NCBI RefSeq assembly: GCF_900113545.1
Contig: NZ_FOPS01000001.1
Location: 323,778-387,777, forward strand
Length of the DNA stretch: 64,000 nt
From: Neisseria elongata subsp. elongata
GTDB taxonomy: Bacteria; Pseudomonadota; Gammaproteobacteria; Burkholderiales; Neisseriaceae
Reading direction: 5' to 3'
In this document: in pieces, positions 1 through 64,000 of the stretch
Layout of the letters: each line of letters opens with the position of its first letter
Position numbering within the stretch: position 1 is the first letter of the stretch
Program-made: the position numbers and the translations under genes
The notes under the pieces: model-generated
Databases searched by the model: none
What the model was told of the DNA's origin: nothing
The model's input: the letters and a program-made list of their open reading frames with translations, nothing else

Positions 1-98
1 ATCTGCTCAACCAATCCGTTTACGCCCATAGCAGCTTCCTCTCTGATACGCCGCAAATGGGCCGCAGCTTTACCGGCGGCGTGAACGTGAAGTTTTAA
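1..98 (+). CDS. C-terminus of an outer-membrane beta-barrel protein, probably TonB-dependent receptor (partial)
   Basis: The window opens inside a gene whose last 31 codons read from base 3 to a TAA at 96-98. The tail alternates polar and hydrophobic residues and ends FTGGVNVKF. A terminal phenylalanine after an amphipathic strand is the signature that the BAM complex recognises in outer-membrane barrels, and this ending is typical of TonB-dependent receptors. The ligand cannot be told from the fragment. An IS5-like fragment begins 14 bases after the stop. Confidence 0.6.
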   Translation, partial: LLNQSVYAHSSFLSDTPQMGRSFTGGVNVKF

Positions 99-111
99 AA
101 TCGGACAGGCA

Positions 112-327
112 GAGACCTTTGCAAAATTCCTTTTTCCCCAACAGCCGAAACCTAAATAAAGATTTTCGGCTGTTTTTGTTTCAAATATCCACTGATTCTA
201 CTCAAATACCCCCCCTTAATCCTCCCCGGATACCCGATTATCAGGCATCCGGGCCGCCTTTTAGACGGCAACAGGCACACTTAGCCTGTTAGCCGCTTTC
301 AACAGGTTCAAACACATCGCCTTCGGG
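112..327 (-). mobile_element. IS5-family element, left truncated copy
   Basis: The left end carries the terminal repeat GAGACCTTTGCAAAA (112-126). The stretch to about 327 is the reverse complement, with some divergence, of the right-hand copy at about 1800-2014. Read on the minus strand it holds only the last codons of the IS5-type transposase and the IS 3' untranslated end. Both copies point outward and lack their 5' halves, so a deletion between two inverted insertions probably joined them to the integrase cassette between them. Confidence 0.7.
142..187. terminator. Rho-independent terminator inside the IS end
   Basis: CAGCCGAAA (142-150) pairs with TTTCGGCTG (174-182), followed by a T-rich run. 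It lies downstream of the outer-membrane gene and probably serves as its terminator, although the hairpin belongs to the IS5-like end (a related hairpin sits in the right copy at about 1968-1990). Confidence 0.6.
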
Positions 328-447
328 CAGGCGTAGCCAGTCGATAGGCCGCCTGCCGAACATGGCCGCTATTTCGGTGGCGTTGAACCACGCTTCGCGG
401 TCGGCATGGACGGGCAGGCCTTGATAGTCCAGTTTGAGGATGCTCAT
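289..447 (-). pseudogene. KilA-N domain phage protein, 3' truncated by the IS5-like fragment
   Basis: Starting at 447 on the minus strand the frame reads MSILKLDYQG, then a clear KilA-N core: WFNATEIAAMFGRRPIDWLR. KilA-N is a DNA-binding domain common in phage anti-repressors and regulators. After about 41 residues the frame runs into the left IS5-like copy and ends after 11 IS-derived residues, so most of the domain is gone. The start ATG overlaps the TGA of the preceding gene remnant (ATGA), which suggests the two were once translationally coupled downstream of the integrase. Confidence 0.65.
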
Positions 448-590
448 ACCCTGCCCTCCGACACCAGTGAATAACGCCCGCGCTGCACGGTTTGGCCGTA
501 TTGGTTCTCTACCTGCTCCATGGTGCAGGCGATTTGATACCCTGCCCGCCGTAGCTCTAGGATGCGGGCATTGCAGGATGATAGTTTATC
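444..590 (-). pseudogene. Small phage helix-turn-helix protein remnant
   Basis: Read on the minus strand the frame carries NARILELRRAGYQIACTMEQ, then a C-terminal segment ending GRYSLVSEGRV before the TGA at 444-446. The LELRRAGY.I and RYSL pattern resembles the C-terminal half of the short HTH proteins (HTH_39-like) found next to integrases on Neisseria islands. No ATG lies in frame upstream. The expected first helix between NARIL and the LRRAGY motif is missing, so I read this as an internally deleted copy. Confidence 0.45.
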
Positions 591-1515
591 CTCCCGTTTG
601 CTGCAATATGCCTGATTGCGCCTTCAGGCCGTCCAGATAATCCGCCCATGCCTGCACCATCTCGGCGCGTTGCTCCAAGTATTCCGCGTGGTTGTAGGCC
701 GTCCTTGTCGCGTTGGGGTCTTTGTGGGCAAGCTGCCGCTCTATCCAGTCGGAATTGAAGCCCATCTCATTCAGGCGCGTGCTTGCCATATGGCGGAAGC
801 CGTGCGGCGTGATTTGGTCTAGGAAGCCAAGCCGTGCCAAGGCTTTGCGTGCCGCCCCTTCGCTCAAGGGCTTTTTGCTGCCGATGTTGGCAAACACAAA
901 TTCATGATGCCCCGTTACGGGCTTCAGGCCTTCCAGTATCGCTATCGCTTGGCGGCTCAATGGGACAATGTGCCCTATCCCGTTTTTCATCTCCTCCCCG
1001 TCTTTGCGGTATTGCCGCGCCTCCCAGTCGATTTCACACCAGCGCAACAGCCGCAATTCGGACGGGCGGGCGAAAACATAGGGGGAAAGTTGCAGCAATG
1101 CCCGCGTTTGCGGGCTGCCCGTGTAGCCGTCTAAGGCTCGCAACAGCCCGCCTATCTTTTCGGGGTCGGTAATGGTTCGGTAATGTTTCTGCTCCACCTG
1201 TGCCAGCTCCCCCCGCAATTCGGCGGCGGGGTTGAATATGCACAATCTCAGCATGACTGCGTAGCGGAAAACCTGATTTACCACGTCATAGACTTTATGC
1301 GCCGTATCGTGTTTGCCTGCCGCCTCCAGCCGTTGCAGCAAGCCCAGCACTTCAAGCGGCATGATTTCGCCTATTTGGCGGCGGGCAAGGTCGGGGAAGA
1401 TGTGCAGCTCAAGGCTGCGGATAACGCGCCCCGCATGGTCGGGCTTCCATTTGTCGGGCTTGGCCGCTTGGTCGGCGTGCCATTTTCGGGCAACGGCCTC
1501 AAACGTGTTATTCAT
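586..1515 (-). pseudogene. P4-type tyrosine integrase, N-terminally truncated
   Basis: The 309 residues cover the core-binding and catalytic parts of a P4-family integrase, which joins island DNA to a tRNA-type attachment site. The catalytic set is visible: arginine in FARPSELRLL, HGFRH, the LAHKD histidine and the nucleophilic tyrosine in TAYNHAEYL. Full-length relatives (such as the one at 25312-26541) have about 400 residues with an arm-binding domain first. Here the frame continues upstream of the ATG for about 8 codons (EAQRQAEQ) and then runs into IS5-like DNA at about 1540, so the arm-binding domain is lost. It is unlikely to be functional. Confidence 0.8.
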
Positions 1516-1540
1516 CTGCTCTGCCTGCCTCTGCGCCTCG

Positions 1541-2014
1541 TTTTGCCGAAGGTACGACCGTCTATGCCGACAAAGGCTATGACAGTGCGGAAAACCGGCA
1601 ACATCTGGAAGACCATCAGTTGCTGGACGGCATTATGCGCAAAGTCCACCGTAACCGTCCGCTGACGGAAGCGCAAACCAAACATAACCGGTATTTGTCG
1701 AAAACCCGTTATGTAGTCGAACAGAGCTTCGGTACGCTGCACCGTAAATTCCGCTATGCGCGGGCAGCCTATTTCGGGCTGATTAAAGTGAATGCGCAAA
1801 GCCATCTGAAGGCGATGTGTTTGAACCTGTTGAAAGCGGCCAACAGGCTAAGTGTGCCTGTTGCCGCATAAAAGGCGGCCCGGATGCCTGATTATCAGGT
1901 ATCCGGGGAGGATTAAGGGGGCATTTGGGTAAAATTAGGAGTGATTGGGGGCGGAAACAGCCGAAAACCTGTGTTTGGGTTCCGGCTGTCGAGGGAAAGG
2001 CTTTTTGCAAAGGT
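1541..2014 (+). mobile_element. IS5-family element, right truncated copy
   Basis: This fragment contains the 3' third of an IS5-type transposase gene and the IS end with a degenerate terminal repeat (TTTTGCAAAGGT about 2002-2013). It is inverted relative to the copy at 112-327. The junction with the integrase remnant is at about 1540. Confidence 0.7.
1542..1871 (+). pseudogene. IS5-family transposase, C-terminal fragment
   Basis: The open frame begins GTTVYADKGYDSAEN, containing the second catalytic aspartate region of DDE transposases. It continues to VVEQSFGTLHRKFRYARA, which carries the catalytic glutamate with the Y-(2)-R-(3)-E-type spacing of the IS5 group, and ends at a TAA at 1869-1871. 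The N-terminal two thirds, including the first catalytic aspartate, are absent. This is the IS1106 type of element common in Neisseria, named from memory of the motif and not from a search. Confidence 0.7.
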
Positions 2015-2044
2015 ATCTAACAGTATTGTTTACACTTTTGATTT

Positions 2045-2338
2045 TTGCTTGAAGACCCAATTAAGCAGCTACCCGGCATTATCAAGAATGTCGATAGGCA
2101 CAGGAAACCCACTCTGTTCTTGACAACACCGGATAACTACTCAAAAACTATTTCAGCAAAAATAGAAGCTTTCAGTAGCGGAAAAAGTGTAGACAACGCT
2201 ACTGATTTCTACAGCCTTTCGGAGGGTGGCATACTTTTTGTGATTGGAGTAACAAAGCTAAAAAAGACATCTTTCAGAAATGAGGCAGCTTTTTTTGATA
2301 CTTTACTCTTTCTCAAGAGACATCGGGGCTTGTTGTAA
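2045..2338 (+). CDS. Hypothetical protein, possibly a gene remnant
   Basis: An open frame of 97 codons starts at a TTG. It is AT-rich and not recognised. Its 3' end overlaps the convergent ParB-like gene by 36 bases. No ribosome binding site is obvious, and the frame abuts the IS5-like fragment, so it may be the surviving end of a longer gene. It could equally be chance. Confidence 0.25.
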   Translation: MLEDPIKQLPGIIKNVDRHRKPTLFLTTPDNYSKTISAKIEAFSSGKSVDNATDFYSLSEGGILFVIGVTKLKKTSFRNEAAFFDTLLFLKRHRGLL

Positions 2339-3202
2339 TTGCTGGGAAACCGTATCTAATGCGGTTAGGATGTCTGCATAATACAAGCTGATGAACTCTT
2401 TCACGGCAGAATTATCTAACAATCTTTTCAAATAACCGCCAGCAACAATCAAAGACAGATTGGTATCACTAATTTCTTTCTCTGTCCGGGTATAGTCCTC
2501 CTTCAACCTGTCCATTTCTTGTTCCAACAGTGAAAGTTTTTCTAGACTATCCGAGTGCTTTTTCTTTTTCTGAGCATGATCAACCAAGTCTTCCTGGGAG
2601 GATGCCACCAAGATCATCTCAGCATAGGACTTGGTGAACTTGTTGGCTGCAATCATCATATCTGCAGCTTCCATCTGTCGGATGGGTTTCATTTTTCGGA
2701 GGATCCGAAACGTATCTTGTGCCAGATGCTTGTCTGCGAGTTTCGCGGCTACTTCGGGCGTGATATCATTCAGCAAATTCAACTTGCTTTCGATTCCGGA
2801 TAAGTTGATATTCAGGGTTTTGGCAATCTTCTCCCTTGGTATGCCTTTGCTAATTGCACGGCTGATCATCCGGTATTCCTGAATTGGGCTTAACCGGTTA
2901 ATTTGCCGGTTATAGGTAAATCCTTCATCGTCTGTGGACAGCAGACATACTACCGTGTCGATTCCTAGTTCTTGTAAGGCAAGCAGACGGAGATGCCCGT
3001 CCAGTAAGAGGTACTTACCGTTTTCTTCATAAACAGCCAGCGGCTCAATAACACCAATTTCCTCTACTGAGGCCAAGATGCTTTTGAACTTCACGCTCCC
3101 CCGTATCCCTTCGGGGAAGGGGTGCATAGTTTGAATATCTTTGAGCGCGATGTTCTTCAATGATGCTTGAAAAGCATAAGTGATGTGTTTAGGCTGATTC
3201 AT
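2303..3202 (-). CDS. ParB/RepB-like nucleoid or plasmid partition protein, second of a pair
   Basis: This is a 299-residue protein of the ParB superfamily. The N-terminal nuclease/CTP-fold segment shows a box resembling ParB motifs: SILASVEEIGVIEPLAVYEE (about 44-63), then LLLDGHLRLLALQELG. A central HTH region follows (PREKIAKTLNINLSGIESKL, about 129-148), then a charged coiled coil (about 205-250) and a RepB-like C-terminal helical segment. The canonical arginine-rich GERR motif of chromosomal ParB is replaced by DGHLR. It is the last gene of a three-gene run with the recombinase and overlaps its paralogue by 14 bases. A role in partition, or as a DNA-bound adaptor for the recombinase, is inference. 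Confidence 0.75.
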   Translation of the reverse strand: MNQPKHITYAFQASLKNIALKDIQTMHPFPEGIRGSVKFKSILASVEEIGVIEPLAVYEENGKYLLLDGHLRLLALQELGIDTVVCLLSTDDEGFTYNRQINRLSPIQEYRMISRAISKGIPREKIAKTLNINLSGIESKLNLLNDITPEVAAKLADKHLAQDTFRILRKMKPIRQMEAADMMIAANKFTKSYAEMILVASSQEDLVDHAQKKKKHSDSLEKLSLLEQEMDRLKEDYTRTEKEISDTNLSLIVAGGYLKRLLDNSAVKEFISLYYADILTALDTVSQQLQQAPMSLEKE

Positions 3203-4082
3203 TGATATATGTTTCCCTATAATGGCTCAGACATTTACTGAGGTTCTCAGGCATATCTACGATTCTCTCTGCCCGAAGCAGTGTTTTGAAATGATTATCC
3301 TCAAACAAACGATTTAACCCAGAAAGAATGATCAGCAGCTGTTGTTGGCAAAATTCAGCCTGTGTTGCCATCAACTGTCTTCGCTTAATCTCATTCTCAT
3401 ACATTTGAAGTAGCTTCTCCTTATTGATAGGTGTATTACGCCTCGGAGTGAAGTGGTAAGTTTTACCATCACGCTTTCTCTGTTGGATCAGTCTCCTGAT
3501 TTTGGCAATATCTCCGCGCTTTAGCTTCTGTTGTTGGTAGAGATCGGATAAAGCCGTTTGAACTTCTTTTTCTTTTGCACGGGAAATATCTACAGCAACG
3601 TCAATCGGCAAATAGCCTTTTTCTACGCCTGCAATCAGGCGTGCCTCACCTTCTCGCAACAAATGTAAAATTCCCCGTATGTATGCTTGATGAAGGCCAA
3701 TTTTTCGTGAAATATCTTTTTCGGAATATCCACGTTCATACAACACCCGAATGGCAGACAGTATTTCCAAATTGGTGTGCTTACGTCTAGCAATATTTTC
3801 AGCCAGGCTGATTAAAAATCCTTCGTCACCACTAACCTCCACAATGTGACACGGTATGTACTCTTCACCTAGCTCTTGGCAGGCGGTCAATCTTCCTTCG
3901 CCGCATAATAGGCCATACCATTGTTCTCCATCCAATATTTCCGATTTGGTAACGGTAATCGGACGCTTTAGACCGACTGCCGCGATGCTGGCGACCAATT
4001 GGTTAAACACTTTGGGGTTCCTACTGCGTGGATTCAGGACCTTGATTCGATTGATCGGTAGTGTTTGAATCACCATCCTCAT
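3189..4082 (-). CDS. ParB/RepB-like protein, first of a pair
   Basis: This 297-residue protein begins RMVIQTLPINRIKVLNPRSR and carries the ParB boxes FNQLVASIAAVGLKRPITVT and LLCGEGRLTACQELG, then ISLAENIARRKHTNLE and an HTH (YSEKDISRKIGLHQAYIRGI). The second half is basic and then helical (QQQLLIILSGLNRLFEDN), resembling the RepB C-terminal domain of plasmid partition proteins. It keeps a more canonical CGEGRL box than its downstream paralogue. Its start overlaps the stop of the recombinase gene (ATGA at 4079-4082), so the genes are probably co-translated. No ParA ATPase is nearby, so ordinary plasmid partition seems unlikely. Confidence 0.75.
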   Translation of the reverse strand: MRMVIQTLPINRIKVLNPRSRNPKVFNQLVASIAAVGLKRPITVTKSEILDGEQWYGLLCGEGRLTACQELGEEYIPCHIVEVSGDEGFLISLAENIARRKHTNLEILSAIRVLYERGYSEKDISRKIGLHQAYIRGILHLLREGEARLIAGVEKGYLPIDVAVDISRAKEKEVQTALSDLYQQQKLKRGDIAKIRRLIQQRKRDGKTYHFTPRRNTPINKEKLLQMYENEIKRRQLMATQAEFCQQQLLIILSGLNRLFEDNHFKTLLRAERIVDMPENLSKCLSHYRETYINESA

Positions 4083-5644
4083 AAAATTGCCTCCTTAATC
4101 AATACCCGTTTACTCATGGCAAAAAAACGACTCAAATCTTTATGGCGATAACAATCCCAGTCAATTGGGTTTTGTTCCGTCAATCTCACTTTGGCACAAT
4201 GGGTTTTTTCGGAAGGAAGTAGATAGTAATCTACTATTTTCTCCGCCGTTTCATCCAGCCGCACAGCTATGGTCAAATCAGGAGCAAGGCTACTGTCAAA
4301 ACGTATAAACCAGCGTTTGGTACCAGCATTGGTTATCCGACAGCGTGCCAGCACTAGAGAAACAAAAAACTCCTGATTAATATGGAGTAAATCGTTTTCC
4401 GGAATGCGGGATACCGCTCCCCCCAGCCGCTCAATTTCTGCAATCGTCTGCTCAACCAGATCTGCATGAGTCCGTCTCAAGGCACGATTGATTTTCAGAT
4501 AGCGATAGTCTCGGCTGGGTGTATAACCTACTTCCCGATAGCTCTTAAGTAGGCTTCCGAAGCGGCTACGGAACATACTGCTGGAAGGGCAATCTGCGGC
4601 TTCATCAATGATCAAACCAGACAGCTTGCCGTTAATTCGGAGTAGCTCCTTTAATTTATCCAGCATTTCTTCATTGCTCCAATGCCGGCTTCTTTGGTGG
4701 ATAATGCTTTGGGCGGCATTGAACAGTACGGTGGAAACAATGGGTTGAAAGACTGAATTAGCCCGTACCCATTGTTCGGAGGCATTCTTGCCTTTATGTG
4801 GCTTGAAGGGCGAATAGCTGCTTTTGTTCCAGACATTATTGCCGATGTATTTTTCGTTAATCAGGATTTGATGCACAACACCTCTAGTCCAAGAGGTGCC
4901 ACGGTCGGTCAAAATGTGCTGTCTGTTTAAATCATCAGCTATCGCCTGTTCGCTCATTTTTTGGTAAATGAAGTCCTCGTAAATTTTCCGGATAACGGCC
5001 TGTTCATGTTCCGGGCCGGGAACCAGAATTACCCTGTCGGTTTGGATACTCTTATGTTCCCCGGCCTTAAGCTCAAATTTTGGCTGCCTATTCTCGTCTA
5101 CCAACAAGCGGCGCAATCCGTACCCTGCAGAGCCACCTTGTCGGAAACCGAGCCTGATCAAGTTTTCTTGCCCGAGAAAAACCTTCTTTGATAGCCCCTT
5201 GCTAAAGAGACCGGCGGAAGTTTGCTGGAATACATCTATGATACCTGTTACTACCGGATCCAACTCTTCTGTTGCCACTGGAATCGGTTCCGCACATTTG
5301 TGCAGAATGATGTTTTGCTGCTGACAGAGGTATTGGTAATAACTAGATTCTTGCGGGTCAATAAAGCGTCCCCAGCGACTCGCGTCATAAACCAAAATAT
5401 GACCGAAATCTGCTTTGCCGCTTCTGACCAAATCAATTAAGTTCAAGAACTGATACCGTTTTTGCGTCACGACTCCGCTGATGCCTTCGTCAATAAATTC
5501 ACCAACAACGGTCAGTCCATTCTTATTGGCATATTCCAGCAAAAAAGCTTTCTGGTTATCAGGCGAATATTTCTGATGATCCGTGGACATACGGATATAC
5601 AGAACCGCTTTTTGCTGTTTTGATAACTGTTCCTTTGGATCCAT
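4079..5644 (-). CDS. Large serine recombinase
   Basis: This is a 521-residue site-specific recombinase. The resolvase-type catalytic domain (about 13-165) has YIRMSTDHQ with the nucleophilic Ser20, then DEGISG and the arginine motif YDASRWGRF. The recombinase domain follows (about 190-320: GYGLRRL, then the wing motif DRGTSWTRGVVHQILINEKY and GNNVWN). The C-terminal 200 residues do not show the zinc-ribbon cysteines of many phage large serine integrases and look specific to this group. It heads a tight three-gene run with two ParB-like genes. A divergent HTH gene lies 55 bases upstream. I infer that it moves or inverts the module that carries it. I could not identify attachment sites. Confidence 0.85.
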   Translation of the reverse strand: MDPKEQLSKQQKAVLYIRMSTDHQKYSPDNQKAFLLEYANKNGLTVVGEFIDEGISGVVTQKRYQFLNLIDLVRSGKADFGHILVYDASRWGRFIDPQESSYYQYLCQQQNIILHKCAEPIPVATEELDPVVTGIIDVFQQTSAGLFSKGLSKKVFLGQENLIRLGFRQGGSAGYGLRRLLVDENRQPKFELKAGEHKSIQTDRVILVPGPEHEQAVIRKIYEDFIYQKMSEQAIADDLNRQHILTDRGTSWTRGVVHQILINEKYIGNNVWNKSSYSPFKPHKGKNASEQWVRANSVFQPIVSTVLFNAAQSIIHQRSRHWSNEEMLDKLKELLRINGKLSGLIIDEAADCPSSSMFRSRFGSLLKSYREVGYTPSRDYRYLKINRALRRTHADLVEQTIAEIERLGGAVSRIPENDLLHINQEFFVSLVLARCRITNAGTKRWFIRFDSSLAPDLTIAVRLDETAEKIVDYYLLPSEKTHCAKVRLTEQNPIDWDCYRHKDLSRFFAMSKRVLIKEAIL

Positions 5645-5699
5645 AACAAATGGCAGGTAATTTATTGATTAACAGAATATAAAGGAACAGTTAGGAAAA
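5645..5699. promoter_or_regulatory. Divergent promoter region between recombinase and HTH genes
   Basis: This 55-base AT-rich gap separates two divergent starts. It contains an imperfect palindrome (TAATTTATTGATTA about 5658-5671) that could be an operator for the HTH protein. Only the layout is seen; control is inference. Confidence 0.35.
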
Positions 5700-6041
5700 A
5701 TGTTGCACTCAAATGGAAAAAAACTTCCCTTGAAGAATATCAATGAAGATATGTGGAAAGAGTTACTCTCAAGCGCTTTATACAAAGAATTGCAGAAAAA
5801 TCATGTCAATGTCAAAAACCTTGCACATTGGACAGGTGTATCAGAGCGAACAGTCAAAAACTGGTTGGAAAAAAGGTTTATGCCTGACAGTTTGGCTATG
5901 ATCAGGTTGATGCAGCATTCAAGCTTTGTCCGTCAAATCGTACTCACTCAGATCTGTTTAAGCGAAAACTTGAAGGCGGCAATGTTCGTGTGTGAATTCA
6001 AAAAGTTTCTTGCTTCATCAGAAGCATATCTGAGAGACTGA
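5700..6041 (+). CDS. Small helix-turn-helix protein
   Basis: This 113-residue protein has an HTH at about 38-58 (VKNLAHWTGVSERTVKNWLE) followed by helical sequence. It begins 55 bases from the divergent recombinase start and is followed by a hairpin terminator. Such a divergent pair usually means that the HTH protein controls the recombinase operon, which I infer. AGGAAAA just before the ATG may be a weak ribosome binding site. I do not recognise a named family beyond the HTH. Confidence 0.6.
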   Translation: MLHSNGKKLPLKNINEDMWKELLSSALYKELQKNHVNVKNLAHWTGVSERTVKNWLEKRFMPDSLAMIRLMQHSSFVRQIVLTQICLSENLKAAMFVCEFKKFLASSEAYLRD

Positions 6042-6048
6042 TACTAGT

Positions 6049-6086
6049 AAAACAGGCATCTCCTGAAGGATATGCCTGTTTTGATT
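6049..6086 (+). terminator. Rho-independent terminator
   Basis: AAAACAGGCAT (6049-6059) pairs with ATGCCTGTTTT (6072-6082) across a 12-base loop, directly after the HTH gene. Confidence 0.75.
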
Positions 6087-6297
6087 TCATAATACAGATC
6101 ACTCAGAGCGATCTAGTGTCGAGAATGTCATCTCAGGGAACTTTTCTCGTGCAAGCCGGCGTAGATTAGTTTGATGCTCGGTACCCGAACAGAGAAATAA
6201 AAAATAGTTTGCTGTTTGCTGTTAAAATAGTCTTCCGATTGCCCGACGCGCCACCGTTTCTGCGTTTTGTTTCCATCACTCAATTGCAACCGTTCCC

Positions 6298-7170
6298 ATG
6301 ATCCGCCTTGCCCTGTTCGCCGACATCCACGGCAAATTCCTGCTCCCCTTCAAGCTCTCGCACCACTACCAGCAAACCACCGGCCAACCCATAGACTTAA
6401 TTGTCCAATGCGGCGATATGGGCGCATTTCCGGATAAGGGCCGTATGGACAAGGCCACGCTGCGTCATGCGGCGAGGGACCGCGACGAATTGGGCTTTAT
6501 GGATGATTTTGTGCACGCCAAGCCGCCGATCGCCCAATTCCTCGACCGGCTCAACCTCAATATGCTCTGCGTACGCGGCAATCATGAAGACCATGAATTT
6601 TTGGATGAATTGGAGCGGCAAAGTGTGCAGGCTGCTTTTCCGATTGATGTTTATCAGCGCGTTTGGGTGCTGAAAACGGGCGAGCCGTTTGTGTTGCAGA
6701 AGGATGGCGAGTCGCTGGAAATTCTCGGCATCGGGCGCATTGGCGATAGGAAACAGCGGCCGCACGGCGAATTTATTCAGGAATATGAACGGCAAACCCT
6801 GCGCCACTTTGTTAAAGACTGCCTGAAAAACAAACACGACCCCGATGTGTTGATAACGCACGACCAGCCTGCCGACAGCCAAAGAGGTTACGGCGCGGAA
6901 GAGATCGCCAGTGTGTTGGACCAGCTGGCGTTTACCTACCATTTTTACGGGCACACGGGCGAGGCATACCAAAACAACTTCGCGGATAACGGCATCACCC
7001 GGTCGGTAAAAATTAAAGAATTGGAATTTGACGGACAGGGAAAATTGTCGGAAGGCTGTATGTTGATTTTGGAAGTGGAGCAGAAGAAAGGGGACAAGCT
7101 GTTTACGCTTTCGCCTGTACTGTTAAACGAGATCATTCATTTTATGCAGGACACTTGGCGGTATTGCTGA
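6298..7170 (+). CDS. Calcineurin-like metallophosphoesterase
   Basis: This 290-residue metal-dependent phosphoesterase has the metallophosphatase motifs in order: LFADIHGK (Asp8, His10), VQCGDMG (about 36-42), VRGNHEDHEF (about 93-102), a histidine in LITHDQPA (about 186-193) and YHFYGHTGEA (about 215-224). The substrate is unknown. There is no signal peptide, so it is cytoplasmic. The gene carries a non-native uptake motif at 6626-6637 that matches a Kingella dialect, and it is convergent with a second, unrelated-looking phosphoesterase. It was probably acquired from another member of Neisseriaceae. Confidence 0.8.
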   Translation: MIRLALFADIHGKFLLPFKLSHHYQQTTGQPIDLIVQCGDMGAFPDKGRMDKATLRHAARDRDELGFMDDFVHAKPPIAQFLDRLNLNMLCVRGNHEDHEFLDELERQSVQAAFPIDVYQRVWVLKTGEPFVLQKDGESLEILGIGRIGDRKQRPHGEFIQEYERQTLRHFVKDCLKNKHDPDVLITHDQPADSQRGYGAEEIASVLDQLAFTYHFYGHTGEAYQNNFADNGITRSVKIKELEFDGQGKLSEGCMLILEVEQKKGDKLFTLSPVLLNEIIHFMQDTWRYC

Positions 7171-7219
7171 TGCGGAAAGGACGGATTGAAAACCCGTCCT
7201 TTTGTTTTGCCGGTTGTTT

Positions 7220-7231
7220 TTCAGGTAGCCT
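7220..7231 (-). repeat. Eikenella-type DUS (AGGCTACCTGAA)
   Basis: This is an exact reverse-complement copy. With the nearby TCTACCTGAAAA (about 7244-7255) it forms an imperfect hairpin between the two convergent phosphoesterase genes. It is a probable terminator of non-native dialect. Confidence 0.55.
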
Positions 7232-7276
7232 GCACCATTCAAGTCTACCTGAAAATTCATTTCTAAAATAAAAAGC

Positions 7277-7936
7277 TCATTCATTCAATGCTGCCAATCT
7301 CGCCCGAACTTTTGCAGCCGCATCTTCCGTGCTGTTGCCAACGATAACATTTTGCTTGTCATCGAAATACTGCATGGCAGGGAGGTCGCGCAGGAAGCCG
7401 TCAATATCTTGTGCGGTCAGGAAACGGCCGTGCATATCCCAGCCGACATTGAGGGCACGTCCTTTGACGGCGGCCATGCGGTCGTGCAGATGGCCGTAGA
7501 GGTGGTATAGGCCGTGGTGGATACCGTCCCATTCGTATAAAGGATAGTGGCACAAAATCGCGGTATTGCCGATTTCGGGCAGTTTGAGCCGCAGGTAATG
7601 GCTGGCGGACGAGAGCAACGGATGGCCGTCGGCTTTGCGCGTGTTGAGGAAATGTGCTTCGTTTTGCCAAATCAGGTAGTCGTGGTTGCCGTAGATCAAA
7701 TGGTGTTGCCCGTTAAGCCGTTGCAGCACGGCTTCGATGTGTGCGGGATTTTTGGCAAAGCAGACATCGCCGAGGTTGTACACAGTGTCTTGCGGGGTAA
7801 CGACGCGGTTCCAGCAGTCGATCAGGTATTCGTTCAGCTCGTTGGTGTTATCGCTTTGTAGGCGGAATTGCGGGCAGTATCGGGCGATGTTGGGATGGGA
7901 GAAGTGCCAGTCGGCGGTGAAATAGGTTTGGGACAT
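7277..7936 (-). CDS. Metallophosphoesterase
   Basis: This 219-residue protein has the motifs FTADWHFSHPN (1st metal site), YNLGDVCFAK, IYGNHDYLIW, CHYPLYEWDG and LYGHLHDRM, then NVGWDMHG. This arrangement is typical of the small phosphoesterases or phosphohydrolases that often sit beside phage, island or RNA-repair genes. Substrate and role are unknown. It starts downstream of the duplicated-domain gene at 8049-8894, with a strong hairpin between them at 7978-8035, so the two may be separate transcripts. Confidence 0.8.
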   Translation of the reverse strand: MSQTYFTADWHFSHPNIARYCPQFRLQSDNTNELNEYLIDCWNRVVTPQDTVYNLGDVCFAKNPAHIEAVLQRLNGQHHLIYGNHDYLIWQNEAHFLNTRKADGHPLLSSASHYLRLKLPEIGNTAILCHYPLYEWDGIHHGLYHLYGHLHDRMAAVKGRALNVGWDMHGRFLTAQDIDGFLRDLPAMQYFDDKQNVIVGNSTEDAAAKVRARLAALNE

Positions 7937-7977
7937 GGGATACTCGGTTTCGGGTGATCTGACAATGAAAAATAAGG

Positions 7978-8035
7978 TGCAGGCTGCTTTAGAGGCCGTC
8001 TGAAACAGGGTTGGGGCGATAAAAAGCAGCCTGCA
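7978..8035. terminator. Hairpin of Kingella-type DUS arms with a native DUS in the loop
   Basis: TGCAGGCTGCTT (7978-7989) pairs with AAGCAGCCTGCA (8024-8035); both are exact copies of one alien uptake dialect. The loop contains the native AGGCCGTCTGAA (about 7994-8005). It lies between two minus-strand genes and probably terminates the upstream one. Confidence 0.65.
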
Positions 8036-8048
8036 CTTTTTTGCCCAT

Positions 8049-8894
8049 CTATCTGCCGGTCAATACCAACCGTCGGCAGAAGGCTTCCCAGTCGGTAAGG
8101 TGCACAACGTGCGTGCCGTCTGCCAACGGGTGTACATCGGAAGCGCAGGCAGTGCGCCAATAGATGTAAAACGGAAGTTTGGCGATGTCGGCTTCCAATA
8201 CGGCAGCATTGTCTTGTTCTGGCGTATGCACAATCGGCAGGCCGAAATAGCTATATTGGCCGTCTGCAGCTTGTTTACTGGTATGGCCGGTTTGGCCGCG
8301 GTGTTTACCGGTACGGACAAACCGGCGGCAGAATGCGTTCCAATCGTGCAGAAAAACGGCGGCTTGCCCGTCTATTAGGCTTTGGGCAGAACCGATGCTG
8401 CTGTCCCGCCAAAATGAATAGAACGGCAATTCGGCGATGTGGTACTCCATGACGACAGGATAATCGCCCTGTCCTGCCGGCCGCATCACCGGAACGCCGA
8501 AACAGGCGGTTTCAGGCAAGGTATGTGCAGGCTGCATGAAGGCGTTTTGTAGGATAACGGCCGCTTCGGCAGGGTCGATGCCCAAACTGTCTATGGCAGG
8601 CTGCAAAGTTGCGGGCAGGTCGCAAAAGCAGCCTGCACCGGCCGGAAGGCAATACACCGAGTTGTGCGTATGGGCCAGAGGTGCCGCCCATCGGGTAACG
8701 GGCGAAGTGCGGATCCGACCGCCTGCGGCAAAGCGCCCCGACCCGTCTTGAGCGACCGTGCCGTACACCACGGCATAATCGGATTTGCCGGGCGTGTGGT
8801 AGCGCGTGAATGTCCAGTCGGTGAGCTTGCAGGAGATAAGGGCGCCGTCGTGGAAATGTTCGGATGGGATGGGGTTGGCGGGGGTGTTGGGCAT
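8049..8894 (-). CDS. Hypothetical protein with a duplicated C-terminal domain
   Basis: This 281-residue protein is not recognised. The last 140 residues are two copies of a segment of about 65 residues. Each begins with a G(V/L)P motif, then an E..IA(E/K)LPFY core, a tryptophan-arginine pair and an ending (N/E)AFCRR.V.TG. The N-terminal half has its own motif (GRFAAGG.IRTSPV) and a cysteine pair. There is no signal peptide or membrane segment. The first copy ends at GKHRGQTGHT, a likely linker. The gene holds a Kingella-type uptake motif at 8626-8637, which suggests transfer. The function is unknown. Confidence 0.6.
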   Translation of the reverse strand: MPNTPANPIPSEHFHDGALISCKLTDWTFTRYHTPGKSDYAVVYGTVAQDGSGRFAAGGRIRTSPVTRWAAPLAHTHNSVYCLPAGAGCFCDLPATLQPAIDSLGIDPAEAAVILQNAFMQPAHTLPETACFGVPVMRPAGQGDYPVVMEYHIAELPFYSFWRDSSIGSAQSLIDGQAAVFLHDWNAFCRRFVRTGKHRGQTGHTSKQAADGQYSYFGLPIVHTPEQDNAAVLEADIAKLPFYIYWRTACASDVHPLADGTHVVHLTDWEAFCRRLVLTGR

Positions 8895-8916
8895 AGTTCA
8901 TTCCTTGAAGGGCGGT

Positions 8917-8928
8917 TTCAGGTAGCCT
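8917..8928 (-). repeat. Eikenella-type DUS (AGGCTACCTGAA)
   Basis: An exact reverse-complement copy, ending at the stop of the ATPase gene. Confidence 0.5.
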
Positions 8929-10157
8929 CAAACATAGGCCGCAGGCACGGCAACCAAATTCTCCGCCAACCAGATTTTTTGCGGGTACTGGTTGATGATC
9001 GTGCCGTGGGCGATGCCCAATTCGTTTGCCGGCAGCGTGTTGCGCAGCAGGTTGAAAGCAGCGGCCATTTTTTTATTGGGATTGGCGGTGGCTTTGATTT
9101 CAACGGGGTACAGCATCTGCTGGTGTTCGATCAGTAGGTCGATTTCTTTTTGATTGGTGTCGCGGTAAAAATAAATCGGCGGTTCTTGGCCTTGGTTGTG
9201 GAAGGATTTGATGATTTCGCCCACGACAAAAGTTTCAAAAAACTGCCCGCTCTTGGCTCCGTTTTGAATGGTTTCCGGCGTCAGCCATTTGGTCAGGTAG
9301 GCCATCAGGCCGGTGTTCAGCATATAGACTTTCGGGGTTTTGATGGCGCGTTTAAGGTGGTTGTTGCCATAGGGTTGCAGCAGATAGACGATGCCCGATG
9401 TTTGCAGCACGGTGAGCCAACGCTTGACGGTATCCACCGATACGCCGATTTCCTGGGCCACGCTGCTGTAATTCAATAATTCCCCGCTGCGGGCGGCAAT
9501 AGCAATCATGAACCGAGTGAAATCGCCGCTGCTGCCTACATTGACCAATTGGCGCACGTCGCGTTCGATATAGGTGGCGACATACGAGGCATAGTAAACC
9601 TGCCAGTTGGTTGCGGGTTGCTCGTATAAGCGCGGCATATCGCCGCGGTGGATAATCTGCCAGATATTTTCGTGTTCGGGCAAACTGAATACCGGTTTCC
9701 GGTCAGCCAAATAGCCTTCGTCCGGCACAAAGGCCGTCTGAAAATCATCGCCGCGCATTTCGCGCCACGACAATCCGTTTAATTTCAATACCGCAATGCG
9801 CCCGGCCAGGCTTTCGCTGACATTTTGCATCAACTCAAAAGCCTGAGAACCGGACAGCAGGTACAGGCCGTTCTGCTTGCGCCGGTCTATATCCATTTTC
9901 AGCAGGGGGAACAGCTCGGGGGCATATTGGACTTCGTCCACAATCAGCGGTGGCGTGTGGTTCAATAAAAACAGTTGCGGCTCGTTTTCGGCTTGGTCGA
10001 GCAGCAAGGGATCGTCTAAGGTAAGGTATCCGTATTCGGGCGCAATGTGCTGAAGCAGCGTAGATTTACCGACCTGCCGCGCACCGGTCAGCAATACGGC
10101 GGGAAATTGGGCGGACAGCTTTTGCAGGACGGATTGCAGGTGACGTGGGTAATACAT
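8928..10157 (-). CDS. AAA_14 / DUF4143 ATPase
   Basis: This 409-residue protein has a Walker A GARQVGKST (about 25-33), Walker B PPLIVDEVQYAPE (about 69-81) and sensor LLSGSQAF, followed by a winged-helix segment (YSSVAQEIGVSVDTVKRWL, about 231-249). The C-terminal DUF4143 domain ends with a PD-(D/E)XK-like pattern (EIDLLIE, then YPVEIKATA). Such ATPases are frequent in accessory DNA of bacteria and are often near toxin-antitoxin genes, but no reaction is established. It contains one native DUS (about 9732-9743), the last before 29.8 kb. Confidence 0.85.
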   Translation of the reverse strand: MYYPRHLQSVLQKLSAQFPAVLLTGARQVGKSTLLQHIAPEYGYLTLDDPLLLDQAENEPQLFLLNHTPPLIVDEVQYAPELFPLLKMDIDRRKQNGLYLLSGSQAFELMQNVSESLAGRIAVLKLNGLSWREMRGDDFQTAFVPDEGYLADRKPVFSLPEHENIWQIIHRGDMPRLYEQPATNWQVYYASYVATYIERDVRQLVNVGSSGDFTRFMIAIAARSGELLNYSSVAQEIGVSVDTVKRWLTVLQTSGIVYLLQPYGNNHLKRAIKTPKVYMLNTGLMAYLTKWLTPETIQNGAKSGQFFETFVVGEIIKSFHNQGQEPPIYFYRDTNQKEIDLLIEHQQMLYPVEIKATANPNKKMAAAFNLLRNTLPANELGIAHGTIINQYPQKIWLAENLVAVPAAYV

Positions 10158-10790
10158 AACAAAATCCAGTTTAACTTAAGACAGAATCTTAATTTAAACT
10201 GTATTTTTGCGCAATACATCTTATTTTGTATGGTAATGATGCCGTAGGCCACACCGCGAAACAGCCGCTATATACACTCCTTGTTATACTGGCGTACATA
10301 GTCCTCGGGCGTGATGCGCCGCTCATTCTGGCTGTTAGGCAGGTAATCAACAATAGAGACCGGGCTAGATAACACGGTAGATTCTCCGGCGGTACAAAAG
10401 GTGCGTGAAGAGTTAACAGCATTAAGCGATCAGCGAGCATAACAGGAAGTAGCTGATGATGCTTACAGATACGCTAACCCGACTAAAAAAAAGAACCGCT
10501 CTTTCCAGTTAGGCAAGCTGACCGACAAAGGCACATCCGAACCACTGCTGAAACCAGAACATGCTCTTTCGCAGCTGCAGAGCATTTTTGACGTGGTTCA
10601 GATGGCGCCAAGGGGTGAGCTTATGGAGTACGGCACACAAGCCTCCCTGCTTCAAGCACACGCAACAGAACAGCAACGGATACTGCGTTCGACCCGTGTC
10701 GATATCAATGTAGTCTTGGAAACGGTACAAGGAACCCAAAATCCTTCCCATAATCTACTACACCCAGCCAGAGATATTCAGTCCCGGGAG
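10158..10790. other. Decayed coding sequence upstream of the IS30-type element
   Basis: No intact gene is seen. On the plus strand a long frame from about 10365 to the IS edge reads through one TAA at about 10438 and contains YRYANPTKKKNRSFQLGKL and, later, IFDVVQMAPRGELMEYG. On the minus strand a shorter frame ends at 10268 with RRITPEDYVRQYNKECI. Neither is recognised. I read this as fragments of one or two old island genes. Confidence 0.4.
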
Positions 10791-10824
10791 GGTTCGCATT
10801 TGAAGTGCAACTTTCCATAACAGA

Positions 10825-10857
10825 AAAAGGCCAGTATGCAGTAGCATACGGCCTTTC
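10825..10857. terminator. Hairpin ahead of the IS30 transposase
   Basis: AAAGGCCAGTATGC pairs with GCATACGGCCTTT (one bulge) just inside the left end. Such hairpins limit read-in transcription from outside. Confidence 0.5.
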
Positions 10858-10874
10858 CTGCAAGAAAGATTGCC

Positions 10875-11841
10875 ATGAGCTACACACAACCGACCCAAGA
10901 CGAACGGTACCATATCCAATACCTGTCCCGCCACTGCACCATTGCCGAAATCGCCAAACAGCTTAACCGCCACAAAAGCACCGTCAGCCGCGAAATCAGA
11001 CGGCACCGTACCCAAGGGCAGCAATACAGCGCCGAAAAAGCCCAACGGCAAAGCCGGACTATCAAGCAGAGTAAGCGACAACCCTATAAGCTCGATTCGC
11101 AGCTGATTCAGCACATCGACACCCTTATCCGCCGCAAACTCAGTCCCGAACAAGTATGCGCCTACCTGCATAAACACCACCAGATCACACTCCATCACAG
11201 CACCGTTTACCGCTACCTTCACCAAGACAAAAGCAACGGCGGCACTTTGTGGCAACATCTCAGAATATGCAGCAAACCCTACCGCAAACGCTACGGCAGC
11301 ACATGGACCAGAGGCAAAGTGCCCAACCGCGTCGGCATAGAAAACCGACCCACCATTTTCGACCGGAAAACCCGCATCGGCGATTGGGAGGCCGACACCA
11401 TCATCGGCAAAGATCAGAAAAGCGCATTATTGACCTTGGTCGAACGCGTTACCCGCTACACCATCATCTGTAAATTGGATAACTTAAAGGCCGAAGACAC
11501 TGCCCGGGCAGTCATTAGGGTATTAAAGGTCTATAAAGCCAGAGTCCACACCAATCACCATGGATAACGGCAAAGAATTTTACCAACACACCAAAATAGC
11601 CAAAGCATTGAAGGCGGAAACCTATTTTTGCCGCCCTTACCATTCTTGGGAAAAAGGGCTGAATGAGAACACCAACGGACTCATCCGGCAATATTTCCCC
11701 AAACAAACCGATTTCCGAAACATCAGCGATCGGGAGATACGCAGGGTTCAAGATGAGTTGAACCACCGGCCGAGAAAAACACTTGGCTGCGAAACGCCAA
11801 GTGTTTTATTCTTGAATCTGTTCCAACCACCGGTACCATAG
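10875..11841 (+). pseudogene. IS30-family transposase, frameshifted
   Basis: The N-terminal HTH (CTIAEIAKQLNRHKSTVSRE, about 21-40) and the DDE core are clear: GDWEADTIIG (first Asp), TMDNGKEF (second Asp) and NENTNGLIRQYFPK (Glu). The first frame ends at 11567. The rest, from the second aspartate on, is in another frame to 11841. The break fits one inserted A at about 11553, in the codons just before TMDNGKEF. IS30 transposases are read in one frame, so this copy is probably inactive. Confidence 0.8.
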
Positions 11842-11864
11842 TGTTGCACTTGAAATGCGAATCC

Positions 11865-13157
11865 AAGGAGGTCCAAATCTTTTCCAGATTACTAACCGCT
11901 ACCCACGCCCGCCTACTCGGGCACATGACCGCCGAGTTTCACAGGAACCAGCTCAACCGTTGCTATGCTTCTGCGATAAGTATGAACTCAAAAAAGCGTA
12001 AGAGTGTACTTTTCAGCGAGCCATTACGATAAAGGCGTATCCAGTCAATCAGTCATCTTTTTCAGGGATGAAAACTATCTCTACCTCTACAGCACAACGT
12101 CTCCCTACCAGTACGGCCGATTGATTTACCCATACAGTGATATCGGCCAAGACCATCACCGCGAGTCTCCCATCATGGGAAATAGCTAATATGGAACCCA
12201 AAAATTTTATGTTCAATATTGGTGCTATGTCCCAAATCATTCTGTTACTGATTGAACACAGGGAGATTACCACCATCAACAGTAATGTGAATCTCATGCC
12301 CATGCGGCGATCACATTTTACCAACACAGTAGGCTAGTCATCCCCCCGTTTCTGCGCACCGGACTTTTATACTACATGCAATCCAAAAACCGAAGAGATA
12401 ATTTTGCAGCGAATAGCACGTCCAATTTTTCAGGCCATCTGCTGCCCGGTAGTTTTGCAAACAACTTGTCGGCCATTGTCAAAAGCATTCATCAAGCATA
12501 ACAAAAATTCATCGGTTGACGGGATATAAAACAGCAATATAAAAGCAGCAACATAACCAGTCTCTTGTATCGGCATCACCTACTACAGTCCAAATGTCTT
12601 TTTTCACTATGTCCCACCTTACCGATAAATTTCCTGCTACGACCACAACTCCAACTAGGAGAAATACCGGTTGATGGTCAAAGTGTGCTAATCATCAACA
12701 ATGAGCCTCCATTTATACAAGAAATATATTCTACTCGATCCAAGTCTTCATGTTGATTATTGATCAATCCACCACACTTGAGATTTGGAAGTATCCTTCC
12801 TCTAAAAAATACAAAACGGCTGAAGCCGTCACCCTCTCGCCAACATCACCACATTAGCCCATTAAACCGCCCTATTGTAATTTATATGACATAGGTCATT
12901 TATAAATAGGTATACTATATATATATTAAATATAAAGAATACCTTTTTTTTGAAAAAAGGCAACGGGCTTTTCAAAAATAACTCGCTTTTTTGGATCATC
13001 ACATATTTGCATATCAAGCATCGTTCATTTATGAAAAAATAGATGACGCGTCTGTTCTTTTTTCCAGCATAAGAAAAAAATTCCGGCAGGCAGGCAGAAA
13101 TTCCTATCAAAATTCCAACAACCGCATACCAGACTCCTCAATAAAAGTGTCACGATC
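11865..13157. other. Decayed, gene-free interval
   Basis: I see no intact gene in these 1.3 kb. Short open frames occur without a start or ribosome site, for example FFRDENYLYLYSTTSPYQYG at about 12058-12117 and LQLGEIPVDGQSVLIINN at about 12648-12701. A small hairpin (ACGGCTGAAGCCGT about 12820-12833) and a very AT-rich stretch (12880-12960) are the only structures. This is probably the eroded remainder of island genes. Confidence 0.4.
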
Positions 13158-13431
13158 GTATTGACGCAAGCGCAGTTGGCAGAACGTTTGAATTTAAGCC
13201 TTGATGCCATATCGCGTTTGGAGCGTGGCAATATTGGTTTGACGGTGGAACGAATTGGTTGAGCTAGCGGAAATTTTTGGTTGTGAAACGGCAGATTTAT
13301 TGCATGAAGGCAGCACTCGGGTGCGCGACCAAGTGAGGGAATTGGAAGATTTGTTGCAGGAATTGGCAGAAGAAGAACGAATTGAGTTGCTAAGCTTGGT
13401 AAGACAAATGATTGAATGGAAAAAGCGTTAG
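13158..13431 (+). pseudogene. XRE-family HTH regulator, truncated and frameshifted
   Basis: The first part reads LTQAQLAERLNLSLDAISRL and ERGNIGLTVER, a classical XRE helix-turn-helix. An extra A at about 13253 shifts the frame. In the next frame it continues LVELAEIFGCETADLLHEG and ends IEWKKR at 13429-13431. The start and first helix are missing upstream. This type of regulator often sits upstream of tps or island genes. The reading is secure, but the protein cannot be made. Confidence 0.75.
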
Positions 13432-13683
13432 CGGTTTTTAGTCGAGCTGATTACATATTTTTACCATTTTATTCTACTCATTTACATAAATTATGCTTTG
13501 CCAATGTTGTCAAATTTACGTTAAAGAATTATTATGCTTTGATAAGAACCATTAAATTTAAGTAATAGACTGTTTATAAAACATGTTTAACAGAAAGTCC
13601 AATTGCTTAATTGAATGACAACCGTAATGTTCTAGCCATGTTCTCAATATTGAACTAATTTAAGTTATTTAAGGAGTTTCCTC

Positions 13684-16600
13684 ATGAATAAAACCCTTTA
13701 TCGCATTATCTTCAACCGCAAACGCGGCTGTATGATGGTTGTTGCCGAAACCGCCAAGCGCGAGGGTAAAAGCTGTGCCGATACCGATTCAGGCAGCGTT
13801 CATGTTGAAACCAATCCTATTAACGGTTTTGCTCTTCGTTCTCGCGCATTCTCCATTTCCCTATTGGGCTTTTCCCTGTTTTTAGCTCTAGGTACAGCAA
13901 GTATCACCCATGCGCAAGGCATTGTTGCTGATAAACATGCGCCCAAAACCCAACAAGCCACGATTTTGCAAACAGGTAACGGCACACCGCAAATCAACAT
14001 TCAAACCCCTACTTCGGCAGGGGTTTCTGTCAATCAGTACCAGCAGTTTGATGTGAATGGCAAAGGGGCGATTTTAAATAACAGTCGTGGTAATGTGCAA
14101 ACACAGCTAGGTGGTTGGATTCAAAGCAATCCTTGGTTGGCAAGGGGCGAAGCTCGGGTGATTGTCAATCAAATCAACAGCAGCCATCCTTCACAACTGA
14201 ATGGCTATATTGAAGTGGGTGGACGACGGGCTGAAGTAGTGATTGCCAATCCAGTGGGGATTGAAGTCAATGGCGGTGGTTTTATCAATGCTTCTCGTGC
14301 GACTTTGACCACAGGTACACCACAATATCAAGCAGGTGCATTAACAGGCTTTCAAGTCCGTTCGGGCGAAGTGGCCATTCATGGACAAGGTTTGGATACA
14401 CGAGATACGGATTACACCCGCATTCTCAGTTATCACACCAAAGTCAATGCGCCAATCTGGGGTAAAGATGTTCGGGTGGTGGCAGGACAAAATGATGTGG
14501 CGGCAACAGGTGATGTGCATTCGCACATTCAAAGTAATGCAGCTGCCAATACATTAACCCAAGGCGCAAATGCACCTATGTTTGCCATTGATACAGGTGC
14601 ATTAGGTGGGATGTATGCCAATAAAATCACTTTAATCAGCACGACTGAACAAGCTGGCATTCGCAATCAAGGACAGTTGTTTGCCACAGCTGGCAATGTG
14701 GCGATAGATGCCAAAGGGCAGTTGGTTAATAGCGGCACGATTGCCGCCACAAATGCACAAGACGCGAATCATTCAGAGGCGCACAAAGTCAATATCCGCA
14801 GTCAAACCGTTAAAAACAGCGGTACGATTGCTTCACAACAAAGTACGCAAATTCAAAGTCAATCCATTCAAAACACAGGCACAGTATTATCTTCCGGTGA
14901 ATTAGATATTCACAATTCAGGTAGCCTGAAAAACCAAACATCAGGCAATATTCAAGCAGCACGTTTGGCTGTTCATACCGACGCACTGGATAATCAAGGT
15001 ACGATTGCACAAACAGGTTCACAAAAACTGCATATTCAAGCCAATGGTCAATTAAGCAATAGTGGCAAAATCGGTTTGCCAGACACAACACCGACTGCAT
15101 CAAATAATTCAGGCAACCATACAGGCAATCACCACAATACACCTTCTCATTCATCAGCTACCGCACCCACAACTGCCACAGGTATGGGTAGCGCAACCGT
15201 TTCTACTTCAATCACAAATGCACCTACCTTTGCTGATGGGACAATCCAAACGCGTGGGGCATTGAATAATTCAGGCAACATCATTGCCAATGGTCAAACA
15301 AATGTTACTGCTCAGCACGGTCTCCACAATGCAGGGCAAATGGCTATTCATCAGTTAAACGCCAAAGGTTCGGCATTTAACAATCACAATGGGACGTTAA
15401 TCAGTGATAAAGCCCATATTCAAACCAACAATCTCAATAATCAAAACGGCAACATCACAACACGCCAACAATTAGCGATTGAAACCGCTCAGCTGAATAA
15501 TGCCAATGGTCAATTGTTGTCGGCAGAAAAAGCGGATTTAGCGGTTTCAGGCAGCCTGAATAATACGCAAAAAGCAGAAATTCAAGCCAAGCATTTAAAT
15601 CTCGATGTTGGTCATTTGGATAATGCGGGTCATATTCTTAGCGAAAGTGGTCGTATTGCCAGTCAAAACAGCTTACGCAATTCGGGCAATATTGCTGTTG
15701 GAGAACTGACAACAAAAGGGCAAATCTTAGACAATACCCAAGGGCAAATTGCCGTAGATAAAGCCGATATCCAAAGTCAGCAACTGCTCAATCAAAACGG
15801 CAACATCACGACCACAAAACAACTGACTGTCCATAGCCAAAAGGCAGAAAACCAACAAGGCAAACTTTTGTCTGTTGAAAATGCACAATTCACCGTTTCA
15901 GGCAGCCTGAATAATCAAAATGGCGAAATCGCGACCAATCAACAACTGACCATTAACGATGGTCGGCAGTACACCCTTGCCATTGATAACACGAACGGCA
16001 AGATTCAATCGGGTCACGATGTTGTTATTCAGGCAAAATCTTTATCCAACAATGGTATGCTTGCAGCTGATAATAAGCTCGATATTGTGTTAAAAGATGA
16101 TTTCCATGTGGAGCGCAACATTGTAGCGGGCAATGAACTTTCATTCAACACACAAGGCAGCCTGAAAAATTCACATACTTTACAAGCTGGAAAACACATT
16201 CAGATTCAAGCGAACAGCATTGATAATGCAGCGCAAGGCAGTATCCAATCAAGCGGCACAACAAATATTGTCGCGCAGCACAATTTAACCAACCGTGGCT
16301 TGATTGACGGACAACAAACCAAAATCCAAGCGGGGCAAGTGAATAATATCGGTACAGGTCGGATTTATGGCGACAATATCGCTATTGCGGCTACTCGCTT
16401 AGACAATCAAGATGAAAACGGCACAGGTGCCACCATTGCTGCACGAGAAAACCTGAATTTAGGGGTTCATCAATTAAGTAACCGTGAAAACAGCCTGATT
16501 TACAGCGGTAATGACATGGCAATTGGCGGTGCATTGGATGCCCAAGGTCAAGCCATAGGAAAAGCCAAAAGCATACGCAATGCCAGCGCCACCATTGAAG

Positions 16601-19600
16601 CCGCCGGCAAAATGCGTTTAGGCGTAGAAAAGCTGCTCAATACCAATGAGCATTTGCAAACGCAGTTGGTAGAAACAGGGCGTGAGCATATTGTGGATTA
16701 CGAAGCATTTGGACGCCACGAATTATTGCGAGAAGGTACACAGCAAGCATTGGGTTGGTTTGTGTACAACGATGAATCAGACCATTTACACACGCCCGAT
16801 GGTGTGAATCATGAAAATTGGCATAAATACGATTATGAAAAAGTCACCCAAAAAACCCAAGTTACCCAAACCGCGCCAGCCAAAATCATTTCAGGTAATG
16901 ATTTAACCATTGATGGTAAAGAAGTATTTAATACCGATAGCCAAATCATTGCTGGTGGCAATCTCATTGTGCAAACAGAAAAAGACGGTTTGCATAACGA
17001 GCAAACCTTTGGCGAGAAGAAAGTCTTCAGCGAAAACGGTAAGTTGCACAACTACTGGCGTGCGCATCGTAAAGGACGCGATGAAACAGGACATAGCGAA
17101 CAAAACTATATTTTGCCAAAAGAAATCACCCGCAACATTTCACTGGGTTCATTTGCCTATGAATCGCATAGCCAAGCATTAAGCCATAACGCACCTAATC
17201 AAGGCACAGCTTTACCGACAAGCCAATGGGATAATATCCGTACTGTACAAAACAACGGTATTTCGCTACCCAATACACCCAATCCTTTTACCCAACTACC
17301 CAGTAGCAGTCTATACATTATTAACCCAGCCAATAAAGGTTACCTTGTTGAAACCGACCCACGCTTTGCCAACTACCGTCAATGGCTAGGTAGTGATTAC
17401 ATGCTGGGCAGCCTCAAACTAGACCCCAACAATCTACATAAACGTTTGGGTGATGGTTATTACGAGCAACGCTTAATCAATGAACAAATCGCAGATCTAA
17501 CGGGGCATCGTCGTTTAGATGGTTATCAAAACGACGAAGCACAATTCAAAGCCTTAATGGATAATGGCGCAACCGCTGCACGTTCCATGAATCTCACGGT
17601 TGGCATTGCACTAAATGCCGAGCAAGTCGCACAGCTAACCAGCGACATTGTTTGGTTGGTACACAAAGAAGTCAAACTTCCTGATGGCAGTACGCAAACC
17701 GTGTTGGTGCCACAGGTTTATGTGCGTGTGAAAAATGGCGACATAGACGGTAAAGGTGCATTGCTCTCTGGTAGCAATGCACAAATAGACGTTTCAGGCA
17801 GCCTGAAAAACTCAGGCACGATTGCAGGGCGCAATGCACTGATTATCAACACCGATACACTGGACAATATCGGTGGACATGTTCATGCACAAAAAGCAGC
17901 CATTTCTGCCACACAAGACATCAACAATATTGGCGGTACTCTTTCTGCTAAAAATGCCCTGATACTTCAAGCAGGCAACAACATCAACAGCCAAAGCACT
18001 ACCGCCAGCAGTCAAAATACACAAAGCAGCAGCACCCACCTAGACCGAATAGCAGGTATTTACATCACAGGCACAGAAAAAGGTGTTTTAGCAGCGCAGG
18101 CAGGTAATGATATTAACATCATCGCCAGTCAAATCAGCAATCAATCAGAGCAAGGACAAACCCAGCTGCAAGCAGGGCGCGACATTAACCTAGATACGGT
18201 ACAAACCAGCAAACATCAAGCAACCCATTTTGATGCTGATAACCATGTTATTCGCGGTTCAACTAACGAAATTGGTAGCAATATTCAAACGCAAGGTGAT
18301 GTTAACCTGTTAGCAGGCAATAACCTCAATGCCAAAGCTGCCGAAGTCAGCAGCGCAAACGGTACACTCGCTGTGTCTGCCAAAAATGACATCAACATCA
18401 GCGCAGGCATCAACACGACCCATGTTGATGACGCGTCCAAACACACAGGCAGAAGCGGTGGTGGCAATAAATTGATTATTACCGACAAAGCCCAGAGCCA
18501 CAACGAAACCGCCCAAAGCAGCACTTTTGACAGCAAGCAAGTTGTATTGCAGGCAGGAAACGATGCCAACATCCATGGCAGCAACGTCATTTCTGACAAT
18601 GGCACCCATATCCAAGCAGGCAATCATGTTCACATTGGCACAACCCAAACCCATAATCAAAGCGAAACCTATCATCAAACCAAAAAATCAGGTTTGATGA
18701 GTGCAGGTATTGGCTTCACGATTGGCAGCAAAACAAACACACAAGAAAACCAATCCCAAAGCACCGAACATACAGGTAGTACCGTAGGCAGCCTGAAAGG
18801 CGATACCACCATTATGGCAGGCAAACACTACCAACAAATCGGCAGTACCGTTTCCAGCTCGGAAGGCAACAATACCATCCATGCCCAAAGTATAGACATT
18901 CAAGCGGCACACAACCAATTAAACAGCAATACCACCCAAACCTATGAACAAAAAGGCTTAACGGTGGCATTCAGTTCGCCCGTTACCGATTTGGCACAAC
19001 AAGCTATTGCCGTCGCACAAAGCAGCAAACAAGTCGGACAAAGCAAAAATGGTCGTGTCAATGCCATGGCAGCAGCCAATGCAGGCTGGCAAGCCTATCA
19101 AACAGGTAAGAGTGCACAAAACTTAGCCAACGGGACAACCAATGCCAACCAAGTCAGCATCTCCATTACCTATGGCGAGCAAAAAAACCAACAAACCACC
19201 CAAATTCAAGCAAGCCAAGCCCAAGCAAGTCAAATTCAAGCAGGTGGTAAAACCACATTAATTGCCACAGGTGCAGCAGAACAATCCAACATCACCATAA
19301 CAGGTTCAGATGTAGCGGGTAAAGCAGGTACCACCCTGATTGCCGATAACGACATCACACTCCAATCCGCCGAACAAAGCAGCAGAGAACGCAGCAACAA
19401 CAAAAGCAGCGGCTGGAACGCAGGAGTCGCCGTATCATTCGGACAAGGGGGCTGGTCATTGGGCATTACCGCAGGCGGCAATGTCGGCAAAGGCTACGGC
19501 AATGGCGACAGCATCACCCACCGGCATAGCCATATTGGCGACAAAGGTAGCCGAACCATCATTCAAAGCGGCGGCAACAGCACCATCAAAGGCGCCCAAG

Positions 19601-21747
19601 TCATTGGCCAAGGCGTACAAGTTGATGCCCAAAACCTGACCATTCAAAGTGTACAAGATAGCGAGAGCTATCAAAGCAAACAACAAAACGCCAGCGCACA
19701 AGTTACTGTCGGCTATGGATTCAGTGCCAGCGGTAGTTACAGCCAAAGCAAAATTAACGCTGAGCACCAAAGCGTCAGCGAACAAAGCGGCATTTATGCG
19801 GGTGATGCGGGCTATCAAGTGAATGTGAAACAACACACCCAACTTGATGGCGGCATTATCACCAGTAGCCAAAGCGCAGAAGATAACGGCAAAAACCGAT
19901 TCATCACAGGCACACTTGCCAGCAGCGATATTCAAAATTACAGCCGATACAAAGGTGAAAGTTTCGGACTGGGTGCCAGCGCAACAATCAGCGGTAAAAC
20001 ACTGGGGCAAGGAGAACAAAACCATCCGCAAGACAGTCACTTAACAAGCGTAGCGGATAAAAACGGTACAAGTTCATCAGTAGGTTATGGCAGCGATCGA
20101 GACAATCAAAGCAGCATCACAAAAAGCGGCATCAACACCCAAAATATCCGCATTACAGATGAGGACAAACAAATCCAACTGACGGGCAAAACGGCACAGG
20201 AGACCAAAGCCGACATATACACAAACACAACCAGCGAAACCGCGCAACAACATTCAGGCAGCCTGAAAAACGTGTTTGATAAAGAAAAAGTGCAAAGTGA
20301 ACTGGATTTACAAAGAGCGGTTAGCCAAAGTTTCAACCAAAACGTTCAAGCAGCCAATACCGAAATTAACCAACGCCTTGACCAACTCAAAGCACAACTA
20401 GAAAAAGGCGAGATAAGTCAAAGCGACTACGACACCCAAGTGAAAAATTGGCAACGAGGACAAGTGCTACTCAACAGCATCGCCGCAGGCTTAAGTGCGC
20501 CGACCCAAAGCACAACGGGCATAGTAGCCGCAACTGCATCACCAGCATTGTCATATGAAATTGGACAACAATTCAAAAAACACAATGCAGAAGGCACACC
20601 TGCACATATCCTTGCCCATGCGGTATTAGGAGCGGCTGTTGCAGCGGCAGGAGACAATAACGCCCTAGCAGGTGCGATTAGCGCAGGTGGGGCGGAGGCT
20701 GCTGCGCCGATTATCAGTAACTACCTCTACAATGAGCAAGATGGCAGCAAACTGACGGCGGAGCAGAAAGAGACTGTAACCGCGATTACAAATCTGTTGG
20801 GAACGGCTACGGGGGCGGCAATCGGAAACAGCGCAACAAACGCAGCACAAGGTAGCCTGAATACACAGAGCGCAGTGGAGAATAATTATATTTCTTTCCC
20901 AAACAAAAATGACGCAATGCAATTTATTAATATCATCGCACCCTCTACTCCAAATTTAAAATTGAAAGTTGATGAAAACAATAGATTAGTCATTGATGGT
21001 TATCATTATGAAAATTTAGATGGTGTATTAACTTTGGTATCTGATGAAACAGGAGCGCCAATTGTTTTACAAGGAAAAACTGTATTTGAAAATCTTTTAA
21101 TTAGTAGCATGAAAAACCCTGATGAAAATAAATTTCCTATTACAGATAATCCGACACTATATGTTGATTCATATGCCAAAATGATTTGGGATCCAAGTGA
21201 TTTTAATACACCAAACATGAATGATAATGCTCAAACAAATAAAGAATATCAGCATTTAGCAAATCGTTTACTTATTACACAACCTATAGTTGAACGTTTA
21301 AATTCTCAAAATTATACCCAAAATAGTGAAGAATTTGATAAAGCGGAAACAGAACTAAATTCAATCTTACATAAATATCGATATAATCGTTTAAAAGATT
21401 TTTTAACAGATGTAACACCTATAAAGTTGAAAGAACGACAAGGTCAAAATTTGACATCTGAAGAGCATAATTTGCTGCAAGATGCAAATTTAGCATTTCA
21501 ATATCATACCATACTAAAGATGTTCTCAGATAATATTTATAAAAAAGGGATGAATGTACAGAGTGATATTCTAAAAGAAAAATTCCCACACCTAAAAGAT
21601 AAAATTATTAGTGCAGATAAGCCTGAAAATTATACAGAAAATGGAAAGGTTGTGGGTTTAATGTCAGATTTTGGAGCAGTAAAATTTATTATGTACACTA
21701 ATCCAGAACAAAATCAAATATTGAAAACTAGATTTATTATCGAATAA
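13684..21747 (+). CDS. tpsA: TpsA: two-partner secreted filamentous haemagglutinin / CdiA-type contact-dependent inhibition protein
   Basis: This 2687-residue exoprotein has, in order: an extended signal peptide region (1-52, MNKTLYRIIFNRKRG), a hydrophobic core (55-75) with likely cleavage after THA (77), the TPS/haemagglutination-activity domain (about 90-330; NPxGI-type motif at 189-193, then GGGFINASRATLTTG), long haemagglutinin repeats (for example SGSLKNSGTIAGRNAL), and a pre-toxin region with alanine/glycine-rich helices (about 2310-2390). The VENN junction is at 2398-2401, followed by about 286 residues of unrelated, AT-rich toxin sequence ending at the stop. AAGGAG 5-10 bases before the ATG is a good ribosome site. 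Six exact Kingella-type DUS copies lie within the gene and no native DUS does. The toxin activity is not recognised. Confidence 0.9.
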   Translation: MNKTLYRIIFNRKRGCMMVVAETAKREGKSCADTDSGSVHVETNPINGFALRSRAFSISLLGFSLFLALGTASITHAQGIVADKHAPKTQQATILQTGNGTPQINIQTPTSAGVSVNQYQQFDVNGKGAILNNSRGNVQTQLGGWIQSNPWLARGEARVIVNQINSSHPSQLNGYIEVGGRRAEVVIANPVGIEVNGGGFINASRATLTTGTPQYQAGALTGFQVRSGEVAIHGQGLDTRDTDYTRILSYHTKVNAPIWGKDVRVVAGQNDVAATGDVHSHIQSNAAANTLTQGANAPMFAIDTGALGGMYANKITLISTTEQAGIRNQGQLFATAGNVAIDAKGQLVNSGTIAATNAQDANHSEAHKVNIRSQTVKNSGTIASQQSTQIQSQSIQNTGTVLSSGELDIHNSGSLKNQTSGNIQAARLAVHTDALDNQGTIAQTGSQKLHIQANGQLSNSGKIGLPDTTPTASNNSGNHTGNHHNTPSHSSATAPTTATGMGSATVSTSITNAPTFADGTIQTRGALNNSGNIIANGQTNVTAQHGLHNAGQMAIHQLNAKGSAFNNHNGTLISDKAHIQTNNLNNQNGNITTRQQLAIETAQLNNANGQLLSAEKADLAVSGSLNNTQKAEIQAKHLNLDVGHLDNAGHILSESGRIASQNSLRNSGNIAVGELTTKGQILDNTQGQIAVDKADIQSQQLLNQNGNITTTKQLTVHSQKAENQQGKLLSVENAQFTVSGSLNNQNGEIATNQQLTINDGRQYTLAIDNTNGKIQSGHDVVIQAKSLSNNGMLAADNKLDIVLKDDFHVERNIVAGNELSFNTQGSLKNSHTLQAGKHIQIQANSIDNAAQGSIQSSGTTNIVAQHNLTNRGLIDGQQTKIQAGQVNNIGTGRIYGDNIAIAATRLDNQDENGTGATIAARENLNLGVHQLSNRENSLIYSGNDMAIGGALDAQGQAIGKAKSIRNASATIEAAGKMRLGVEKLLNTNEHLQTQLVETGREHIVDYEAFGRHELLREGTQQALGWFVYNDESDHLHTPDGVNHENWHKYDYEKVTQKTQVTQTAPAKIISGNDLTIDGKEVFNTDSQIIAGGNLIVQTEKDGLHNEQTFGEKKVFSENGKLHNYWRAHRKGRDETGHSEQNYILPKEITRNISLGSFAYESHSQALSHNAPNQGTALPTSQWDNIRTVQNNGISLPNTPNPFTQLPSSSLYIINPANKGYLVETDPRFANYRQWLGSDYMLGSLKLDPNNLHKRLGDGYYEQRLINEQIADLTGHRRLDGYQNDEAQFKALMDNGATAARSMNLTVGIALNAEQVAQLTSDIVWLVHKEVKLPDGSTQTVLVPQVYVRVKNGDIDGKGALLSGSNAQIDVSGSLKNSGTIAGRNALIINTDTLDNIGGHVHAQKAAISATQDINNIGGTLSAKNALILQAGNNINSQSTTASSQNTQSSSTHLDRIAGIYITGTEKGVLAAQAGNDINIIASQISNQSEQGQTQLQAGRDINLDTVQTSKHQATHFDADNHVIRGSTNEIGSNIQTQGDVNLLAGNNLNAKAAEVSSANGTLAVSAKNDINISAGINTTHVDDASKHTGRSGGGNKLIITDKAQSHNETAQSSTFDSKQVVLQAGNDANIHGSNVISDNGTHIQAGNHVHIGTTQTHNQSETYHQTKKSGLMSAGIGFTIGSKTNTQENQSQSTEHTGSTVGSLKGDTTIMAGKHYQQIGSTVSSSEGNNTIHAQSIDIQAAHNQLNSNTTQTYEQKGLTVAFSSPVTDLAQQAIAVAQSSKQVGQSKNGRVNAMAAANAGWQAYQTGKSAQNLANGTTNANQVSISITYGEQKNQQTTQIQASQAQASQIQAGGKTTLIATGAAEQSNITITGSDVAGKAGTTLIADNDITLQSAEQSSRERSNNKSSGWNAGVAVSFGQGGWSLGITAGGNVGKGYGNGDSITHRHSHIGDKGSRTIIQSGGNSTIKGAQVIGQGVQVDAQNLTIQSVQDSESYQSKQQNASAQVTVGYGFSASGSYSQSKINAEHQSVSEQSGIYAGDAGYQVNVKQHTQLDGGIITSSQSAEDNGKNRFITGTLASSDIQNYSRYKGESFGLGASATISGKTLGQGEQNHPQDSHLTSVADKNGTSSSVGYGSDRDNQSSITKSGINTQNIRITDEDKQIQLTGKTAQETKADIYTNTTSETAQQHSGSLKNVFDKEKVQSELDLQRAVSQSFNQNVQAANTEINQRLDQLKAQLEKGEISQSDYDTQVKNWQRGQVLLNSIAAGLSAPTQSTTGIVAATASPALSYEIGQQFKKHNAEGTPAHILAHAVLGAAVAAAGDNNALAGAISAGGAEAAAPIISNYLYNEQDGSKLTAEQKETVTAITNLLGTATGAAIGNSATNAAQGSLNTQSAVENNYISFPNKNDAMQFINIIAPSTPNLKLKVDENNRLVIDGYHYENLDGVLTLVSDETGAPIVLQGKTVFENLLISSMKNPDENKFPITDNPTLYVDSYAKMIWDPSDFNTPNMNDNAQTNKEYQHLANRLLITQPIVERLNSQNYTQNSEEFDKAETELNSILHKYRYNRLKDFLTDVTPIKLKERQGQNLTSEEHNLLQDANLAFQYHTILKMFSDNIYKKGMNVQSDILKEKFPHLKDKIISADKPENYTENGKVVGLMSDFGAVKFIMYTNPEQNQILKTRFIIE
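20887..21747 (+). other. Variable C-terminal toxin domain of TpsA
   Basis: These are the codons after VENN. Base composition drops sharply to AT-rich compared with the repeat region, as expected for a swapped CdiA-CT cassette. Visible motifs include LRDFLTDV-like helices (YRYNRLKDFLTDVTPIKLKE), TSEEHNLLQDANLAFQYHT and a final SDFGAVKFIMYTNPEQNQI. I cannot match it to a known toxin class. Confidence 0.6.
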
Positions 21748-21762
21748 ATAGAAAGCCGTCTT

Positions 21763-22275
21763 ATGTATAGTAATAAATTAATAACCCTGTTTTTTCTATT
21801 GCCTTTATTGTGCCATGCAGTTGAGTTTGATGAAACTCAATATAACGACTGTAAAGATAGATCTATGGTATGTGCTGCTAGAATTTATTCTCCCAAAGGC
21901 AATAACTATAAATCTATGTGGTTTGATAATGGCAAGTTAGTATTTATATCCTTTACTAATCAACAAATGGAAAATCAAAGTCACCTATCTCTAGCGATGT
22001 TTATTAGTGATGACAAAATATCTAGTACCAATATTGATGAATTTTTAGCATCTTTCGATCCTGATAAATATCGAATATTTCATGATCCAAGATATAAATT
22101 TTTACCATTAGTATGTCGAACTCATTGTAATCCTTATTCTCTTTTTAATATTGATAACAAATTTAAACCTGATGAGAAAGATAAAATCTTTTTTTCAATC
22201 CCGACAGATAACACAGATTTTTATAAGAGTTTTTATTTAAATAAGGATTATATAGAAGGTATATATCCTAATTAA
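21763..22275 (+). CDS. Candidate immunity protein for the TpsA toxin, with signal peptide
   Basis: This 170-residue gene begins 15 bases after tpsA and is AT-rich like the toxin part. That is the position and composition expected of a cdiI immunity gene. Residues 1-19 form a Sec signal peptide (short basic start, LFFLLPLLCHA, likely cleavage before VEF). The mature part has two cysteine pairs (Cys30/Cys37 and the CRTHC pair near 117-121), which suits an oxidising periplasm. No family is recognised. If the pairing is right, the toxin would be neutralised in the periplasm or cell envelope. The immunity role is inferred from position only. Confidence 0.6.
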   Translation: MYSNKLITLFFLLPLLCHAVEFDETQYNDCKDRSMVCAARIYSPKGNNYKSMWFDNGKLVFISFTNQQMENQSHLSLAMFISDDKISSTNIDEFLASFDPDKYRIFHDPRYKFLPLVCRTHCNPYSLFNIDNKFKPDEKDKIFFSIPTDNTDFYKSFYLNKDYIEGIYPN

Positions 22276-22322
22276 ATGTGTTAATCTTTATTAGGTAGTG
22301 ATGGTTTTGTCATGTGGCTTAG

Positions 22323-22454
22323 GCGCAATTGATTATGTGGTATGCCTCCGCAGATCAAAAAAACAGGGCAACCTCTAGCAATATTCAACGATTTATTCCT
22401 GCAAACTTACCTAGTATTGGAGATTCATTTAATGCCATTCCATCTTATCAATAA
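22323..22454 (+). pseudogene. C-terminal tail of an orphan toxin cassette
   Basis: An open frame of 43 codons directly after a TAG reads YASADQKNRATSSNIQRF and ends DSFNAIPSYQ. It has no start. It looks like the last part of a polymorphic-toxin C-terminus and overlaps the start of the next small gene by 23 bases, as toxin and immunity genes often do. Silent toxin-immunity cassettes downstream of tpsA are known in Neisseria, and I infer that this is one. Confidence 0.45.
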
Positions 22455-22737
22455 AAATCTAAATACCATATTTGGTTGTATGGTAATTATGTTTGGGATT
22501 TGTTTTGCATTATTGATAACAGAAGCTCAACAAGAAGGTAAATTAGGTTACAAAACGGATAATAGAGAAAGAGTGCAAAGGATATTCTCTGAAATACCGA
22601 CTATGGTTGAACCATATCAAGTATCTGATAGCAATTCATTTACAAGAGGTCCTACAACTTTTGTGACTTTTTATGTTAAAGGTTCGGACTCTGAACTAGA
22701 AAAATTAGCTCTGATTGCAAACTCTAGGCATGGATAA
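22432..22737 (+). CDS. Small membrane-anchored protein, candidate orphan immunity gene
   Basis: This 101-residue protein starts at the ATG at 22432 (MPFHLINKN). Upstream in-frame codons to 22342 are probably not translated because they overlap the toxin tail in another frame. One membrane segment (about 13-31, FGCMVIMFGICFALLIT) is followed by a soluble part with RVQRIFSEIPTMVEPYQV and FVTFYVKGSDSELEKLAL. No family is recognised. The position after a toxin tail suggests an immunity gene; this is inference. Confidence 0.5.
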   Translation: MPFHLINKNLNTIFGCMVIMFGICFALLITEAQQEGKLGYKTDNRERVQRIFSEIPTMVEPYQVSDSNSFTRGPTTFVTFYVKGSDSELEKLALIANSRHG

Positions 22738-22824
22738 AGATACTGCACAATGGGCAGCCCTGATGGGAGATTTAGCCTTAGCCAGCGTAGCCTGTGCAAT
22801 TAACATAAAATGTTAAATGGTAGG

Positions 22825-22844
22825 GTGGGCAACTCGTTGCCCAC
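22825..22844. repeat. Short palindromic repeat
   Basis: GTGGGCAAC and GTTGCCCAC are separated by two bases and preceded by TAGGG. A related TAGGGTG-type repeat is found at about 58982 and 59045. It may act as a weak terminator after the small orphan gene. Confidence 0.5.
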
Positions 22845-22946
22845 GCAGTTCAGTCTCATGTGCTAAAACTATGTTTTAACGTGAAATATTTCATTTCAGG
22901 CTGAAACCATTTTTTGTTTTAACCAACACCAACCCTAACTTAAAAT

Positions 22947-23405
22947 ATGCCCATCACTCCACCCTTAAACATCATCTCCCCTAAACTCTACCCCAATGAA
23001 CAATGGAACGAAAGCGAAGCACTCGGTGCCATCACTTGGCTATGGTATCAGTCGCCTACGCATCGCCAAGTACCTATTGTGGAGATGATGACGTATATAT
23101 TGCCTGTGTTAAAAAACGGGCAGTTCGCTTTGTTTTGCAAGGGTACCCAACCAATCGGTTATATCTCATGGGCTTATTTTGATGAAGTAGCGCAGGCGCA
23201 TTATTTAGAATCTGACCGCCATTTGCGCGACAACAGCGATTGGAACTGTGGCGACAATATTTGGCTGATTCAATGGTTTGCGCCATTGGGACACAGTCAT
23301 CAAATGCGCTCAGCTGTGCGCCAGTTATTTCCTAGTACGACAGTACGCGCCTTGTATCATAAAGGGAGCGATGAGGGTTTAAGAATTTTAACTTTTAAAA
23401 CTTGA
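22947..23405 (+). CDS. tpsC: TpsC: toxin-activating lysine acyltransferase (HlyC-like)
   Basis: This 152-residue protein of the HlyC/RtxC family transfers a fatty acyl group from acyl-carrier protein to lysines of a toxin. Family features are the early ALGAITWLWYQSPTHRQVPI segment with the conserved histidine, the GYISWAYFDE core and the DNIWLIQWFAPLGH segment. It has no signal peptide, so it acts in the cytoplasm before export. It lies between the toxin cassettes and tpsB. A TpsC of this type is found in meningococcal tps loci. Whether it modifies TpsA is not shown. Confidence 0.75.
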   Translation: MPITPPLNIISPKLYPNEQWNESEALGAITWLWYQSPTHRQVPIVEMMTYILPVLKNGQFALFCKGTQPIGYISWAYFDEVAQAHYLESDRHLRDNSDWNCGDNIWLIQWFAPLGHSHQMRSAVRQLFPSTTVRALYHKGSDEGLRILTFKT

Positions 23406-23459
23406 TGCAATCGTGTATTGAATACCCATTGATGATTTTATTGATTTTGCGACCATGCC

Positions 23460-25247
23460 ATGAAACTTCCTTTATCCTATTTGCCTAATATTCGCTTTTT
23501 GTCTTGGTGCTGCTTATCGGCAGGTATCATCGCTCCTGCTACTTTGTTGGCCGCCCCCAACCCTGCCGAAATCCGTATGCAGCAAGATATTCAGTAACGC
23601 CAACGCGAAGAGCAGTTGCGCCAAACCATGCAGCCTGAAAGCGATGTGCGTTTGCATCAAAAAAACACGGGGGAAACGGTTAATCAGTTGATGGGCGATG
23701 ACAGCAGCCAACCGTGTTTTGCCATTAACGAAGTGGTGTTGGAAGGCGAACACCATGCTCGGTTTCAGTTTGCCCTAAAACGTGCCTTGCGCGAAACGGG
23801 TTTTCAGGCTGGCAAGTGTTTGAATGCAGGCGACATCAATCACATTATGACGGTTACGCAAAATATTTTGATTGGACGGGGTTACACCACCACGCGCATT
23901 TTGGCTGCGCCACAGGATTTAAACAGCGGTAAGCTGGTTTTAACGGTGTTGGCAGGTTATCTTAAAAACGTTGAAGTGGATATGTCGCAAGCGAATCAAA
24001 CCCATGCTGGACGCATTGCGGCGTTTCAAAATGAATTTCCCACGCGTTCAGACGGCATCTTGAATTTGCGCGATTTGGAACAGGGTTTGGAGAATTTAAA
24101 GCGTATTCCAACAGTGGAAGCAGATATTCAAATTGTGCCTGTGGAGGGGGTACCCAATCAAAGTACGGTACTGGTGAAATGGCAGCAAAGATTGGTGCCT
24201 TATCGTTTGAGTGTGGGGATGGATGATTCGGGTACAAAGGCAACAGGTAAATATCAAGGCAATGTTACTTTCTCGGCGGATAATCCATTGGGATTAAGCG
24301 ATTTGTTTTATGTGAACTATGGACGTTCCATTGGTAATGTTCCCGATGAAACAGACAGTTCAGGCAGCCTGAAAAAAGGTGGTACACACAATTATGCGCT
24401 GCATTACTCTGTGTCGTTTGGCAAATGGACATGGGTATTCAATCACAGCGGCTACCGCTATCATCAAGCCGTAGCAGGATTAAGTGCAGCGTATGATTAC
24501 AACGGTAAAAGTTACAACACCGATTTGGGTTTCAACCGCCTAATCTACCGCGATGCCAAACGCAAAACACATGTTGGTGCGAAATTATGGACACGCGAAA
24601 CACAAAGCTATATTGACGATGCGGAGATTACGGTGCAACGCCGTAGAACGGCAGGTTGGTTAGCCGAGTTAAGCCATAAAGAATACATTGGCAACAGTAC
24701 GGCTCAATTTAAGATTGCTTATAAACGTGGGACGGGTATGAGTGATGCTTTGCGTGCTCCCGAAGAAGCAGTTGGTGAAGGCACTTCGCGTATGAAGATT
24801 TGGACAGCCAATGCGGATGTGAATATCCCATTTCAAATCGGCAAACAATCTTTTGCTTATGACACCACGATTCAAGCACAATGGAATAAAACGCCGTTAA
24901 CGCCGCAAGATAAAATCGCCATTGGCGGACGCCACACCGTGCGCGGTTTTGATGGCGAAATGAGCTTGGCTGCGGAACGCGGCTGGTATTGGCGCAATGA
25001 TTTGAGCTGGCAGTTTAAACAAGGACATCAACTGTATTTAGGTGCAGATGTGGGACATGTTTCGGGACAATCGGCAAAATGGTTGTTGGGACAAACTTTG
25101 GCCGGTGCAACGGTTGGTGTGCGTGGGCAAATGAGAGCAGGTGGGAATTTGCACTATGATTTGTTTGCCAGTCGTGCGGTGGAAAAACCTAAGTATTTTC
25201 AGACGAAGAAATGGGTAACAGGGTTTCAGGTGGGGTATTCGTTTTGA
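23460..25247 (+). pseudogene. tpsB: TpsB outer-membrane transporter (FhaC/ShlB type) with a premature stop
   Basis: TpsB is the outer-membrane pore that exports TpsA. From the ATG at 23460 the frame encodes a signal peptide (about 1-32, FLSWCCLSAGIIAPATLLA) and MQQDIQ, then a TAA at 23595-23597 (codon 46). The same frame then runs open to 25247. POTRA-type sequence follows the stop (AINEVVLEGEHHARF, then GYTTTRILAAPQDLNSGKL), then the 16-strand barrel (SVGMDDSGTKATGKYQGN, IGGRHTVRGFDGEM) and a terminal phenylalanine (VGYSF). A CAA to TAA change explains the stop, because the region is glutamine-rich. The next ATG (23616) gives a protein without a signal peptide. Without read-through TpsA secretion should fail. 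Confidence 0.85.
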
Positions 25248-25311
25248 TGAGTGTGCATTAAAGATAAACCAAAGCTACTGGTTTTGTGCCAGTAGCTTTG
25301 GTTTTGATGTT

Positions 25312-26541
25312 TTATGTTTTTTCAGGTTGCTGTATTTCGCCCATAACAAAATCCGCCCATGCTTGCATCATTGGTCTACGTTGCTCCAACAAATCCGTAC
25401 GATGATAAGCTGCTTCAACTTGATTGGCGACAGTATGAGCCAAAGCACGTTCAGCCAAATCTCGTGCATAACCTTGTTCGCTACACCAATCACGAAAGCT
25501 GGAACGAAAACCGTGTGCAGTAGCTACTCTGTTGGGTGTGTCGCTAGGGGCGTTGTGCTTGCGCAGAAACATTGTCATAACAGTATCAGATAGAATTGTT
25601 TGCTTTCTTGGTGATGGAAATACCAATGTATCATGAAGCCCACGAATGGAATTTAATAATTCTATCGCGTGAGTGCATAATGGAACGCGATGAATTATAT
25701 TGGTTTTCATGCGGTCAGCAGGAATAGTCCAAACATTATTTTGCCAATCTATTTCCGACCATTGCATACCACGCGCTTCACCTGAACGGCAAGCAGTTAA
25801 TATAATAAATAGTATAATTGCCCTACTTGTATCATAATGGTTCTTATTACTAATATTATTATTAATAAATTTAGGTATCTCTTTCCATGGCATTGCTGGT
25901 AAATGCTGCACGCGAATAATTTTACTAGGTAGAGGCGGTAATAATTTATCAACAATATCAACTGGATTGGATTGAGTAAAACCATGCGCCCAACTCCATG
26001 CCATAACAGCATGAATTCTCTGCTTAATTCTACTTGCTGTTTCATATTTTTCTAGCCAAATAGGTTTTAAAATATTTGCAATATCAATAGGTTGAATATC
26101 AGAAACCTTAATTTTCCCAATAACATCAAAAATATATCGATGCAAGGAGGATAGCCACTCATCTTGATGACGCTTATTCTTCCAGCTTGGTAGCAAACTG
26201 GTGTGAACAGCCAATGCTGCTTGCTGGAATGTAGGAATATTGTTTTTAAGCTGATTTTCAGTATTTCGCTTTGCTCTTTCTTCTAATGGATCTAAACCTT
26301 GCTTAACTAAATCGCGCATTGCTTGCGCCAATTTTCCTGCTTCTGCAATACTAATTTCAGGATATGTACCCATACCAGCATTTCTACGTTTCTTGGTAAC
26401 AGGGCTTACATAGCGATAAACCCATTTACCACGACCTTTTGTAGAACTGGGATGTAAAGTTAATCCTGCGACCCCGCCGTGGGAAATGGCTGGCGAATCA
26501 GGGCGAAGATTTCTAGCTTTGGTATCTGTCAGGATTGCCAT
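25312..26541 (-). CDS. P4-type tyrosine integrase
   Basis: This is a complete 409-residue island integrase. The arm-binding domain is N-terminal (LTDTKARNLRPDSP, about 3-90), the core-binding domain is about 105-195, and the catalytic domain shows arginine in TACRSGEARGMQW, HGFRSSFRDW, the LAHT histidine and the tyrosine in AAYHRTDLLEQRR. It is AT-rich (unlike 586-1515) and lies 64 bases from tpsB, tail to tail. It probably served an island that included the tps genes, but no tRNA-type attachment site adjoins its start. Confidence 0.85.
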   Translation of the reverse strand: MAILTDTKARNLRPDSPAISHGGVAGLTLHPSSTKGRGKWVYRYVSPVTKKRRNAGMGTYPEISIAEAGKLAQAMRDLVKQGLDPLEERAKRNTENQLKNNIPTFQQAALAVHTSLLPSWKNKRHQDEWLSSLHRYIFDVIGKIKVSDIQPIDIANILKPIWLEKYETASRIKQRIHAVMAWSWAHGFTQSNPVDIVDKLLPPLPSKIIRVQHLPAMPWKEIPKFINNNISNKNHYDTSRAIILFIILTACRSGEARGMQWSEIDWQNNVWTIPADRMKTNIIHRVPLCTHAIELLNSIRGLHDTLVFPSPRKQTILSDTVMTMFLRKHNAPSDTPNRVATAHGFRSSFRDWCSEQGYARDLAERALAHTVANQVEAAYHRTDLLEQRRPMMQAWADFVMGEIQQPEKT

Positions 26542-26716
26542 GAGTATTTCCGTTTGTGTTAATATTGGTATGCCATTAAGTATGCCATTTATTTGAGGAT
26601 TTGTTTAGATAGAATTAGAAAATATCAGATAGTAATTAATTTAATATTTTGATTTTAAATAATTAAATTATTTAAATAAAATAAAATTAGATTCCTTTGG
26701 GTATTATTTTAGTAGA
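26542..26716. other. AT-rich promoter-side region of the integrase
   Basis: These are runs of A and T with no gene. The segment is probably the regulatory or attachment-side region of the integrase at 25312-26541. Confidence 0.35.
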
Positions 26717-26872
26717 CCCTGCCTCCACCAAGATATCCGATAAGTATCCTATACTTATCTTCATTTCTGTGTTTTTTGGCACACTATTGGCACATTTTCC
26801 ATCAAAAAGCTACTCGATTTTAGACTTTTCACGCTGCTTGTCAGCCAAGTCAATCCAGCGGGAATAGTTTTC
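26717..26872 (-). pseudogene. 3' end of a second integrase gene plus att core, inverted
   Basis: The minus strand here nearly repeats, in inverted orientation, the 3' end of the intact integrase and the tmRNA attachment core at about 29211-29363. It encodes YSRWIDLADKQREKSKIE, then an in-frame TAG where the intact gene has CAG. The sequence then continues to GYLSDILVEAG and the bases that match the tmRNA 3' end (GCCTCCACCA on the plus strand at 26721-26730). Everything upstream of this fragment is missing. Confidence 0.75.
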
Positions 26873-27905
26873 AAATTGAATAAAAACAAATGCTGCGGGT
26901 AATGAAAACAGTATCAACACCGGAACCATCTGCAACGGAAGCATCTACAACGGACCTAGGTACTCTCCGGTCACTAGGGAAGATAGCTGCTGGTCGTTGG
27001 TATGCATCATCACCTCTTGCTTAGGTTTTATCTTTCAGTGAGTGATAAGAACTAGATCCTTGCAACCATCCCTGCTTCCAAGCAAGGCTATCTGCCTTGT
27101 CAGACAACCTTGCTTTCTACCTCAATACCGCTTTTGATTGCCGATTTGGTCTCGGTAATCTGCCCTTTGCCCGTAGGTATGACTTTCTGCATCGGTGCGG
27201 ATATGCTGTGAGTGAGCTTAAAGTGACTTTAACCCGGCATGCATCCCAGTCGTTGCCGGTGGTGGTACAGATACCGTTTGCACCGATGTGCGGACCTGAT
27301 TTTGTCAGCCGCTGATGGACCAGGTCCGGATAACGCCAGCGATACCTACATCGGCATACGGGATATTGGAATCTTGTCCGCTCAATCGGTGCTTGATTAG
27401 GCTCAACAGATGGGGAAGTGTGCCTGACCAGGTTCTCCAGTTAGTGAATTTTGCCAAGGTCTCGGGCAGAAACCACTTCAAAAATATCAATCCATTGATA
27501 TTTAATATTATTTCTACTTTATATTAAAAACCATACTATGCTCAGCATTAACAAGACCTTGTTCCATTACATGAATACACTTGTGGCCATCGTACTTTTA
27601 TAGAGATAACCAGCTCCACCCAACCAAAGTGACCTGTTATTCACTCAGTGAACAAAGGCTTTTCTACGTTTCAAACCGCCATATGGTCTGCCGATATTCA
27701 TCCTCCTTTGAGAATGGGCTGAAAAAAATTTTAGGGCTTTTTACTGCTAAGATGGTTGGTACCGATATAGGCAATAGATACGTACCTGACATTGTTGCTT
27801 ATCCCACCGGTAAATTACCCGCCACAACGCAGTTTGGAACACAATCTTTCGTGGACAATGGATTAACTAAGCCACTTAAAGGCGAACTTTAAATTTGGAG
27901 AAAAA
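26873..27905. other. Decayed prophage or island DNA
   Basis: No convincing gene is seen. Short open frames without a ribosome site occur on both strands; a minus-strand segment reads MQKVIPTGKGQITETKSAIK. I see no structure apart from AT-rich patches. It lies between the inverted integrase fragment and the AlpA/excisionase/integrase run, so it is probably eroded phage sequence. Confidence 0.4.
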
Positions 27906-27989
27906 ATGCAAACAGAAAGACGACTCAGGTTGCCTGATGTCCGCCACATGGTTGGCTACGGTACTACGACCACTTACTGCAAGTCCTAA
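27906..27989 (+). pseudogene. AlpA-like regulator, truncated
   Basis: The 27 codons read MQTERRLRLPDVRHMVGYGT and then TTTYCKS before a TAA. The RLRLPDVR..VGYG.TT.Y pattern is the start of AlpA/Cox-type excisionase regulators, which normally run to about 65 residues. GGAG 5-8 bases upstream looks like a real ribosome site. The rest of the gene is lost. Confidence 0.5.
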
Positions 27990-28011
27990 TTACTCATATG
28001 GAGGATTGAAT

Positions 28012-28200
28012 ATGTTGAACCAAATTCAGTTAAAACGTTACGCCGAGTTGTCAGGCTATACAGAAAAGGCTTTAAGGGACAAAATTAGCACCGGCGTTTG
28101 GGTAGAGGGACTCCACTACTACCGTGCACCTGACCGCCACATCTTAATCAACGTAAAAGAGGTAGAAAAATGGCAACGAAACGAATGCCAACCGGCTTAG
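28012..28200 (+). CDS. Excisionase (Xis)
   Basis: This 62-residue protein reads LKRYAELSGYTEKALRDKI, then GVWVEGLHYYRAPDRHILIN and KEVEKWQRN, the winged-helix pattern of phage excisionases. GGAGGA precedes the ATG by about 5 bases. Its end overlaps the integrase start by 31 bases in another frame, so the pair is co-expressed. It would direct the integrase towards excision. Confidence 0.75.
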   Translation: MLNQIQLKRYAELSGYTEKALRDKISTGVWVEGLHYYRAPDRHILINVKEVEKWQRNECQPA

Positions 28201-29417
28201 TTATTCGCGACCGTAGTATCAAAATATGGTTCATGTATCGGGGTAAACGATGTTGGGAAAGCCTGCCGCTCAAGCCCACCACCGCCAACATCCGACACGC
28301 CACCAAACTCCGGGAAGAAATATGTACCCGAATCGCCATCGGCGTATTCGATTATGCCGAATTCTTCCCCGACTCCAAACGGGCGGAAGAAACGGAACGC
28401 AGCCCCACCTTCCGTGAGATGGCCGAAGCCTGGCTGTCCACCGTTAACCAGCTATCCCACTCCACCCTATCCCGCTATCGCGGCATGCTCAACAGCCACG
28501 TTCTGCCCAAAATTGGCGACATACCGATAGACCGTATCCAGTACAGTACCCTAGCCGGGCTGCTGGCTACCTTAGACTGTAGCGCAAAAACTCGCAACAA
28601 CATCGCCACCGTTATTCGGCAGCCGTTTGTTCTTGCGCTCCGCGACGGTAGGATAAAAGACAATCCCGCCCAGCATCTGGCTAACGCCAAAGTGCAGAAA
28701 GAGCCGCCTGATCCGTTCACGCTCGAAGAGGCCGAAGCCATCCTAGGCTACCTGAAAAATGAACCTGTGTTTCACAATTACTTCGAGCTGGCCTTTTTTA
28801 GCGGTATGCGTACCAGCGAGCTTATCGCTCTCACTTGGCAGGACATCGACTTCCAAAGGCAGTGCGCGCGCGTGAACAAAGCATCCGTGGCTGGCAAGCT
28901 GAAAAGCACCAAAACCCACAGCTATCGAGACATCGAGCTCAATAGCTGCGCCTTGGAAGCTTTACGTAGGCAATGGCAAAGAACAGGACTAGCAAGCGGA
29001 TACGTTTTCATCAATCCGAAAACCGGCAGCCCGTTTGAGAACGACAAAGTGCCGTGGAGACCGTGGCAGCACGCCATAAAAATAGCGGGGGTAAGGTACA
29101 GGAAACCCTACAACACCCGCCATACATTTGCCACACTCAACCTCATGGCCGGAGCCAACCCCATGTGGGTAGCCCGTCAGATGGGACACAGCACCATGAA
29201 AATGCTACTTGAAAACTATTCCCGCTGGATTGACTTGGCCGACAAGCAGCGTGAAAAGTCCAAAATTGAGCAGCTTCTTAGTGGAAAATGTGCCAATAGT
29301 GTGCCAAAAAACACAGAAATGGAGATAAGTACAGGATACTTATCGGATATCTTGGTGGAGGCGGGGGGAATTGAACCCCCGTCCGAAAGTCCTCTACAAA
29401 GCGTTCTACATACTTAG
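28170..29417 (+). CDS. Tyrosine integrase of a tmRNA-associated element
   Basis: The frame of 415 codons begins MATKRMPTGLVIRDRSIKIW, an arm-binding domain of the DUF3596 type, followed by a core-binding domain (about 75-165) and a catalytic domain with arginine in FFSGMRTSELIALTW, the TRHTFATLNL His-X-X-Arg segment, the MGHST histidine and the tyrosine in LLENYSRWIDL. The last 20 codons (from GGIEPPSES) read the tmRNA 3' end in antisense and reflect the attachment site rather than protein design. An Eikenella-type DUS lies inside at 28745-28756. It is probably functional, with excisionase directly upstream. Confidence 0.85.
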   Translation: MATKRMPTGLVIRDRSIKIWFMYRGKRCWESLPLKPTTANIRHATKLREEICTRIAIGVFDYAEFFPDSKRAEETERSPTFREMAEAWLSTVNQLSHSTLSRYRGMLNSHVLPKIGDIPIDRIQYSTLAGLLATLDCSAKTRNNIATVIRQPFVLALRDGRIKDNPAQHLANAKVQKEPPDPFTLEEAEAILGYLKNEPVFHNYFELAFFSGMRTSELIALTWQDIDFQRQCARVNKASVAGKLKSTKTHSYRDIELNSCALEALRRQWQRTGLASGYVFINPKTGSPFENDKVPWRPWQHAIKIAGVRYRKPYNTRHTFATLNLMAGANPMWVARQMGHSTMKMLLENYSRWIDLADKQREKSKIEQLLSGKCANSVPKNTEMEISTGYLSDILVEAGGIEPPSESPLQSVLHT

Positions 29418-29715
29418 TCGTGTCTATTTAAAATCTCGTTCCTATCATGCCGACCGACAGGCCATCCAGAAACCAGTTACCTTAAATCTTATTCCCTACC
29501 AAGTAACCCGATAGGAAACCAGTCAATGTAAAATGACGTTGCGGTAGCGTGCGCTACACAGCCCATTGACCAACTGCTGCAACGGCAGGCCTTAAGCGGC
29601 CAGTGCGTAAGTTTCGTCGTTTGCGACTATTTAGATTCAGTGTTTTACGGGAAATCTGAGACCCCGGTATGCCCGCATCTGCTTCGCAACCCCCGTCGAA
29701 ACCAAGATCGCCCCC
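29353..29715 (-). ncRNA. ssrA: Transfer-messenger RNA (tmRNA)
   Basis: tmRNA rescues stalled ribosomes. The 5' end begins GGGGGCGATCTTGGTTTCGA and the 3' end has the T-arm GGTTCAATTCC-type sequence and an encoded CCA (29353-29355). The resume codon GCA and the tag ANDETYALAA with its stop occupy 29592-29624, matching the known neisserial tag. The length is 363 bases. Its 3' end is the attachment site of the adjacent integrase, and that integrase frame overlaps it in antisense by 65 bases. Confidence 0.95.
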
Positions 29716-29731
29716 AGATAAAGAGAGACGG

Positions 29732-29737
29732 ATTATA
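29732..29737 (-). promoter_or_regulatory. -10 box of the ssrA promoter
   Basis: A perfect TATAAT on the minus strand lies 16 bases before the mature 5' end of tmRNA. A -35 match upstream is weak. Confidence 0.6.
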
Positions 29738-29830
29738 GTGGAATTTTTAAGAATCTGCCACCTCTGCCGCAACAAGCTGGATTTACGCTGAAACCTTATC
29801 CAACTCGAAATATAAAACCGTCTTGAAAGA

Positions 29831-29858
29831 AGGCCGTCTGAAACTTTTCAGACGGCCT
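29831..29858. terminator. Inverted DUS terminator after pnp
   Basis: AGGCCGTCTGAA and TTCAGACGGCCT are separated by 4 bases, 8 bases beyond the pnp stop. This is the first native DUS pair to the right of the accessory region. Confidence 0.8.
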
Positions 29859-29866
29859 CTACTACT

Positions 29867-31972
29867 TTACTCTGCTGCCGGTTTGTCCAACAGGGCTTTC
29901 ATCGACAAACGAACCCGACCGCGGTCGTCCACCGCCAAAGCTTTCACATTAACCGTTTGGCCGACCTGCAAATAATCGCCGACGTTTTTCACACGTTCAT
30001 GAGCGATTTCGCTAATGTGTACCAAACCGTCTTTGCCCGGCATCACTGTTACGATTGCACCGACATTATTGTCGAGGATTTTCACCACAGTACCTTCGTA
30101 TACCTTGCCCACTTCCACTTCGGCGGTAATTTCTTCGATGCGTTTTCTCGCTGCTTCGCCCGCTTCAGATGTAGTGGCGGCAATTGTTACTGTGCCGTCG
30201 TCTTCGATATTGATTTCGGTACCGGTCTCGGCAGTAATGGCGCGGATGGTTTCGCCGCCTTTACCAATGACTTCGCGAATTTTATCGGGGTTGATTTTCA
30301 TGGTGTAAAGGCGCGGGGCATGCTGCGACAATTCCTGCGGGCCATCAACGGCTTCTTTCATCTGCGCCAGGATGTGCAGGCGGGCTTCTTTAGCCTGCTC
30401 CAACGCAATCTGCATGATTTCTTTGGTGATGCCTTGGATTTTGATGTCCATTTGCAGAGCGGTAACGCCTTCGGTCGTACCGGCAACTTTGAAGTCCATA
30501 TCACCCAAGTGGTCTTCATCGCCCAGAATATCGGTTAAGACGGCAAACTTGTTGTTTTCCAAAATCAAGCCCATCGCGATACCTGCCACGTGTGCTTTCA
30601 GCGGCACACCGGCAGACAGCAGGCTCAAGCAGCCGCCGCAGACGGAGGCCATAGAAGAAGAACCGTTGGATTCGGTAATTTCGGATACGACACGTATGGT
30701 GTAGCTGAAATCTTCCGGTTCGGGCAAGACGGCAATCAATGCGCGTTTCGCCAGGCGGCCGTGGCCGATTTCGCGGCGTTTGGGCGCACCCATGCGGCCG
30801 ACTTCGCCGGTGGAATACGGCGGGAAGTTGTAATGCAGCATGAAGCGGTCGGTGTATTCGCCGGAGAGTGCGTCAATGATTTGCTCGTCGCGCGAAGTAC
30901 CCAAAGTGGCTACGGCCAGGGCTTGGGTTTCACCGCGCGTAAACAGTGCGGAACCGTGGGTGCGCGGCAGCACGCCGGTTTGAATATTGATCGGGCGGAC
31001 AGTGCGGGTATCGCGGCCGTCGATGCGCGGTTGTCCGTCAAGAATCTGACCGCGGACCACATCGGCTTCCAGGTGTTTGAAGATGCCTTTGATTTCGTTG
31101 GCCGCCAACGTATCGGTGTCTTCGTTGATCAGCGCAGCCTCAACGGCCGACCATGCTTCGGCGATTTTCGCACTGCGTGCCTGTTTGGATCGGATTTTGA
31201 AGGCTTCCGCAATGGTTGCGCCTGCGATTTCACGCACTTTGGCCACCAATTCTTCATTGGTTTCGGGTGCTTTCCAATCCCACACTTCGGGATTGACTTC
31301 GTCGGCCAATTCGTTGATGGCGGCAATGACGGCCTGCATTTGCTCATGGCCGTACACCACTGCGCCGAGCATCACGTCTTCAGGCAGGATTTGCGCTTCA
31401 GATTCCACCATCAGTACGGCTTTTGCCGTACCGGCCACCACCAAATCCAACTGGGATTTTTCCAGCTCGGACTTGGTCGGGTTCAACAGATATGCGCCGT
31501 CTGCATAACCGACGCGTGTCGCACCGATGGGGCCGGCAAACGGTACGCCGCTCAATACCAATGCGGCGGACGCGCCGATCATGGCGGGGATGTCGGAATC
31601 GATTTCGGGATCAAGCGAAACCACCATGGCTACGATTTGGATGTCGTGATAGAAGCCTTCGGGGAACAACGGACGGATGGGGCGGTCGATCAGGCGGCTG
31701 GTCAGGATTTCTTTCTCGCTCTGTTTGCCTTCGCGCTTGAAAAAACCGCCGGGGATTTTACCTGCGGCATAGGTGCGCTCGAGATAATCGACGGTCAGCG
31801 GGAAGAAGTCCTGCCCTGCTTTTACTTCTTTGTTGGCGGTAACGGCCACCAAGACGACGGTGTCGCCCATGGATACTTTAACCGCTGCCGCGGCTTGGCG
31901 GGCGATTTCGCCTGTTTCCAGCGTAACGGTATGTTTGCCGTATTGGAAGGTTTTGATATGTTTGTCGAACAT
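29867..31972 (-). CDS. pnp: Polyribonucleotide nucleotidyltransferase (PNPase)
   Basis: This 701-residue exoribonuclease degrades RNA 3' to 5' with phosphate and works in the degradosome. It has two RNase PH domains (about 10-145 and 310-450; [20 protein letters not shown] and [19 protein letters not shown]-like core seen as [19 protein letters not shown]), an all-helical linker (about 150-230), a KH domain (about 553-610; [17 protein letters not shown]) and an S1 domain (about 620-690; [19 protein letters not shown]). I start it at [10 protein letters not shown] (31972), preceded by AAGGAC, although the frame is open for 17 more codons. It is monocistronic here and rpsO is not adjacent. Confidence 0.95.
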
Positions 31973-32102
31973 GTAAAGTCCTTTCGGTTTAAGCCGCAAA
32001 GCTAAAACACTAACACTGCACACTCGGCCGGACGGTAATGCGCAGTGTTAGGGTTTCAGACTATGCGGCGGTTGGAAATAATGCGGCAGTTGCTGACTGG
32101 TT

Positions 32103-32140
32103 TTCAGACGGCCTTTTTGAAGAATGAAAGGCCGTCTGAA
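32103..32140. terminator. Inverted DUS pair
   Basis: TTCAGACGGCCT (32103-32114) and AGGCCGTCTGAA (32129-32140) form a hairpin between misS and pnp. Confidence 0.65.
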
Positions 32141-32178
32141 AACCGGCGGATTATGCCATAAAAGGCTGTTCAAGCGTA

Positions 32179-32214
32179 AGGCCGTCTGAAACTTTAACGG
32201 TTTTCAGACGGCCT
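32179..32214. terminator. Inverted DUS terminator after misS
   Basis: AGGCCGTCTGAA (32179-32190) and TTCAGACGGCCT (32203-32214) form a hairpin directly after the kinase stop. Confidence 0.75.
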
Positions 32215-32226
32215 GCCGTTCATATG

Positions 32227-33630
32227 CTATCTCTGGTTTCGGTCTATACAGGCATTACAGGCTTTTTTCGGAAATATAAAGCAGACCCGCAAGCCGTTCG
32301 GCTGCATATTTTCCGCCTTGATGTTGCCGCAATGCTGTTCGACGATATGTTTGGCCAAGGCCAGTCCCAAACCTGTTCCCGGCTTGTTACCGCTGCTGTC
32401 CGCGCGGTAAAAAGCGGTGAAAATATGCGGCAATTGGTTTTCAGCCACACCGGGGCCGTTATCGGTAACATCCATCAGCCAATTTTTCGCATCCTGCCGC
32501 ATATGGACTTTGATGGTGCTGCCCTCGGGGCTGTAATTCATGGCATTGCGGATTACGTTGTCAAATGCGCGGTAGAGGTAGCTTTCATTGGCCAATATTT
32601 CGGCATCTTCGGGCATTTTTTCTATCACCAGATCGACGATTTGGCCGTTTTTCTCCGCCAAAGTCTGGCTGTCTTCCACCAGGTTCCGCATAAACGGTAC
32701 CAGTTTCAAAGGCTCTTTTTCAAGTTTGACGTTGGCCGTTTCCAAACGCGACAAGGTCAGCAGTTCGCCCACCAGCGTGTCCATCCGCACCAGTTCGCTT
32801 TCCAAACGCTGCAAATATTGCTCCTGCTTCTGCGGCTGCGACTGTATCAGGCCGACAATCGCCTGCATACGCGCCAGCGGCGAACGCATTTCATGCGAAA
32901 CATGGTGCAATAAATGCCGCTCTTTGGCCACCAGCTGTTGCAATTGCTGCGCCATTTTGTCGAACTGGATGGCCAGCTGGGAGAGTTCGTCGTCGCGGTT
33001 ATCCATCAACTGTGTAATGCGCGTTTCCAATTCACCTGCCGCCAAACGCTTCATCCCTTGCCCGAGAATGCGTATGGGGCGCGTGATGTTGTTGGCCAGA
33101 ATGTAGGCCAAAGCCAAGCCGACCAGGAAAATAAATCCCAGAATGATGATTTCATGCCACGTCTGCTCCAAAGGCAGGCCGGGGATATACAGCGGACTCG
33201 GACGACGCTGGATTTCCGTGCTGTCCCAATTGCGGATGAAAAACAGATATTCTTCGCCCCAGCGGCCGTATTCCAAATGAACGCTTTTGCTGTCCGGATT
33301 TTCCAACGCATACGCCCGCGCTTTCTCAATCCGCTTGGCATCTACTTTCCGCCCGAGCAAGTCGCTCTGTTCGTCGCCGGTGATGATGAGGATTTTTTCC
33401 GGACCCTGCCCCTCATGCCATCCCTGCAGCATTTCGCGCGCACCCGCCTCGCCGCGCACACGGAAAGCGGAGACCGCATTGGCCAGCAGGATTTCGTCAA
33501 TCGCACGCTGTTGGTTGAAATGGTTTTCGGCCTGCGACTGTTGAACCAGCCAGAATGAAAAACTCGCCACGAATATGGCGCAGATAATCACGGCGCAAAA
33601 CGTGGCGAAGATACGTTGGAACAGCTTCAT
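32227..33630 (-). CDS. misS: Sensor histidine kinase MisS (CpxA-like)
   Basis: This 467-residue inner-membrane kinase partners the response regulator just upstream, with a gap of 19 bases. Membrane segments lie at about 8-28 and 161-180, enclosing a periplasmic sensor of about 130 residues. A HAMP domain follows (about 181-235), then the H-box LHHVSHEMRSPLARMQ (His246), an N-box DNVIRNAMNYSP and the ATP lid GTGLGLALAKHIV. The architecture and neighbours match neisserial MisR/MisS, the CpxRA-like system that controls envelope and LOS genes in pathogenic species. Confidence 0.85.
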   Translation of the reverse strand: MKLFQRIFATFCAVIICAIFVASFSFWLVQQSQAENHFNQQRAIDEILLANAVSAFRVRGEAGAREMLQGWHEGQGPEKILIITGDEQSDLLGRKVDAKRIEKARAYALENPDSKSVHLEYGRWGEEYLFFIRNWDSTEIQRRPSPLYIPGLPLEQTWHEIIILGFIFLVGLALAYILANNITRPIRILGQGMKRLAAGELETRITQLMDNRDDELSQLAIQFDKMAQQLQQLVAKERHLLHHVSHEMRSPLARMQAIVGLIQSQPQKQEQYLQRLESELVRMDTLVGELLTLSRLETANVKLEKEPLKLVPFMRNLVEDSQTLAEKNGQIVDLVIEKMPEDAEILANESYLYRAFDNVIRNAMNYSPEGSTIKVHMRQDAKNWLMDVTDNGPGVAENQLPHIFTAFYRADSSGNKPGTGLGLALAKHIVEQHCGNIKAENMQPNGLRVCFIFPKKACNACIDRNQR

Positions 33631-33649
33631 CTGAGCATCGGCTTTCTAA

Positions 33650-34327
33650 TCAGTTTTTGACAAACAGATAGCCCAAACCGCGCACGGTTTGGATCAATGA
33701 AGCGTCGCCCAATTTGTGGCGGATACTGGAAATATGCACATCGATGCTGCGGTCGAATTTGGCCAGCTTGCGATCCAGCGCTTCGATGGAAAGGGTTTCC
33801 TTGCTGACAACCTGCCCGGCATGGCGCATCAGCACTTCCAGCAGATTAAATTCGGTACTGGTCAATTCCAACGGGCCGTCGCCGATAGTGGCCTGCCGCT
33901 TCGACGGATAAAGGGTAACATTGCTGACCGACAGGCTGTTGGAAGCATTGCCCTGATCGTGCTGGTTTTGCGCCCGACGCAAAATGGCGTTGATACGCGC
34001 CAACAATTCGCGCGGCGTACTCGGTTTCGGCACATAATCGTCCGCACCCATCTCCAAGCCGATAATGCGGTCTATATCATCGCCTTTGGCCGTCAGCATG
34101 ATAATTGGGATACTGCTTTGCGCCCGCACGGTTTTCAATACGTCCAAGCCGTTCATTTTCGGCATCATGGAGTCGAGAACCACCACGTCGTACTGCCCGG
34201 ACAAGATTTCCTGCACACCGGCCTCGCCGTCCGGCACGCTGCGCACTTCCAAACCTTCCGCGGTCAGGTATTCGGTCAGAAGTTCGGTCAACAAGGCATC
34301 ATCGTCTACTAATAATACTCGGCTCAT
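33650..34327 (-). CDS. misR: Response regulator MisR (OmpR family)
   Basis: This 225-residue regulator has a receiver domain with acidic pocket Asp8-Asp10, phospho-acceptor Asp52 in VVVLDSMMPKMNG, and LTAKG. The C-terminal winged helix (about 128-225) has LELTSTEFNLLEVLMRHAGQ and SIDVHISSIRHKLGD. It is the first gene of the misR-misS pair and is read from a promoter in 34328-34450. Confidence 0.88.
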   Translation of the reverse strand: MSRVLLVDDDALLTELLTEYLTAEGLEVRSVPDGEAGVQEILSGQYDVVVLDSMMPKMNGLDVLKTVRAQSSIPIIMLTAKGDDIDRIIGLEMGADDYVPKPSTPRELLARINAILRRAQNQHDQGNASNSLSVSNVTLYPSKRQATIGDGPLELTSTEFNLLEVLMRHAGQVVSKETLSIEALDRKLAKFDRSIDVHISSIRHKLGDASLIQTVRGLGYLFVKN

Positions 34328-34798
34328 GGTTTAATCCTTTGCGGTTGGTGGATTCAAAATCTTTACATTTCCCATCTTAACATGCCGACTTCGGTTTTAG
34401 ATAGCATATCGACCACCTGGTTTGCGCGTTTTTGCAATAATGCAAGCACCTTAACATTTATTTTTTCATGCCGTTCCGCGATAAGGCATTGTTAGAATAT
34501 AGGAATATCAATTGTTTAAATACCCCGAGGTAAACCTCAAACGATGCAGGCAGCATAGAAACAGCAACGGATACTGTATTTGAACGGCCTTTCCGGCCTT
34601 TCTTGGCCCGCACTGTCCCGCCTCCCCGAAAACACGCGCCGTACAAATGCTTTCAGACGGCCTCAACCCGCTTGCAGCACCTGTTTAAATTTGTCCGTCC
34701 CGTCGGCACGGCAGTATAATGCCTGCTGCACCGCCAGGCCGCCTGAAAGGTTTTTCAGACGGCCTCAACTCAATCACAGACAATAAGGCACTTCAATT
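34328..34798. other. Intergenic region between misR and dld
   Basis: No gene is seen in these 470 bases. It must hold the divergent promoters of misR and dld. It contains a native DUS (about 34651-34662) and a DUS-like hairpin AGGCCGCCTGAA/TTCAGACGGCCT (34736-34765) shortly before dld. Confidence 0.5.
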
Positions 34799-36490
34799 AT
34801 GGACGCATCGCAACTCACCCGAAACCTGGCCGGCATCGTCGGCGAAAAATACATCATCACCGACCCCGCGAAAACCGAACAATACCGCCAAGGCTACCGT
34901 TTCGGCGAGGGCAAGGCGTTGGCTGTGGTGCGCCCCGGAACCATTCTGGAAATGTGGAAAATTTTGCAGGCTTGCGTCGAAGCGGACGTGATTGTGATTA
35001 CGCAGGCGGCGAATACCGGTTTGACAGGCGGCTCGACCCCCGACGGCAACGATTACGACCGCGACATCGTGATTGTGAACACCATGCGGATGAACATCAT
35101 CCAAACCATCAACAACAACGAACAAGTCGTCTGTCTGCCCGGTTCGACCCTGAACCAGCTCGAATTGCTGCTGAAACCTTTGGGGCGCGAACCGCATTCG
35201 GTCATCGGCTCATCCTGCATCGGCGCGTCCGTCTTGGGCGGCGTGTGTAACAACTCCGGTGGCGCATTGGTGCAGCGCGGTCCTGCCTATACGGAAATGG
35301 CGCTGTTCGCCCAAATCAATGAAGAGGGCAAACTGGAGCTGGTTAACCATTTGGGCATAGATTTGGGCGACACGCCCGAAGAAATCCTGACCAACCTTCA
35401 AGGTCATCACTATCAGAGAAAAGACATCACGCAAGACGCGGGTAAAGGACACGACCATGCCTATTGCGACCATGTCCGCCAAGTGGACGAGCCGACCGCC
35501 GCGCGTTTCAACGCCGACCCGGCGCGTCATTACGAAGCGTCCGGTTGCGCGGGCAAACTGATGGTTTTCGCCGTCCGCTTGGACACCTTCCCGCAAGAGA
35601 AGCAAACCGCGGTGTTCTACATCGGCACCAACGATATTAATGAATTGACCGACATCCGCCGCACCGCCTTGGGCGAATTTGAAAGCCTGCCCGTTTCCGG
35701 CGAATACATCCATCGCGACGCTTTCGATATTGCCGACGTGTACGGCAAAGACACGTTCTACGTCATCAAAAAATTCGGTACGCACCAACTGCCGAAATTA
35801 TTTGATTTCAAAGCTAAAGTTGATCGATTCGGCAAAAAAGTCAGCTTCCTGCCCAAACATTTTTCCGACAAAGTCATGCAGTTCGTCAGCAAATACCTGC
35901 CTGACCACCTACCCAAATCCATGCGCGATTACCGCGACAAATACGAACACCATCTGATTCTGAAAATGGGCGGAAAAGGCGTCGATGAAGCGCGCGCGTT
36001 CCTGAAAGAGTATTTTGCCCACCGCAGCGGCGAGTTTTTCAAATGCAACGCAGAAGAAACCCAAGCCGCCATGCTGCACCGTTTTGCCGTCGCTTCTGCC
36101 GCCATCCGCTACCGCGCCGTACATGACGACGAAGTGGAAGATTTGGTCGCACTGGACATCGCCCTGCGCCGCGACGACCGCGACTGGTTTGAAAAACTGC
36201 CGTCGGAAATCGACAATAAAATCATCCACAAACTCTACTACGGACATTTCATGTGCCACGTTTTCCATCAGGATTACATCATCAAAAAAGGCAACGACTG
36301 CATGGCATTGGAACACGAAATGCTGCATCTCTTAGACCAACGCGGCGCGCAATATCCCGCCGAGCACAACGTCGGCCATTTATACGAGGCCAAACCCGCG
36401 CTCAAACAGTTCTACCGCAAACTAGACCCGACCAACAGCTTCAATCCGGGCATAGGTAAAACCAGTAAGAAGAAAAACTGGGCCGAGTAA
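34799..36490 (+). CDS. dld: D-lactate dehydrogenase, quinone-dependent, FAD-binding
   Basis: This 563-residue flavoprotein oxidises D-lactate to pyruvate and passes electrons to quinone at the inner-membrane face. The FAD-binding PCMH domain covers about 40-215, with VITQAANTGLTGGSTPDG and GSSCIGASVLGGVCNNSGGA. The membrane-binding lactate dehydrogenase domain follows (about 270-560; HHLILKMGGKGVDEARAF, AEHNVGHLYEAKPALKQFYR). Length and motifs match the E. coli Dld type. Lactate is a main carbon source for Neisseria. The gene is followed by a DUS terminator. Confidence 0.93.
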   Translation: MDASQLTRNLAGIVGEKYIITDPAKTEQYRQGYRFGEGKALAVVRPGTILEMWKILQACVEADVIVITQAANTGLTGGSTPDGNDYDRDIVIVNTMRMNIIQTINNNEQVVCLPGSTLNQLELLLKPLGREPHSVIGSSCIGASVLGGVCNNSGGALVQRGPAYTEMALFAQINEEGKLELVNHLGIDLGDTPEEILTNLQGHHYQRKDITQDAGKGHDHAYCDHVRQVDEPTAARFNADPARHYEASGCAGKLMVFAVRLDTFPQEKQTAVFYIGTNDINELTDIRRTALGEFESLPVSGEYIHRDAFDIADVYGKDTFYVIKKFGTHQLPKLFDFKAKVDRFGKKVSFLPKHFSDKVMQFVSKYLPDHLPKSMRDYRDKYEHHLILKMGGKGVDEARAFLKEYFAHRSGEFFKCNAEETQAAMLHRFAVASAAIRYRAVHDDEVEDLVALDIALRRDDRDWFEKLPSEIDNKIIHKLYYGHFMCHVFHQDYIIKKGNDCMALEHEMLHLLDQRGAQYPAEHNVGHLYEAKPALKQFYRKLDPTNSFNPGIGKTSKKKNWAE

Positions 36491-36497
36491 GACAATG

Positions 36498-36537
36498 AGG
36501 CCGTCTGAAAAACCGAAAACCATCTTTCAGACGGCCT
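36498..36537 (+). terminator. Inverted DUS terminator after dld
   Basis: AGGCCGTCTGAA (36498-36509) and TTCAGACGGCCT (36526-36537) form a hairpin 7 bases after the dld stop. Confidence 0.8.
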
Positions 36538-36574
36538 CAATCACTACAAACCGAACAAAAGAAAGGAAACTCAT

Positions 36575-37474
36575 ATGAGCACCCCGCAATCCGCCATCAT
36601 CCCCGAAACCATTACCGCCGCCATCTACATCGAAGCCGACGTACGCGATGCGGCGAAAATCAAAACCGCCTGCCGCGAAGCCCTCGCCGCACTGACCGAC
36701 TGTCAAACCCGTTTTCCCGGACACGAACTGGGCATGACCATCGCCTTCGGTGCGGATTTTTGGCGCAGCCTGAACCACAGCGGCGAAGGCGAAGAAATCC
36801 GCCCGTTCGTACCGCTGGGCAACGGCCTGTGCCCCGCCACCCAATGCGATTTGATGATACACATCCAATCCGCCCATACCGGCCTGAACTACCTGTTGGC
36901 GGAAAAAGTGATGGCCGCCTTCGGCGAATCGCTTGAAATGAAAAACGAAACCCACGGCTTCCGCATGCCGGAAGAACGCGGCTTGGACGGCTTCGTAGAC
37001 GGCACGGAAAACCCGCACGGCGACGAAAAAATCGCCTCCGTCGGCATCATTGCCGAAGGAAAAAGCGCGGGCGGCAGCTATGTGGTGCTGCAGCAATACC
37101 TGCACGACCTGAAAAAATGGGACAGCATCAGCGTAACCGAACAAGAACAGGCCGTAGGCCGCAGCAAAGAAGACAACATCGAATTTCCCCGCGAAGAGCG
37201 GCTGCCCGATTCGCACCTGGGCCGTACCAACATCAAAGAAAACGGCGTCGGCCTGAAAATCGTCCGCCGCAGCCTGCCTTTCGGCCAAGTCGGCGGCGAA
37301 CACGGCCTGCAATTCATCGCCTACTGCGCCAGCCTGCACAACATCGACGAACAACTGAAATTTATGTTCGGCGAAAAAGACGGCAAAATCGACCTGCTGC
37401 TGAAACACATGTCCACCGCCAAACGCAGTGCCTATTACTATGCGCCGAGTGTCGAGCGTCTGGCCGATTTGTAA
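36575..37474 (+). CDS. Dyp-type haem peroxidase (YfeX-like)
   Basis: This 299-residue haem peroxidase has the family motif GFVDGTENPHG (about 145-155) with the catalytic aspartate, a proximal histidine in DSHLGRTN (about 210-217) and an arginine in KIVRRSLPFG (about 228-237). There is no Tat or Sec signal, so it is cytoplasmic, as for E. coli YfeX. A role in haem handling or peroxide defence is known for the family, but the substrate here is not shown. AAAGGAAA before the ATG is a good ribosome site. Confidence 0.85.
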   Translation: MSTPQSAIIPETITAAIYIEADVRDAAKIKTACREALAALTDCQTRFPGHELGMTIAFGADFWRSLNHSGEGEEIRPFVPLGNGLCPATQCDLMIHIQSAHTGLNYLLAEKVMAAFGESLEMKNETHGFRMPEERGLDGFVDGTENPHGDEKIASVGIIAEGKSAGGSYVVLQQYLHDLKKWDSISVTEQEQAVGRSKEDNIEFPREERLPDSHLGRTNIKENGVGLKIVRRSLPFGQVGGEHGLQFIAYCASLHNIDEQLKFMFGEKDGKIDLLLKHMSTAKRSAYYYAPSVERLADL

Positions 37475-37490
37475 GGCTTCGGAACGTTGG

Positions 37491-37578
37491 GGCCGTCTGA
37501 AACGGCAAATACAAAAATCAGGACAACGCGGCTTTGCATTGTCCTGATTTTGTTTGGTCCGGCCTTTTCAGACGGCCT
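37491..37578. terminator. Bidirectional terminator between peroxidase and mltB
   Basis: Nested hairpins are seen. An outer DUS pair (37491-37501 with 37567-37578) encloses AAAATCAGGACAA (37514-37526) pairing with TTGTCCTGATTTT (37539-37551). The inner hairpin has A and T tails on both sides, which suits two convergent genes. Confidence 0.8.
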
Positions 37579-37590
37579 TTGTCTAACCGC

Positions 37591-38667
37591 CTACAAACCG
37601 CCCGAACCGACACCGTTGGCAATATCGCGCACGGCGGTTACATACATCCGGCTGTGGTTGTACTGCCAAACCGCATAAAAATTATTCAGGCCGATATAGT
37701 ATTCGTAAAGGCCGGGTGAAACTTCCAGCTTGAATAAAACCGCGCGCTCGTGATCGGCCACCGGCTCTTGGATTTCAACCCCCATCCGGCGCAACTGGCC
37801 GACGGTGTATTTCAACTCGGTTTTTTCCTCGATAACCGCCTCGAGCTTCGGAGTCGGTGTGAGCAGCACCGGAATCACCATTTTCCCGCCCGTCTTCCAA
37901 CCGTGCGATTTCAGGTAATTCGCCACAGATGCGGCCACATCGGGCACGCTGCCCCAAATGTTCCTATGCCCGTCGCGGTCGTAATCCACCGCCCATTTGC
38001 GGTAACTCGAAGGCATAAATTGCGGCATACCCATCGCGCCGGCATAACTGCCGGTAAACCAGAACGGATCCTGATTTTCCTCTTTGCTCATCAGCAAGAG
38101 TTCGTGCAGCTCTTTTCGGAAGAAGTCGGCACGGCGCGGATAATCGAAAGCCAGCGTGGAAAGCGAATCGGCCAAACGGAAGCTGCCCATATTGCGGCCG
38201 TAATTGGTTTCGATGCCGACGATAGCGACAATGACTTCCGCCGGCACGCCGTATTCTCGCGCCACTTGGTCGATGACCTGGCGGTTTTTCATATAGAAAT
38301 TGCGGCCGTCGGCGATTTTGGCCGCCCCCGCATTGCCTTTTTGGAATTCATACCATGGCCGCGACGTACCCGGCTTATTCATAATATTGATAATATTTGG
38401 TTTATACACCGCGCCATTGAAAAAGGCCTGGAGTTCGGCTTTATTGTAACGGCCGTTTGCCGCTTCAAAATCGATAAACCGCTGCACATTGTCGTTGCCG
38501 TTGAAACCCACCAGCGACACGGAGGCGGCAGACTCATCGAATTTCGGCATTTGCTGCACGGGGGTAACGGTTGTTTGCTGCACCACAGGCTCGGAAGCAG
38601 GTTTCTGCTCGGAGCTGCAAGCCGCCAGAATCAGTGCGGCGGCGAATAAGGGAAGTGTTTTTTTCAT
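37591..38667 (-). CDS. mltB: Membrane-bound lytic murein transglycosylase B
   Basis: This 358-residue lipoprotein cuts peptidoglycan between MurNAc and GlcNAc, forming anhydro ends. The signal peptide carries the lipobox LILAAC (Cys17). The SLT_2 domain covers about 50-345, with the catalytic glutamate in VAIVGIETNYGRNMG and the motifs SYAGAMGMPQFMPSSYRKWA and NIWGSVPDVAASVANYL. I start at MKKTLPLFAA (38667); the frame is open further upstream only through the MITE. The MITE begins five bases before the ATG, so the element's own AAAGG probably acts as the ribosome binding site. Confidence 0.9.
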   Translation of the reverse strand: MKKTLPLFAAALILAACSSEQKPASEPVVQQTTVTPVQQMPKFDESAASVSLVGFNGNDNVQRFIDFEAANGRYNKAELQAFFNGAVYKPNIINIMNKPGTSRPWYEFQKGNAGAAKIADGRNFYMKNRQVIDQVAREYGVPAEVIVAIVGIETNYGRNMGSFRLADSLSTLAFDYPRRADFFRKELHELLLMSKEENQDPFWFTGSYAGAMGMPQFMPSSYRKWAVDYDRDGHRNIWGSVPDVAASVANYLKSHGWKTGGKMVIPVLLTPTPKLEAVIEEKTELKYTVGQLRRMGVEIQEPVADHERAVLFKLEVSPGLYEYYIGLNNFYAVWQYNHSRMYVTAVRDIANGVGSGGL

Positions 38668-38672
38668 AATCC

Positions 38673-38852
38673 GAGACCTTTGCAAAAATAGTCTGTTAAC
38701 GAAATTTGACGCATAAAAATGCGCCAAAAAATTTCAATTGACTAAAACCTTCCTAATATTGAGCAAAAAGTAGGAAAAATCAGAAAGGTTTTGCATTTTG
38801 AAAATGAGATTGAGCATAAAATTTTAGTAACCTATGTTATTGCAAAGGTCTC
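38673..38852. mobile_element. Miniature inverted-repeat element related to the IS5-type ends
   Basis: This 180-bp element has terminal repeats GAGACCTTTGCAA (38673-38685) and TTGCAAAGGTCTC (38840-38852). It has no gene and is AT-rich inside. AATCC flanks both sides and may be a target duplication. The same terminal sequence starts the IS5-like copy at 112, so an element of that kind may have moved it. Confidence 0.8.
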
Positions 38853-39283
38853 AATCCGTCCTTGTGTTTGGGTTGGCCGTAGCGCGCCCATATTGTCAGG
38901 CGGCGGTAAGCCTGCCGTCCGGCGGCATCCGCAGGCAGGCATTGGCGGATAACCCGCCCACCCACGCGCCAGTGTAAAAAACAAACCGCGCGGTGAACCA
39001 TGCTGCCCGGCAGCAGCACGGCCTCAAAAGCCGTTTGGTTCCGTCGCATCAGCAATGCCGCCCTGCCCTGGGCATCGATGCTGATACGGGCAACCGAATC
39101 GCGGCCGAAACCGCAGCCGGCATATAAGGCGTAGAGAAGCGAAAACGCCAAAGCGGCCAAACCTGCCGCCATCCGCCATCCTTCGAAATACAGACCGCAG
39201 ACGGCGATGGCCGCAACGTGCAGTGCAACGACCAAAGCAATCAGCATCCGCGAAGGCCTGACTTCGACGATAAACGGCTGCAC
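38837..39283 (-). CDS. YgfX/CptA-like membrane protein
   Basis: This 148-residue protein has two closely spaced membrane segments (about 13-33 and 37-56), a short periplasmic turn and a cytoplasmic C-terminal domain (VARISIDAQGRAALLMRR, then RAVCFLHWRVGGRVIRQCLP). This matches the YgfX (CptA-type) family of small inner-membrane proteins, where the E. coli member is linked to a toxin-antitoxin-like pair with SdhE. No SdhE-like gene adjoins. The last four codons and the stop are supplied by the inserted MITE. Confidence 0.55.
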   Translation of the reverse strand: MQPFIVEVRPSRMLIALVVALHVAAIAVCGLYFEGWRMAAGLAALAFSLLYALYAGCGFGRDSVARISIDAQGRAALLMRRNQTAFEAVLLPGSMVHRAVCFLHWRVGGRVIRQCLPADAAGRQAYRRLTIWARYGQPKHKDGLRPLQ

Positions 39284-39287
39284 GGCG

Positions 39288-39647
39288 TTACATCATGTTG
39301 TCGAATACGGGCTCGATTTTGATGTCGGCATCGTCCATATCCAGCACCATATCGTGGATTTCGACATCAAAAAATTCCCAGAAAGCCTGTAAGCCCATAT
39401 CTTGCGGCCAATGCTTCTGCGGCACTTCCCATGAAGAGACTTCTGCTTCGAAAATTTGGCGGTAACGTTCGTCGAAATAGCCGACCACCGCTTCCGGCGT
39501 ATCGAATTCGGGCACCAAAAACACCGAGCAGTTGCTGCGTATCTGCTCCAACGTCAATTCGGGCATATTTTCATCGGTGGACTTCAGCCAATCGAGGAAT
39601 TTCTGCGTCGGTTTCAGCACCACGGCACTGCGATCTACAAAATACAT
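39288..39647 (-). CDS. Conserved hypothetical protein
   Basis: This 119-residue acidic protein without a signal or membrane segment begins MYFVDRSAVVLKPTQKFLDW and ends with an acidic DMDDADIKIEPVFDN stretch. It is not assigned to a named family. It is read 4 bases before the YgfX-like gene and probably forms an operon with it. Confidence 0.6.
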   Translation of the reverse strand: MYFVDRSAVVLKPTQKFLDWLKSTDENMPELTLEQIRSNCSVFLVPEFDTPEAVVGYFDERYRQIFEAEVSSWEVPQKHWPQDMGLQAFWEFFDVEIHDMVLDMDDADIKIEPVFDNMM

Positions 39648-39861
39648 ATCGTTTCCTTACAACAAAGGCAGGGGATTGTACTGGATAACAGGCCATCTGA
39701 AAACGAAGCTTCCGTCAGGAAGCGGAGTTTCTGCGGAGCTAAAACGAAGCCGCCGCCTTGCAATAGCGGCTGCGCCAAACAGCCGCCTGCACCCGTTCCA
39801 AACTTTCAGACGGCCGCTGCACCTTGCTTTCCCGTATAATCCCCGTTTTTAGCCGTTTCAG

Positions 39862-40746
39862 ATGGCCCCTTTACCTTACCCCGCCATGAAAGCACACAAC
39901 CGAGAGCTTTTAGGGTCGGCCTGGATGATTGCCGCCGCCCTGTTTTTCACCTTGATGAACCTCTGCATCAAAGCCGCCCATCAAAAATTCGGCATGGGCA
40001 GCGGCGAGCTGGTTTTCTGGCGCATGCTGTTTGCCGCCGTGGTGCTGGGCGGGTTGGCCAAATTGCAGGGGAAAACCTTTTCCACGCCGAACCTGCCGCG
40101 CCACCTCAACCGCAGCGTCGTCGGCACAGTGGCCATGATGTGCAACTTCTATGCCGTGATGCACCTGTCGCTAGCCACCGGCGTAACCCTCTCCTATACC
40201 TCCTCGATTTTCCTCGCCGTCTTGTCGTTTATCGTGCTGCGCGAACGGATTTCGCTCTATATGCAGGGCGTACTGCTGCTGGGCTTTGCCGGCGTGGTCC
40301 TGCTGCTGCATCCTTCGGTAGGCGGCGGGCAGATTTTCGCCGCATCCGTCGGCCTGTGCGGCGGCCTGCTGTCGGGCTGGGCGTATTTGCAGGTGCGCGA
40401 ACTTTCCCTGGCGGGCGAACCGGCCTGGAGGGTAGTGTTCTACCTCTCGCTGGTCGGCATGATAATGGGCGCGGTGCTGGCCACGTTTACCGGCTGGCAC
40501 CGCCCTTCCCTGCAATCTCTGCCCTACCTGCTCGGCATCGGCGCGTCCGCCATGCTGGCGCAACTGACCATGACACACGCCTACGCCGTCGGCCGGAAAT
40601 TTACCGTTGCCGCACTGGCTTATCTGACCGTCGTCTTTTCCACACTGTCCGGCATTATCCTGTTTAACGAGCAAATCGGCTGGCAGGAATGGCTGGGTAT
40701 CGGTATTATTATCGCCGGCGGCATTTTGAGCGGTTTGAAAAAATAA
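39862..40746 (+). CDS. EamA-family (DMT) transporter
   Basis: This 294-residue inner-membrane protein has ten predicted helices in two EamA repeats (for example AWMIAAALFFTLMNLCIKAA and, in the second, ALAYLTVVFSTLSGIILFNE). Drug/metabolite transporters of this type export small metabolites; the substrate is unknown. The start could be 39862 or the in-frame ATG at 39886 (MKAHNREL), which better fits the family's N-terminus. A second paralogue lies at 61510-62391. Confidence 0.8.
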   Translation: MAPLPYPAMKAHNRELLGSAWMIAAALFFTLMNLCIKAAHQKFGMGSGELVFWRMLFAAVVLGGLAKLQGKTFSTPNLPRHLNRSVVGTVAMMCNFYAVMHLSLATGVTLSYTSSIFLAVLSFIVLRERISLYMQGVLLLGFAGVVLLLHPSVGGGQIFAASVGLCGGLLSGWAYLQVRELSLAGEPAWRVVFYLSLVGMIMGAVLATFTGWHRPSLQSLPYLLGIGASAMLAQLTMTHAYAVGRKFTVAALAYLTVVFSTLSGIILFNEQIGWQEWLGIGIIIAGGILSGLKK

Positions 40747-40771
40747 ACTCCCATAACAGAAAGGCTGAATC

Positions 40772-41119
40772 ATGATTTCCATCCGAGAACAAAGCTACGG
40801 CTTGAACGTCGCGCTCTACAACGAATTCACCATCGAAGACTTCCGCGAGCTGGAACAGGCCGTACTGAAAGCCGTCGGACGCGTCCACCGCCCCGACCTG
40901 CTGTTGGATTTGAGCATGTTGAAAGACTTCACCATCGATATGGCTTGGGAGCAGTTGAAATTCGTCAACGCGCACGACAAAGACTTCGGTCGCATCGCCA
41001 TCGTGGTGGACGACATCTGGATCAAATTCGCCACCCACATCTCCGACCTGCTGACCCGCACCCACCCGAAATACTTCGACACCGCCGCCGAAGCGCAGGC
41101 TTGGCTGTTGGGCGAATAA
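40772..41119 (+). CDS. SpoIIAA/STAS-like protein
   Basis: This 115-residue protein has the compact alpha/beta pattern of the SpoIIAA-like (DUF3478) family: FTIEDFRELEQAVLKAVG, PDLLLDLSMLKDFT, RIAIVVDDIWIKFATHIS and a final AEAQAWLLGE. AGAAAGG precedes the ATG by about 6 bases. The role is unknown. It lies 25 bases after the EamA gene on the same strand and may be co-transcribed with it. Confidence 0.7.
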   Translation: MISIREQSYGLNVALYNEFTIEDFRELEQAVLKAVGRVHRPDLLLDLSMLKDFTIDMAWEQLKFVNAHDKDFGRIAIVVDDIWIKFATHISDLLTRTHPKYFDTAAEAQAWLLGE

Positions 41120-41138
41120 ATCCGTGATAAAACCATAA

Positions 41139-41186
41139 AGGCCGTCTGAAAACGCTTTTTGCCGCGAAGCGTTTTTCAGACGGCCT
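41139..41186 (+). terminator. Inverted DUS terminator
   Basis: AGGCCGTCTGAA (41139-41150) and TTCAGACGGCCT (41175-41186) form the stem, extended inward by AAACGC/GCGTTT. Confidence 0.8.
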
Positions 41187-41262
41187 CTCTTTGTTTGCCC
41201 AGCCGGCAAAACATTCCTATAATCCGCATCTTTAAACAACACGATAAAAAAGGAACACAACC

Positions 41263-41736
41263 ATGACCGACTTGAGCATCTGGCAAAACGCCCCGCTGAA
41301 CAACATCACCGCCCACATCGTCCCCCGCTATCACGACACCCACCGCAGCCAAATGGCTGAAATGCTGGAACTGGGCGAAAAAGTGGCCGAAGTGCACGCC
41401 GGCAGCTTTCCCGAAGATTTCGTCCCGCTGGTGCAGGCGATTCAAAACGAATTGCTGAGCCACATGATGAAAGAAGAACGCATCCTGTTCCCCATGATAG
41501 ACCAAGGCGCGGGCAGCGGTGCGACCATGCCCATCCGCATGATGATGCACGAACACGACGACCATCAGGGCGCGATTGCCCAACTGCGCAGCCTGACCAA
41601 CGACTTCACCCCGCCGGAAAACGCCTGCGGCTCATGGCAGCGGCTGTACGCACTGGCCAAAGAATTCACCGACGATTTGGCCGACCACATCGAACTGGAA
41701 AACAACATCCTCTTCACCCGTACCCTGAACAGCTAA
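41263..41736 (+). CDS. Hemerythrin-domain protein (RIC/DnrN-related)
   Basis: This 157-residue di-iron protein has a four-helix hemerythrin fold with ligand residues in ITAHIVPRYHDTH, LLSHMMKEERILFP, MMMHEHDDHQG and LADHIELENNILF. It matches the C-terminal part of YtfE/ScdA/DnrN, which repairs iron-sulfur clusters after nitric oxide or oxidative stress. The usual N-terminal ScdA domain with its cysteine motif is absent. The domain is clear; the repair role here is inference. AAGGAAC precedes the ATG. Confidence 0.8.
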   Translation: MTDLSIWQNAPLNNITAHIVPRYHDTHRSQMAEMLELGEKVAEVHAGSFPEDFVPLVQAIQNELLSHMMKEERILFPMIDQGAGSGATMPIRMMMHEHDDHQGAIAQLRSLTNDFTPPENACGSWQRLYALAKEFTDDLADHIELENNILFTRTLNS

Positions 41737-41889
41737 GTCCTGCCCCAAAGGCCGTCTGAAAAGACAAAACCCGCCGTCAGGCGTATAGTTTCGGGCGTTT
41801 TGCACCACCTGCAAAACGCCCGGATTTCATTTTCCGCCTTTTCAGACGGCCTCACGAATCCGGCATCGCAACAAAAAAGGAGGAGCAGC

Positions 41890-43332
41890 ATGAAACTGAA
41901 CGACAACACCCTGTTTAAAACCGAATGCCTGATTAACGGCACATGGCGGCGTGCCGACAACGGCCGCACCATGTTCGTGCGCAACCCCGCCACAGGCGAG
42001 CACTTGGCCGACGTACCCGATATGGTCGAAAGCGAAACCCTCGCCGCGATTGCCGCCGCAGCCGCCGCGCAAAAAGACTGGGCGGCACGCCCCGCCGCCG
42101 AACGCAGCCGCATCCTGCGCCGCTGGTTCGACCTGATGACGGCGCACCAAGAAGATTTGGCGCGCATCCTGACCGCCGAACAAGGCAAGCCGCTGGCCGA
42201 AGCGCGCGGCGAAATCGCCTACGGCGCATCCTATATCGAATGGTTTGCCGAAGAAGCCAAGCGCGTTTACGGCGACACCATCCCCGCCACGCGCGCCGAT
42301 CAGCGCATCAGCGTCATCCGCCAGCCCGTCGGCGTGTGCGCCGCCATCACGCCGTGGAACTTCCCCAACGCCATGATTACCCGCAAAGCCGCGCCCGCAC
42401 TGGCGGCAGGCTGCACCTTCATCGTCCGCCCCGCATCGAAAACGCCGCTGTCCGCGCTGGCGGTTGCCGAACTCGCCCAACGGGCCGGCATTCCGGCGGG
42501 CGTGTTCAACGTCATCACCGGCTCGTCCCGCGCCATCGGCGGCGTGCTGACCGGCGACGAACGGGTACGCAAGTTCAGCTTCACCGGCTCGACCGAAGTC
42601 GGCCGCGAACTGATGGCCCAATGCGCCGCCACAGTGAAAAAAATCTCGCTGGAACTGGGCGGCAACGCGCCGTTCATCGTTTTCGACGATGCCGATATCG
42701 ATGCCGCCGTACAGGGCGCGCTGGCCAGCAAATTCCGCAACGCGGGGCAAACCTGCGTCTGCGCCAACCGCTTCTACGTCCAAAGCGGCGTATATGACGA
42801 GTTTGCCGCTAAACTCACGGCGGAAGTGGAAAAACTGAAAGTCGGCAACGGCATGGACGAAGGCACGGACATCGGCCCGCTGATTGACGAAGCCGCCGTC
42901 TCGCATGTGGAACGCCTGTTGGACGACGCGCGCGCCAAAGGCGGCAAAATCTTATGCGGCGGTTTTTCAAACGGCCTGTTCGTCCGACCCGCCGTAATCG
43001 CCGGCGCAACGCGTGAAATGGCGGTGGCGGAAGAAGAAATCTTTGGCCCCGTCGCCCCGCTGTTCCGCTTCGGGAACGAAGAAGAAGCCGTACGGCTGGC
43101 CAACGACACCGAATACGGCCTGGCATCGTATCTGTACAGCCGCGACATCGGCCGCATCACCCGCGTATCCGAAGCCTTGGAATACGGCATGGTGGCGGTA
43201 AACACGGGTATGCTGTCCAACGCGGCCGCCCCCTTCGGCGGCGTGAAGCAGTCGGGCATGGGCCGGGAAGGCTCGCGCTACGGCATGAATGAATATCTGG
43301 AAATGAAATACATCGTTACCGCAGGCATTTAG
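41890..43332 (+). CDS. gabD: NAD(P)-dependent succinate-semialdehyde dehydrogenase
   Basis: This 480-residue aldehyde dehydrogenase converts succinate semialdehyde to succinate. The Rossmann segment has [20 protein letters not shown] and [12 protein letters not shown]. The catalytic glutamate lies in [18 protein letters not shown] and the cysteine in [14 protein letters not shown]. The family tail [13 protein letters not shown] is present. AGGAGGAGC just before the ATG at 41890 fixes the start. The frame is open 30 codons upstream, through a DUS. No other GABA-pathway gene adjoins. Confidence 0.88.
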
Positions 43333-43360
43333 GCCGTCTGAAAGGCAGTTTGAGACAAAA

Positions 43361-43396
43361 AGGCCGTCTGAAATATCTTTTCAGACGGCCTTTTTG
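43361..43396 (+). terminator. Inverted DUS terminator after gabD
   Basis: AGGCCGTCTGAA (43361-43372) and TTCAGACGGCCT (43380-43391) are followed by a T run. Another single DUS lies 20 bases earlier. Confidence 0.85.
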
Positions 43397-43501
43397 CTTA
43401 TCCGTTCAAACCATGACCCATTCACTTAAATTCCGATACCTTGGCCCGAACAAGTCCGCTTCGCCACCCAACGCAGGCGGGAATAACGATAGGGAGGATT
43501 A

Positions 43502-44311
43502 TTATTCGGACTTGCCGCAGCATTCCTTCATGCCGTTTTCGCAGCGCACGGCTCGGGACTCTAGGGTCTGCCGCAGCAGCAAATCGTTTTTCGGCAAAGA
43601 GGCGCGCTCTTCTTCCCGATGCCAAAGATGATAGGCCAGGCCGCCGAATTTCAGGTTGGTGCGGCCGAGGCCAGAATGATAAAGGCGGGCGGCAAACTCG
43701 CTGTCTTCCCTGCCCCAGCCGACAAAGCGGTTGTCGAAGCCGTTTACGGCTGCCGCATCCTTCAGGAAAAAACCCATGTTGCAGCTTTTAATCGATTTCA
43801 TGCTGCTGCCTGCGAGCAAAGCCGTCAGCAGCATCAGGCTGCGGCAGCGGATGGCGGCGTGTTTCTTCATGATGCCCTGCGAATAGAAAGGCGGCTTGAA
43901 CGGCACGGGCAGGGGCGAAGACAGCAATGCGGCGGTGGCGGCTTCGGTCAGCAGCACGCGGCTGCCCTGCACCCAACGCCCTTCCCGCGCCACGGACAGG
44001 TGGTCGGCAATAAATTCGGGATGCAGCACCATGTCGCCGTCGATGAGCACGATGTAAGGCCCTTGCGCCGCCGCCAGTGCGCGGTTGCGCGATTGTGCCG
44101 CGCGGAAGCCTTGGTCTTCCTGCCAAACGTGTTTGACCGGTATCGGGGAGGTTTTTGCAAACCGCCCAACCGTTTCCGCAGTGTCCGCGCCCGAGCCGTC
44201 GTCGGCGACGATGATTTCCGCCGGCGGTACGGTTTGCTGCAAAACGGACTGTAAAACCAGATGCAGTGCGTCGGGGCGGTTGTAGGTGGTAACAATCAGG
44301 CTGGCGCGCAT
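43502..44311 (-). CDS. Glycosyltransferase, family 2
   Basis: This 269-residue transferase has an inverting GT-A domain: SLIVTTYNRPDALHLVLQS, IIVADDGSGADT, VLIDGDMVLHPEFI (DxD-like), then a galactosyltransferase-type C-terminal motif NRFVGWGREDSEFAARLYHS. There is no membrane segment, so it works at the cytoplasmic face. It is read 1 base after the LgtF-like gene, and the two probably act in lipooligosaccharide synthesis. The sugar is unknown. Confidence 0.8.
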   Translation of the reverse strand: MRASLIVTTYNRPDALHLVLQSVLQQTVPPAEIIVADDGSGADTAETVGRFAKTSPIPVKHVWQEDQGFRAAQSRNRALAAAQGPYIVLIDGDMVLHPEFIADHLSVAREGRWVQGSRVLLTEAATAALLSSPLPVPFKPPFYSQGIMKKHAAIRCRSLMLLTALLAGSSMKSIKSCNMGFFLKDAAAVNGFDNRFVGWGREDSEFAARLYHSGLGRTNLKFGGLAYHLWHREEERASLPKNDLLLRQTLESRAVRCENGMKECCGKSE

Positions 44312-44312
44312 T

Positions 44313-45074
44313 TTAGAGTTTTCCGTCGGATTTATAGAGGGTGTAGAGTTTGACGTATTTGGTCATGGTGTAGAAATAGTGGTTGACCGACAGTATCCAT
44401 CCCATTTTGCCGTCCAGAAAACCGCGGTCGAAAATATAGACTTTGATAAATGCCCAAATCGGCCGCAATACGATGTCTTTCCAGAAGCCGACCGGTTTGC
44501 CCGCGTCTTTGTATTTCTCTGCCGACAGTTTGGTGTATTTGTTGAATTTGTTGAAATACTGGTCCCAGTTGTCGTAGGTGTAGTGGAGCAGGAAGTGTTG
44601 CAGTTTTTTGTCCACGTAGGGATGCAGGATGGCGGGATGGACGTAGCCTTCGACCCGCACGCCCTCCGCCGGCATCAGGCGGCAGACGTAATCAGGCCGC
44701 AACACGCCGTGTACGGCTTTGTTGTGGCGGAAGCGGTTTTGCCGTCTGAGCCAATAGGCGGCTTTTTCGCCTTTTTCCACCGTTCGGGCGATTTCTTCGG
44801 CCGCTTCGGGCGTGCAGCGTTCGTCGGCATCGATGAAGAAAATCCAGCCGCAGCGCGCCTGTTCGACGGCGAAGGTCTGCTGTCCGCCCCAGTCGCCGTC
44901 CATGGCGCGGCGTATGACCCTCGCGCCGCATGCTTCGGCGATTTTTTCGGTGTCGTCGGTGCTGAAGTCGTCGATGACGATGACTTCTCCGGCAAAAGTG
45001 CAGCTTTCGATGCATTCGCGGATGTTTGCCTCTTCGTTTTTGGCCAAAATCAGTACGCTGATGTCGCTCGCCAT
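44313..45074 (-). CDS. Glycosyltransferase, family 2 (LgtF/WaaE-like)
   Basis: This 253-residue transferase resembles WaaE/LgtF, which adds beta-1,4-glucose to heptose I of the LOS core. Motifs are SVLILAKNEEANIRECIES, EVIVIDDFSTDDTEKIA, IFFIDADERCTPEAAEEI (DxD-type) and the C-terminal family block YDNWDQYFNKFNKYT and FLDGKMGWILSVNHYFYT. In meningococci lgtF sits with rfaK; here a different GT2 gene follows. The symbol is withheld because the acceptor cannot be read from sequence. Confidence 0.75.
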   Translation of the reverse strand: MASDISVLILAKNEEANIRECIESCTFAGEVIVIDDFSTDDTEKIAEACGARVIRRAMDGDWGGQQTFAVEQARCGWIFFIDADERCTPEAAEEIARTVEKGEKAAYWLRRQNRFRHNKAVHGVLRPDYVCRLMPAEGVRVEGYVHPAILHPYVDKKLQHFLLHYTYDNWDQYFNKFNKYTKLSAEKYKDAGKPVGFWKDIVLRPIWAFIKVYIFDRGFLDGKMGWILSVNHYFYTMTKYVKLYTLYKSDGKL

Positions 45075-45175
45075 GGGTCTGCCCTCATTCGTCGTCCGTT
45101 GAAAAGGCCGTCTGAAAATACGGCGGTGCGGTGTTGCCGAACCGTGCCCCGGTGTTTTCAGACGGCCTGCATGGT

Positions 45176-45304
45176 TTAATGGTTGATGCGGTTGCGTTCG
45201 CGCTCTTCGCGCCCTTCTTTAATCGCACCGATCAAGAAATAAATACCGGCCGCGATGAAGGCGGCCACGGTAACGGCGGTAAAGATAAAGAGAAAATTCT
45301 GCAT
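45176..45304 (-). CDS. Small single-pass membrane protein
   Basis: This 42-residue protein starts at 45304 with MQNFLFIFTAVTVAAFIAAG and ends with a charged tail (KEGREERERNRINH). One membrane helix is predicted at about 4-27. No family is recognised. The frame is open 18 codons further upstream, but the start just before the hydrophobic segment is more likely. Confidence 0.55.
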   Translation of the reverse strand: MQNFLFIFTAVTVAAFIAAGIYFLIGAIKEGREERERNRINH

Positions 45305-45387
45305 GATGGAATCCTGACATTTTCGGCAGGCGCGAGTGTACCCGCTTGACGCAGGCAAAACAACCGCCGCCCGCGCAGCCGCCCCCG

Positions 45388-46902
45388 CTAACGGATGACT
45401 TCCGCCCAGTCGCGTTCGAAATAATTGACCAGCATCTGGTTGTTCAGATAATTCGCCTCTACCGGCCGCCGCGCCATATCGGGCGGGAAGTCGAACATTT
45501 CGGCAGCGGTTTTCCCGTTCAGATAGCGGGTGGGGACGGAGAACGCGGCAGGAACGGGGAAGCGGTTTTCACGGCCGGCCAGCACAAAGCCCCATTCGCC
45601 GAACGAAGGGACGTAAACGTGATACGGCGCGGTATGCAGCCCTGCGGCCTCCAGCGTGGCCACCACCGACCAATAGGCGTTGGGCGCGAAATAGGGCGAG
45701 GTGGACTGGACGACGATTTTACCCTGCGGCGCAAGACGGCGGGCAACCAGGCGGTACATCGGCACGGAATACAGTTTGCCGAGCGAGAAGTTGGAGGGGT
45801 CGGGCAGGTCGATGATGATGACGTCGAAACGGCCTTCGTTTTCCTCCAGCCATTTTGCCGCGTCGTCATTGACGACTTTGGTTTTCGGGTGCGACAGCGA
45901 ACCTTGGTTCAGGCTGCTCAATGTGGCCGAAGTGCGGAAGGTTTTGGTCATTTCGGGATCCAAATCCACCAGCGTCAGCTGTTTTACCTGCGGGTATTTC
46001 AACACTTCCCGCGCGGCCAGTCCGTCGCCGCCGCCCAAAATCAACACGTTTTCCGCCTTTTGCACCATCTGCATGGCGGGCAGTACCAGGGCTTCGTGGT
46101 AACGCGCCTCGTCGCGCGAAGAAAATTGCAGGTTGCCGTTGATGTAGAGCCGCGTATCGTTTTTCCACTGCGTTACCACCAGCCGCTGGTAGGGCGAATG
46201 GCTTTCAAACACCACCGGATCGCCGAAATAGCTCTGTTCGGCACGGAAGGTAATCCGGTTGGCGTAGGCAAAGGCCAGCAGCAGGAACATCAGTACCGTC
46301 CATCCGCGGATTTGCAGCCCCCGGTAATTTTTCAGACGGCCTTTGAAGATGCGGGCGGTCAGCAGCGCGACGGCGGCATTCAATATGCCGAACAGCAGGG
46401 CCGAACGCGCCATACCCAGCCGCGGGGCGAGCACCAGCGGGAACAGCAGCGAAACCGCCAGCGCGCCGAGATAGTCGAAAGTCAGCACCTTGGACACCAT
46501 CTCTTTGAAGTCCGCCTCTTCGCGGTTCAACACCCGCATCACCAGCGGAATCTCCATGCCCACCACCGTGCCGACCACCAACACCAGCGCGTACAGCAGC
46601 GTGCGGAACGGCGCGGCGGCCAGCCCGAAGGCCACAAACAAGGCCAAGGCCGATATGCCGCCGATAACGCCCACCAGCAGCTCGATTTCGATAAAGCGGC
46701 GCAGGGTGTCTTCGTCTTTGATGTACTTGGTCAGATGCGCCCCGATGCCCATGGCAAAAAGATAAAGGCCGATAATCGAGGAAAACTGCAAAATGCTGTC
46801 GCCGAGCAGGTAGCTGGCCAGCGCGGCCATAATCAGCTCGTAAGCCAAACCGCAGCTTGCGACAACGAAAACGGAAACAATCAGCGTGCGGTTGAGTTTC
46901 AT
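45388..46902 (-). CDS. speE: Membrane-anchored polyamine aminopropyltransferase (spermidine synthase)
   Basis: This 504-residue protein has seven or so membrane helices in the first 200 residues (FVVASCGLAYELIMAALASY onward), then a soluble spermidine-synthase domain (about 215-480). SAM-type motifs include VLILGGGDGLAAREVLKYPQ, LVDLDPEMTKTFR and FDVIIIDLPDPSNFSLG; the aspartates bind decarboxylated SAM and putrescine in the family. It transfers an aminopropyl group. It is divergent from a second spermidine-synthase-like gene at 47046, with a 143-base gap containing a DUS. Confidence 0.85.
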   Translation of the reverse strand: MKLNRTLIVSVFVVASCGLAYELIMAALASYLLGDSILQFSSIIGLYLFAMGIGAHLTKYIKDEDTLRRFIEIELLVGVIGGISALALFVAFGLAAAPFRTLLYALVLVVGTVVGMEIPLVMRVLNREEADFKEMVSKVLTFDYLGALAVSLLFPLVLAPRLGMARSALLFGILNAAVALLTARIFKGRLKNYRGLQIRGWTVLMFLLLAFAYANRITFRAEQSYFGDPVVFESHSPYQRLVVTQWKNDTRLYINGNLQFSSRDEARYHEALVLPAMQMVQKAENVLILGGGDGLAAREVLKYPQVKQLTLVDLDPEMTKTFRTSATLSSLNQGSLSHPKTKVVNDDAAKWLEENEGRFDVIIIDLPDPSNFSLGKLYSVPMYRLVARRLAPQGKIVVQSTSPYFAPNAYWSVVATLEAAGLHTAPYHVYVPSFGEWGFVLAGRENRFPVPAAFSVPTRYLNGKTAAEMFDFPPDMARRPVEANYLNNQMLVNYFERDWAEVIR

Positions 46903-47045
46903 ATCTTTCAGACGGCCTGCGGGGAAAAGCGGCGATTATATAGCGGATACCGCCGTTTTTCGACGCGGCAGGCGGGCGGGGAAATTCCCGACTCTGCGGG
47001 CAAATGGGTTAAAATGCCGCCCTTACGCAACCTGATTCCGAATTT

Positions 47046-47834
47046 ATGGCCCGCCACCCCTACCACCGCCTGCGCCCCGCACGCCCCGCCATGCCCGAAG
47101 TCGGCATTTCCGAAACCGGCAACATCCGCTCCCTCCATCTGGGCAGCGACACCATCCAAAGCTCAATGAACCTCGACAATCCGACCGAGCTGGTTTTATC
47201 GTACAGCCGCGCGATGATGGCCTGGCTGCTGTTTGCCGACCCGCCCGTCCACATCACGCAAATCGGGCTGGGCGGCGGTTCATTCGCCCGTTGGATAGAC
47301 GCCTGCCTGCCCGACTGCCGCCAGACCGCGGTGGAAATCAACCCGAACGTCATCGCCGTGGCGCGCGGCCTGTTCGAGCTGCCGTTTGAAGGGGAAACAT
47401 TCGAAATCGTCGAGGCCGACGGCGCGCAATACGTCAAAACCCTGCGCGGCGGCACCGACATCATCCTGACCGACGGTTTCGACGGCGAACAGATTATCGA
47501 CGATTTGGTCAGCTCCGGATTTTTTGCCGACTGCCGGCAGGCGTTGTCGGACAAAGGCATTTTCATGACCAACTGGTGGAGCGGCGACAAACGCTATCCG
47601 CGCTTTGTTGCCGATTTGAAGGAAGCGTTTGACGGAAAAGTATTGGAAGTGCCGGCGGAAAGCCACGGCAACATTGCCGTGATGGCCTTCCGGCAAACTC
47701 CGGCGGAACTGAATCTCGACTCGCTGAAAAAACGGGCTGAACAGTTGGCGCGGCAATATCCGCTCGACTTTCCCGCCCTGTTCTCCGCCCTCAAATCCGC
47801 CAATCCGCACAACGGCAAACACCTGCATTTCTGA
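47046..47834 (+). CDS. Spermidine synthase-family protein
   Basis: This 262-residue soluble protein has a SAM-type Rossmann core: ITQIGLGGGSFARWIDACLP, TAVEINPNVIAVARGLF, VEADGAQYVKTL and DIILTDGFDGEQIIDDLVS. This matches the spermine/spermidine synthase-like family, but the catalytic DxPDP motif of true aminopropyltransferases is not seen (DGFDGE instead), so the substrate is uncertain. Confidence 0.75.
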   Translation: MARHPYHRLRPARPAMPEVGISETGNIRSLHLGSDTIQSSMNLDNPTELVLSYSRAMMAWLLFADPPVHITQIGLGGGSFARWIDACLPDCRQTAVEINPNVIAVARGLFELPFEGETFEIVEADGAQYVKTLRGGTDIILTDGFDGEQIIDDLVSSGFFADCRQALSDKGIFMTNWWSGDKRYPRFVADLKEAFDGKVLEVPAESHGNIAVMAFRQTPAELNLDSLKKRAEQLARQYPLDFPALFSALKSANPHNGKHLHF

Positions 47835-47866
47835 TTTACCGCCCGATGCCCGTGCGACAGGCAGAA

Positions 47867-47918
47867 AGGCCGTCTGAAAACTCCGCTTCCTGGCGGAAGC
47901 TGCGTTTTCAGACGGCCT
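47867..47918. terminator. Inverted DUS terminator between convergent genes
   Basis: AGGCCGTCTGAA (47867-47878) and TTCAGACGGCCT (47907-47918) form the stem, extended by CGCTTCC/GGAAGC in the loop. Confidence 0.75.
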
Positions 47919-47968
47919 ATTCCTTATGCGGCGTGCGGACACGGCATCGTGCCGTGCCGTCATCCGAA

Positions 47969-49534
47969 TCAATTTTGTAAGCCGCCGTCGTTTCCGTAAT
48001 GCGCCAGTAACTGCCTCGTGTATTCGTGTTGAGGCCGTCTGAAAACCGTTTCGCAATCACCCTGCTCTACAATTTTCCCGTTCCGTATCACCATCACGCA
48101 GTGCGACAGGGCGTTGATGACCGCCAAATCATGGCTGACGATGACCATGCTCAAGCCGTATTCCCGCTGCAAATCGGCCAGCAGTTTCAGGATTTGCCGC
48201 TGCCATTGCACGTCCAACGCGCTGGTGGGCTCGTCCAACACCAGCACCGAAGGTTTGACAATCAGGGCGCGGGCGACGGCGAGCCGCTGCCTCTGGCCGC
48301 CTGAAAACTCGTGCGGATAGCGTTCGGAAGCGTCTTCGGGCAGGCCGACCTGCCGCAACACTTCGGCCACGCGCTGCCGCACGGTTTCCTTGTCCAAGCG
48401 GGGTTCGTGCACGCGCAGGCCTTCGGATACGATGTCCGACACCTTCATGCGCGGGTTGAACGCGCCGAACGGGTCTTGAAACACCATCTGTATTTCCCGC
48501 CGCATTTCGCGCCGCCATTCCCGCCCGCGTATTTTCAGACGGCCTTCCGCCTCAATCAGCCGCATCAGTGCTTTGGCCAGCGTGGTTTTGCCGCTGCCGC
48601 TCTCGCCGATGATGCCCAGCGTTTCACCCGCCTTCAATTGAAGCGACAGCGGCTCCAACAGCGTTTTCCGCCTACTGGAAAACCAGCCGCTTTTTTCGCG
48701 CACGGAGACGGCAATCCCGTCGGCCTCGATGACAAACGGGCTGTCCCCAGCCACGGAGCGCACGTCGCGCCGGGGGGCGGCATCGAGCAGCAGCTTGGTG
48801 TAGTCGTGGCGCGGGGCGGCAAACACTTCAGCCGCCGCACCCTGCTCCACCACGCGGCCCTGCTTCATGACGATGATGTCGTCGGCAAAGCGGCGTACGA
48901 GGTTCAAATCGTGCGTGATGTACAGCAGGGTCATGTTGCGGGTTTGCTGCAGGCGGGAAAGCAGGTCGAGTATCTGCGCCTGCACGGCGACATCCAGCGC
49001 AGTGGTCGGTTCGTCGGCAATCAGGAGTTCCGGCTCGGCTGCCACAGCCATTGCAATCATCGCCCGCTGCCTCTGGCCGCCGGAAAGCCGGAACGGATAC
49101 GCCGCCGCCTTTGCTTCCGGTTCGCCGATGCCGGTTTCCGCCAACAGCCCGACCGCCCTTGCCCAAGCCTGTTTTTTATCCAAACCCAAGTGCAGGGTCA
49201 GCACTTCGGCAATCTGCGCGCCGACAGTCATCACAGGATTGAGCGCGGTCATCGGCTCTTGGAACACCATGCCGATTTTGCTGCCGCGCAACTGCCGCAA
49301 ACGGCGCGGCGCGGCCTGCAAAACGTCTTCGCCGTCGAAATTCAGACGGCCTTTCAAGGCAAGGTCGGGATTGAGCCGCATGATGCTTTGTGCGAAAACG
49401 GTTTTACCGCTGCCGCTTTCGCCTACAACGGCGGTTTTGCGCCCGCGACGGATTTTGCAGCCGATGCCGGACAACACTTCCCGGCTGCCGAATGCGGCAG
49501 TCAGGTTTTCAACCTCCAGGATATACGGTTCCAT
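47969..49534 (-). CDS. yejF: YejF-like ABC transporter ATPase (double ATPase)
   Basis: This 521-residue protein has two fused ABC ATPase domains. The first has GESGSGKTVFAQSIMRLNPD, the signature LSGGQRQRAMIA and ADEPTTALDV. The second has GESGSGKTTLAKALMRL, FSGGQRQRLAVARALI and LDEPTSALDV. It energises oligopeptide or microcin-C-type uptake. The start at 49534 (MEPYILEVEN) overlaps the permease stop by one base (TGATG). The frame remains open 94 codons further upstream only because the permease is GC-rich. Confidence 0.88.
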   Translation of the reverse strand: MEPYILEVENLTAAFGSREVLSGIGCKIRRGRKTAVVGESGSGKTVFAQSIMRLNPDLALKGRLNFDGEDVLQAAPRRLRQLRGSKIGMVFQEPMTALNPVMTVGAQIAEVLTLHLGLDKKQAWARAVGLLAETGIGEPEAKAAAYPFRLSGGQRQRAMIAMAVAAEPELLIADEPTTALDVAVQAQILDLLSRLQQTRNMTLLYITHDLNLVRRFADDIIVMKQGRVVEQGAAAEVFAAPRHDYTKLLLDAAPRRDVRSVAGDSPFVIEADGIAVSVREKSGWFSSRRKTLLEPLSLQLKAGETLGIIGESGSGKTTLAKALMRLIEAEGRLKIRGREWRREMRREIQMVFQDPFGAFNPRMKVSDIVSEGLRVHEPRLDKETVRQRVAEVLRQVGLPEDASERYPHEFSGGQRQRLAVARALIVKPSVLVLDEPTSALDVQWQRQILKLLADLQREYGLSMVIVSHDLAVINALSHCVMVIRNGKIVEQGDCETVFRRPQHEYTRQLLAHYGNDGGLQN

Positions 49535-50559
49535 CAGCCCCTCCTTGCCCGCACGTCGAAAGCATGGCGCAGCCCCTCGCCTATCATCACCAGCAGTAAC
49601 AACATAACCGTCAGTGTGCCGAAAGCCGACAGGCCTATCCACCAGGCATTCAGGTTGTCCTTGCCCTGCGCCAGCAGTTCGCCCAAGCTGGCCTGCGAGG
49701 CGGGAACGCCCAGTCCGAGAAAGTCGAGGCTGGTCAAAGCCAGCACCGCGCCGGAAATACGGAAAGGCAGGAACGCCAATACAGGCGTGAGGCTGTTGGG
49801 CAGGATGTGCCGCCACATAATCGCACCGCCGCCCACGCCCATCGCGCGCGCCGCCAGCACATAATCGGCCTGCCTGTTTTTTAAAAACTCGGCGCGCACA
49901 TAATCCGACAGCCCCATCCAGCCGAACAGCGACAGCAAGGCCAGCAAGACCAACAGGCCGGGATTGAAAAACGACGACAGGATAATCAGCAGGTACAGCT
50001 CCGGCATCCCGCCCCAGATTTCGATAAACCGCTGCATCACAAGGTCGGTCTTACCGCCGAAATAACCCTGCACCGCGCCGACGGCCACACCGATAACCGT
50101 CGTAACCGCCGTCAAAACCAGCGCAAACAGCAGCGAATCGCGGAAACCGTACACCAAACGCGCCAACACATCCCGCCCCCTGTCGTCCGTGCCGAGCAAA
50201 TGCCTTTCCGACGGCGCGGCGGGGTCGGGCACGGTATCGAAATCATTCAGCGTATCGGCGGCATAAGGATTGGGCGGATAAACCGCGCGATTGCCGTCCG
50301 AAGAAAGGTTGCGCCTGATTAAGGGGTCGAGGTAATCGGCGGGCGTGTCGAAATCGCCGCCGAAATCGCGGTCGTGGTAAGTGTGCAGCAACGGGAAATA
50401 GCTTTCGCCGCGATACGACAGCCACAAAGGTTTATCGTTGCTCCACAAAGGCGCAAGCAGCGAGGCCGAAAACAAAAAAGCCAGCAGCAGCAGGCTGAAA
50501 TAGCCGCGCCTGTGCCGTTTGAACGCCCGCCACGCGCCGCGTTCCGAGATAGGTTCCAT
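49534..50559 (-). CDS. yejE: YejE-like ABC transporter permease
   Basis: This roughly 341-residue inner-membrane permease has a first helix YFSLLLLAFLFSASLLAPLW, a long periplasmic insert (about 45-130) and the BPD_transp_1 domain with the EAA-type loop RAMGVGGGAIMWRHILPNSL. The start is taken at 50559 because GGA lies six bases upstream; an ATG at 50565 would have no spacer. YejA and YejB genes are not upstream: a DUS hairpin and the divergent rpmE2 region follow instead. Confidence 0.85.
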   Translation of the reverse strand: MEPISERGAWRAFKRHRRGYFSLLLLAFLFSASLLAPLWSNDKPLWLSYRGESYFPLLHTYHDRDFGGDFDTPADYLDPLIRRNLSSDGNRAVYPPNPYAADTLNDFDTVPDPAAPSERHLLGTDDRGRDVLARLVYGFRDSLLFALVLTAVTTVIGVAVGAVQGYFGGKTDLVMQRFIEIWGGMPELYLLIILSSFFNPGLLVLLALLSLFGWMGLSDYVRAEFLKNRQADYVLAARAMGVGGGAIMWRHILPNSLTPVLAFLPFRISGAVLALTSLDFLGLGVPASQASLGELLAQGKDNLNAWWIGLSAFGTLTVMLLLLVMIGEGLRHAFDVRARRG

Positions 50560-50708
50560 AGACATTCCAAAGGCCGTCTGAAAAACTGCCGCCGCAAAAC
50601 GGCGGCACGGTTTGAACGGATAATTTTTTCCGGGCGGCAAAGATAACAGTTTTCAGACGGCCTTTCCATGCCCGCACACTTGCCAAAGCGTTCCGCAGCG
50701 TTTAGAAT

Positions 50709-50723
50709 GTTACGATATAACAA
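50709..50723 (+). promoter_or_regulatory. Zur box
   Basis: The palindrome TGTTACGATATAACA lies 15 bases before the rpmE2 start. It matches the neisserial Zur-box pattern TGTTAT-N-ATAACA with one mismatch. In N. meningitidis Zur represses these zinc-independent ribosomal protein genes when zinc is ample. Confidence 0.7.
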
Positions 50724-50738
50724 AGAAGGAGTATTTCC

Positions 50739-51014
50739 ATGAAACCGAATATCCATCCCGAAAACTACCGCACCGTATTGTTTTTCGACAGCGGTGCCAA
50801 CGAAGGCTGGCTCATCCGTTCCTGCGCCGACACCCACGGCAAGACCATGGTTTGGCACGACGGCAACGAATATCCCGTATTCATGCTCGACACCTCGTCG
50901 GCATCCCATCCGGTTTACACCGGCAAACGCCGCGAATTCAGCAGCGAAGGCCGTGCCAGCAAATTCCAGCAACGTTTCCAAGGCATGATGAACTCTTTAA
51001 GGAAGGACAAATAA
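50739..51014 (+). CDS. rpmE2: Ribosomal protein L31, type B (zinc-independent)
   Basis: This 91-residue L31 paralogue lacks the CxxC zinc ligands and has the type-B pattern: [20 protein letters not shown], then [20 protein letters not shown] and [10 protein letters not shown]. It replaces the zinc-binding L31 under zinc starvation. AGAAGGAG precedes the ATG, and a Zur box lies upstream. The stop overlaps the L36 start (TAATG). Confidence 0.93.
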
Positions 51015-51139
51015 TGCAAGTTTTATCCTCACTCAAAACCGCGAAAACCCGCCACCGCGACTGCCAAATCGTCCGCCGCAAAGGCCGCGTTTACGTTATC
51101 TGCAAAAGCAACCCGCGCTTCAAGGCACGCCAACGCTGA
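51014..51139 (+). CDS. ykgO: Ribosomal protein L36, type B (YkgO)
   Basis: This 41-residue protein reads [20 protein letters not shown] and [17 protein letters not shown]. It is the YkgO type, which lacks the full zinc ribbon. It is translationally coupled to rpmE2 by a TAATG overlap and shares its Zur box. Confidence 0.92.
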
Positions 51140-51160
51140 ACAAGCCGCCAATCTATTCGA

Positions 51161-51195
51161 AGGCCGTCTGAAACCGTTTTTCAGACGGCCTTTGC
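51161..51195 (+). terminator. Inverted DUS terminator after ykgO
   Basis: AGGCCGTCTGAA (51161-51172) and TTCAGACGGCCT (51180-51191), then a T run. Confidence 0.85.
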
Positions 51196-51240
51196 ATCTT
51201 TCCACCGCTTTCGCGCTACAATCGCCACCGTCCGACACAC

Positions 51241-51690
51241 ATGGAAAACCACATGACCGCCCGAGAACTGCAAGCCTTCCTCCACGCCAACATTCCCGCA
51301 ACGGCCGCACTGTCGCTGTCCGTCGTCGATATCACGCCCGACAGCCTTATCCTCTCCGCCCCGCACGCGCCGAACCGCAACCATAAAAACACCGTTTTCG
51401 GCGGCAGCATCGCCCTTGCCGCCACGGTCGGCGGCTGGGCGATGGTACACAGCCGGTTTCCCGAAGCCGCAGGCAACATCGTCATCCAACAGGGCGAAAC
51501 CCGCTACCTGCATCCGGCAAACGGCGACCTGACCGTCATCACCCGCGCCGCTGCAGAAGAAGACTGGCGCAAGATGAAGGAAATGTTCGAACAGCGGGGC
51601 AAAGGCAAAATCGTGCTGGAAACGGAAATATTTTCCGACGGCGTAAAAGCCGCCGTATTCAGCGGAAAATTTGTCGTCTTGAAGGGCTGA
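51241..51690 (+). CDS. Putative thioesterase (YiiD C-terminal-like)
   Basis: This 149-residue hotdog-fold protein contains LSAPHAPNRNHKNTVFGGSI with the NTxFGGS helix cap typical of the YiiD_C thioesterase family, then GDLTVITRAA and KIVLETEIFSDG. It probably hydrolyses an acyl-CoA or acyl-ACP; the substrate is unknown. The start may be the second ATG (51253, MTARELQ). Confidence 0.75.
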   Translation: MENHMTARELQAFLHANIPATAALSLSVVDITPDSLILSAPHAPNRNHKNTVFGGSIALAATVGGWAMVHSRFPEAAGNIVIQQGETRYLHPANGDLTVITRAAAEEDWRKMKEMFEQRGKGKIVLETEIFSDGVKAAVFSGKFVVLKG

Positions 51691-51803
51691 ACGGCTGCCC
51701 GCCAAATACGGGAGGCCGCCGAATCATGGGCCGAACCGGAAAATTTCAGGCGGTTTTTCAAACAACTGCCGCTTCCGCACGGAGTATGGCTTCAGTTGCA
51801 AAA

Positions 51804-51858
51804 AGGCCGTCTGAAAACTTTTGCTTCGGGAAAGCTTCAGTTTTCAGACGGCCTTTTC
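51804..51858. terminator. Inverted DUS terminator between convergent genes
   Basis: AGGCCGTCTGAA (51804-51815) and TTCAGACGGCCT (51843-51854), with the stem extended by AAAACTTTTGC-type pairing in the loop, then T-rich. Confidence 0.75.
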
Positions 51859-51870
51859 TCAATGCGCCGC

Positions 51871-53766
51871 TTATTTTTTTCTCACTGCCGCAGGCTTGGA
51901 TACCTTTTTATCTTTCACGGCAGGCTGGTCCGATTCCGGCAACGGCACGCCCAAGCGGCGCATGGTGTTTTGCAGGACGCGGATGTTGCCGCCCGCCTTC
52001 CAGCCTTTTTCAAACGTTTCGACCGCCTGCTCTTTTTTGCCCAAATGCCACAAAACTTCGCCCAAATGCGCGGACACTTCGGCATCGCCTTGCATCTTAA
52101 AGGCATATTGCAGGTACGGCAAAGCCGTTTCCGCATCGCCTTTCAGGAAATAAGCCCAACCGAGGCTGTCGTTGATGGCGGGCCCTTCGGGCTCCTGCTC
52201 GTAGGCGGCGCGTATCAGTTCGAATGCCTCGTCCACTTTCGGATTCGGCATGGTCAGCATGGTGTAGCCGAGGGCGTTTTGCCCGTTCGGATTATCGGGG
52301 TTCAATTCCAAGTAACGGCGCAGGTCGGCAATCGCCTTTTCCGGCCGGTTCAATTTATCGACGTACACCAGCGCGCGCTGATAAAGGACGGCACTCAAGT
52401 TCTCGGCATTATTGGGCCGGCGGGCGATTTGGTCGTGGAGGAGGTTCAATTCCTGCAAAGCCTGTTGCGGATTGTCATATCGGCCGATTACCAGCAGTTG
52501 GACTTGCAACAGGTGGTTTTCGTCGAAGAAACGGCCTTGGCGCGAAGTCATGGCGCGGGCGCGTTTGATTTCGGCCGCCGCCTGCCGCCATTTGCCCTCT
52601 TCCAGATTCAGCGAAGCCATCAAAACGGTTTTGTCGAAACGGAAGTCCGGTGCCTGGATTTTGTTCGCCCATTCGCGCGCTTCGGCAAATTTTTTGTTGT
52701 CGCCGTTGCGGAGGGTGGCGATAACGGCCGCCCTGCTCTGCTGTTCCTGCGTGCCATGCCGGTAGGCTTTGGTCAGATAGTCCATTGTTTCTTCAAGCGG
52801 TGCCTTGCGGCTGCTGGATAATAAGGCCGCCTGAATGTAAAGGTCGGCATTAGGCTGTTTTTCCAGCAATTTTTGCAGAAAAGCCTGTGCTTCATCTTTT
52901 TTTTCGGCATAAATCAATGCTTCAATCTGCAATTCCTGCCATACGGGCGACAGTTTGGACGTATCCGTTTCGGCGAAGAAGCGGTTGATGATTTCCGGCC
53001 GCCGCTGGCCGATTAAGCGCAGGGTCAGATGGGTAGGCGGCAGGATTTCGCTGTCCAGCTGCGCCAGTTTCTGCAATGCCTGAACCGAATCGGCAGCCTT
53101 GTCGTTCAGCGCGCTTAAAATCGCATCGGCAATCACGGCTTCCGGCAATTCGGGATAGCTTTTGGCACGTTTGTGCACCGTGTCGTCCATCAGTTGGGCG
53201 ACGGCGGGGTTCTGCGCGGCAATCTGCGCCACCAGCAGGAAAATTCGGCTGCGCTGTTCTTCATTCGCACCTTCCAGCGCGGCATCGAAGCCGTTGCGTG
53301 CATCGCCGTATTCCCCGCGCACCATATCGCGCATCCAACTGATGCGTTTCAAGGCCGGGCCGGGCGTCGGCTCGAGTTTTACCCACCGCTGGTATACCGC
53401 CTCCGCATACTCGTATGCACCCAGATTGACCGCCATATCCATGGCGCGCTCGGCTACTTCGGAATCGCGCGTGCGGTCGAGCATGGCCATATAGGTGGCC
53501 AATGCCAGGCCGGGGTCGCCTTTATGCAATGCCAGCTCCGCACCCAGCAGGGAAAAGGTATCGTTGGCGCGGTTTATGATGTTTTTCCGACGCTGATGCT
53601 CGTCTGCCTGCTGATTGCGGCTGAAGTTGCGGCCTGCTTCGATTTTTTCGCTTTTAACCTGTTCCTTGGACGGGGCATCGTTTTTATCCTCGGCATACAG
53701 CGCGGGGGCGCACAGCAGCATCAAGGCGCATACGATGGTTTTTAAGCGGGATTTGCGGGCAAACAT
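51871..53766 (-). CDS. Exported tetratricopeptide-repeat protein
   Basis: This 631-residue protein has a signal peptide (about 1-25, TIVCALMLLCAPALYA), a charged linker and many TPR-like helix pairs: LGAELALHKGDPGLALATYM at the start and AYFLKGDAETALPYLQYAFK, EVLWHLGKKEQAVETFEKGW near the end. The basic tail is KPAAVRKK. It probably acts in the periplasm as a protein-interaction scaffold; a specific partner is not evident. No operon partner is visible. Confidence 0.8.
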   Translation of the reverse strand: MFARKSRLKTIVCALMLLCAPALYAEDKNDAPSKEQVKSEKIEAGRNFSRNQQADEHQRRKNIINRANDTFSLLGAELALHKGDPGLALATYMAMLDRTRDSEVAERAMDMAVNLGAYEYAEAVYQRWVKLEPTPGPALKRISWMRDMVRGEYGDARNGFDAALEGANEEQRSRIFLLVAQIAAQNPAVAQLMDDTVHKRAKSYPELPEAVIADAILSALNDKAADSVQALQKLAQLDSEILPPTHLTLRLIGQRRPEIINRFFAETDTSKLSPVWQELQIEALIYAEKKDEAQAFLQKLLEKQPNADLYIQAALLSSSRKAPLEETMDYLTKAYRHGTQEQQSRAAVIATLRNGDNKKFAEAREWANKIQAPDFRFDKTVLMASLNLEEGKWRQAAAEIKRARAMTSRQGRFFDENHLLQVQLLVIGRYDNPQQALQELNLLHDQIARRPNNAENLSAVLYQRALVYVDKLNRPEKAIADLRRYLELNPDNPNGQNALGYTMLTMPNPKVDEAFELIRAAYEQEPEGPAINDSLGWAYFLKGDAETALPYLQYAFKMQGDAEVSAHLGEVLWHLGKKEQAVETFEKGWKAGGNIRVLQNTMRRLGVPLPESDQPAVKDKKVSKPAAVRKK

Positions 53767-53971
53767 ATTCTTTCCTCCAAATAGGGCGTACCCTGTTTTC
53801 AGACGGCCTGAAACAAAGGGGGCTTACTTTATCACAGAGCCACCCGCCGCGCTTGGCTTTGTCTGCCTTTCCTATCAGGAAACGATGCTTTTCCCCCTTT
53901 CCGCTTGCCGATATGTAAATTCTTGTTACAATGCCTTTTCTTTCAATCAAACCTTTGCAAACGGAGGAATC

Positions 53972-54535
53972 ATGCAAAAAATCCTGCTTGCCGCCGCCCT
54001 GGCCGCCGCATCTGCCGCCGCATCGGCCGCACAATACGAAATCGACCCGTTCCATTCCAACGCCCGCTTCGAAATCGACCATTTCGGCACCAGCACCAAC
54101 GTCGGCGGCATTTACAAAGTTACCGGCAATGTCCATTTCGACCCCGCGAAGAAAACCGGTTCCGTCGAAGCCGTACTGCCATTGGCCAACCTGCAATCGA
54201 GCAGCGATGAATTTACCAAACACCTGAAATCGGCCGATATTTTCAACGCCGAGAAATATCCCGAAATCCGTTTTGCCTCCACCAAATTCATCTTTGACGG
54301 CAAAAAAGTAAGCGCGGTTCAAGGCAACCTGACCCTGCTCGGACAAACCCATCCGGTTGTCCTCAAAGCCAGCAAATTCAACTGCTACCAAAACCCGATG
54401 AAGAAAGTGGAAGTCTGCGGCGGCGATTTTGCCGCCACCATCGACCGCACCCAATGGGGAGCGGATTACCTGGTTTCCGCAGGCATGGCGAAAAACGTGA
54501 AGTTGAACATCCAAATCGAGGCTGCGAAAAAATAA
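53972..54535 (+). CDS. YceI-family periplasmic protein
   Basis: This 187-residue protein has a signal peptide (about 1-19, ILLAAALAAASAAASAA) and the YceI lipocalin-like fold: YEIDPFHSNARFEIDHFG, then LKSADIFNAEKYPEIRFAS and a final EVCGGDFAATIDRTQWG. Members bind isoprenoid or other lipophilic molecules. GGAGG six bases before the ATG fixes the start; the frame is open 119 codons upstream without meaning. Confidence 0.88.
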   Translation: MQKILLAAALAAASAAASAAQYEIDPFHSNARFEIDHFGTSTNVGGIYKVTGNVHFDPAKKTGSVEAVLPLANLQSSSDEFTKHLKSADIFNAEKYPEIRFASTKFIFDGKKVSAVQGNLTLLGQTHPVVLKASKFNCYQNPMKKVEVCGGDFAATIDRTQWGADYLVSAGMAKNVKLNIQIEAAKK

Positions 54536-54564
54536 GGCCGTCTGAAAAACAGGCATACGGTTTG

Positions 54565-54600
54565 AGGCCGTCTGAAAATCCGTTTTCAGACGGCCTTTCT
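54565..54600 (+). terminator. Inverted DUS terminator after the yceI-like gene
   Basis: AGGCCGTCTGAA (54565-54576) and TTCAGACGGCCT (54585-54596), followed by TTCTCTTT. A single DUS also overlaps the stop. Confidence 0.8.
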
Positions 54601-54693
54601 CTTTAATGGCCGTGCTGTAAGGAGCAAAAGATGAAGGTGGGAAAAGTGCTACAATGACGGGTTTCCTAATTTTTCAGACGGCCTCAAAAAACC

Positions 54694-57579
54694 ATGTGCA
54701 ACCACCATCATCAAAATGACAGCAAAACTCCCCGTTCAGAAGCCCGCGACAACGACACCATCCGCATCCGCGGCGCACGCACGCATAATTTGAAAAACAT
54801 CGATTTGGACATTCCGCGCCACAAGCTGGTGGTGGTAACGGGGCTGTCGGGCAGTGGCAAGTCGTCGCTGGCGTTTGACACGCTGTATGCCGAGGGGCAG
54901 CGGCGTTATGTTGAGAGCCTGTCCGCCTATGCGCGGCAGTTTTTGCAGATGATGGACAAACCCGACGTCGATTTGATCGAAGGCCTGTCGCCCGCGATTT
55001 CCATCGAGCAGAAATCCACCAGCCACAACCCGCGTTCCACCGTCGGCACGGTTACGGAAATCCATGATTACCTGCGCCTTTTGTACGCCCGCGTCGGCAC
55101 GCCGTATTGCCCCGAACACAATCTGCCGCTGTCGAGCCAAACCGTATCGCAGATGGTCGATGCCGTCTTGAAGCTGCCGGAAGACACGCGCGTGATGATT
55201 CTTGCGCCGGCAGTGCGCGAGCGTAAGGGCGAATTTGTCGATTTCTTTGCCGACTTGCAGGCGCAGGGTTTTGCGCGGGTGCGCGTAGACGGCGAGGTCT
55301 ATCAGTTGGACGAAGTGCCGAAGCTGGAAAAAAATATCAAGCATAATATCGACGTGGTCATCGACCGCGTGAAAGTGAAGGCGGACATCAAGCAGCGGCT
55401 GGCGGAAAGTTTTGAAACCGCGCTGCGCCACGGCAACGAGCGCGCGCTGGCGATGGAGATGGACAGCGGCGAAGAGCATTGGTTTTCCGCGCGTTTCGCC
55501 TGCCCCGTGTGTTCGTACAGCCTGCCCGAGTTAGAGCCGCGCCTCTTTTCGTTCAACAACCCGATGGGGTCCTGCCCGACTTGCGACGGCTTGGGCAACA
55601 CCAATTTCTTCGACCCTGAAAAAGTGGTCGCCCATCCCGAATTGTCGCTGGCAACGGGCGCGATTGACGGCTGGGACAAGCGCAACCAATTCTATTTTCA
55701 AATGATTCAGTCGCTGGCACGGCATTATGGTTTCGATGTGCAGGCTGCTTGGGAAACGCTACCTGAAAAAGTCAAAAAAGTCGTGTTGCACGGATCAGGC
55801 AAAGAAGTCATTGATTTCACTTACCTATCCGAACGCGGCACCACCTTCAACCGCAGCCACGCCTTTGAAGGCATCATTCCCAATCTCGAACGCCGCTACC
55901 GCGAAACCGACAGCGAAACCGTGCGCGAAAAACTGCGCGAATACCAAAACCACCGCGCCTGCCCAAGCTGCGGCGGTGCACGTTTGCGCAAAGAAGCCCG
56001 CTACGTTTACGTCAGCGGTGAACCCTTGCACGAAGTCTCCGCCTGGCCGCTGACCAAAACCCACCAATTCTTCGAAACGCTGGATTTGGACGGAAACAAA
56101 AAACAAATCGCCGAAAAAATCCTCAAAGAAATCACCGAGCGGCTCGGCTTCCTGATTAACGTCGGGCTGGATTACCTGAATCTAAGCCGTTCCGCCGAAA
56201 CCCTTTCCGGCGGCGAAGCCCAGCGCATCCGCCTCGCCAGTCAAATCGGCAGCGGCCTGACCGGCGTGATGTACGTTTTGGACGAACCCTCCATCGGCCT
56301 GCACCAGCGCGACAACGACCGCCTGCTCGCCACCCTCAAACGCCTGCGCGACTTGGGCAACAGCGTGATTGTGGTCGAACACGACGAAGACGCCATCCGT
56401 GAAGCCGATTTCGTCGTCGATATGGGCCCGGGCGCAGGCGAACACGGTGGCAACGTACTGATTGCCGACACGCCCGAAAACGTCGCCAAATGCGAAAAAT
56501 CCGTTACCGGACAATACCTCAGTGGCAAAAAATCCATTGCCGTGCCGTCTGAACGCACGCCCGTCAATCCCGACCGAATGCTCGTCCTCAAAGGCGCGCG
56601 CGGCAACAACCTCAAAAACGTCACCCTCGAACTGCCGCTCGGTTTGATTACCTGCATCACCGGCGTATCCGGCAGCGGCAAATCCACCCTGATTAACGAC
56701 ACCCTCGCCAAAATCACCGCCCGCGAACTCAACCGCGCCCAAGAAGAACCCGCCCCATACGACGACATCCGCGGCCTCGAACACCTCGACAAAGTCATCA
56801 ACGTCGACCAATCCCCCATCGGCCGCACCCCGCGCTCTAACCCAGCCACCTACACCGGCCTGTTCACCCCCATCCGCGAACTCTTCGCCGGCGTCCCCCT
56901 CTCGCGCGAACGCGGCTACAACGTCGGCAGATTCTCCTTCAACGTCAAAGGCGGCCGCTGCGAAGCCTGCCAAGGCGACGGCGTGATCAAAGTCGAAATG
57001 CACTTCCTGCCCGACGTGTACGTCCCCTGCGAAGTCTGCCACGGCAAACGCTACAACCGCGAAACGCTCGAAATCCAATACAAAGGCAAAAACATCAGCC
57101 AAGTCCTCGACATGACCGTCGAAGAAGCCCGCGAATTTTTCGACGCCGTCCCCACCGTATCGCGCAAACTGCAAACCCTCATGGACGTAGGCCTCGGCTA
57201 CATCCGCCTCGGCCAGTCCGCCACCACCCTCTCCGGCGGCGAAGCCCAACGCGTCAAACTCGCCCTAGAGTTATCCAAACGCGACACCGGCAGAACGCTC
57301 TACATCCTCGACGAACCCACCACCGGCCTGCACTTCGCCGATATTGCCCTATTGCTGGAAGTGATAGGTCGTCTGAAAGGCAAAGGCAACTCGATTGTGA
57401 TTATCGAGCATAATCTGGACGTGATTAAAACTGCGGATTGGATTGTGGATTTGGGGCCGGAAGGGGGCGATGGTGGAGGGAGGATTGTGGCGGAGGGGGT
57501 GCCGGAGGGGGTAGCAAAAGTGGAAATCAGTTATACTGGGAAATATTTGAAAAATATATTAAAACTTTCTAATAGATGA
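54694..57579 (+). CDS. uvrA: Excinuclease ABC subunit A
   Basis: This 961-residue nucleotide-excision-repair protein finds bulky DNA damage together with UvrB. Two ABC ATPase halves are visible: Walker [10 protein letters not shown] (about 50-58) and GVSGSGKST (about 662-670), and signatures [18 protein letters not shown] and [15 protein letters not shown]. Zinc modules lie at CPVCSY...CPTCDG (about 270-300) and CEACQGDG...CEVCHGK (about 760-790). Base usage changes along the gene. A Kingella-type DUS (55739-55750), an Eikenella-like DUS (about 55767) and AGGTCGTCTGAA (57366-57377) lie inside, which suggests a mosaic from transformation. Confidence 0.95.
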
Positions 57580-57607
57580 TTTCTAAATTTATATAAGGTT
57601 TTGAATT

Positions 57608-58972
57608 ATGGAAAACAAAGAAGTAAATAAGTTAATCAATGCTCTTGAAGATTTGGTAAAAACGATTTTAGAACAAGAAGGATTTGAGGATAATTTCATT
57701 AACAGCCGCCATGGGTATGATAACTACCCATGCATTATGCTTGAAGATTTAGCAGATATTCCTAAAAGCATTATTCAAAAACTTAAAAATAGACCGTATG
57801 AATTTTCTAAAGAAAAATTAGATATAATGGAATATCTTTCTGAGCGAGTAATGGATAGTAAAAATTTACTCATCACTGGATTAAGCAGTTATTCAAATTA
57901 TACGTATTTCTATTCATATATTACAACAGTTGACTGGCTTGATAAGTTTCTTTATCAAAGCCTAGAATGGGAACATTTACCTGAAAATGCAATGCCATCT
58001 AGCCTACGACAAAGGCTGGCTGTACAAAAAAGAGCGGTTACAAATTTGGAAAAATCCAGTGCTGGTTTAGATGAGAAAGTTAAACAAATCAATAGTGCAT
58101 ATGAAACAGCAAAAAACTTGCCTACTGTGCAAGATGACTTAAAAGAAGCAACAGAAGAGGTTCGTAAAACACATCAGGAAATCGAGAGTATTTTTAAAGA
58201 TAGTAAAAATAAATCAGATGATTTTTCTAGAAATATTGCAATAAATACAGCAAAAGGAGATGAGTTTTTAGGAGATTTTGAAAAATTAAAAAATAATATT
58301 GAAGCCCTGTATAAGCAATGCAATGAATATAAGGATAAATCCGCACAAGCATACAGCATAACCAATACAAATGGTTTGGCTGGAGCTTTTAAAGAACGCG
58401 CTAATCAACTGAATAAATCTGCAAAATGGTGGACTTTCGGGCTTATTATCGCACTGCTGGCACTTTGGTTTGTTGGTAGTACGCAGGTTAGTCGTTTACA
58501 AAGTTTATATAGTACCAGTAATATAAGCACAACAGTTATTGTCTTACAAGCCATTACTGCTTTGTTAAGTATCACTGCTCCATTATGGTTCTCTTGGTTG
58601 GCTACTACTCAAATTCATAAATTATTTAAATTATCAGAAGATTATGGCTTTAAGTCTTCTGTTAGCCAAAGTTATGAAGGATACCGTAAAGAAACATCTG
58701 ATATATCAGTTGATTTGCTAAAAGATTTAATGGGTAATTTGCTGAGAATTATGAATGATGAGCCTTTGAGGCTAGTTAAAGATGATACGAATGCCAGTAC
58801 CCCATACAATGATATGGCAAATCAATTTTTCAAAAGAGAAAAGGTAAAAGATAGTGTCAAAGATGATAAGAAAAGTCCTTTAAAGGCTCAGGGTAATAGT
58901 GAAGACGGAAATAACGATACTCCTAAAATTTCAAATACCCAAGAAAATATTGATGAAGCTGAAACAACGTAA
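57608..58972 (+). CDS. AT-rich coiled-coil membrane protein of unknown function
   Basis: This 454-residue protein is not recognised. A soluble N-terminal part (about 1-135) is followed by a long coiled coil (about 135-255; KRAVTNLEKSSAGLDEKVKQ), two membrane helices (about 274-293, WWTFGLIIALLALWFVGSTQ, and 312-331) and a charged, disordered tail (about 395-454). The base composition is far more AT-rich than that of the core genes on both sides, so the gene was probably transferred. It stands alone between uvrA and repeats, a position where defence genes often occur. No catalytic motif is seen. Confidence 0.6.
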   Translation: MENKEVNKLINALEDLVKTILEQEGFEDNFINSRHGYDNYPCIMLEDLADIPKSIIQKLKNRPYEFSKEKLDIMEYLSERVMDSKNLLITGLSSYSNYTYFYSYITTVDWLDKFLYQSLEWEHLPENAMPSSLRQRLAVQKRAVTNLEKSSAGLDEKVKQINSAYETAKNLPTVQDDLKEATEEVRKTHQEIESIFKDSKNKSDDFSRNIAINTAKGDEFLGDFEKLKNNIEALYKQCNEYKDKSAQAYSITNTNGLAGAFKERANQLNKSAKWWTFGLIIALLALWFVGSTQVSRLQSLYSTSNISTTVIVLQAITALLSITAPLWFSWLATTQIHKLFKLSEDYGFKSSVSQSYEGYRKETSDISVDLLKDLMGNLLRIMNDEPLRLVKDDTNASTPYNDMANQFFKREKVKDSVKDDKKSPLKAQGNSEDGNNDTPKISNTQENIDEAETT

Positions 58973-59263
58973 CAAGCCAACGTAGGGTGCGTGGCTGCGT
59001 CACACACCCTGCCGATGAATCACTCAGAACTTAAAAACCAACGTGTAGGGTGTGTGCGGTACGCACGCATGCGGTTATTTGATTGACGGTTTGCCGTTTC
59101 CAAATTTACTTTCAAAGCTGCTACTTTTCAGACGGCCTCAAAGACCAATACGGCCTATCCGTCAATCCCCACCCACCTAAAAACAAACCAATGTGCAGGC
59201 TGCTTTTCAACTCCGTTGCAGCTTCGTTTTCAGCAAGCTGCCATTCAAATATCCTATCGATAA
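58973..59263. repeat. Intergenic repeats after the AT-rich gene
   Basis: No gene is seen. Two TAGGGTG-type short repeats (about 58982 and 59045) with internal palindromes, a native DUS (about 59126-59137, minus strand) and a Kingella-type DUS (59194-59205, minus strand) are present. Confidence 0.5.
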
Positions 59264-59357
59264 AGGCTACCTGAAAGCGTGAGCTTTAACGAAGTTAAAA
59301 CTCACTTCTTTCGTTTTAGCTGCGCAGAAACTCACTTCGTTCGTTTTCAGGTAGCCT
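59264..59357. terminator. Long hairpin with Eikenella-type DUS arms
   Basis: AGGCTACCTGAA (59264-59275) and TTCAGGTAGCCT (59346-59357) are exact. The 70-base loop has inner repeats (AACTCACTTC twice, GTTTTAGC). It lies downstream of the minus-strand acyltransferase gene and is probably its terminator. Confidence 0.65.
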
Positions 59358-59404
59358 TTTCTTAACTTCGCGGCAGCCGCAGTTTCAAAAATCAAAGACC
59401 GCCG

Positions 59405-60439
59405 TTATCCGCCAAACAACGCCGCCTTGCCTTCCGCGCCGGAAACATCCAGCACTTTAATTCCTTCCCCGTCCAGCACGGCTTGCGTCAGCATGGCCAC
59501 GCCGCCGGAGGGGCCGATTTCCAAAATCCGCCGCACGCCCAGCGTGGCCATGCTGCGGCATTCGGCCACCCAGTCCACGGGATTGACCAACACATTTTGC
59601 GCGATGCCGCGCGCTTGTTCCGCATCCAAACCGCAGGCTGCCGCCCATTCGGCCACTTGCGCCACGGCGGGCAGCATGGCGGGGTGGTGGAAGCCGACTT
59701 CCACATCCAGCCGCCACAGCAGGTTTTCGGGCGTTTGGCCGTTTTCGTCTTTCACCGTGCCCGACAACACGCCGCACACGCGCGCCACCGATTCGGGCTT
59801 GCCGCTGACGACAAAACCGTCCGCGCTGTTTTGCAAGCCGATACACGGGCGGTCGGCAGAATCTGCGGGGAACAGTTCGTCAATCACGGCGGCAATCTGC
59901 CCGCGGCTCACGCCCTGCACCATCACCATCGGATGCAAGTCGTCGTGCAGATACATGCCCGTTGCGCGCCCTTGCAGCGTGGCCGCCGCGCCAATCAATT
60001 CGGCCAAAGCCAGCAGTTCGGCGGCATGCTGCGGCTCGCGTATCAGATAACGCCCGAGTATGCCCTGCGAATGCCCGATAACGCCCGCCGCCTTGCCGCA
60101 GTCCAGCCCGCGCGCTTCCAACGTGTGCAGATTGGCGATTTGCGACAGGAAAATGCCGGGCGCGCTCACGGCGGCACGCACCAAATCGATGCCGTCCGCG
60201 CCGTTTTCCGCCCATTTTATCGGTTCGAAACCCTGCGGGCGGGCGGCGGCAAGCTGCTCTGTTACAGGTTTCAAGATTCGGGCGGCAGCAGCGGCCACTT
60301 CGTTTGCTCTGTCCCGCGCCCCGTCGGCCAAAGCCTCGCGCAGGCTGCTTATCCAATCAAAGCCCTGCCCGGAAAAGCACAACGCGAACGGTTCGTCATA
60401 AAAATGTTCCGGCAGGCGGTTTTGTTGCAGTTGGCTCAT
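59405..60439 (-). CDS. Stand-alone acyltransferase domain protein of fatty-acid-synthase type
   Basis: This 344-residue protein has the malonyl/acyl transferase fold: ALCFSGQGFDWISSLREAL (about 19-37), the nucleophile elbow VIGHSQGILGR (Ser124), a histidine in VEVGFHHPAML and ILEIGPSGGVAMLTQ. The early SGQGFDW and the FHHPAML motif resemble the acyltransferase domain of type I fatty acid synthases more than bacterial FabD. GGAGGGAG before the ATG at 60439 fixes the start. It probably loads acyl or malonyl groups on a carrier protein. No other synthase gene adjoins. Confidence 0.7.
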   Translation of the reverse strand: MSQLQQNRLPEHFYDEPFALCFSGQGFDWISSLREALADGARDRANEVAAAAARILKPVTEQLAAARPQGFEPIKWAENGADGIDLVRAAVSAPGIFLSQIANLHTLEARGLDCGKAAGVIGHSQGILGRYLIREPQHAAELLALAELIGAAATLQGRATGMYLHDDLHPMVMVQGVSRGQIAAVIDELFPADSADRPCIGLQNSADGFVVSGKPESVARVCGVLSGTVKDENGQTPENLLWRLDVEVGFHHPAMLPAVAQVAEWAAACGLDAEQARGIAQNVLVNPVDWVAECRSMATLGVRRILEIGPSGGVAMLTQAVLDGEGIKVLDVSGAEGKAALFGG

Positions 60440-60603
60440 GGTTTCACTCCCTCCGTAATCGGTGTTGAACGGTTTGCAAAACTTAATATGATGATTGTAT
60501 GACGAATAACGCCCTTGTGCCACGCACTCAAATCAAACATGATTTTCAGACGGCCTCATCGATTTCGCGTTATTATTTCATTTTATTGTTGAAAGGAAAC
60601 GCC

Positions 60604-61134
60604 ATGCCCGCCGTGATTACATCCCCCGAAAAACTCGCCGCCGCACAAACCTTGTTTGCCGAAACCCTGCTGGCCGCGCTGCCGCAAAAAGCAGCCTGCA
60701 CCGTATCGGGTGCGGGTGGCGGCTTTGAAGCCGAAGTGTCTTATTCGCCCGAACTGGATTTGTGGTACGCCATGCAGCCGCAGGGCAAAAAATGCTGGAA
60801 CGGCTTCGGCATCGGCCAGCCTGCGGCCGGCAAAAAGGTGTCGATTGCGGCGGAAATCAATTTCCCTGCCGAAGGCTTGAACCGTGCGGTGTCCGGTGTG
60901 TTCGCGGAAGATGGCAACGGCGGCGTTTGGGTGCTGCACCGCGGCAAAATCCGCGGCGGCAAGGAATTATTTTTCCGCCATTTCGGCGGCGAAACGCTGA
61001 CAGCGGACGACGGCGGCAAAGAAGAAACGTTTGCCCTGGTCGGACGGCTGGACGATGCGGATTTTGCGGCCAAACTGGCGGCGTTTGTGAAGGAAATTCT
61101 GCGGATTAAGGCGGCGGCAAAAGCATGCGGATAA
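60604..61134 (+). CDS. Hypothetical protein
   Basis: This 176-residue soluble protein is not assigned to a family. The middle part (WNGFGIGQPAAGKKVSIAAE, VSGVFAEDGNGGVWVLHRGK, KELFFRHFGGE) reads like a compact beta-rich domain, and the C-terminus is helical (FAAKLAAFVKEILRIKAAAK). GAAAGGAAA precedes the ATG. It is divergent from the acyltransferase gene, with 164 bases between them. A Kingella-type DUS lies inside at 60689-60700, so part of the gene may be imported. Confidence 0.6.
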   Translation: MPAVITSPEKLAAAQTLFAETLLAALPQKAACTVSGAGGGFEAEVSYSPELDLWYAMQPQGKKCWNGFGIGQPAAGKKVSIAAEINFPAEGLNRAVSGVFAEDGNGGVWVLHRGKIRGGKELFFRHFGGETLTADDGGKEETFALVGRLDDADFAAKLAAFVKEILRIKAAAKACG

Positions 61135-61509
61135 TCGGAATCCAGCTTAAAAAATCAATGTAAAGAAGCTGTGTTTTTGGAGAGATGACGGAAAAATCAA
61201 TCCGTCTTTTATCAATGCCGTCTTAAGCAAAACAGTATGCTTTTGCCAAAATCCCATATCAATTTTGATGCAGGCATCGTTCTTCCTGCATCAAATGTAC
61301 CCCTATCTTGATAGAGACCGTCTGAAAAACAGTTGCCGCAATATTTTCAGACGGCCTACCGTATTTCGCTCATGCACGATATGGTTTTGCCTGCCTTGTT
61401 TGGCTTCGCCGCGTTTTAAAGCTGCTGAAATAAGGACGGTTTGTCTGCCTCCAGTGCTTCGGCTAGAATGCCCGTCCGCACCCGCTCCGATATTTCTAAG
61501 AAAAATACC
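61135..61509. other. Intergenic region with one DUS-like hairpin
   Basis: No gene is seen. A hairpin of CCGTCTGAA (about 61319) with TTCAGACGG (about 61346) probably ends the preceding gene. The promoter of the EamA gene must lie in 61400-61500. Confidence 0.45.
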
Positions 61510-62391
61510 ATGTCCGCACCATCCAATCATTATGCCGCCCCTTTGCTGGTGGTCGGCTGCGTCGTCTTCGGCCTCGGCAGCCTGATTGTCAAATTCGTCC
61601 CCGTCGGTGCTTATGCCATCGCGTGGTGGCGGCTGCTGATTTCCGGCTTGGTCTTTTGGTTTCTGGCACGGCGTTTCGGCCAGAAACTGCCGCGCAGCAA
61701 AACAGCCCTTGCCTATGCCCTGCTCTCGGGTGCCGCACTCGGCATCGATTTGGCTTTGTGGCACGAAAGCATTTACAGCGTCGGCCCGGGCATTTCCACC
61801 CTGCTCAACAGTTTGCAGATTTTTTTCCTTGCCGCCATCGGCTTTTTCCTGTTTGACGAGAGGCTGAACAAGCTGCAAATCTTCAGCCTGATTATGGCTG
61901 TCGGCGGCGTGGCGATGATTGCATTTCCCGAGTTCGGCCATAACGGCAATGCGGTTTGGGGGTTTGTCAGCGGCATTATTTCGGGCGGGATGCTGGCGTT
62001 GTCGATGACGTTTATCCGCAAAACGCATCAGGCCGAACCTACCGCGCTGTTTCCCATGATGCTGCTGGTCAGCATCGGCGGCGTATTGGCGTTGCTGTTG
62101 CCGACTTTGGTTTTCGACTGGGGCCGGCTGTACCCCGCCACGGCGCGCGACATCGGGCTGGTTTTGGTTTACGGCGCGGTCATGCAGTGCTTCGCCTGGG
62201 GGTTGATTGCCTACGCCATCCCGCTGCTGTCGTTGTCGCTGACCGGCCTTCTGCTGCTGAGCGAACCCGTTGCCGCCTTGTTAATCGATTATTTCTGGCT
62301 CGACAAACCGATTAACGCCGTACAATGGGGCGGTGCCGCGCTGACCTTGCTGGCGATTTACTTAGGTTCGCTGAAAACAAAGGCGCATTGA
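61510..62391 (+). CDS. EamA-family (DMT) transporter, second paralogue
   Basis: This 293-residue inner-membrane protein has ten predicted helices in two EamA repeats (LLVVGCVVFGLGSLIVKFVP first; LLSLSLTGLLLLSEPVAALL near the end). I start at 61510 (MSAPSNHYAA); upstream in-frame codons to 61441 do not fit the family. The substrate is unknown. It differs clearly from the copy at 39862-40746 in sequence. Confidence 0.8.
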   Translation: MSAPSNHYAAPLLVVGCVVFGLGSLIVKFVPVGAYAIAWWRLLISGLVFWFLARRFGQKLPRSKTALAYALLSGAALGIDLALWHESIYSVGPGISTLLNSLQIFFLAAIGFFLFDERLNKLQIFSLIMAVGGVAMIAFPEFGHNGNAVWGFVSGIISGGMLALSMTFIRKTHQAEPTALFPMMLLVSIGGVLALLLPTLVFDWGRLYPATARDIGLVLVYGAVMQCFAWGLIAYAIPLLSLSLTGLLLLSEPVAALLIDYFWLDKPINAVQWGGAALTLLAIYLGSLKTKAH

Positions 62392-62465
62392 GCCGCCGAA
62401 TCTCCCTATCCGGCCTGCCTTTCGTGTAGAATCACGCCCTTATCCCACAGGCCGTCTGAAAACCG

Positions 62466-62783
62466 ATGAATAAGTTTGCCCAAGCCCTTTCCGCCGCACT
62501 CGACCTCTGCGTCGCCACCAAAGAAATCAGCGTTTCCGGCCACCCCGTCGGCTTTATGTACCGCGAAGAGCCGGTTTTCGACAACGATAGCGGCTGGCGT
62601 TTTTTCAGCGGCGACGAAAGCGACGGCTACACCGACAATCCCGACAACTTCACCGTGTGCGGCATCGGAGAAATCACCGCATCCAATCCCGACATCCTGC
62701 CGCTGCTTCAGGAAAAGGCAGGCGCGTGGGAGTGGGCGGAAGAAGGATTTCAAGCCGTCAGCGACTGGCAGCCGAAAGAATAA
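62466..62783 (+). CDS. DUF2185 / Imm33-like protein
   Basis: This 105-residue acidic protein carries the DUF2185 pattern: GHPVGFMYREEP, DSGWRFFSGDESDGYTDNP and FTVCGIGEITASNPDILPLL. DUF2185 proteins include predicted immunity proteins of polymorphic toxins (Imm33), but many are free-standing as here. A native DUS lies just upstream (about 62451-62462). Confidence 0.75.
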   Translation: MNKFAQALSAALDLCVATKEISVSGHPVGFMYREEPVFDNDSGWRFFSGDESDGYTDNPDNFTVCGIGEITASNPDILPLLQEKAGAWEWAEEGFQAVSDWQPKE

Positions 62784-62792
62784 AACCGTTTT

Positions 62793-62817
62793 TTCAGACG
62801 GCCTCGGGCCGTCTGAA
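62793..62817. terminator. Tight inverted DUS hairpin
   Basis: TTCAGACGGCCT (62793-62804) and GGCCGTCTGAA (62807-62817) are almost directly apposed, in T-first orientation, between the DUF2185 gene and ribH. Confidence 0.65.
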
Positions 62818-62904
62818 CGTATTTGAACACACGCCGCAGCGCGTCAAACGGAACATCCGCCCTGCCGTATTCGGTCAGGGGTATCAACCCGAAAGGAAAT
62901 CATC

Positions 62905-63372
62905 ATGAACATCATAGAACCGAACCTGAACGGCGAGCATCTGCGTATCGGCATCGTCCAAGCGCGCTTTACCAACGAAGTGGGCTCGGCCATGCTCAAA
63001 GCCACCGTAGAAAAACTGCACGAACTGGGCGTGAAGGACGACAACATCACCGTAACCACCGTACCCGGCGCATTGGAAGTACCGCTGGTGCTGCAATCGA
63101 TGGCCGGCACGCAACGCTTTGACGCACTGATTGCCATCGGTTGCGTTATCCGCGGCGAAACCTATCATTTCGAATTGGTCTCAAACGAATCGGCCGCCGG
63201 CATCACCCGCTTGACTCTGGATTACAGCATCCCCGTCGCCAATGCCATCCTGACCACCGAAAACGACGAACAGGCACATGCCCGCATCGTTGAAAAAGCG
63301 CAGGATGCCGCAGTCGTGGCCGTGGAGTGCGGCAATTTGATCAACTTCTTCCTCGGTGAACAAGAAGACTGA
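62905..63372 (+). CDS. ribH: 6,7-dimethyl-8-ribityllumazine synthase
   Basis: This 155-residue enzyme makes the riboflavin precursor lumazine. Motifs are IGIVQARFTNEVGSAMLKAT, TVTTVPGALEVPLVLQ, ALIAIGCVIRGETYHFELV with the catalytic histidine, and ILTTENDEQAHAR. GAAAGGAAA precedes the ATG. nusB follows after 22 bases that contain a DUS, the common ribH-nusB arrangement. Confidence 0.95.
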   Translation: MNIIEPNLNGEHLRIGIVQARFTNEVGSAMLKATVEKLHELGVKDDNITVTTVPGALEVPLVLQSMAGTQRFDALIAIGCVIRGETYHFELVSNESAAGITRLTLDYSIPVANAILTTENDEQAHARIVEKAQDAAVVAVECGNLINFFLGEQED

Positions 63373-63394
63373 GGCCGTCTGAAAGGAACCCGAT

Positions 63395-63826
63395 ATGAAA
63401 ACCAGCCCCCGCCGCCGCGCCCGCGAATTCACCGTCCAAGCCCTCTATCAGGCAGCCTTGAACCAGGCCTCCGCACCCGAAGTGGCGAAAAACATCCGCG
63501 AAGCCGCCGACTTCAAACGTGCAGATGCCGATTTGTTCACCGCACTGTTTTTCGGCGCGCACGGCAACAGCGCGGAATACATGCAAATCATCCGCCCCCT
63601 GCTCGACCGCGATGAAAAAGACATCAACCCGATTGAGCGCGGCATCCTGCTGATGGCCTGCCACGAACTGAGTGCGATGCCCGAAACACCATATCCGGTC
63701 ATCATCAACGAAGCCATCGAAGTCACCAAAACCTTCGGCGGCACCGACAGCCACAAATTCATCAACGGCATTTTGGACAAACTATCGGTACAACTGCGTC
63801 CAAACGATCCGAAACGCACGCCATAA
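63395..63826 (+). CDS. nusB: Transcription antitermination factor NusB
   Basis: This 143-residue all-helical RNA-binding protein acts in rRNA antitermination. Motifs are RRRAREFTVQALYQAAL near the N-terminus, IERGILLMACHEL in the middle and VIINEAIEVTKTFGGTDSHK then FINGILDKL. AAAGGA precedes the ATG. It is co-transcribed with ribH. Confidence 0.95.
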   Translation: MKTSPRRRAREFTVQALYQAALNQASAPEVAKNIREAADFKRADADLFTALFFGAHGNSAEYMQIIRPLLDRDEKDINPIERGILLMACHELSAMPETPYPVIINEAIEVTKTFGGTDSHKFINGILDKLSVQLRPNDPKRTP

Positions 63827-63852
63827 ACAAAACAGCATCCGCATATAGAAAC

Positions 63853-63900
63853 AGGCCGTCTGAAAACACCCGCTTTCGCAGCGGCATTTTCAGACGGCCT
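63853..63900. terminator. Inverted DUS terminator after nusB
   Basis: AGGCCGTCTGAA (63853-63864) and TTCAGACGGCCT (63889-63900), with GCCGC-type pairing in the loop, then GTTTT. It serves both convergent genes. Confidence 0.8.
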
Positions 63901-63916
63901 GTTTTAATCGAACGGC

Positions 63917-64000
63917 TTAACGGGAGCGTTTGTAAAGCGCCATATTCTGTTCGGCCGCATCCTGCGCCAAATCACGGTTTTGGCGGTAAATGTCTTTGTA
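63917..64000 (-). CDS. C-terminal end of an unknown protein (partial)
   Basis: The last 27 residues before a TAA at 63917-63919 on the minus strand read YKDIYRQNRDLAQDAAEQNM and end LYKRSR. They look helical. The rest lies beyond the window and no family can be named. Confidence 0.5.
   Translation of the reverse strand, partial: YKDIYRQNRDLAQDAAEQNMALYKRSR

Follow-up and report, generated by a model that had tools for sequence, protein, structure and literature searches.

The window, a 64,000-nucleotide stretch of the 2.36-Mb genome of Neisseria elongata subsp. elongata, contains a compact group of four genes. Three of them lie on the minus strand and form an overlapping series that encodes a large serine recombinase of 521 amino acids with Resolvase and Recombinase domains (4079..5644, assigned by Pfam and alignment) and two RepB/ParB-like proteins, here called ParB1 (3189..4082, with the motif CGEGR) and ParB2 (2303..3202, with the motif DGHLR), both assigned by ORF, Pfam, alignment and profile matches. 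The end of the recombinase gene shares 4 bp (4079-4082) with the beginning of ParB1, and the two ParB genes have 14 bp (3189-3202) in common. The fourth gene (5700..6041), on the plus strand, encodes a putative regulator of 113 amino acids whose HTH matches lie below the Pfam cut-offs, and the 55-bp gap between the divergent starts of this gene and the recombinase (5645..5699) is expected to hold the promoter and operator. Behind ParB2, on the minus strand, there is a 3' region (2214..2302) that in relatives is the site of a structured RNA, and beyond it the sequence at 2019-2213 is repeated in other genomes of the genus. The four ORFs and their overlaps had been reported in a first-pass annotation of this DNA, and the ORF list and the sequence agree with it at every coordinate.

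The recombinase shows the domain order of the large serine recombinases, i.e. Resolvase (PF00239, 6.2e-19) and Recombinase (PF07508, 2.4e-20), and a PDB profile search matched it to the solved large recombinases YokA, TP901-1, and TnpX; in NCBIfam there was a weak match to CcrB, far under its cut-off. Large serine recombinases carry a C-terminal domain with a zinc ribbon and a coiled coil, and the residues after 318 gave no Pfam match. When the three proteins were aligned in 11 rows (the window, nine plasmid records, and one phage-collection record), the mean column identity was 67% for the recombinase and 55 and 54% for the ParBs. S20, R90, and R93 were invariant in 11/11 rows and R18 was present in 8/11, the other three having gaps at this position, and all four catalytic residues are kept in the window recombinase. 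Nevertheless, the window copy may be decayed or inactive, because its near-invariant E146 and R149 are changed to L and K, it contains a 4-residue insertion, and repeat debris immediately follows ParB2. Horizontal transfer is the probable origin of this copy, since a recombinase match was found in just 2 of 46 genomes of the genus, the window genome included, and the match in the other one (G016) is weak and partial (27% identity, residues 9-336, E 1.1e-5). A module-less site for the window copy was not found among the other genus genomes, in which the right flank had no useful match and the left flank is repeated, and the module DNA had no match in E. coli genomes.

Profile searches revealed a ParB N domain and an HTH in both ParB-like proteins. 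In Pfam, ParB1 matched RepB (PF07506, 5.5e-16) and, above the cut-off, ParB_N (7e-8, 32.8 bits), and ParB2 matched RepB (2.1e-29), with ParB_N (20.1 vs 26.3 bits) and HTH_ParB under their cut-offs. The ParB1 profile matched the structures of Spo0J, Noc, and KorB, and the ParB2 profile matched, more weakly, those of Noc and Spo0J. The difference in the key motif pointed out in the first-pass annotation extends to the whole family in the 11 aligned rows, with C-G-[QE]-G-R in ParB1 and D-G-[HR]-[LIV]-R in ParB2; at the CTP site, the GERR motif is found in neither protein, ParB1 having GQGR or GEGR and ParB2 mostly GHLR.

The recurrence of this arrangement was analyzed starting from each of the three genes. 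The recombinase scan retrieved at least 580 relatives in genome contigs (E <= 1e-3) and 136 in virus contigs, the best 80 being taken in each case. The count excluded the weak L007, the locus of the window itself, and 24 loci that lacked room, and it covered 147 loci in which the recombinase is followed by at least 1900 bp (70 from genomes, 11 from plasmid or phage records, and 66 viral). The complete trio was present in 146 of them, 143 by strict offsets and 3 by eye; the latter have all the genes, with a split recombinase (L119) or longer offsets (L141 and L148), and the single incomplete trio (L143) consists of the recombinase, a ParB1 fragment and no ParB2. With ParB1 as the starting point (63 viral loci, of which 3 lacked room), the recombinase was found upstream in 60/60 viral loci with room, 55 by filter and 5 by eye, with a partial recombinase in L348. 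Starting from ParB2 (80 viral loci taken), ParB1 was found in 65/65 loci with room and the recombinase in 55/56, the exception being the distant L431. The three viral sets overlap, and many of the loci are close relatives rather than independent cases. The supposition that the combination is widespread is thus borne out by the neighborhood search, and the trio is neither unique to this genome nor split in most relatives, since it is linked almost inseparably in both directions. On these comparisons, the arrangement is not due to chance, because it recurs in nearly all the loci with room, even though these are not independent. One genome (G057) contains three modules, two of which share 8.1 kb at 91.8%.

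ParB clamps play roles in chromosome and plasmid segregation, and the RepB/ParB homology, together with the 47 plasmid records that hold a near-full-length ParB1 relative, could be taken to indicate a function in partition or maintenance, in which the ParB pair would maintain the element in its excised or plasmid state and multimers would be resolved by the recombinase. However, the module has no annotated ParA/RepA gene in nine annotated plasmid records, and none is present among the window ORFs from 2303 to 6041; genome and virus contigs, including chromosomes and prophages, contain the module as well, and the recombinase harbors the PF07508 domain of the large recombinases rather than being a small resolvase. 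In RepABC partition, the partners of RepB are RepA and RepC; both module ParBs share the PF07506 domain with RepB, but neither RepA nor RepC was seen in the module, which has two different RepB-like proteins and is found beyond plasmids. A partition role is therefore very improbable, and the two elements of the initial interpretation considered so far, a widespread trio and the unlikelihood of partition, have both been upheld.

Regarding the divergent gene, small genes are annotated at the HTH position in L002, L003, L004, and L008, and a WT-x-A/V-x-ERT-x-K-x-WL-like motif is shared by ORFs in L002, L016, L031, L036, L079, and L092. Such a gene is frequent without being universal, as L168 has no ORF of at least 90 amino acids between an upstream integrase and the recombinase. 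Repeats such as GGCACAACTGTGCC occur in the region between the divergent starts in one group of relatives. In Pseudomonas and Agrobacterium, relatives of the HTH gene constitute the left end of a mobile unit, which ends just beyond the HTH stop.

The existence of this unit became apparent by comparing occupied loci with each other and with module-less loci, the latter having been proposed for finding an att core. No common core emerged, but the comparisons show that a trio-bearing unit moves, with sharp ends, in three lineages (Pseudomonas, Agrobacterium, and Sphingobium). The Pseudomonas plasmid p12939-PER (L002, 7911-12379) and a virus contig (L131) share 4478 bp at 92.8% between unrelated flanks, starting 10 bp beyond the HTH stop and reaching 634 bp downstream of ParB2, and the two loci have no further match. 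Similarly, the Agrobacterium plasmids pAt C58 (L004, 7919-11822) and pAt1D1460 share 3904 bp at 96.9%, both flanks are unrelated, and outside the unit there are just two matches of 32-39 bp. A 19-bp T-arm-like site (CCTTGANNGGRATYGAACC) is located at both ends of the Agrobacterium unit in direct orientation, with 0-2 mismatches, and two related plasmids share the left flank up to this site and lack the module. T-arm-like sites are also present on Agrobacterium plasmids that gave no ParB1 match, which we counted against the reading as an integrase module. The Sphingobium unit (L011, about 2782-8384) spans about 5.6 kb and includes one additional gene, and 5 of 44 matching plasmid records contain most of the query. 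Its left end was seen against one other occupied record with a different left side, and its right end against four module-less records, in three of which arsH adjoins the DUF2493 gene, the fourth having the right flank and another left side; the ends are approximate because the junction is occupied by a 75-bp repeat found in these plasmids. In the search for a module-less counterpart of L092, matches to the flank did not exceed about 35 bp, and the relative of L014 that was examined shows a rearranged junction. The observed moves would be catalyzed by the recombinase of the module itself, whose role is likely that of an integrase.

The mobility of the unit also bears on the possibility that the trio is cargo, i.e. 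an anti-phage or anti-plasmid system, located in prophage and island defense hot spots, whose ParBs recognize invading DNA and whose recombinase acts on it. In 4 of 9 annotated plasmid records (L003, L004, L005, and L008; a raw count), genes of defense or toxin type (AbiEii, Fic, Abi family, restriction endonuclease, and ParDE) are near the module, and RelA/SpoT-type and NA-iREase2 genes lie downstream of it in L168. Moreover, a tyrosine integrase (PF00589) was matched in 11 of the 31 virus records tried, and in the L154-L173 group the module lies behind a tyrosine integrase gene at ssrA, with a 3' end that we read as tmRNA-like. In such elements the trio may indeed be cargo, because they have a tyrosine integrase of their own. 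Against a general role of this kind, the unit moves alone with sharp ends, and no PF00589 match was found in the other 20 of the 31 records, which are possible fragments and in some cases close relatives; in G049:C12, the nearest PF00589 match is about 160 kb from the module. A PADLOC search (2023 library) with seven proteins gave no match for the recombinase or ParB1 and a weak match of two ParB2s to a methyltransferase model. Accordingly, we regard a defense function as rather unlikely, and we favor the mobile integrase module.

The position of the module within larger elements was then considered. It was near the end of the virus record in 32 of 57 records (those of at least 20 kb among the 80 viral loci, one duplicate dropped), compared with 11.6 expected for a uniform position, the limits (a record end at most 3 kb ahead of the recombinase or 3.8 kb behind it) having been chosen after the positions were seen and the record ends possibly reflecting trimming or contig breaks. 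In the ParB2-started set, 15 of the 80 loci start within 150 bp of ParB2. Few tRNA genes were found within 3 kb of the module (9 loci on the left and 5 on the right, of 172), and 12 of these 14 genes face it with their 3' end, four of them being close relatives at tRNA-Met; a repeat of at least 12 bp of the tRNA-Ser end was not found within 120 kb around the module of L051. In the search for att repeats, 6 of 137 loci (L156, L162, L052, L144, L028, and L090) beat the best of 137 mismatched pairs, the repeats of L156 and L162 being the 3' end of the tyrosine integrase gene. This test has low sensitivity, since it also misses the imperfect Agrobacterium repeats. When one mismatch was allowed, T-arm-like sites to the left and right of the module were detected in 1 of 132 loci, and single sites in 10 loci on the left and 3 on the right, compared with 1 and 2 for a control pattern, in a test that also missed the Agrobacterium pairs. 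No excision or integration product was seen.

In addition to the protein-coding genes, an RNA of about 123 nt with strong covariation was found in 65 of 170 loci, directly behind ParB2 in 64 of them. In many Alphaproteobacteria, as well as a few others, its conserved sequence is on the ParB2 strand and starts no more than about 75 bases after the ParB2 stop. The copy of L068 is 3.9 kb further away, and L085 has a split ParB2. Across 42 sequences, 98.3% of cells form the pairs of a 23-pair structure, compared with 36-46% when it is slid; the paired percentage is biased in favor of this structure, which had been derived from an almost identical set of sequences. The cells with double changes were 64, compared with 15.1 in shuffles, and none of 500 shuffles reached as high a value. 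The matches to the covariance model have E values below 1e-11, and 41 of the 65 loci supplied training rows. Of the 25 strong copies in 28 whole genomes, which were chosen for holding a module, 22 immediately follow a ParB2, and one further match is weak; the three apart from ParB2 are a second copy 5 kb on in L016/L227 and solo copies in L225 and L226. In the window the covariance model gave no match up to E 1, and in a quick tree of 141 recombinases the RNA-bearing and RNA-less modules are interspersed. Rfam 15 returned nothing at the RNA of L079 up to E 5 and nothing at gathering score in eight loci, four of them RNA-bearing. The RNA thus appears to belong to the module in many Alphaproteobacteria and to be new, having no Rfam 15 match. 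As a separate observation, the 3' region of L101, L113-L115, and L121 is structured with a different sequence (z of -1.0 to -6.9 along the region), that of L002/L131 has one window of 14 at z -3.7, and in that of the L123 group a single window out of 9 reaches z -4.4, with values of -1.3 to 1.7 in the rest.

Taken together, these data describe a widespread mobile module built around a large serine recombinase, with the role of integrase being likely. We consider it moderately probable that the trio and the HTH gene make up a mobile serine-integrase module in which the ParB-like pair are dedicated DNA-binding cofactors. According to this model, the recombinase would integrate and excise its carrier, whether a prophage, an island, or a minimal unit of 3.9-5.6 kb, and ParB1 and ParB2, made from one message with the recombinase, would be loaded onto sites within or close to the element ends and determine the place, time, or direction of recombinase action. 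The HTH protein, which we also infer to be a cofactor, would control the operon from the divergent promoter, and in many Alphaproteobacteria the message would end with the conserved structured RNA. It is conceivable, though quite improbable, that this RNA assembles with the ParB pair into a ribonucleoprotein that is needed for integration or excision and on which the choice of site would depend, which would amount to RNA-dependent serine recombination. With respect to the first-pass annotation, what is added here is the defined ends and movement, the tendency of the module to lie at provirus edges, and the structured RNA of many relatives.

A different role for the ParB pair, compatible with an integrase function of the recombinase, would be that of KorB/Noc-like regulators of the element instead of recombination cofactors. 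The solved relatives (Noc and KorB for ParB1 and Noc for ParB2) and the shared operon, which suits co-regulation, are consistent with such regulators, but the near one-to-one link to a single recombinase family across differing elements points to the recombinase as the partner, and we judge the regulator role unlikely. Like the CTP-dependent clamps ParB/Spo0J, Noc, and KorB, the module proteins have a ParB N domain and an HTH, whereas they differ from these in the absence of an annotated ParA, the altered GERR box, the RepB-type domain, and the adjoining serine recombinase. In the first-pass annotation, the pair was suggested to form a complex, possibly of CTP-driven clamps, that would guide or restrain the recombinase; the matches to solved ParBs would suit such clamps, but the GERR box is altered in both proteins.

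As dedicated cofactors, the ParB pair would set the module apart from known large serine recombinases. Some serine integrases use a single small directionality factor. The recombinases TP901-1, SPbeta YokA, TnpX, and Ccr have Resolvase and PF07508 and a frequent edge position in common with the module, which in contrast carries two ParB-like partners in the operon and not one small directionality factor. IS607 and IS605 are mobile elements with an RNA at the right end, and IS607 uses a serine recombinase. Many module relatives resemble them in having a structured RNA behind the last gene of a mobile element, but there is no annotated TnpB in the module, its RNA has no Rfam match, and its recombinase is large. 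In Paracoccus aminophilus, phiPam-6 is described as an inducible phage with a serine recombinase, 17-bp flanking repeats, and tRNA-Met (PMC3925955); this likeness to the module (serine recombinase, flanking repeats, and tRNA-Met site) is one of description, and phiPam-6 was absent among the matches listed (15 of 107 phage records). Likewise, a Paracoccus survey reports serine recombinases in 16 prophages and a largest prophage cluster in which the integration sites of 11 of 15 are unidentified (PMC6536676). In the open PMC literature, mostly judged by title and start of abstract, no paper was recognized as describing the trio or its function.

The control of direction and target of serine integrases is a practical question, and these enzymes serve as genome-writing tools. 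The module represents a large natural family, with at least 580 genome relatives, in which two ParB-like proteins, and in many cases a structured RNA, are bound up with a likely integrase. Since it occurs as units with defined ends and module-less sites are available, the question lends itself to direct testing. A ParB pair dedicated to recombination, if true, would be a new use of the ParB fold.

A T-arm-like site was counted on four Agrobacterium pAt plasmids (W01-W04, corresponding to loci L004, L242, L243 and L241) as a 17-bp sequence with at most one mismatch, taking the reversed site as the control. The search returned 39 T-arm-like sites versus 0 for the reversed control. On three of the plasmids a single strand carried 12 of 12, 4 of 4 and 7 of 9 sites, and on the fourth plasmid the sites were distributed as 7 + 7, in separate parts.

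Downstream of ParB2, the window contains a tyrosine integrase ORF (586-1515) whose central and catalytic domains were matched in Pfam, with no Pfam match for the arm domain; it is adjoined by a putative transposase fragment, recognized by reading. Closer to ParB2, two stretches (1880-2017 and 2019-2213) recur in other genomes of the genus, and some part of the 1880-2340 region was matched in 34 of 46 genomes; the two stretches are probably insertion-sequence debris. Elsewhere in the window, part of a metallophosphoesterase gene (6225-6890) has a 96% copy in the same genome (contig C7 of G000), and positions 13684-21747 form one ORF of 2687 amino acids.

At two loci where the module follows a tyrosine integrase gene, L156 (9488 and 13446) and L162 (9472 and 13448), a diverged repeat of about 160-190 bp from the 3' end of that upstream gene was found behind ParB2, as if the unit had been inserted into the 3' end of the tyrosine integrase gene. 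A second lineage (L101, L113, L114, L115 and L121) carries, 0-230 bp past ParB2, a structured 3' region that is unlike the new RNA in sequence and closes with a long hairpin. Copies of the new RNA were also located away from ParB2: a pair in L227 (9918-10041 and 14952-15074), enclosing a 1162-amino acid gene and a putative PIN-type gene assigned by reading, and solitary copies in L225 (9679-9799) and L226 (1503-1623). On Sphingobium-type plasmids, a repeat of about 75 bp is found ahead of the DUF2493 gene and again ahead of ssb (L011, 8432-8505; L285, 4210-4281).

Returning to the pAt plasmids, a VapBC segment of 888-889 bp has T-arm-like sites on its flanks at three places, a nucleotidyltransferase gene is likewise bordered by the site, and AbiEii is followed by one. 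The T-arm-like sites of the Agrobacterium pAt plasmids look like a cassette system.
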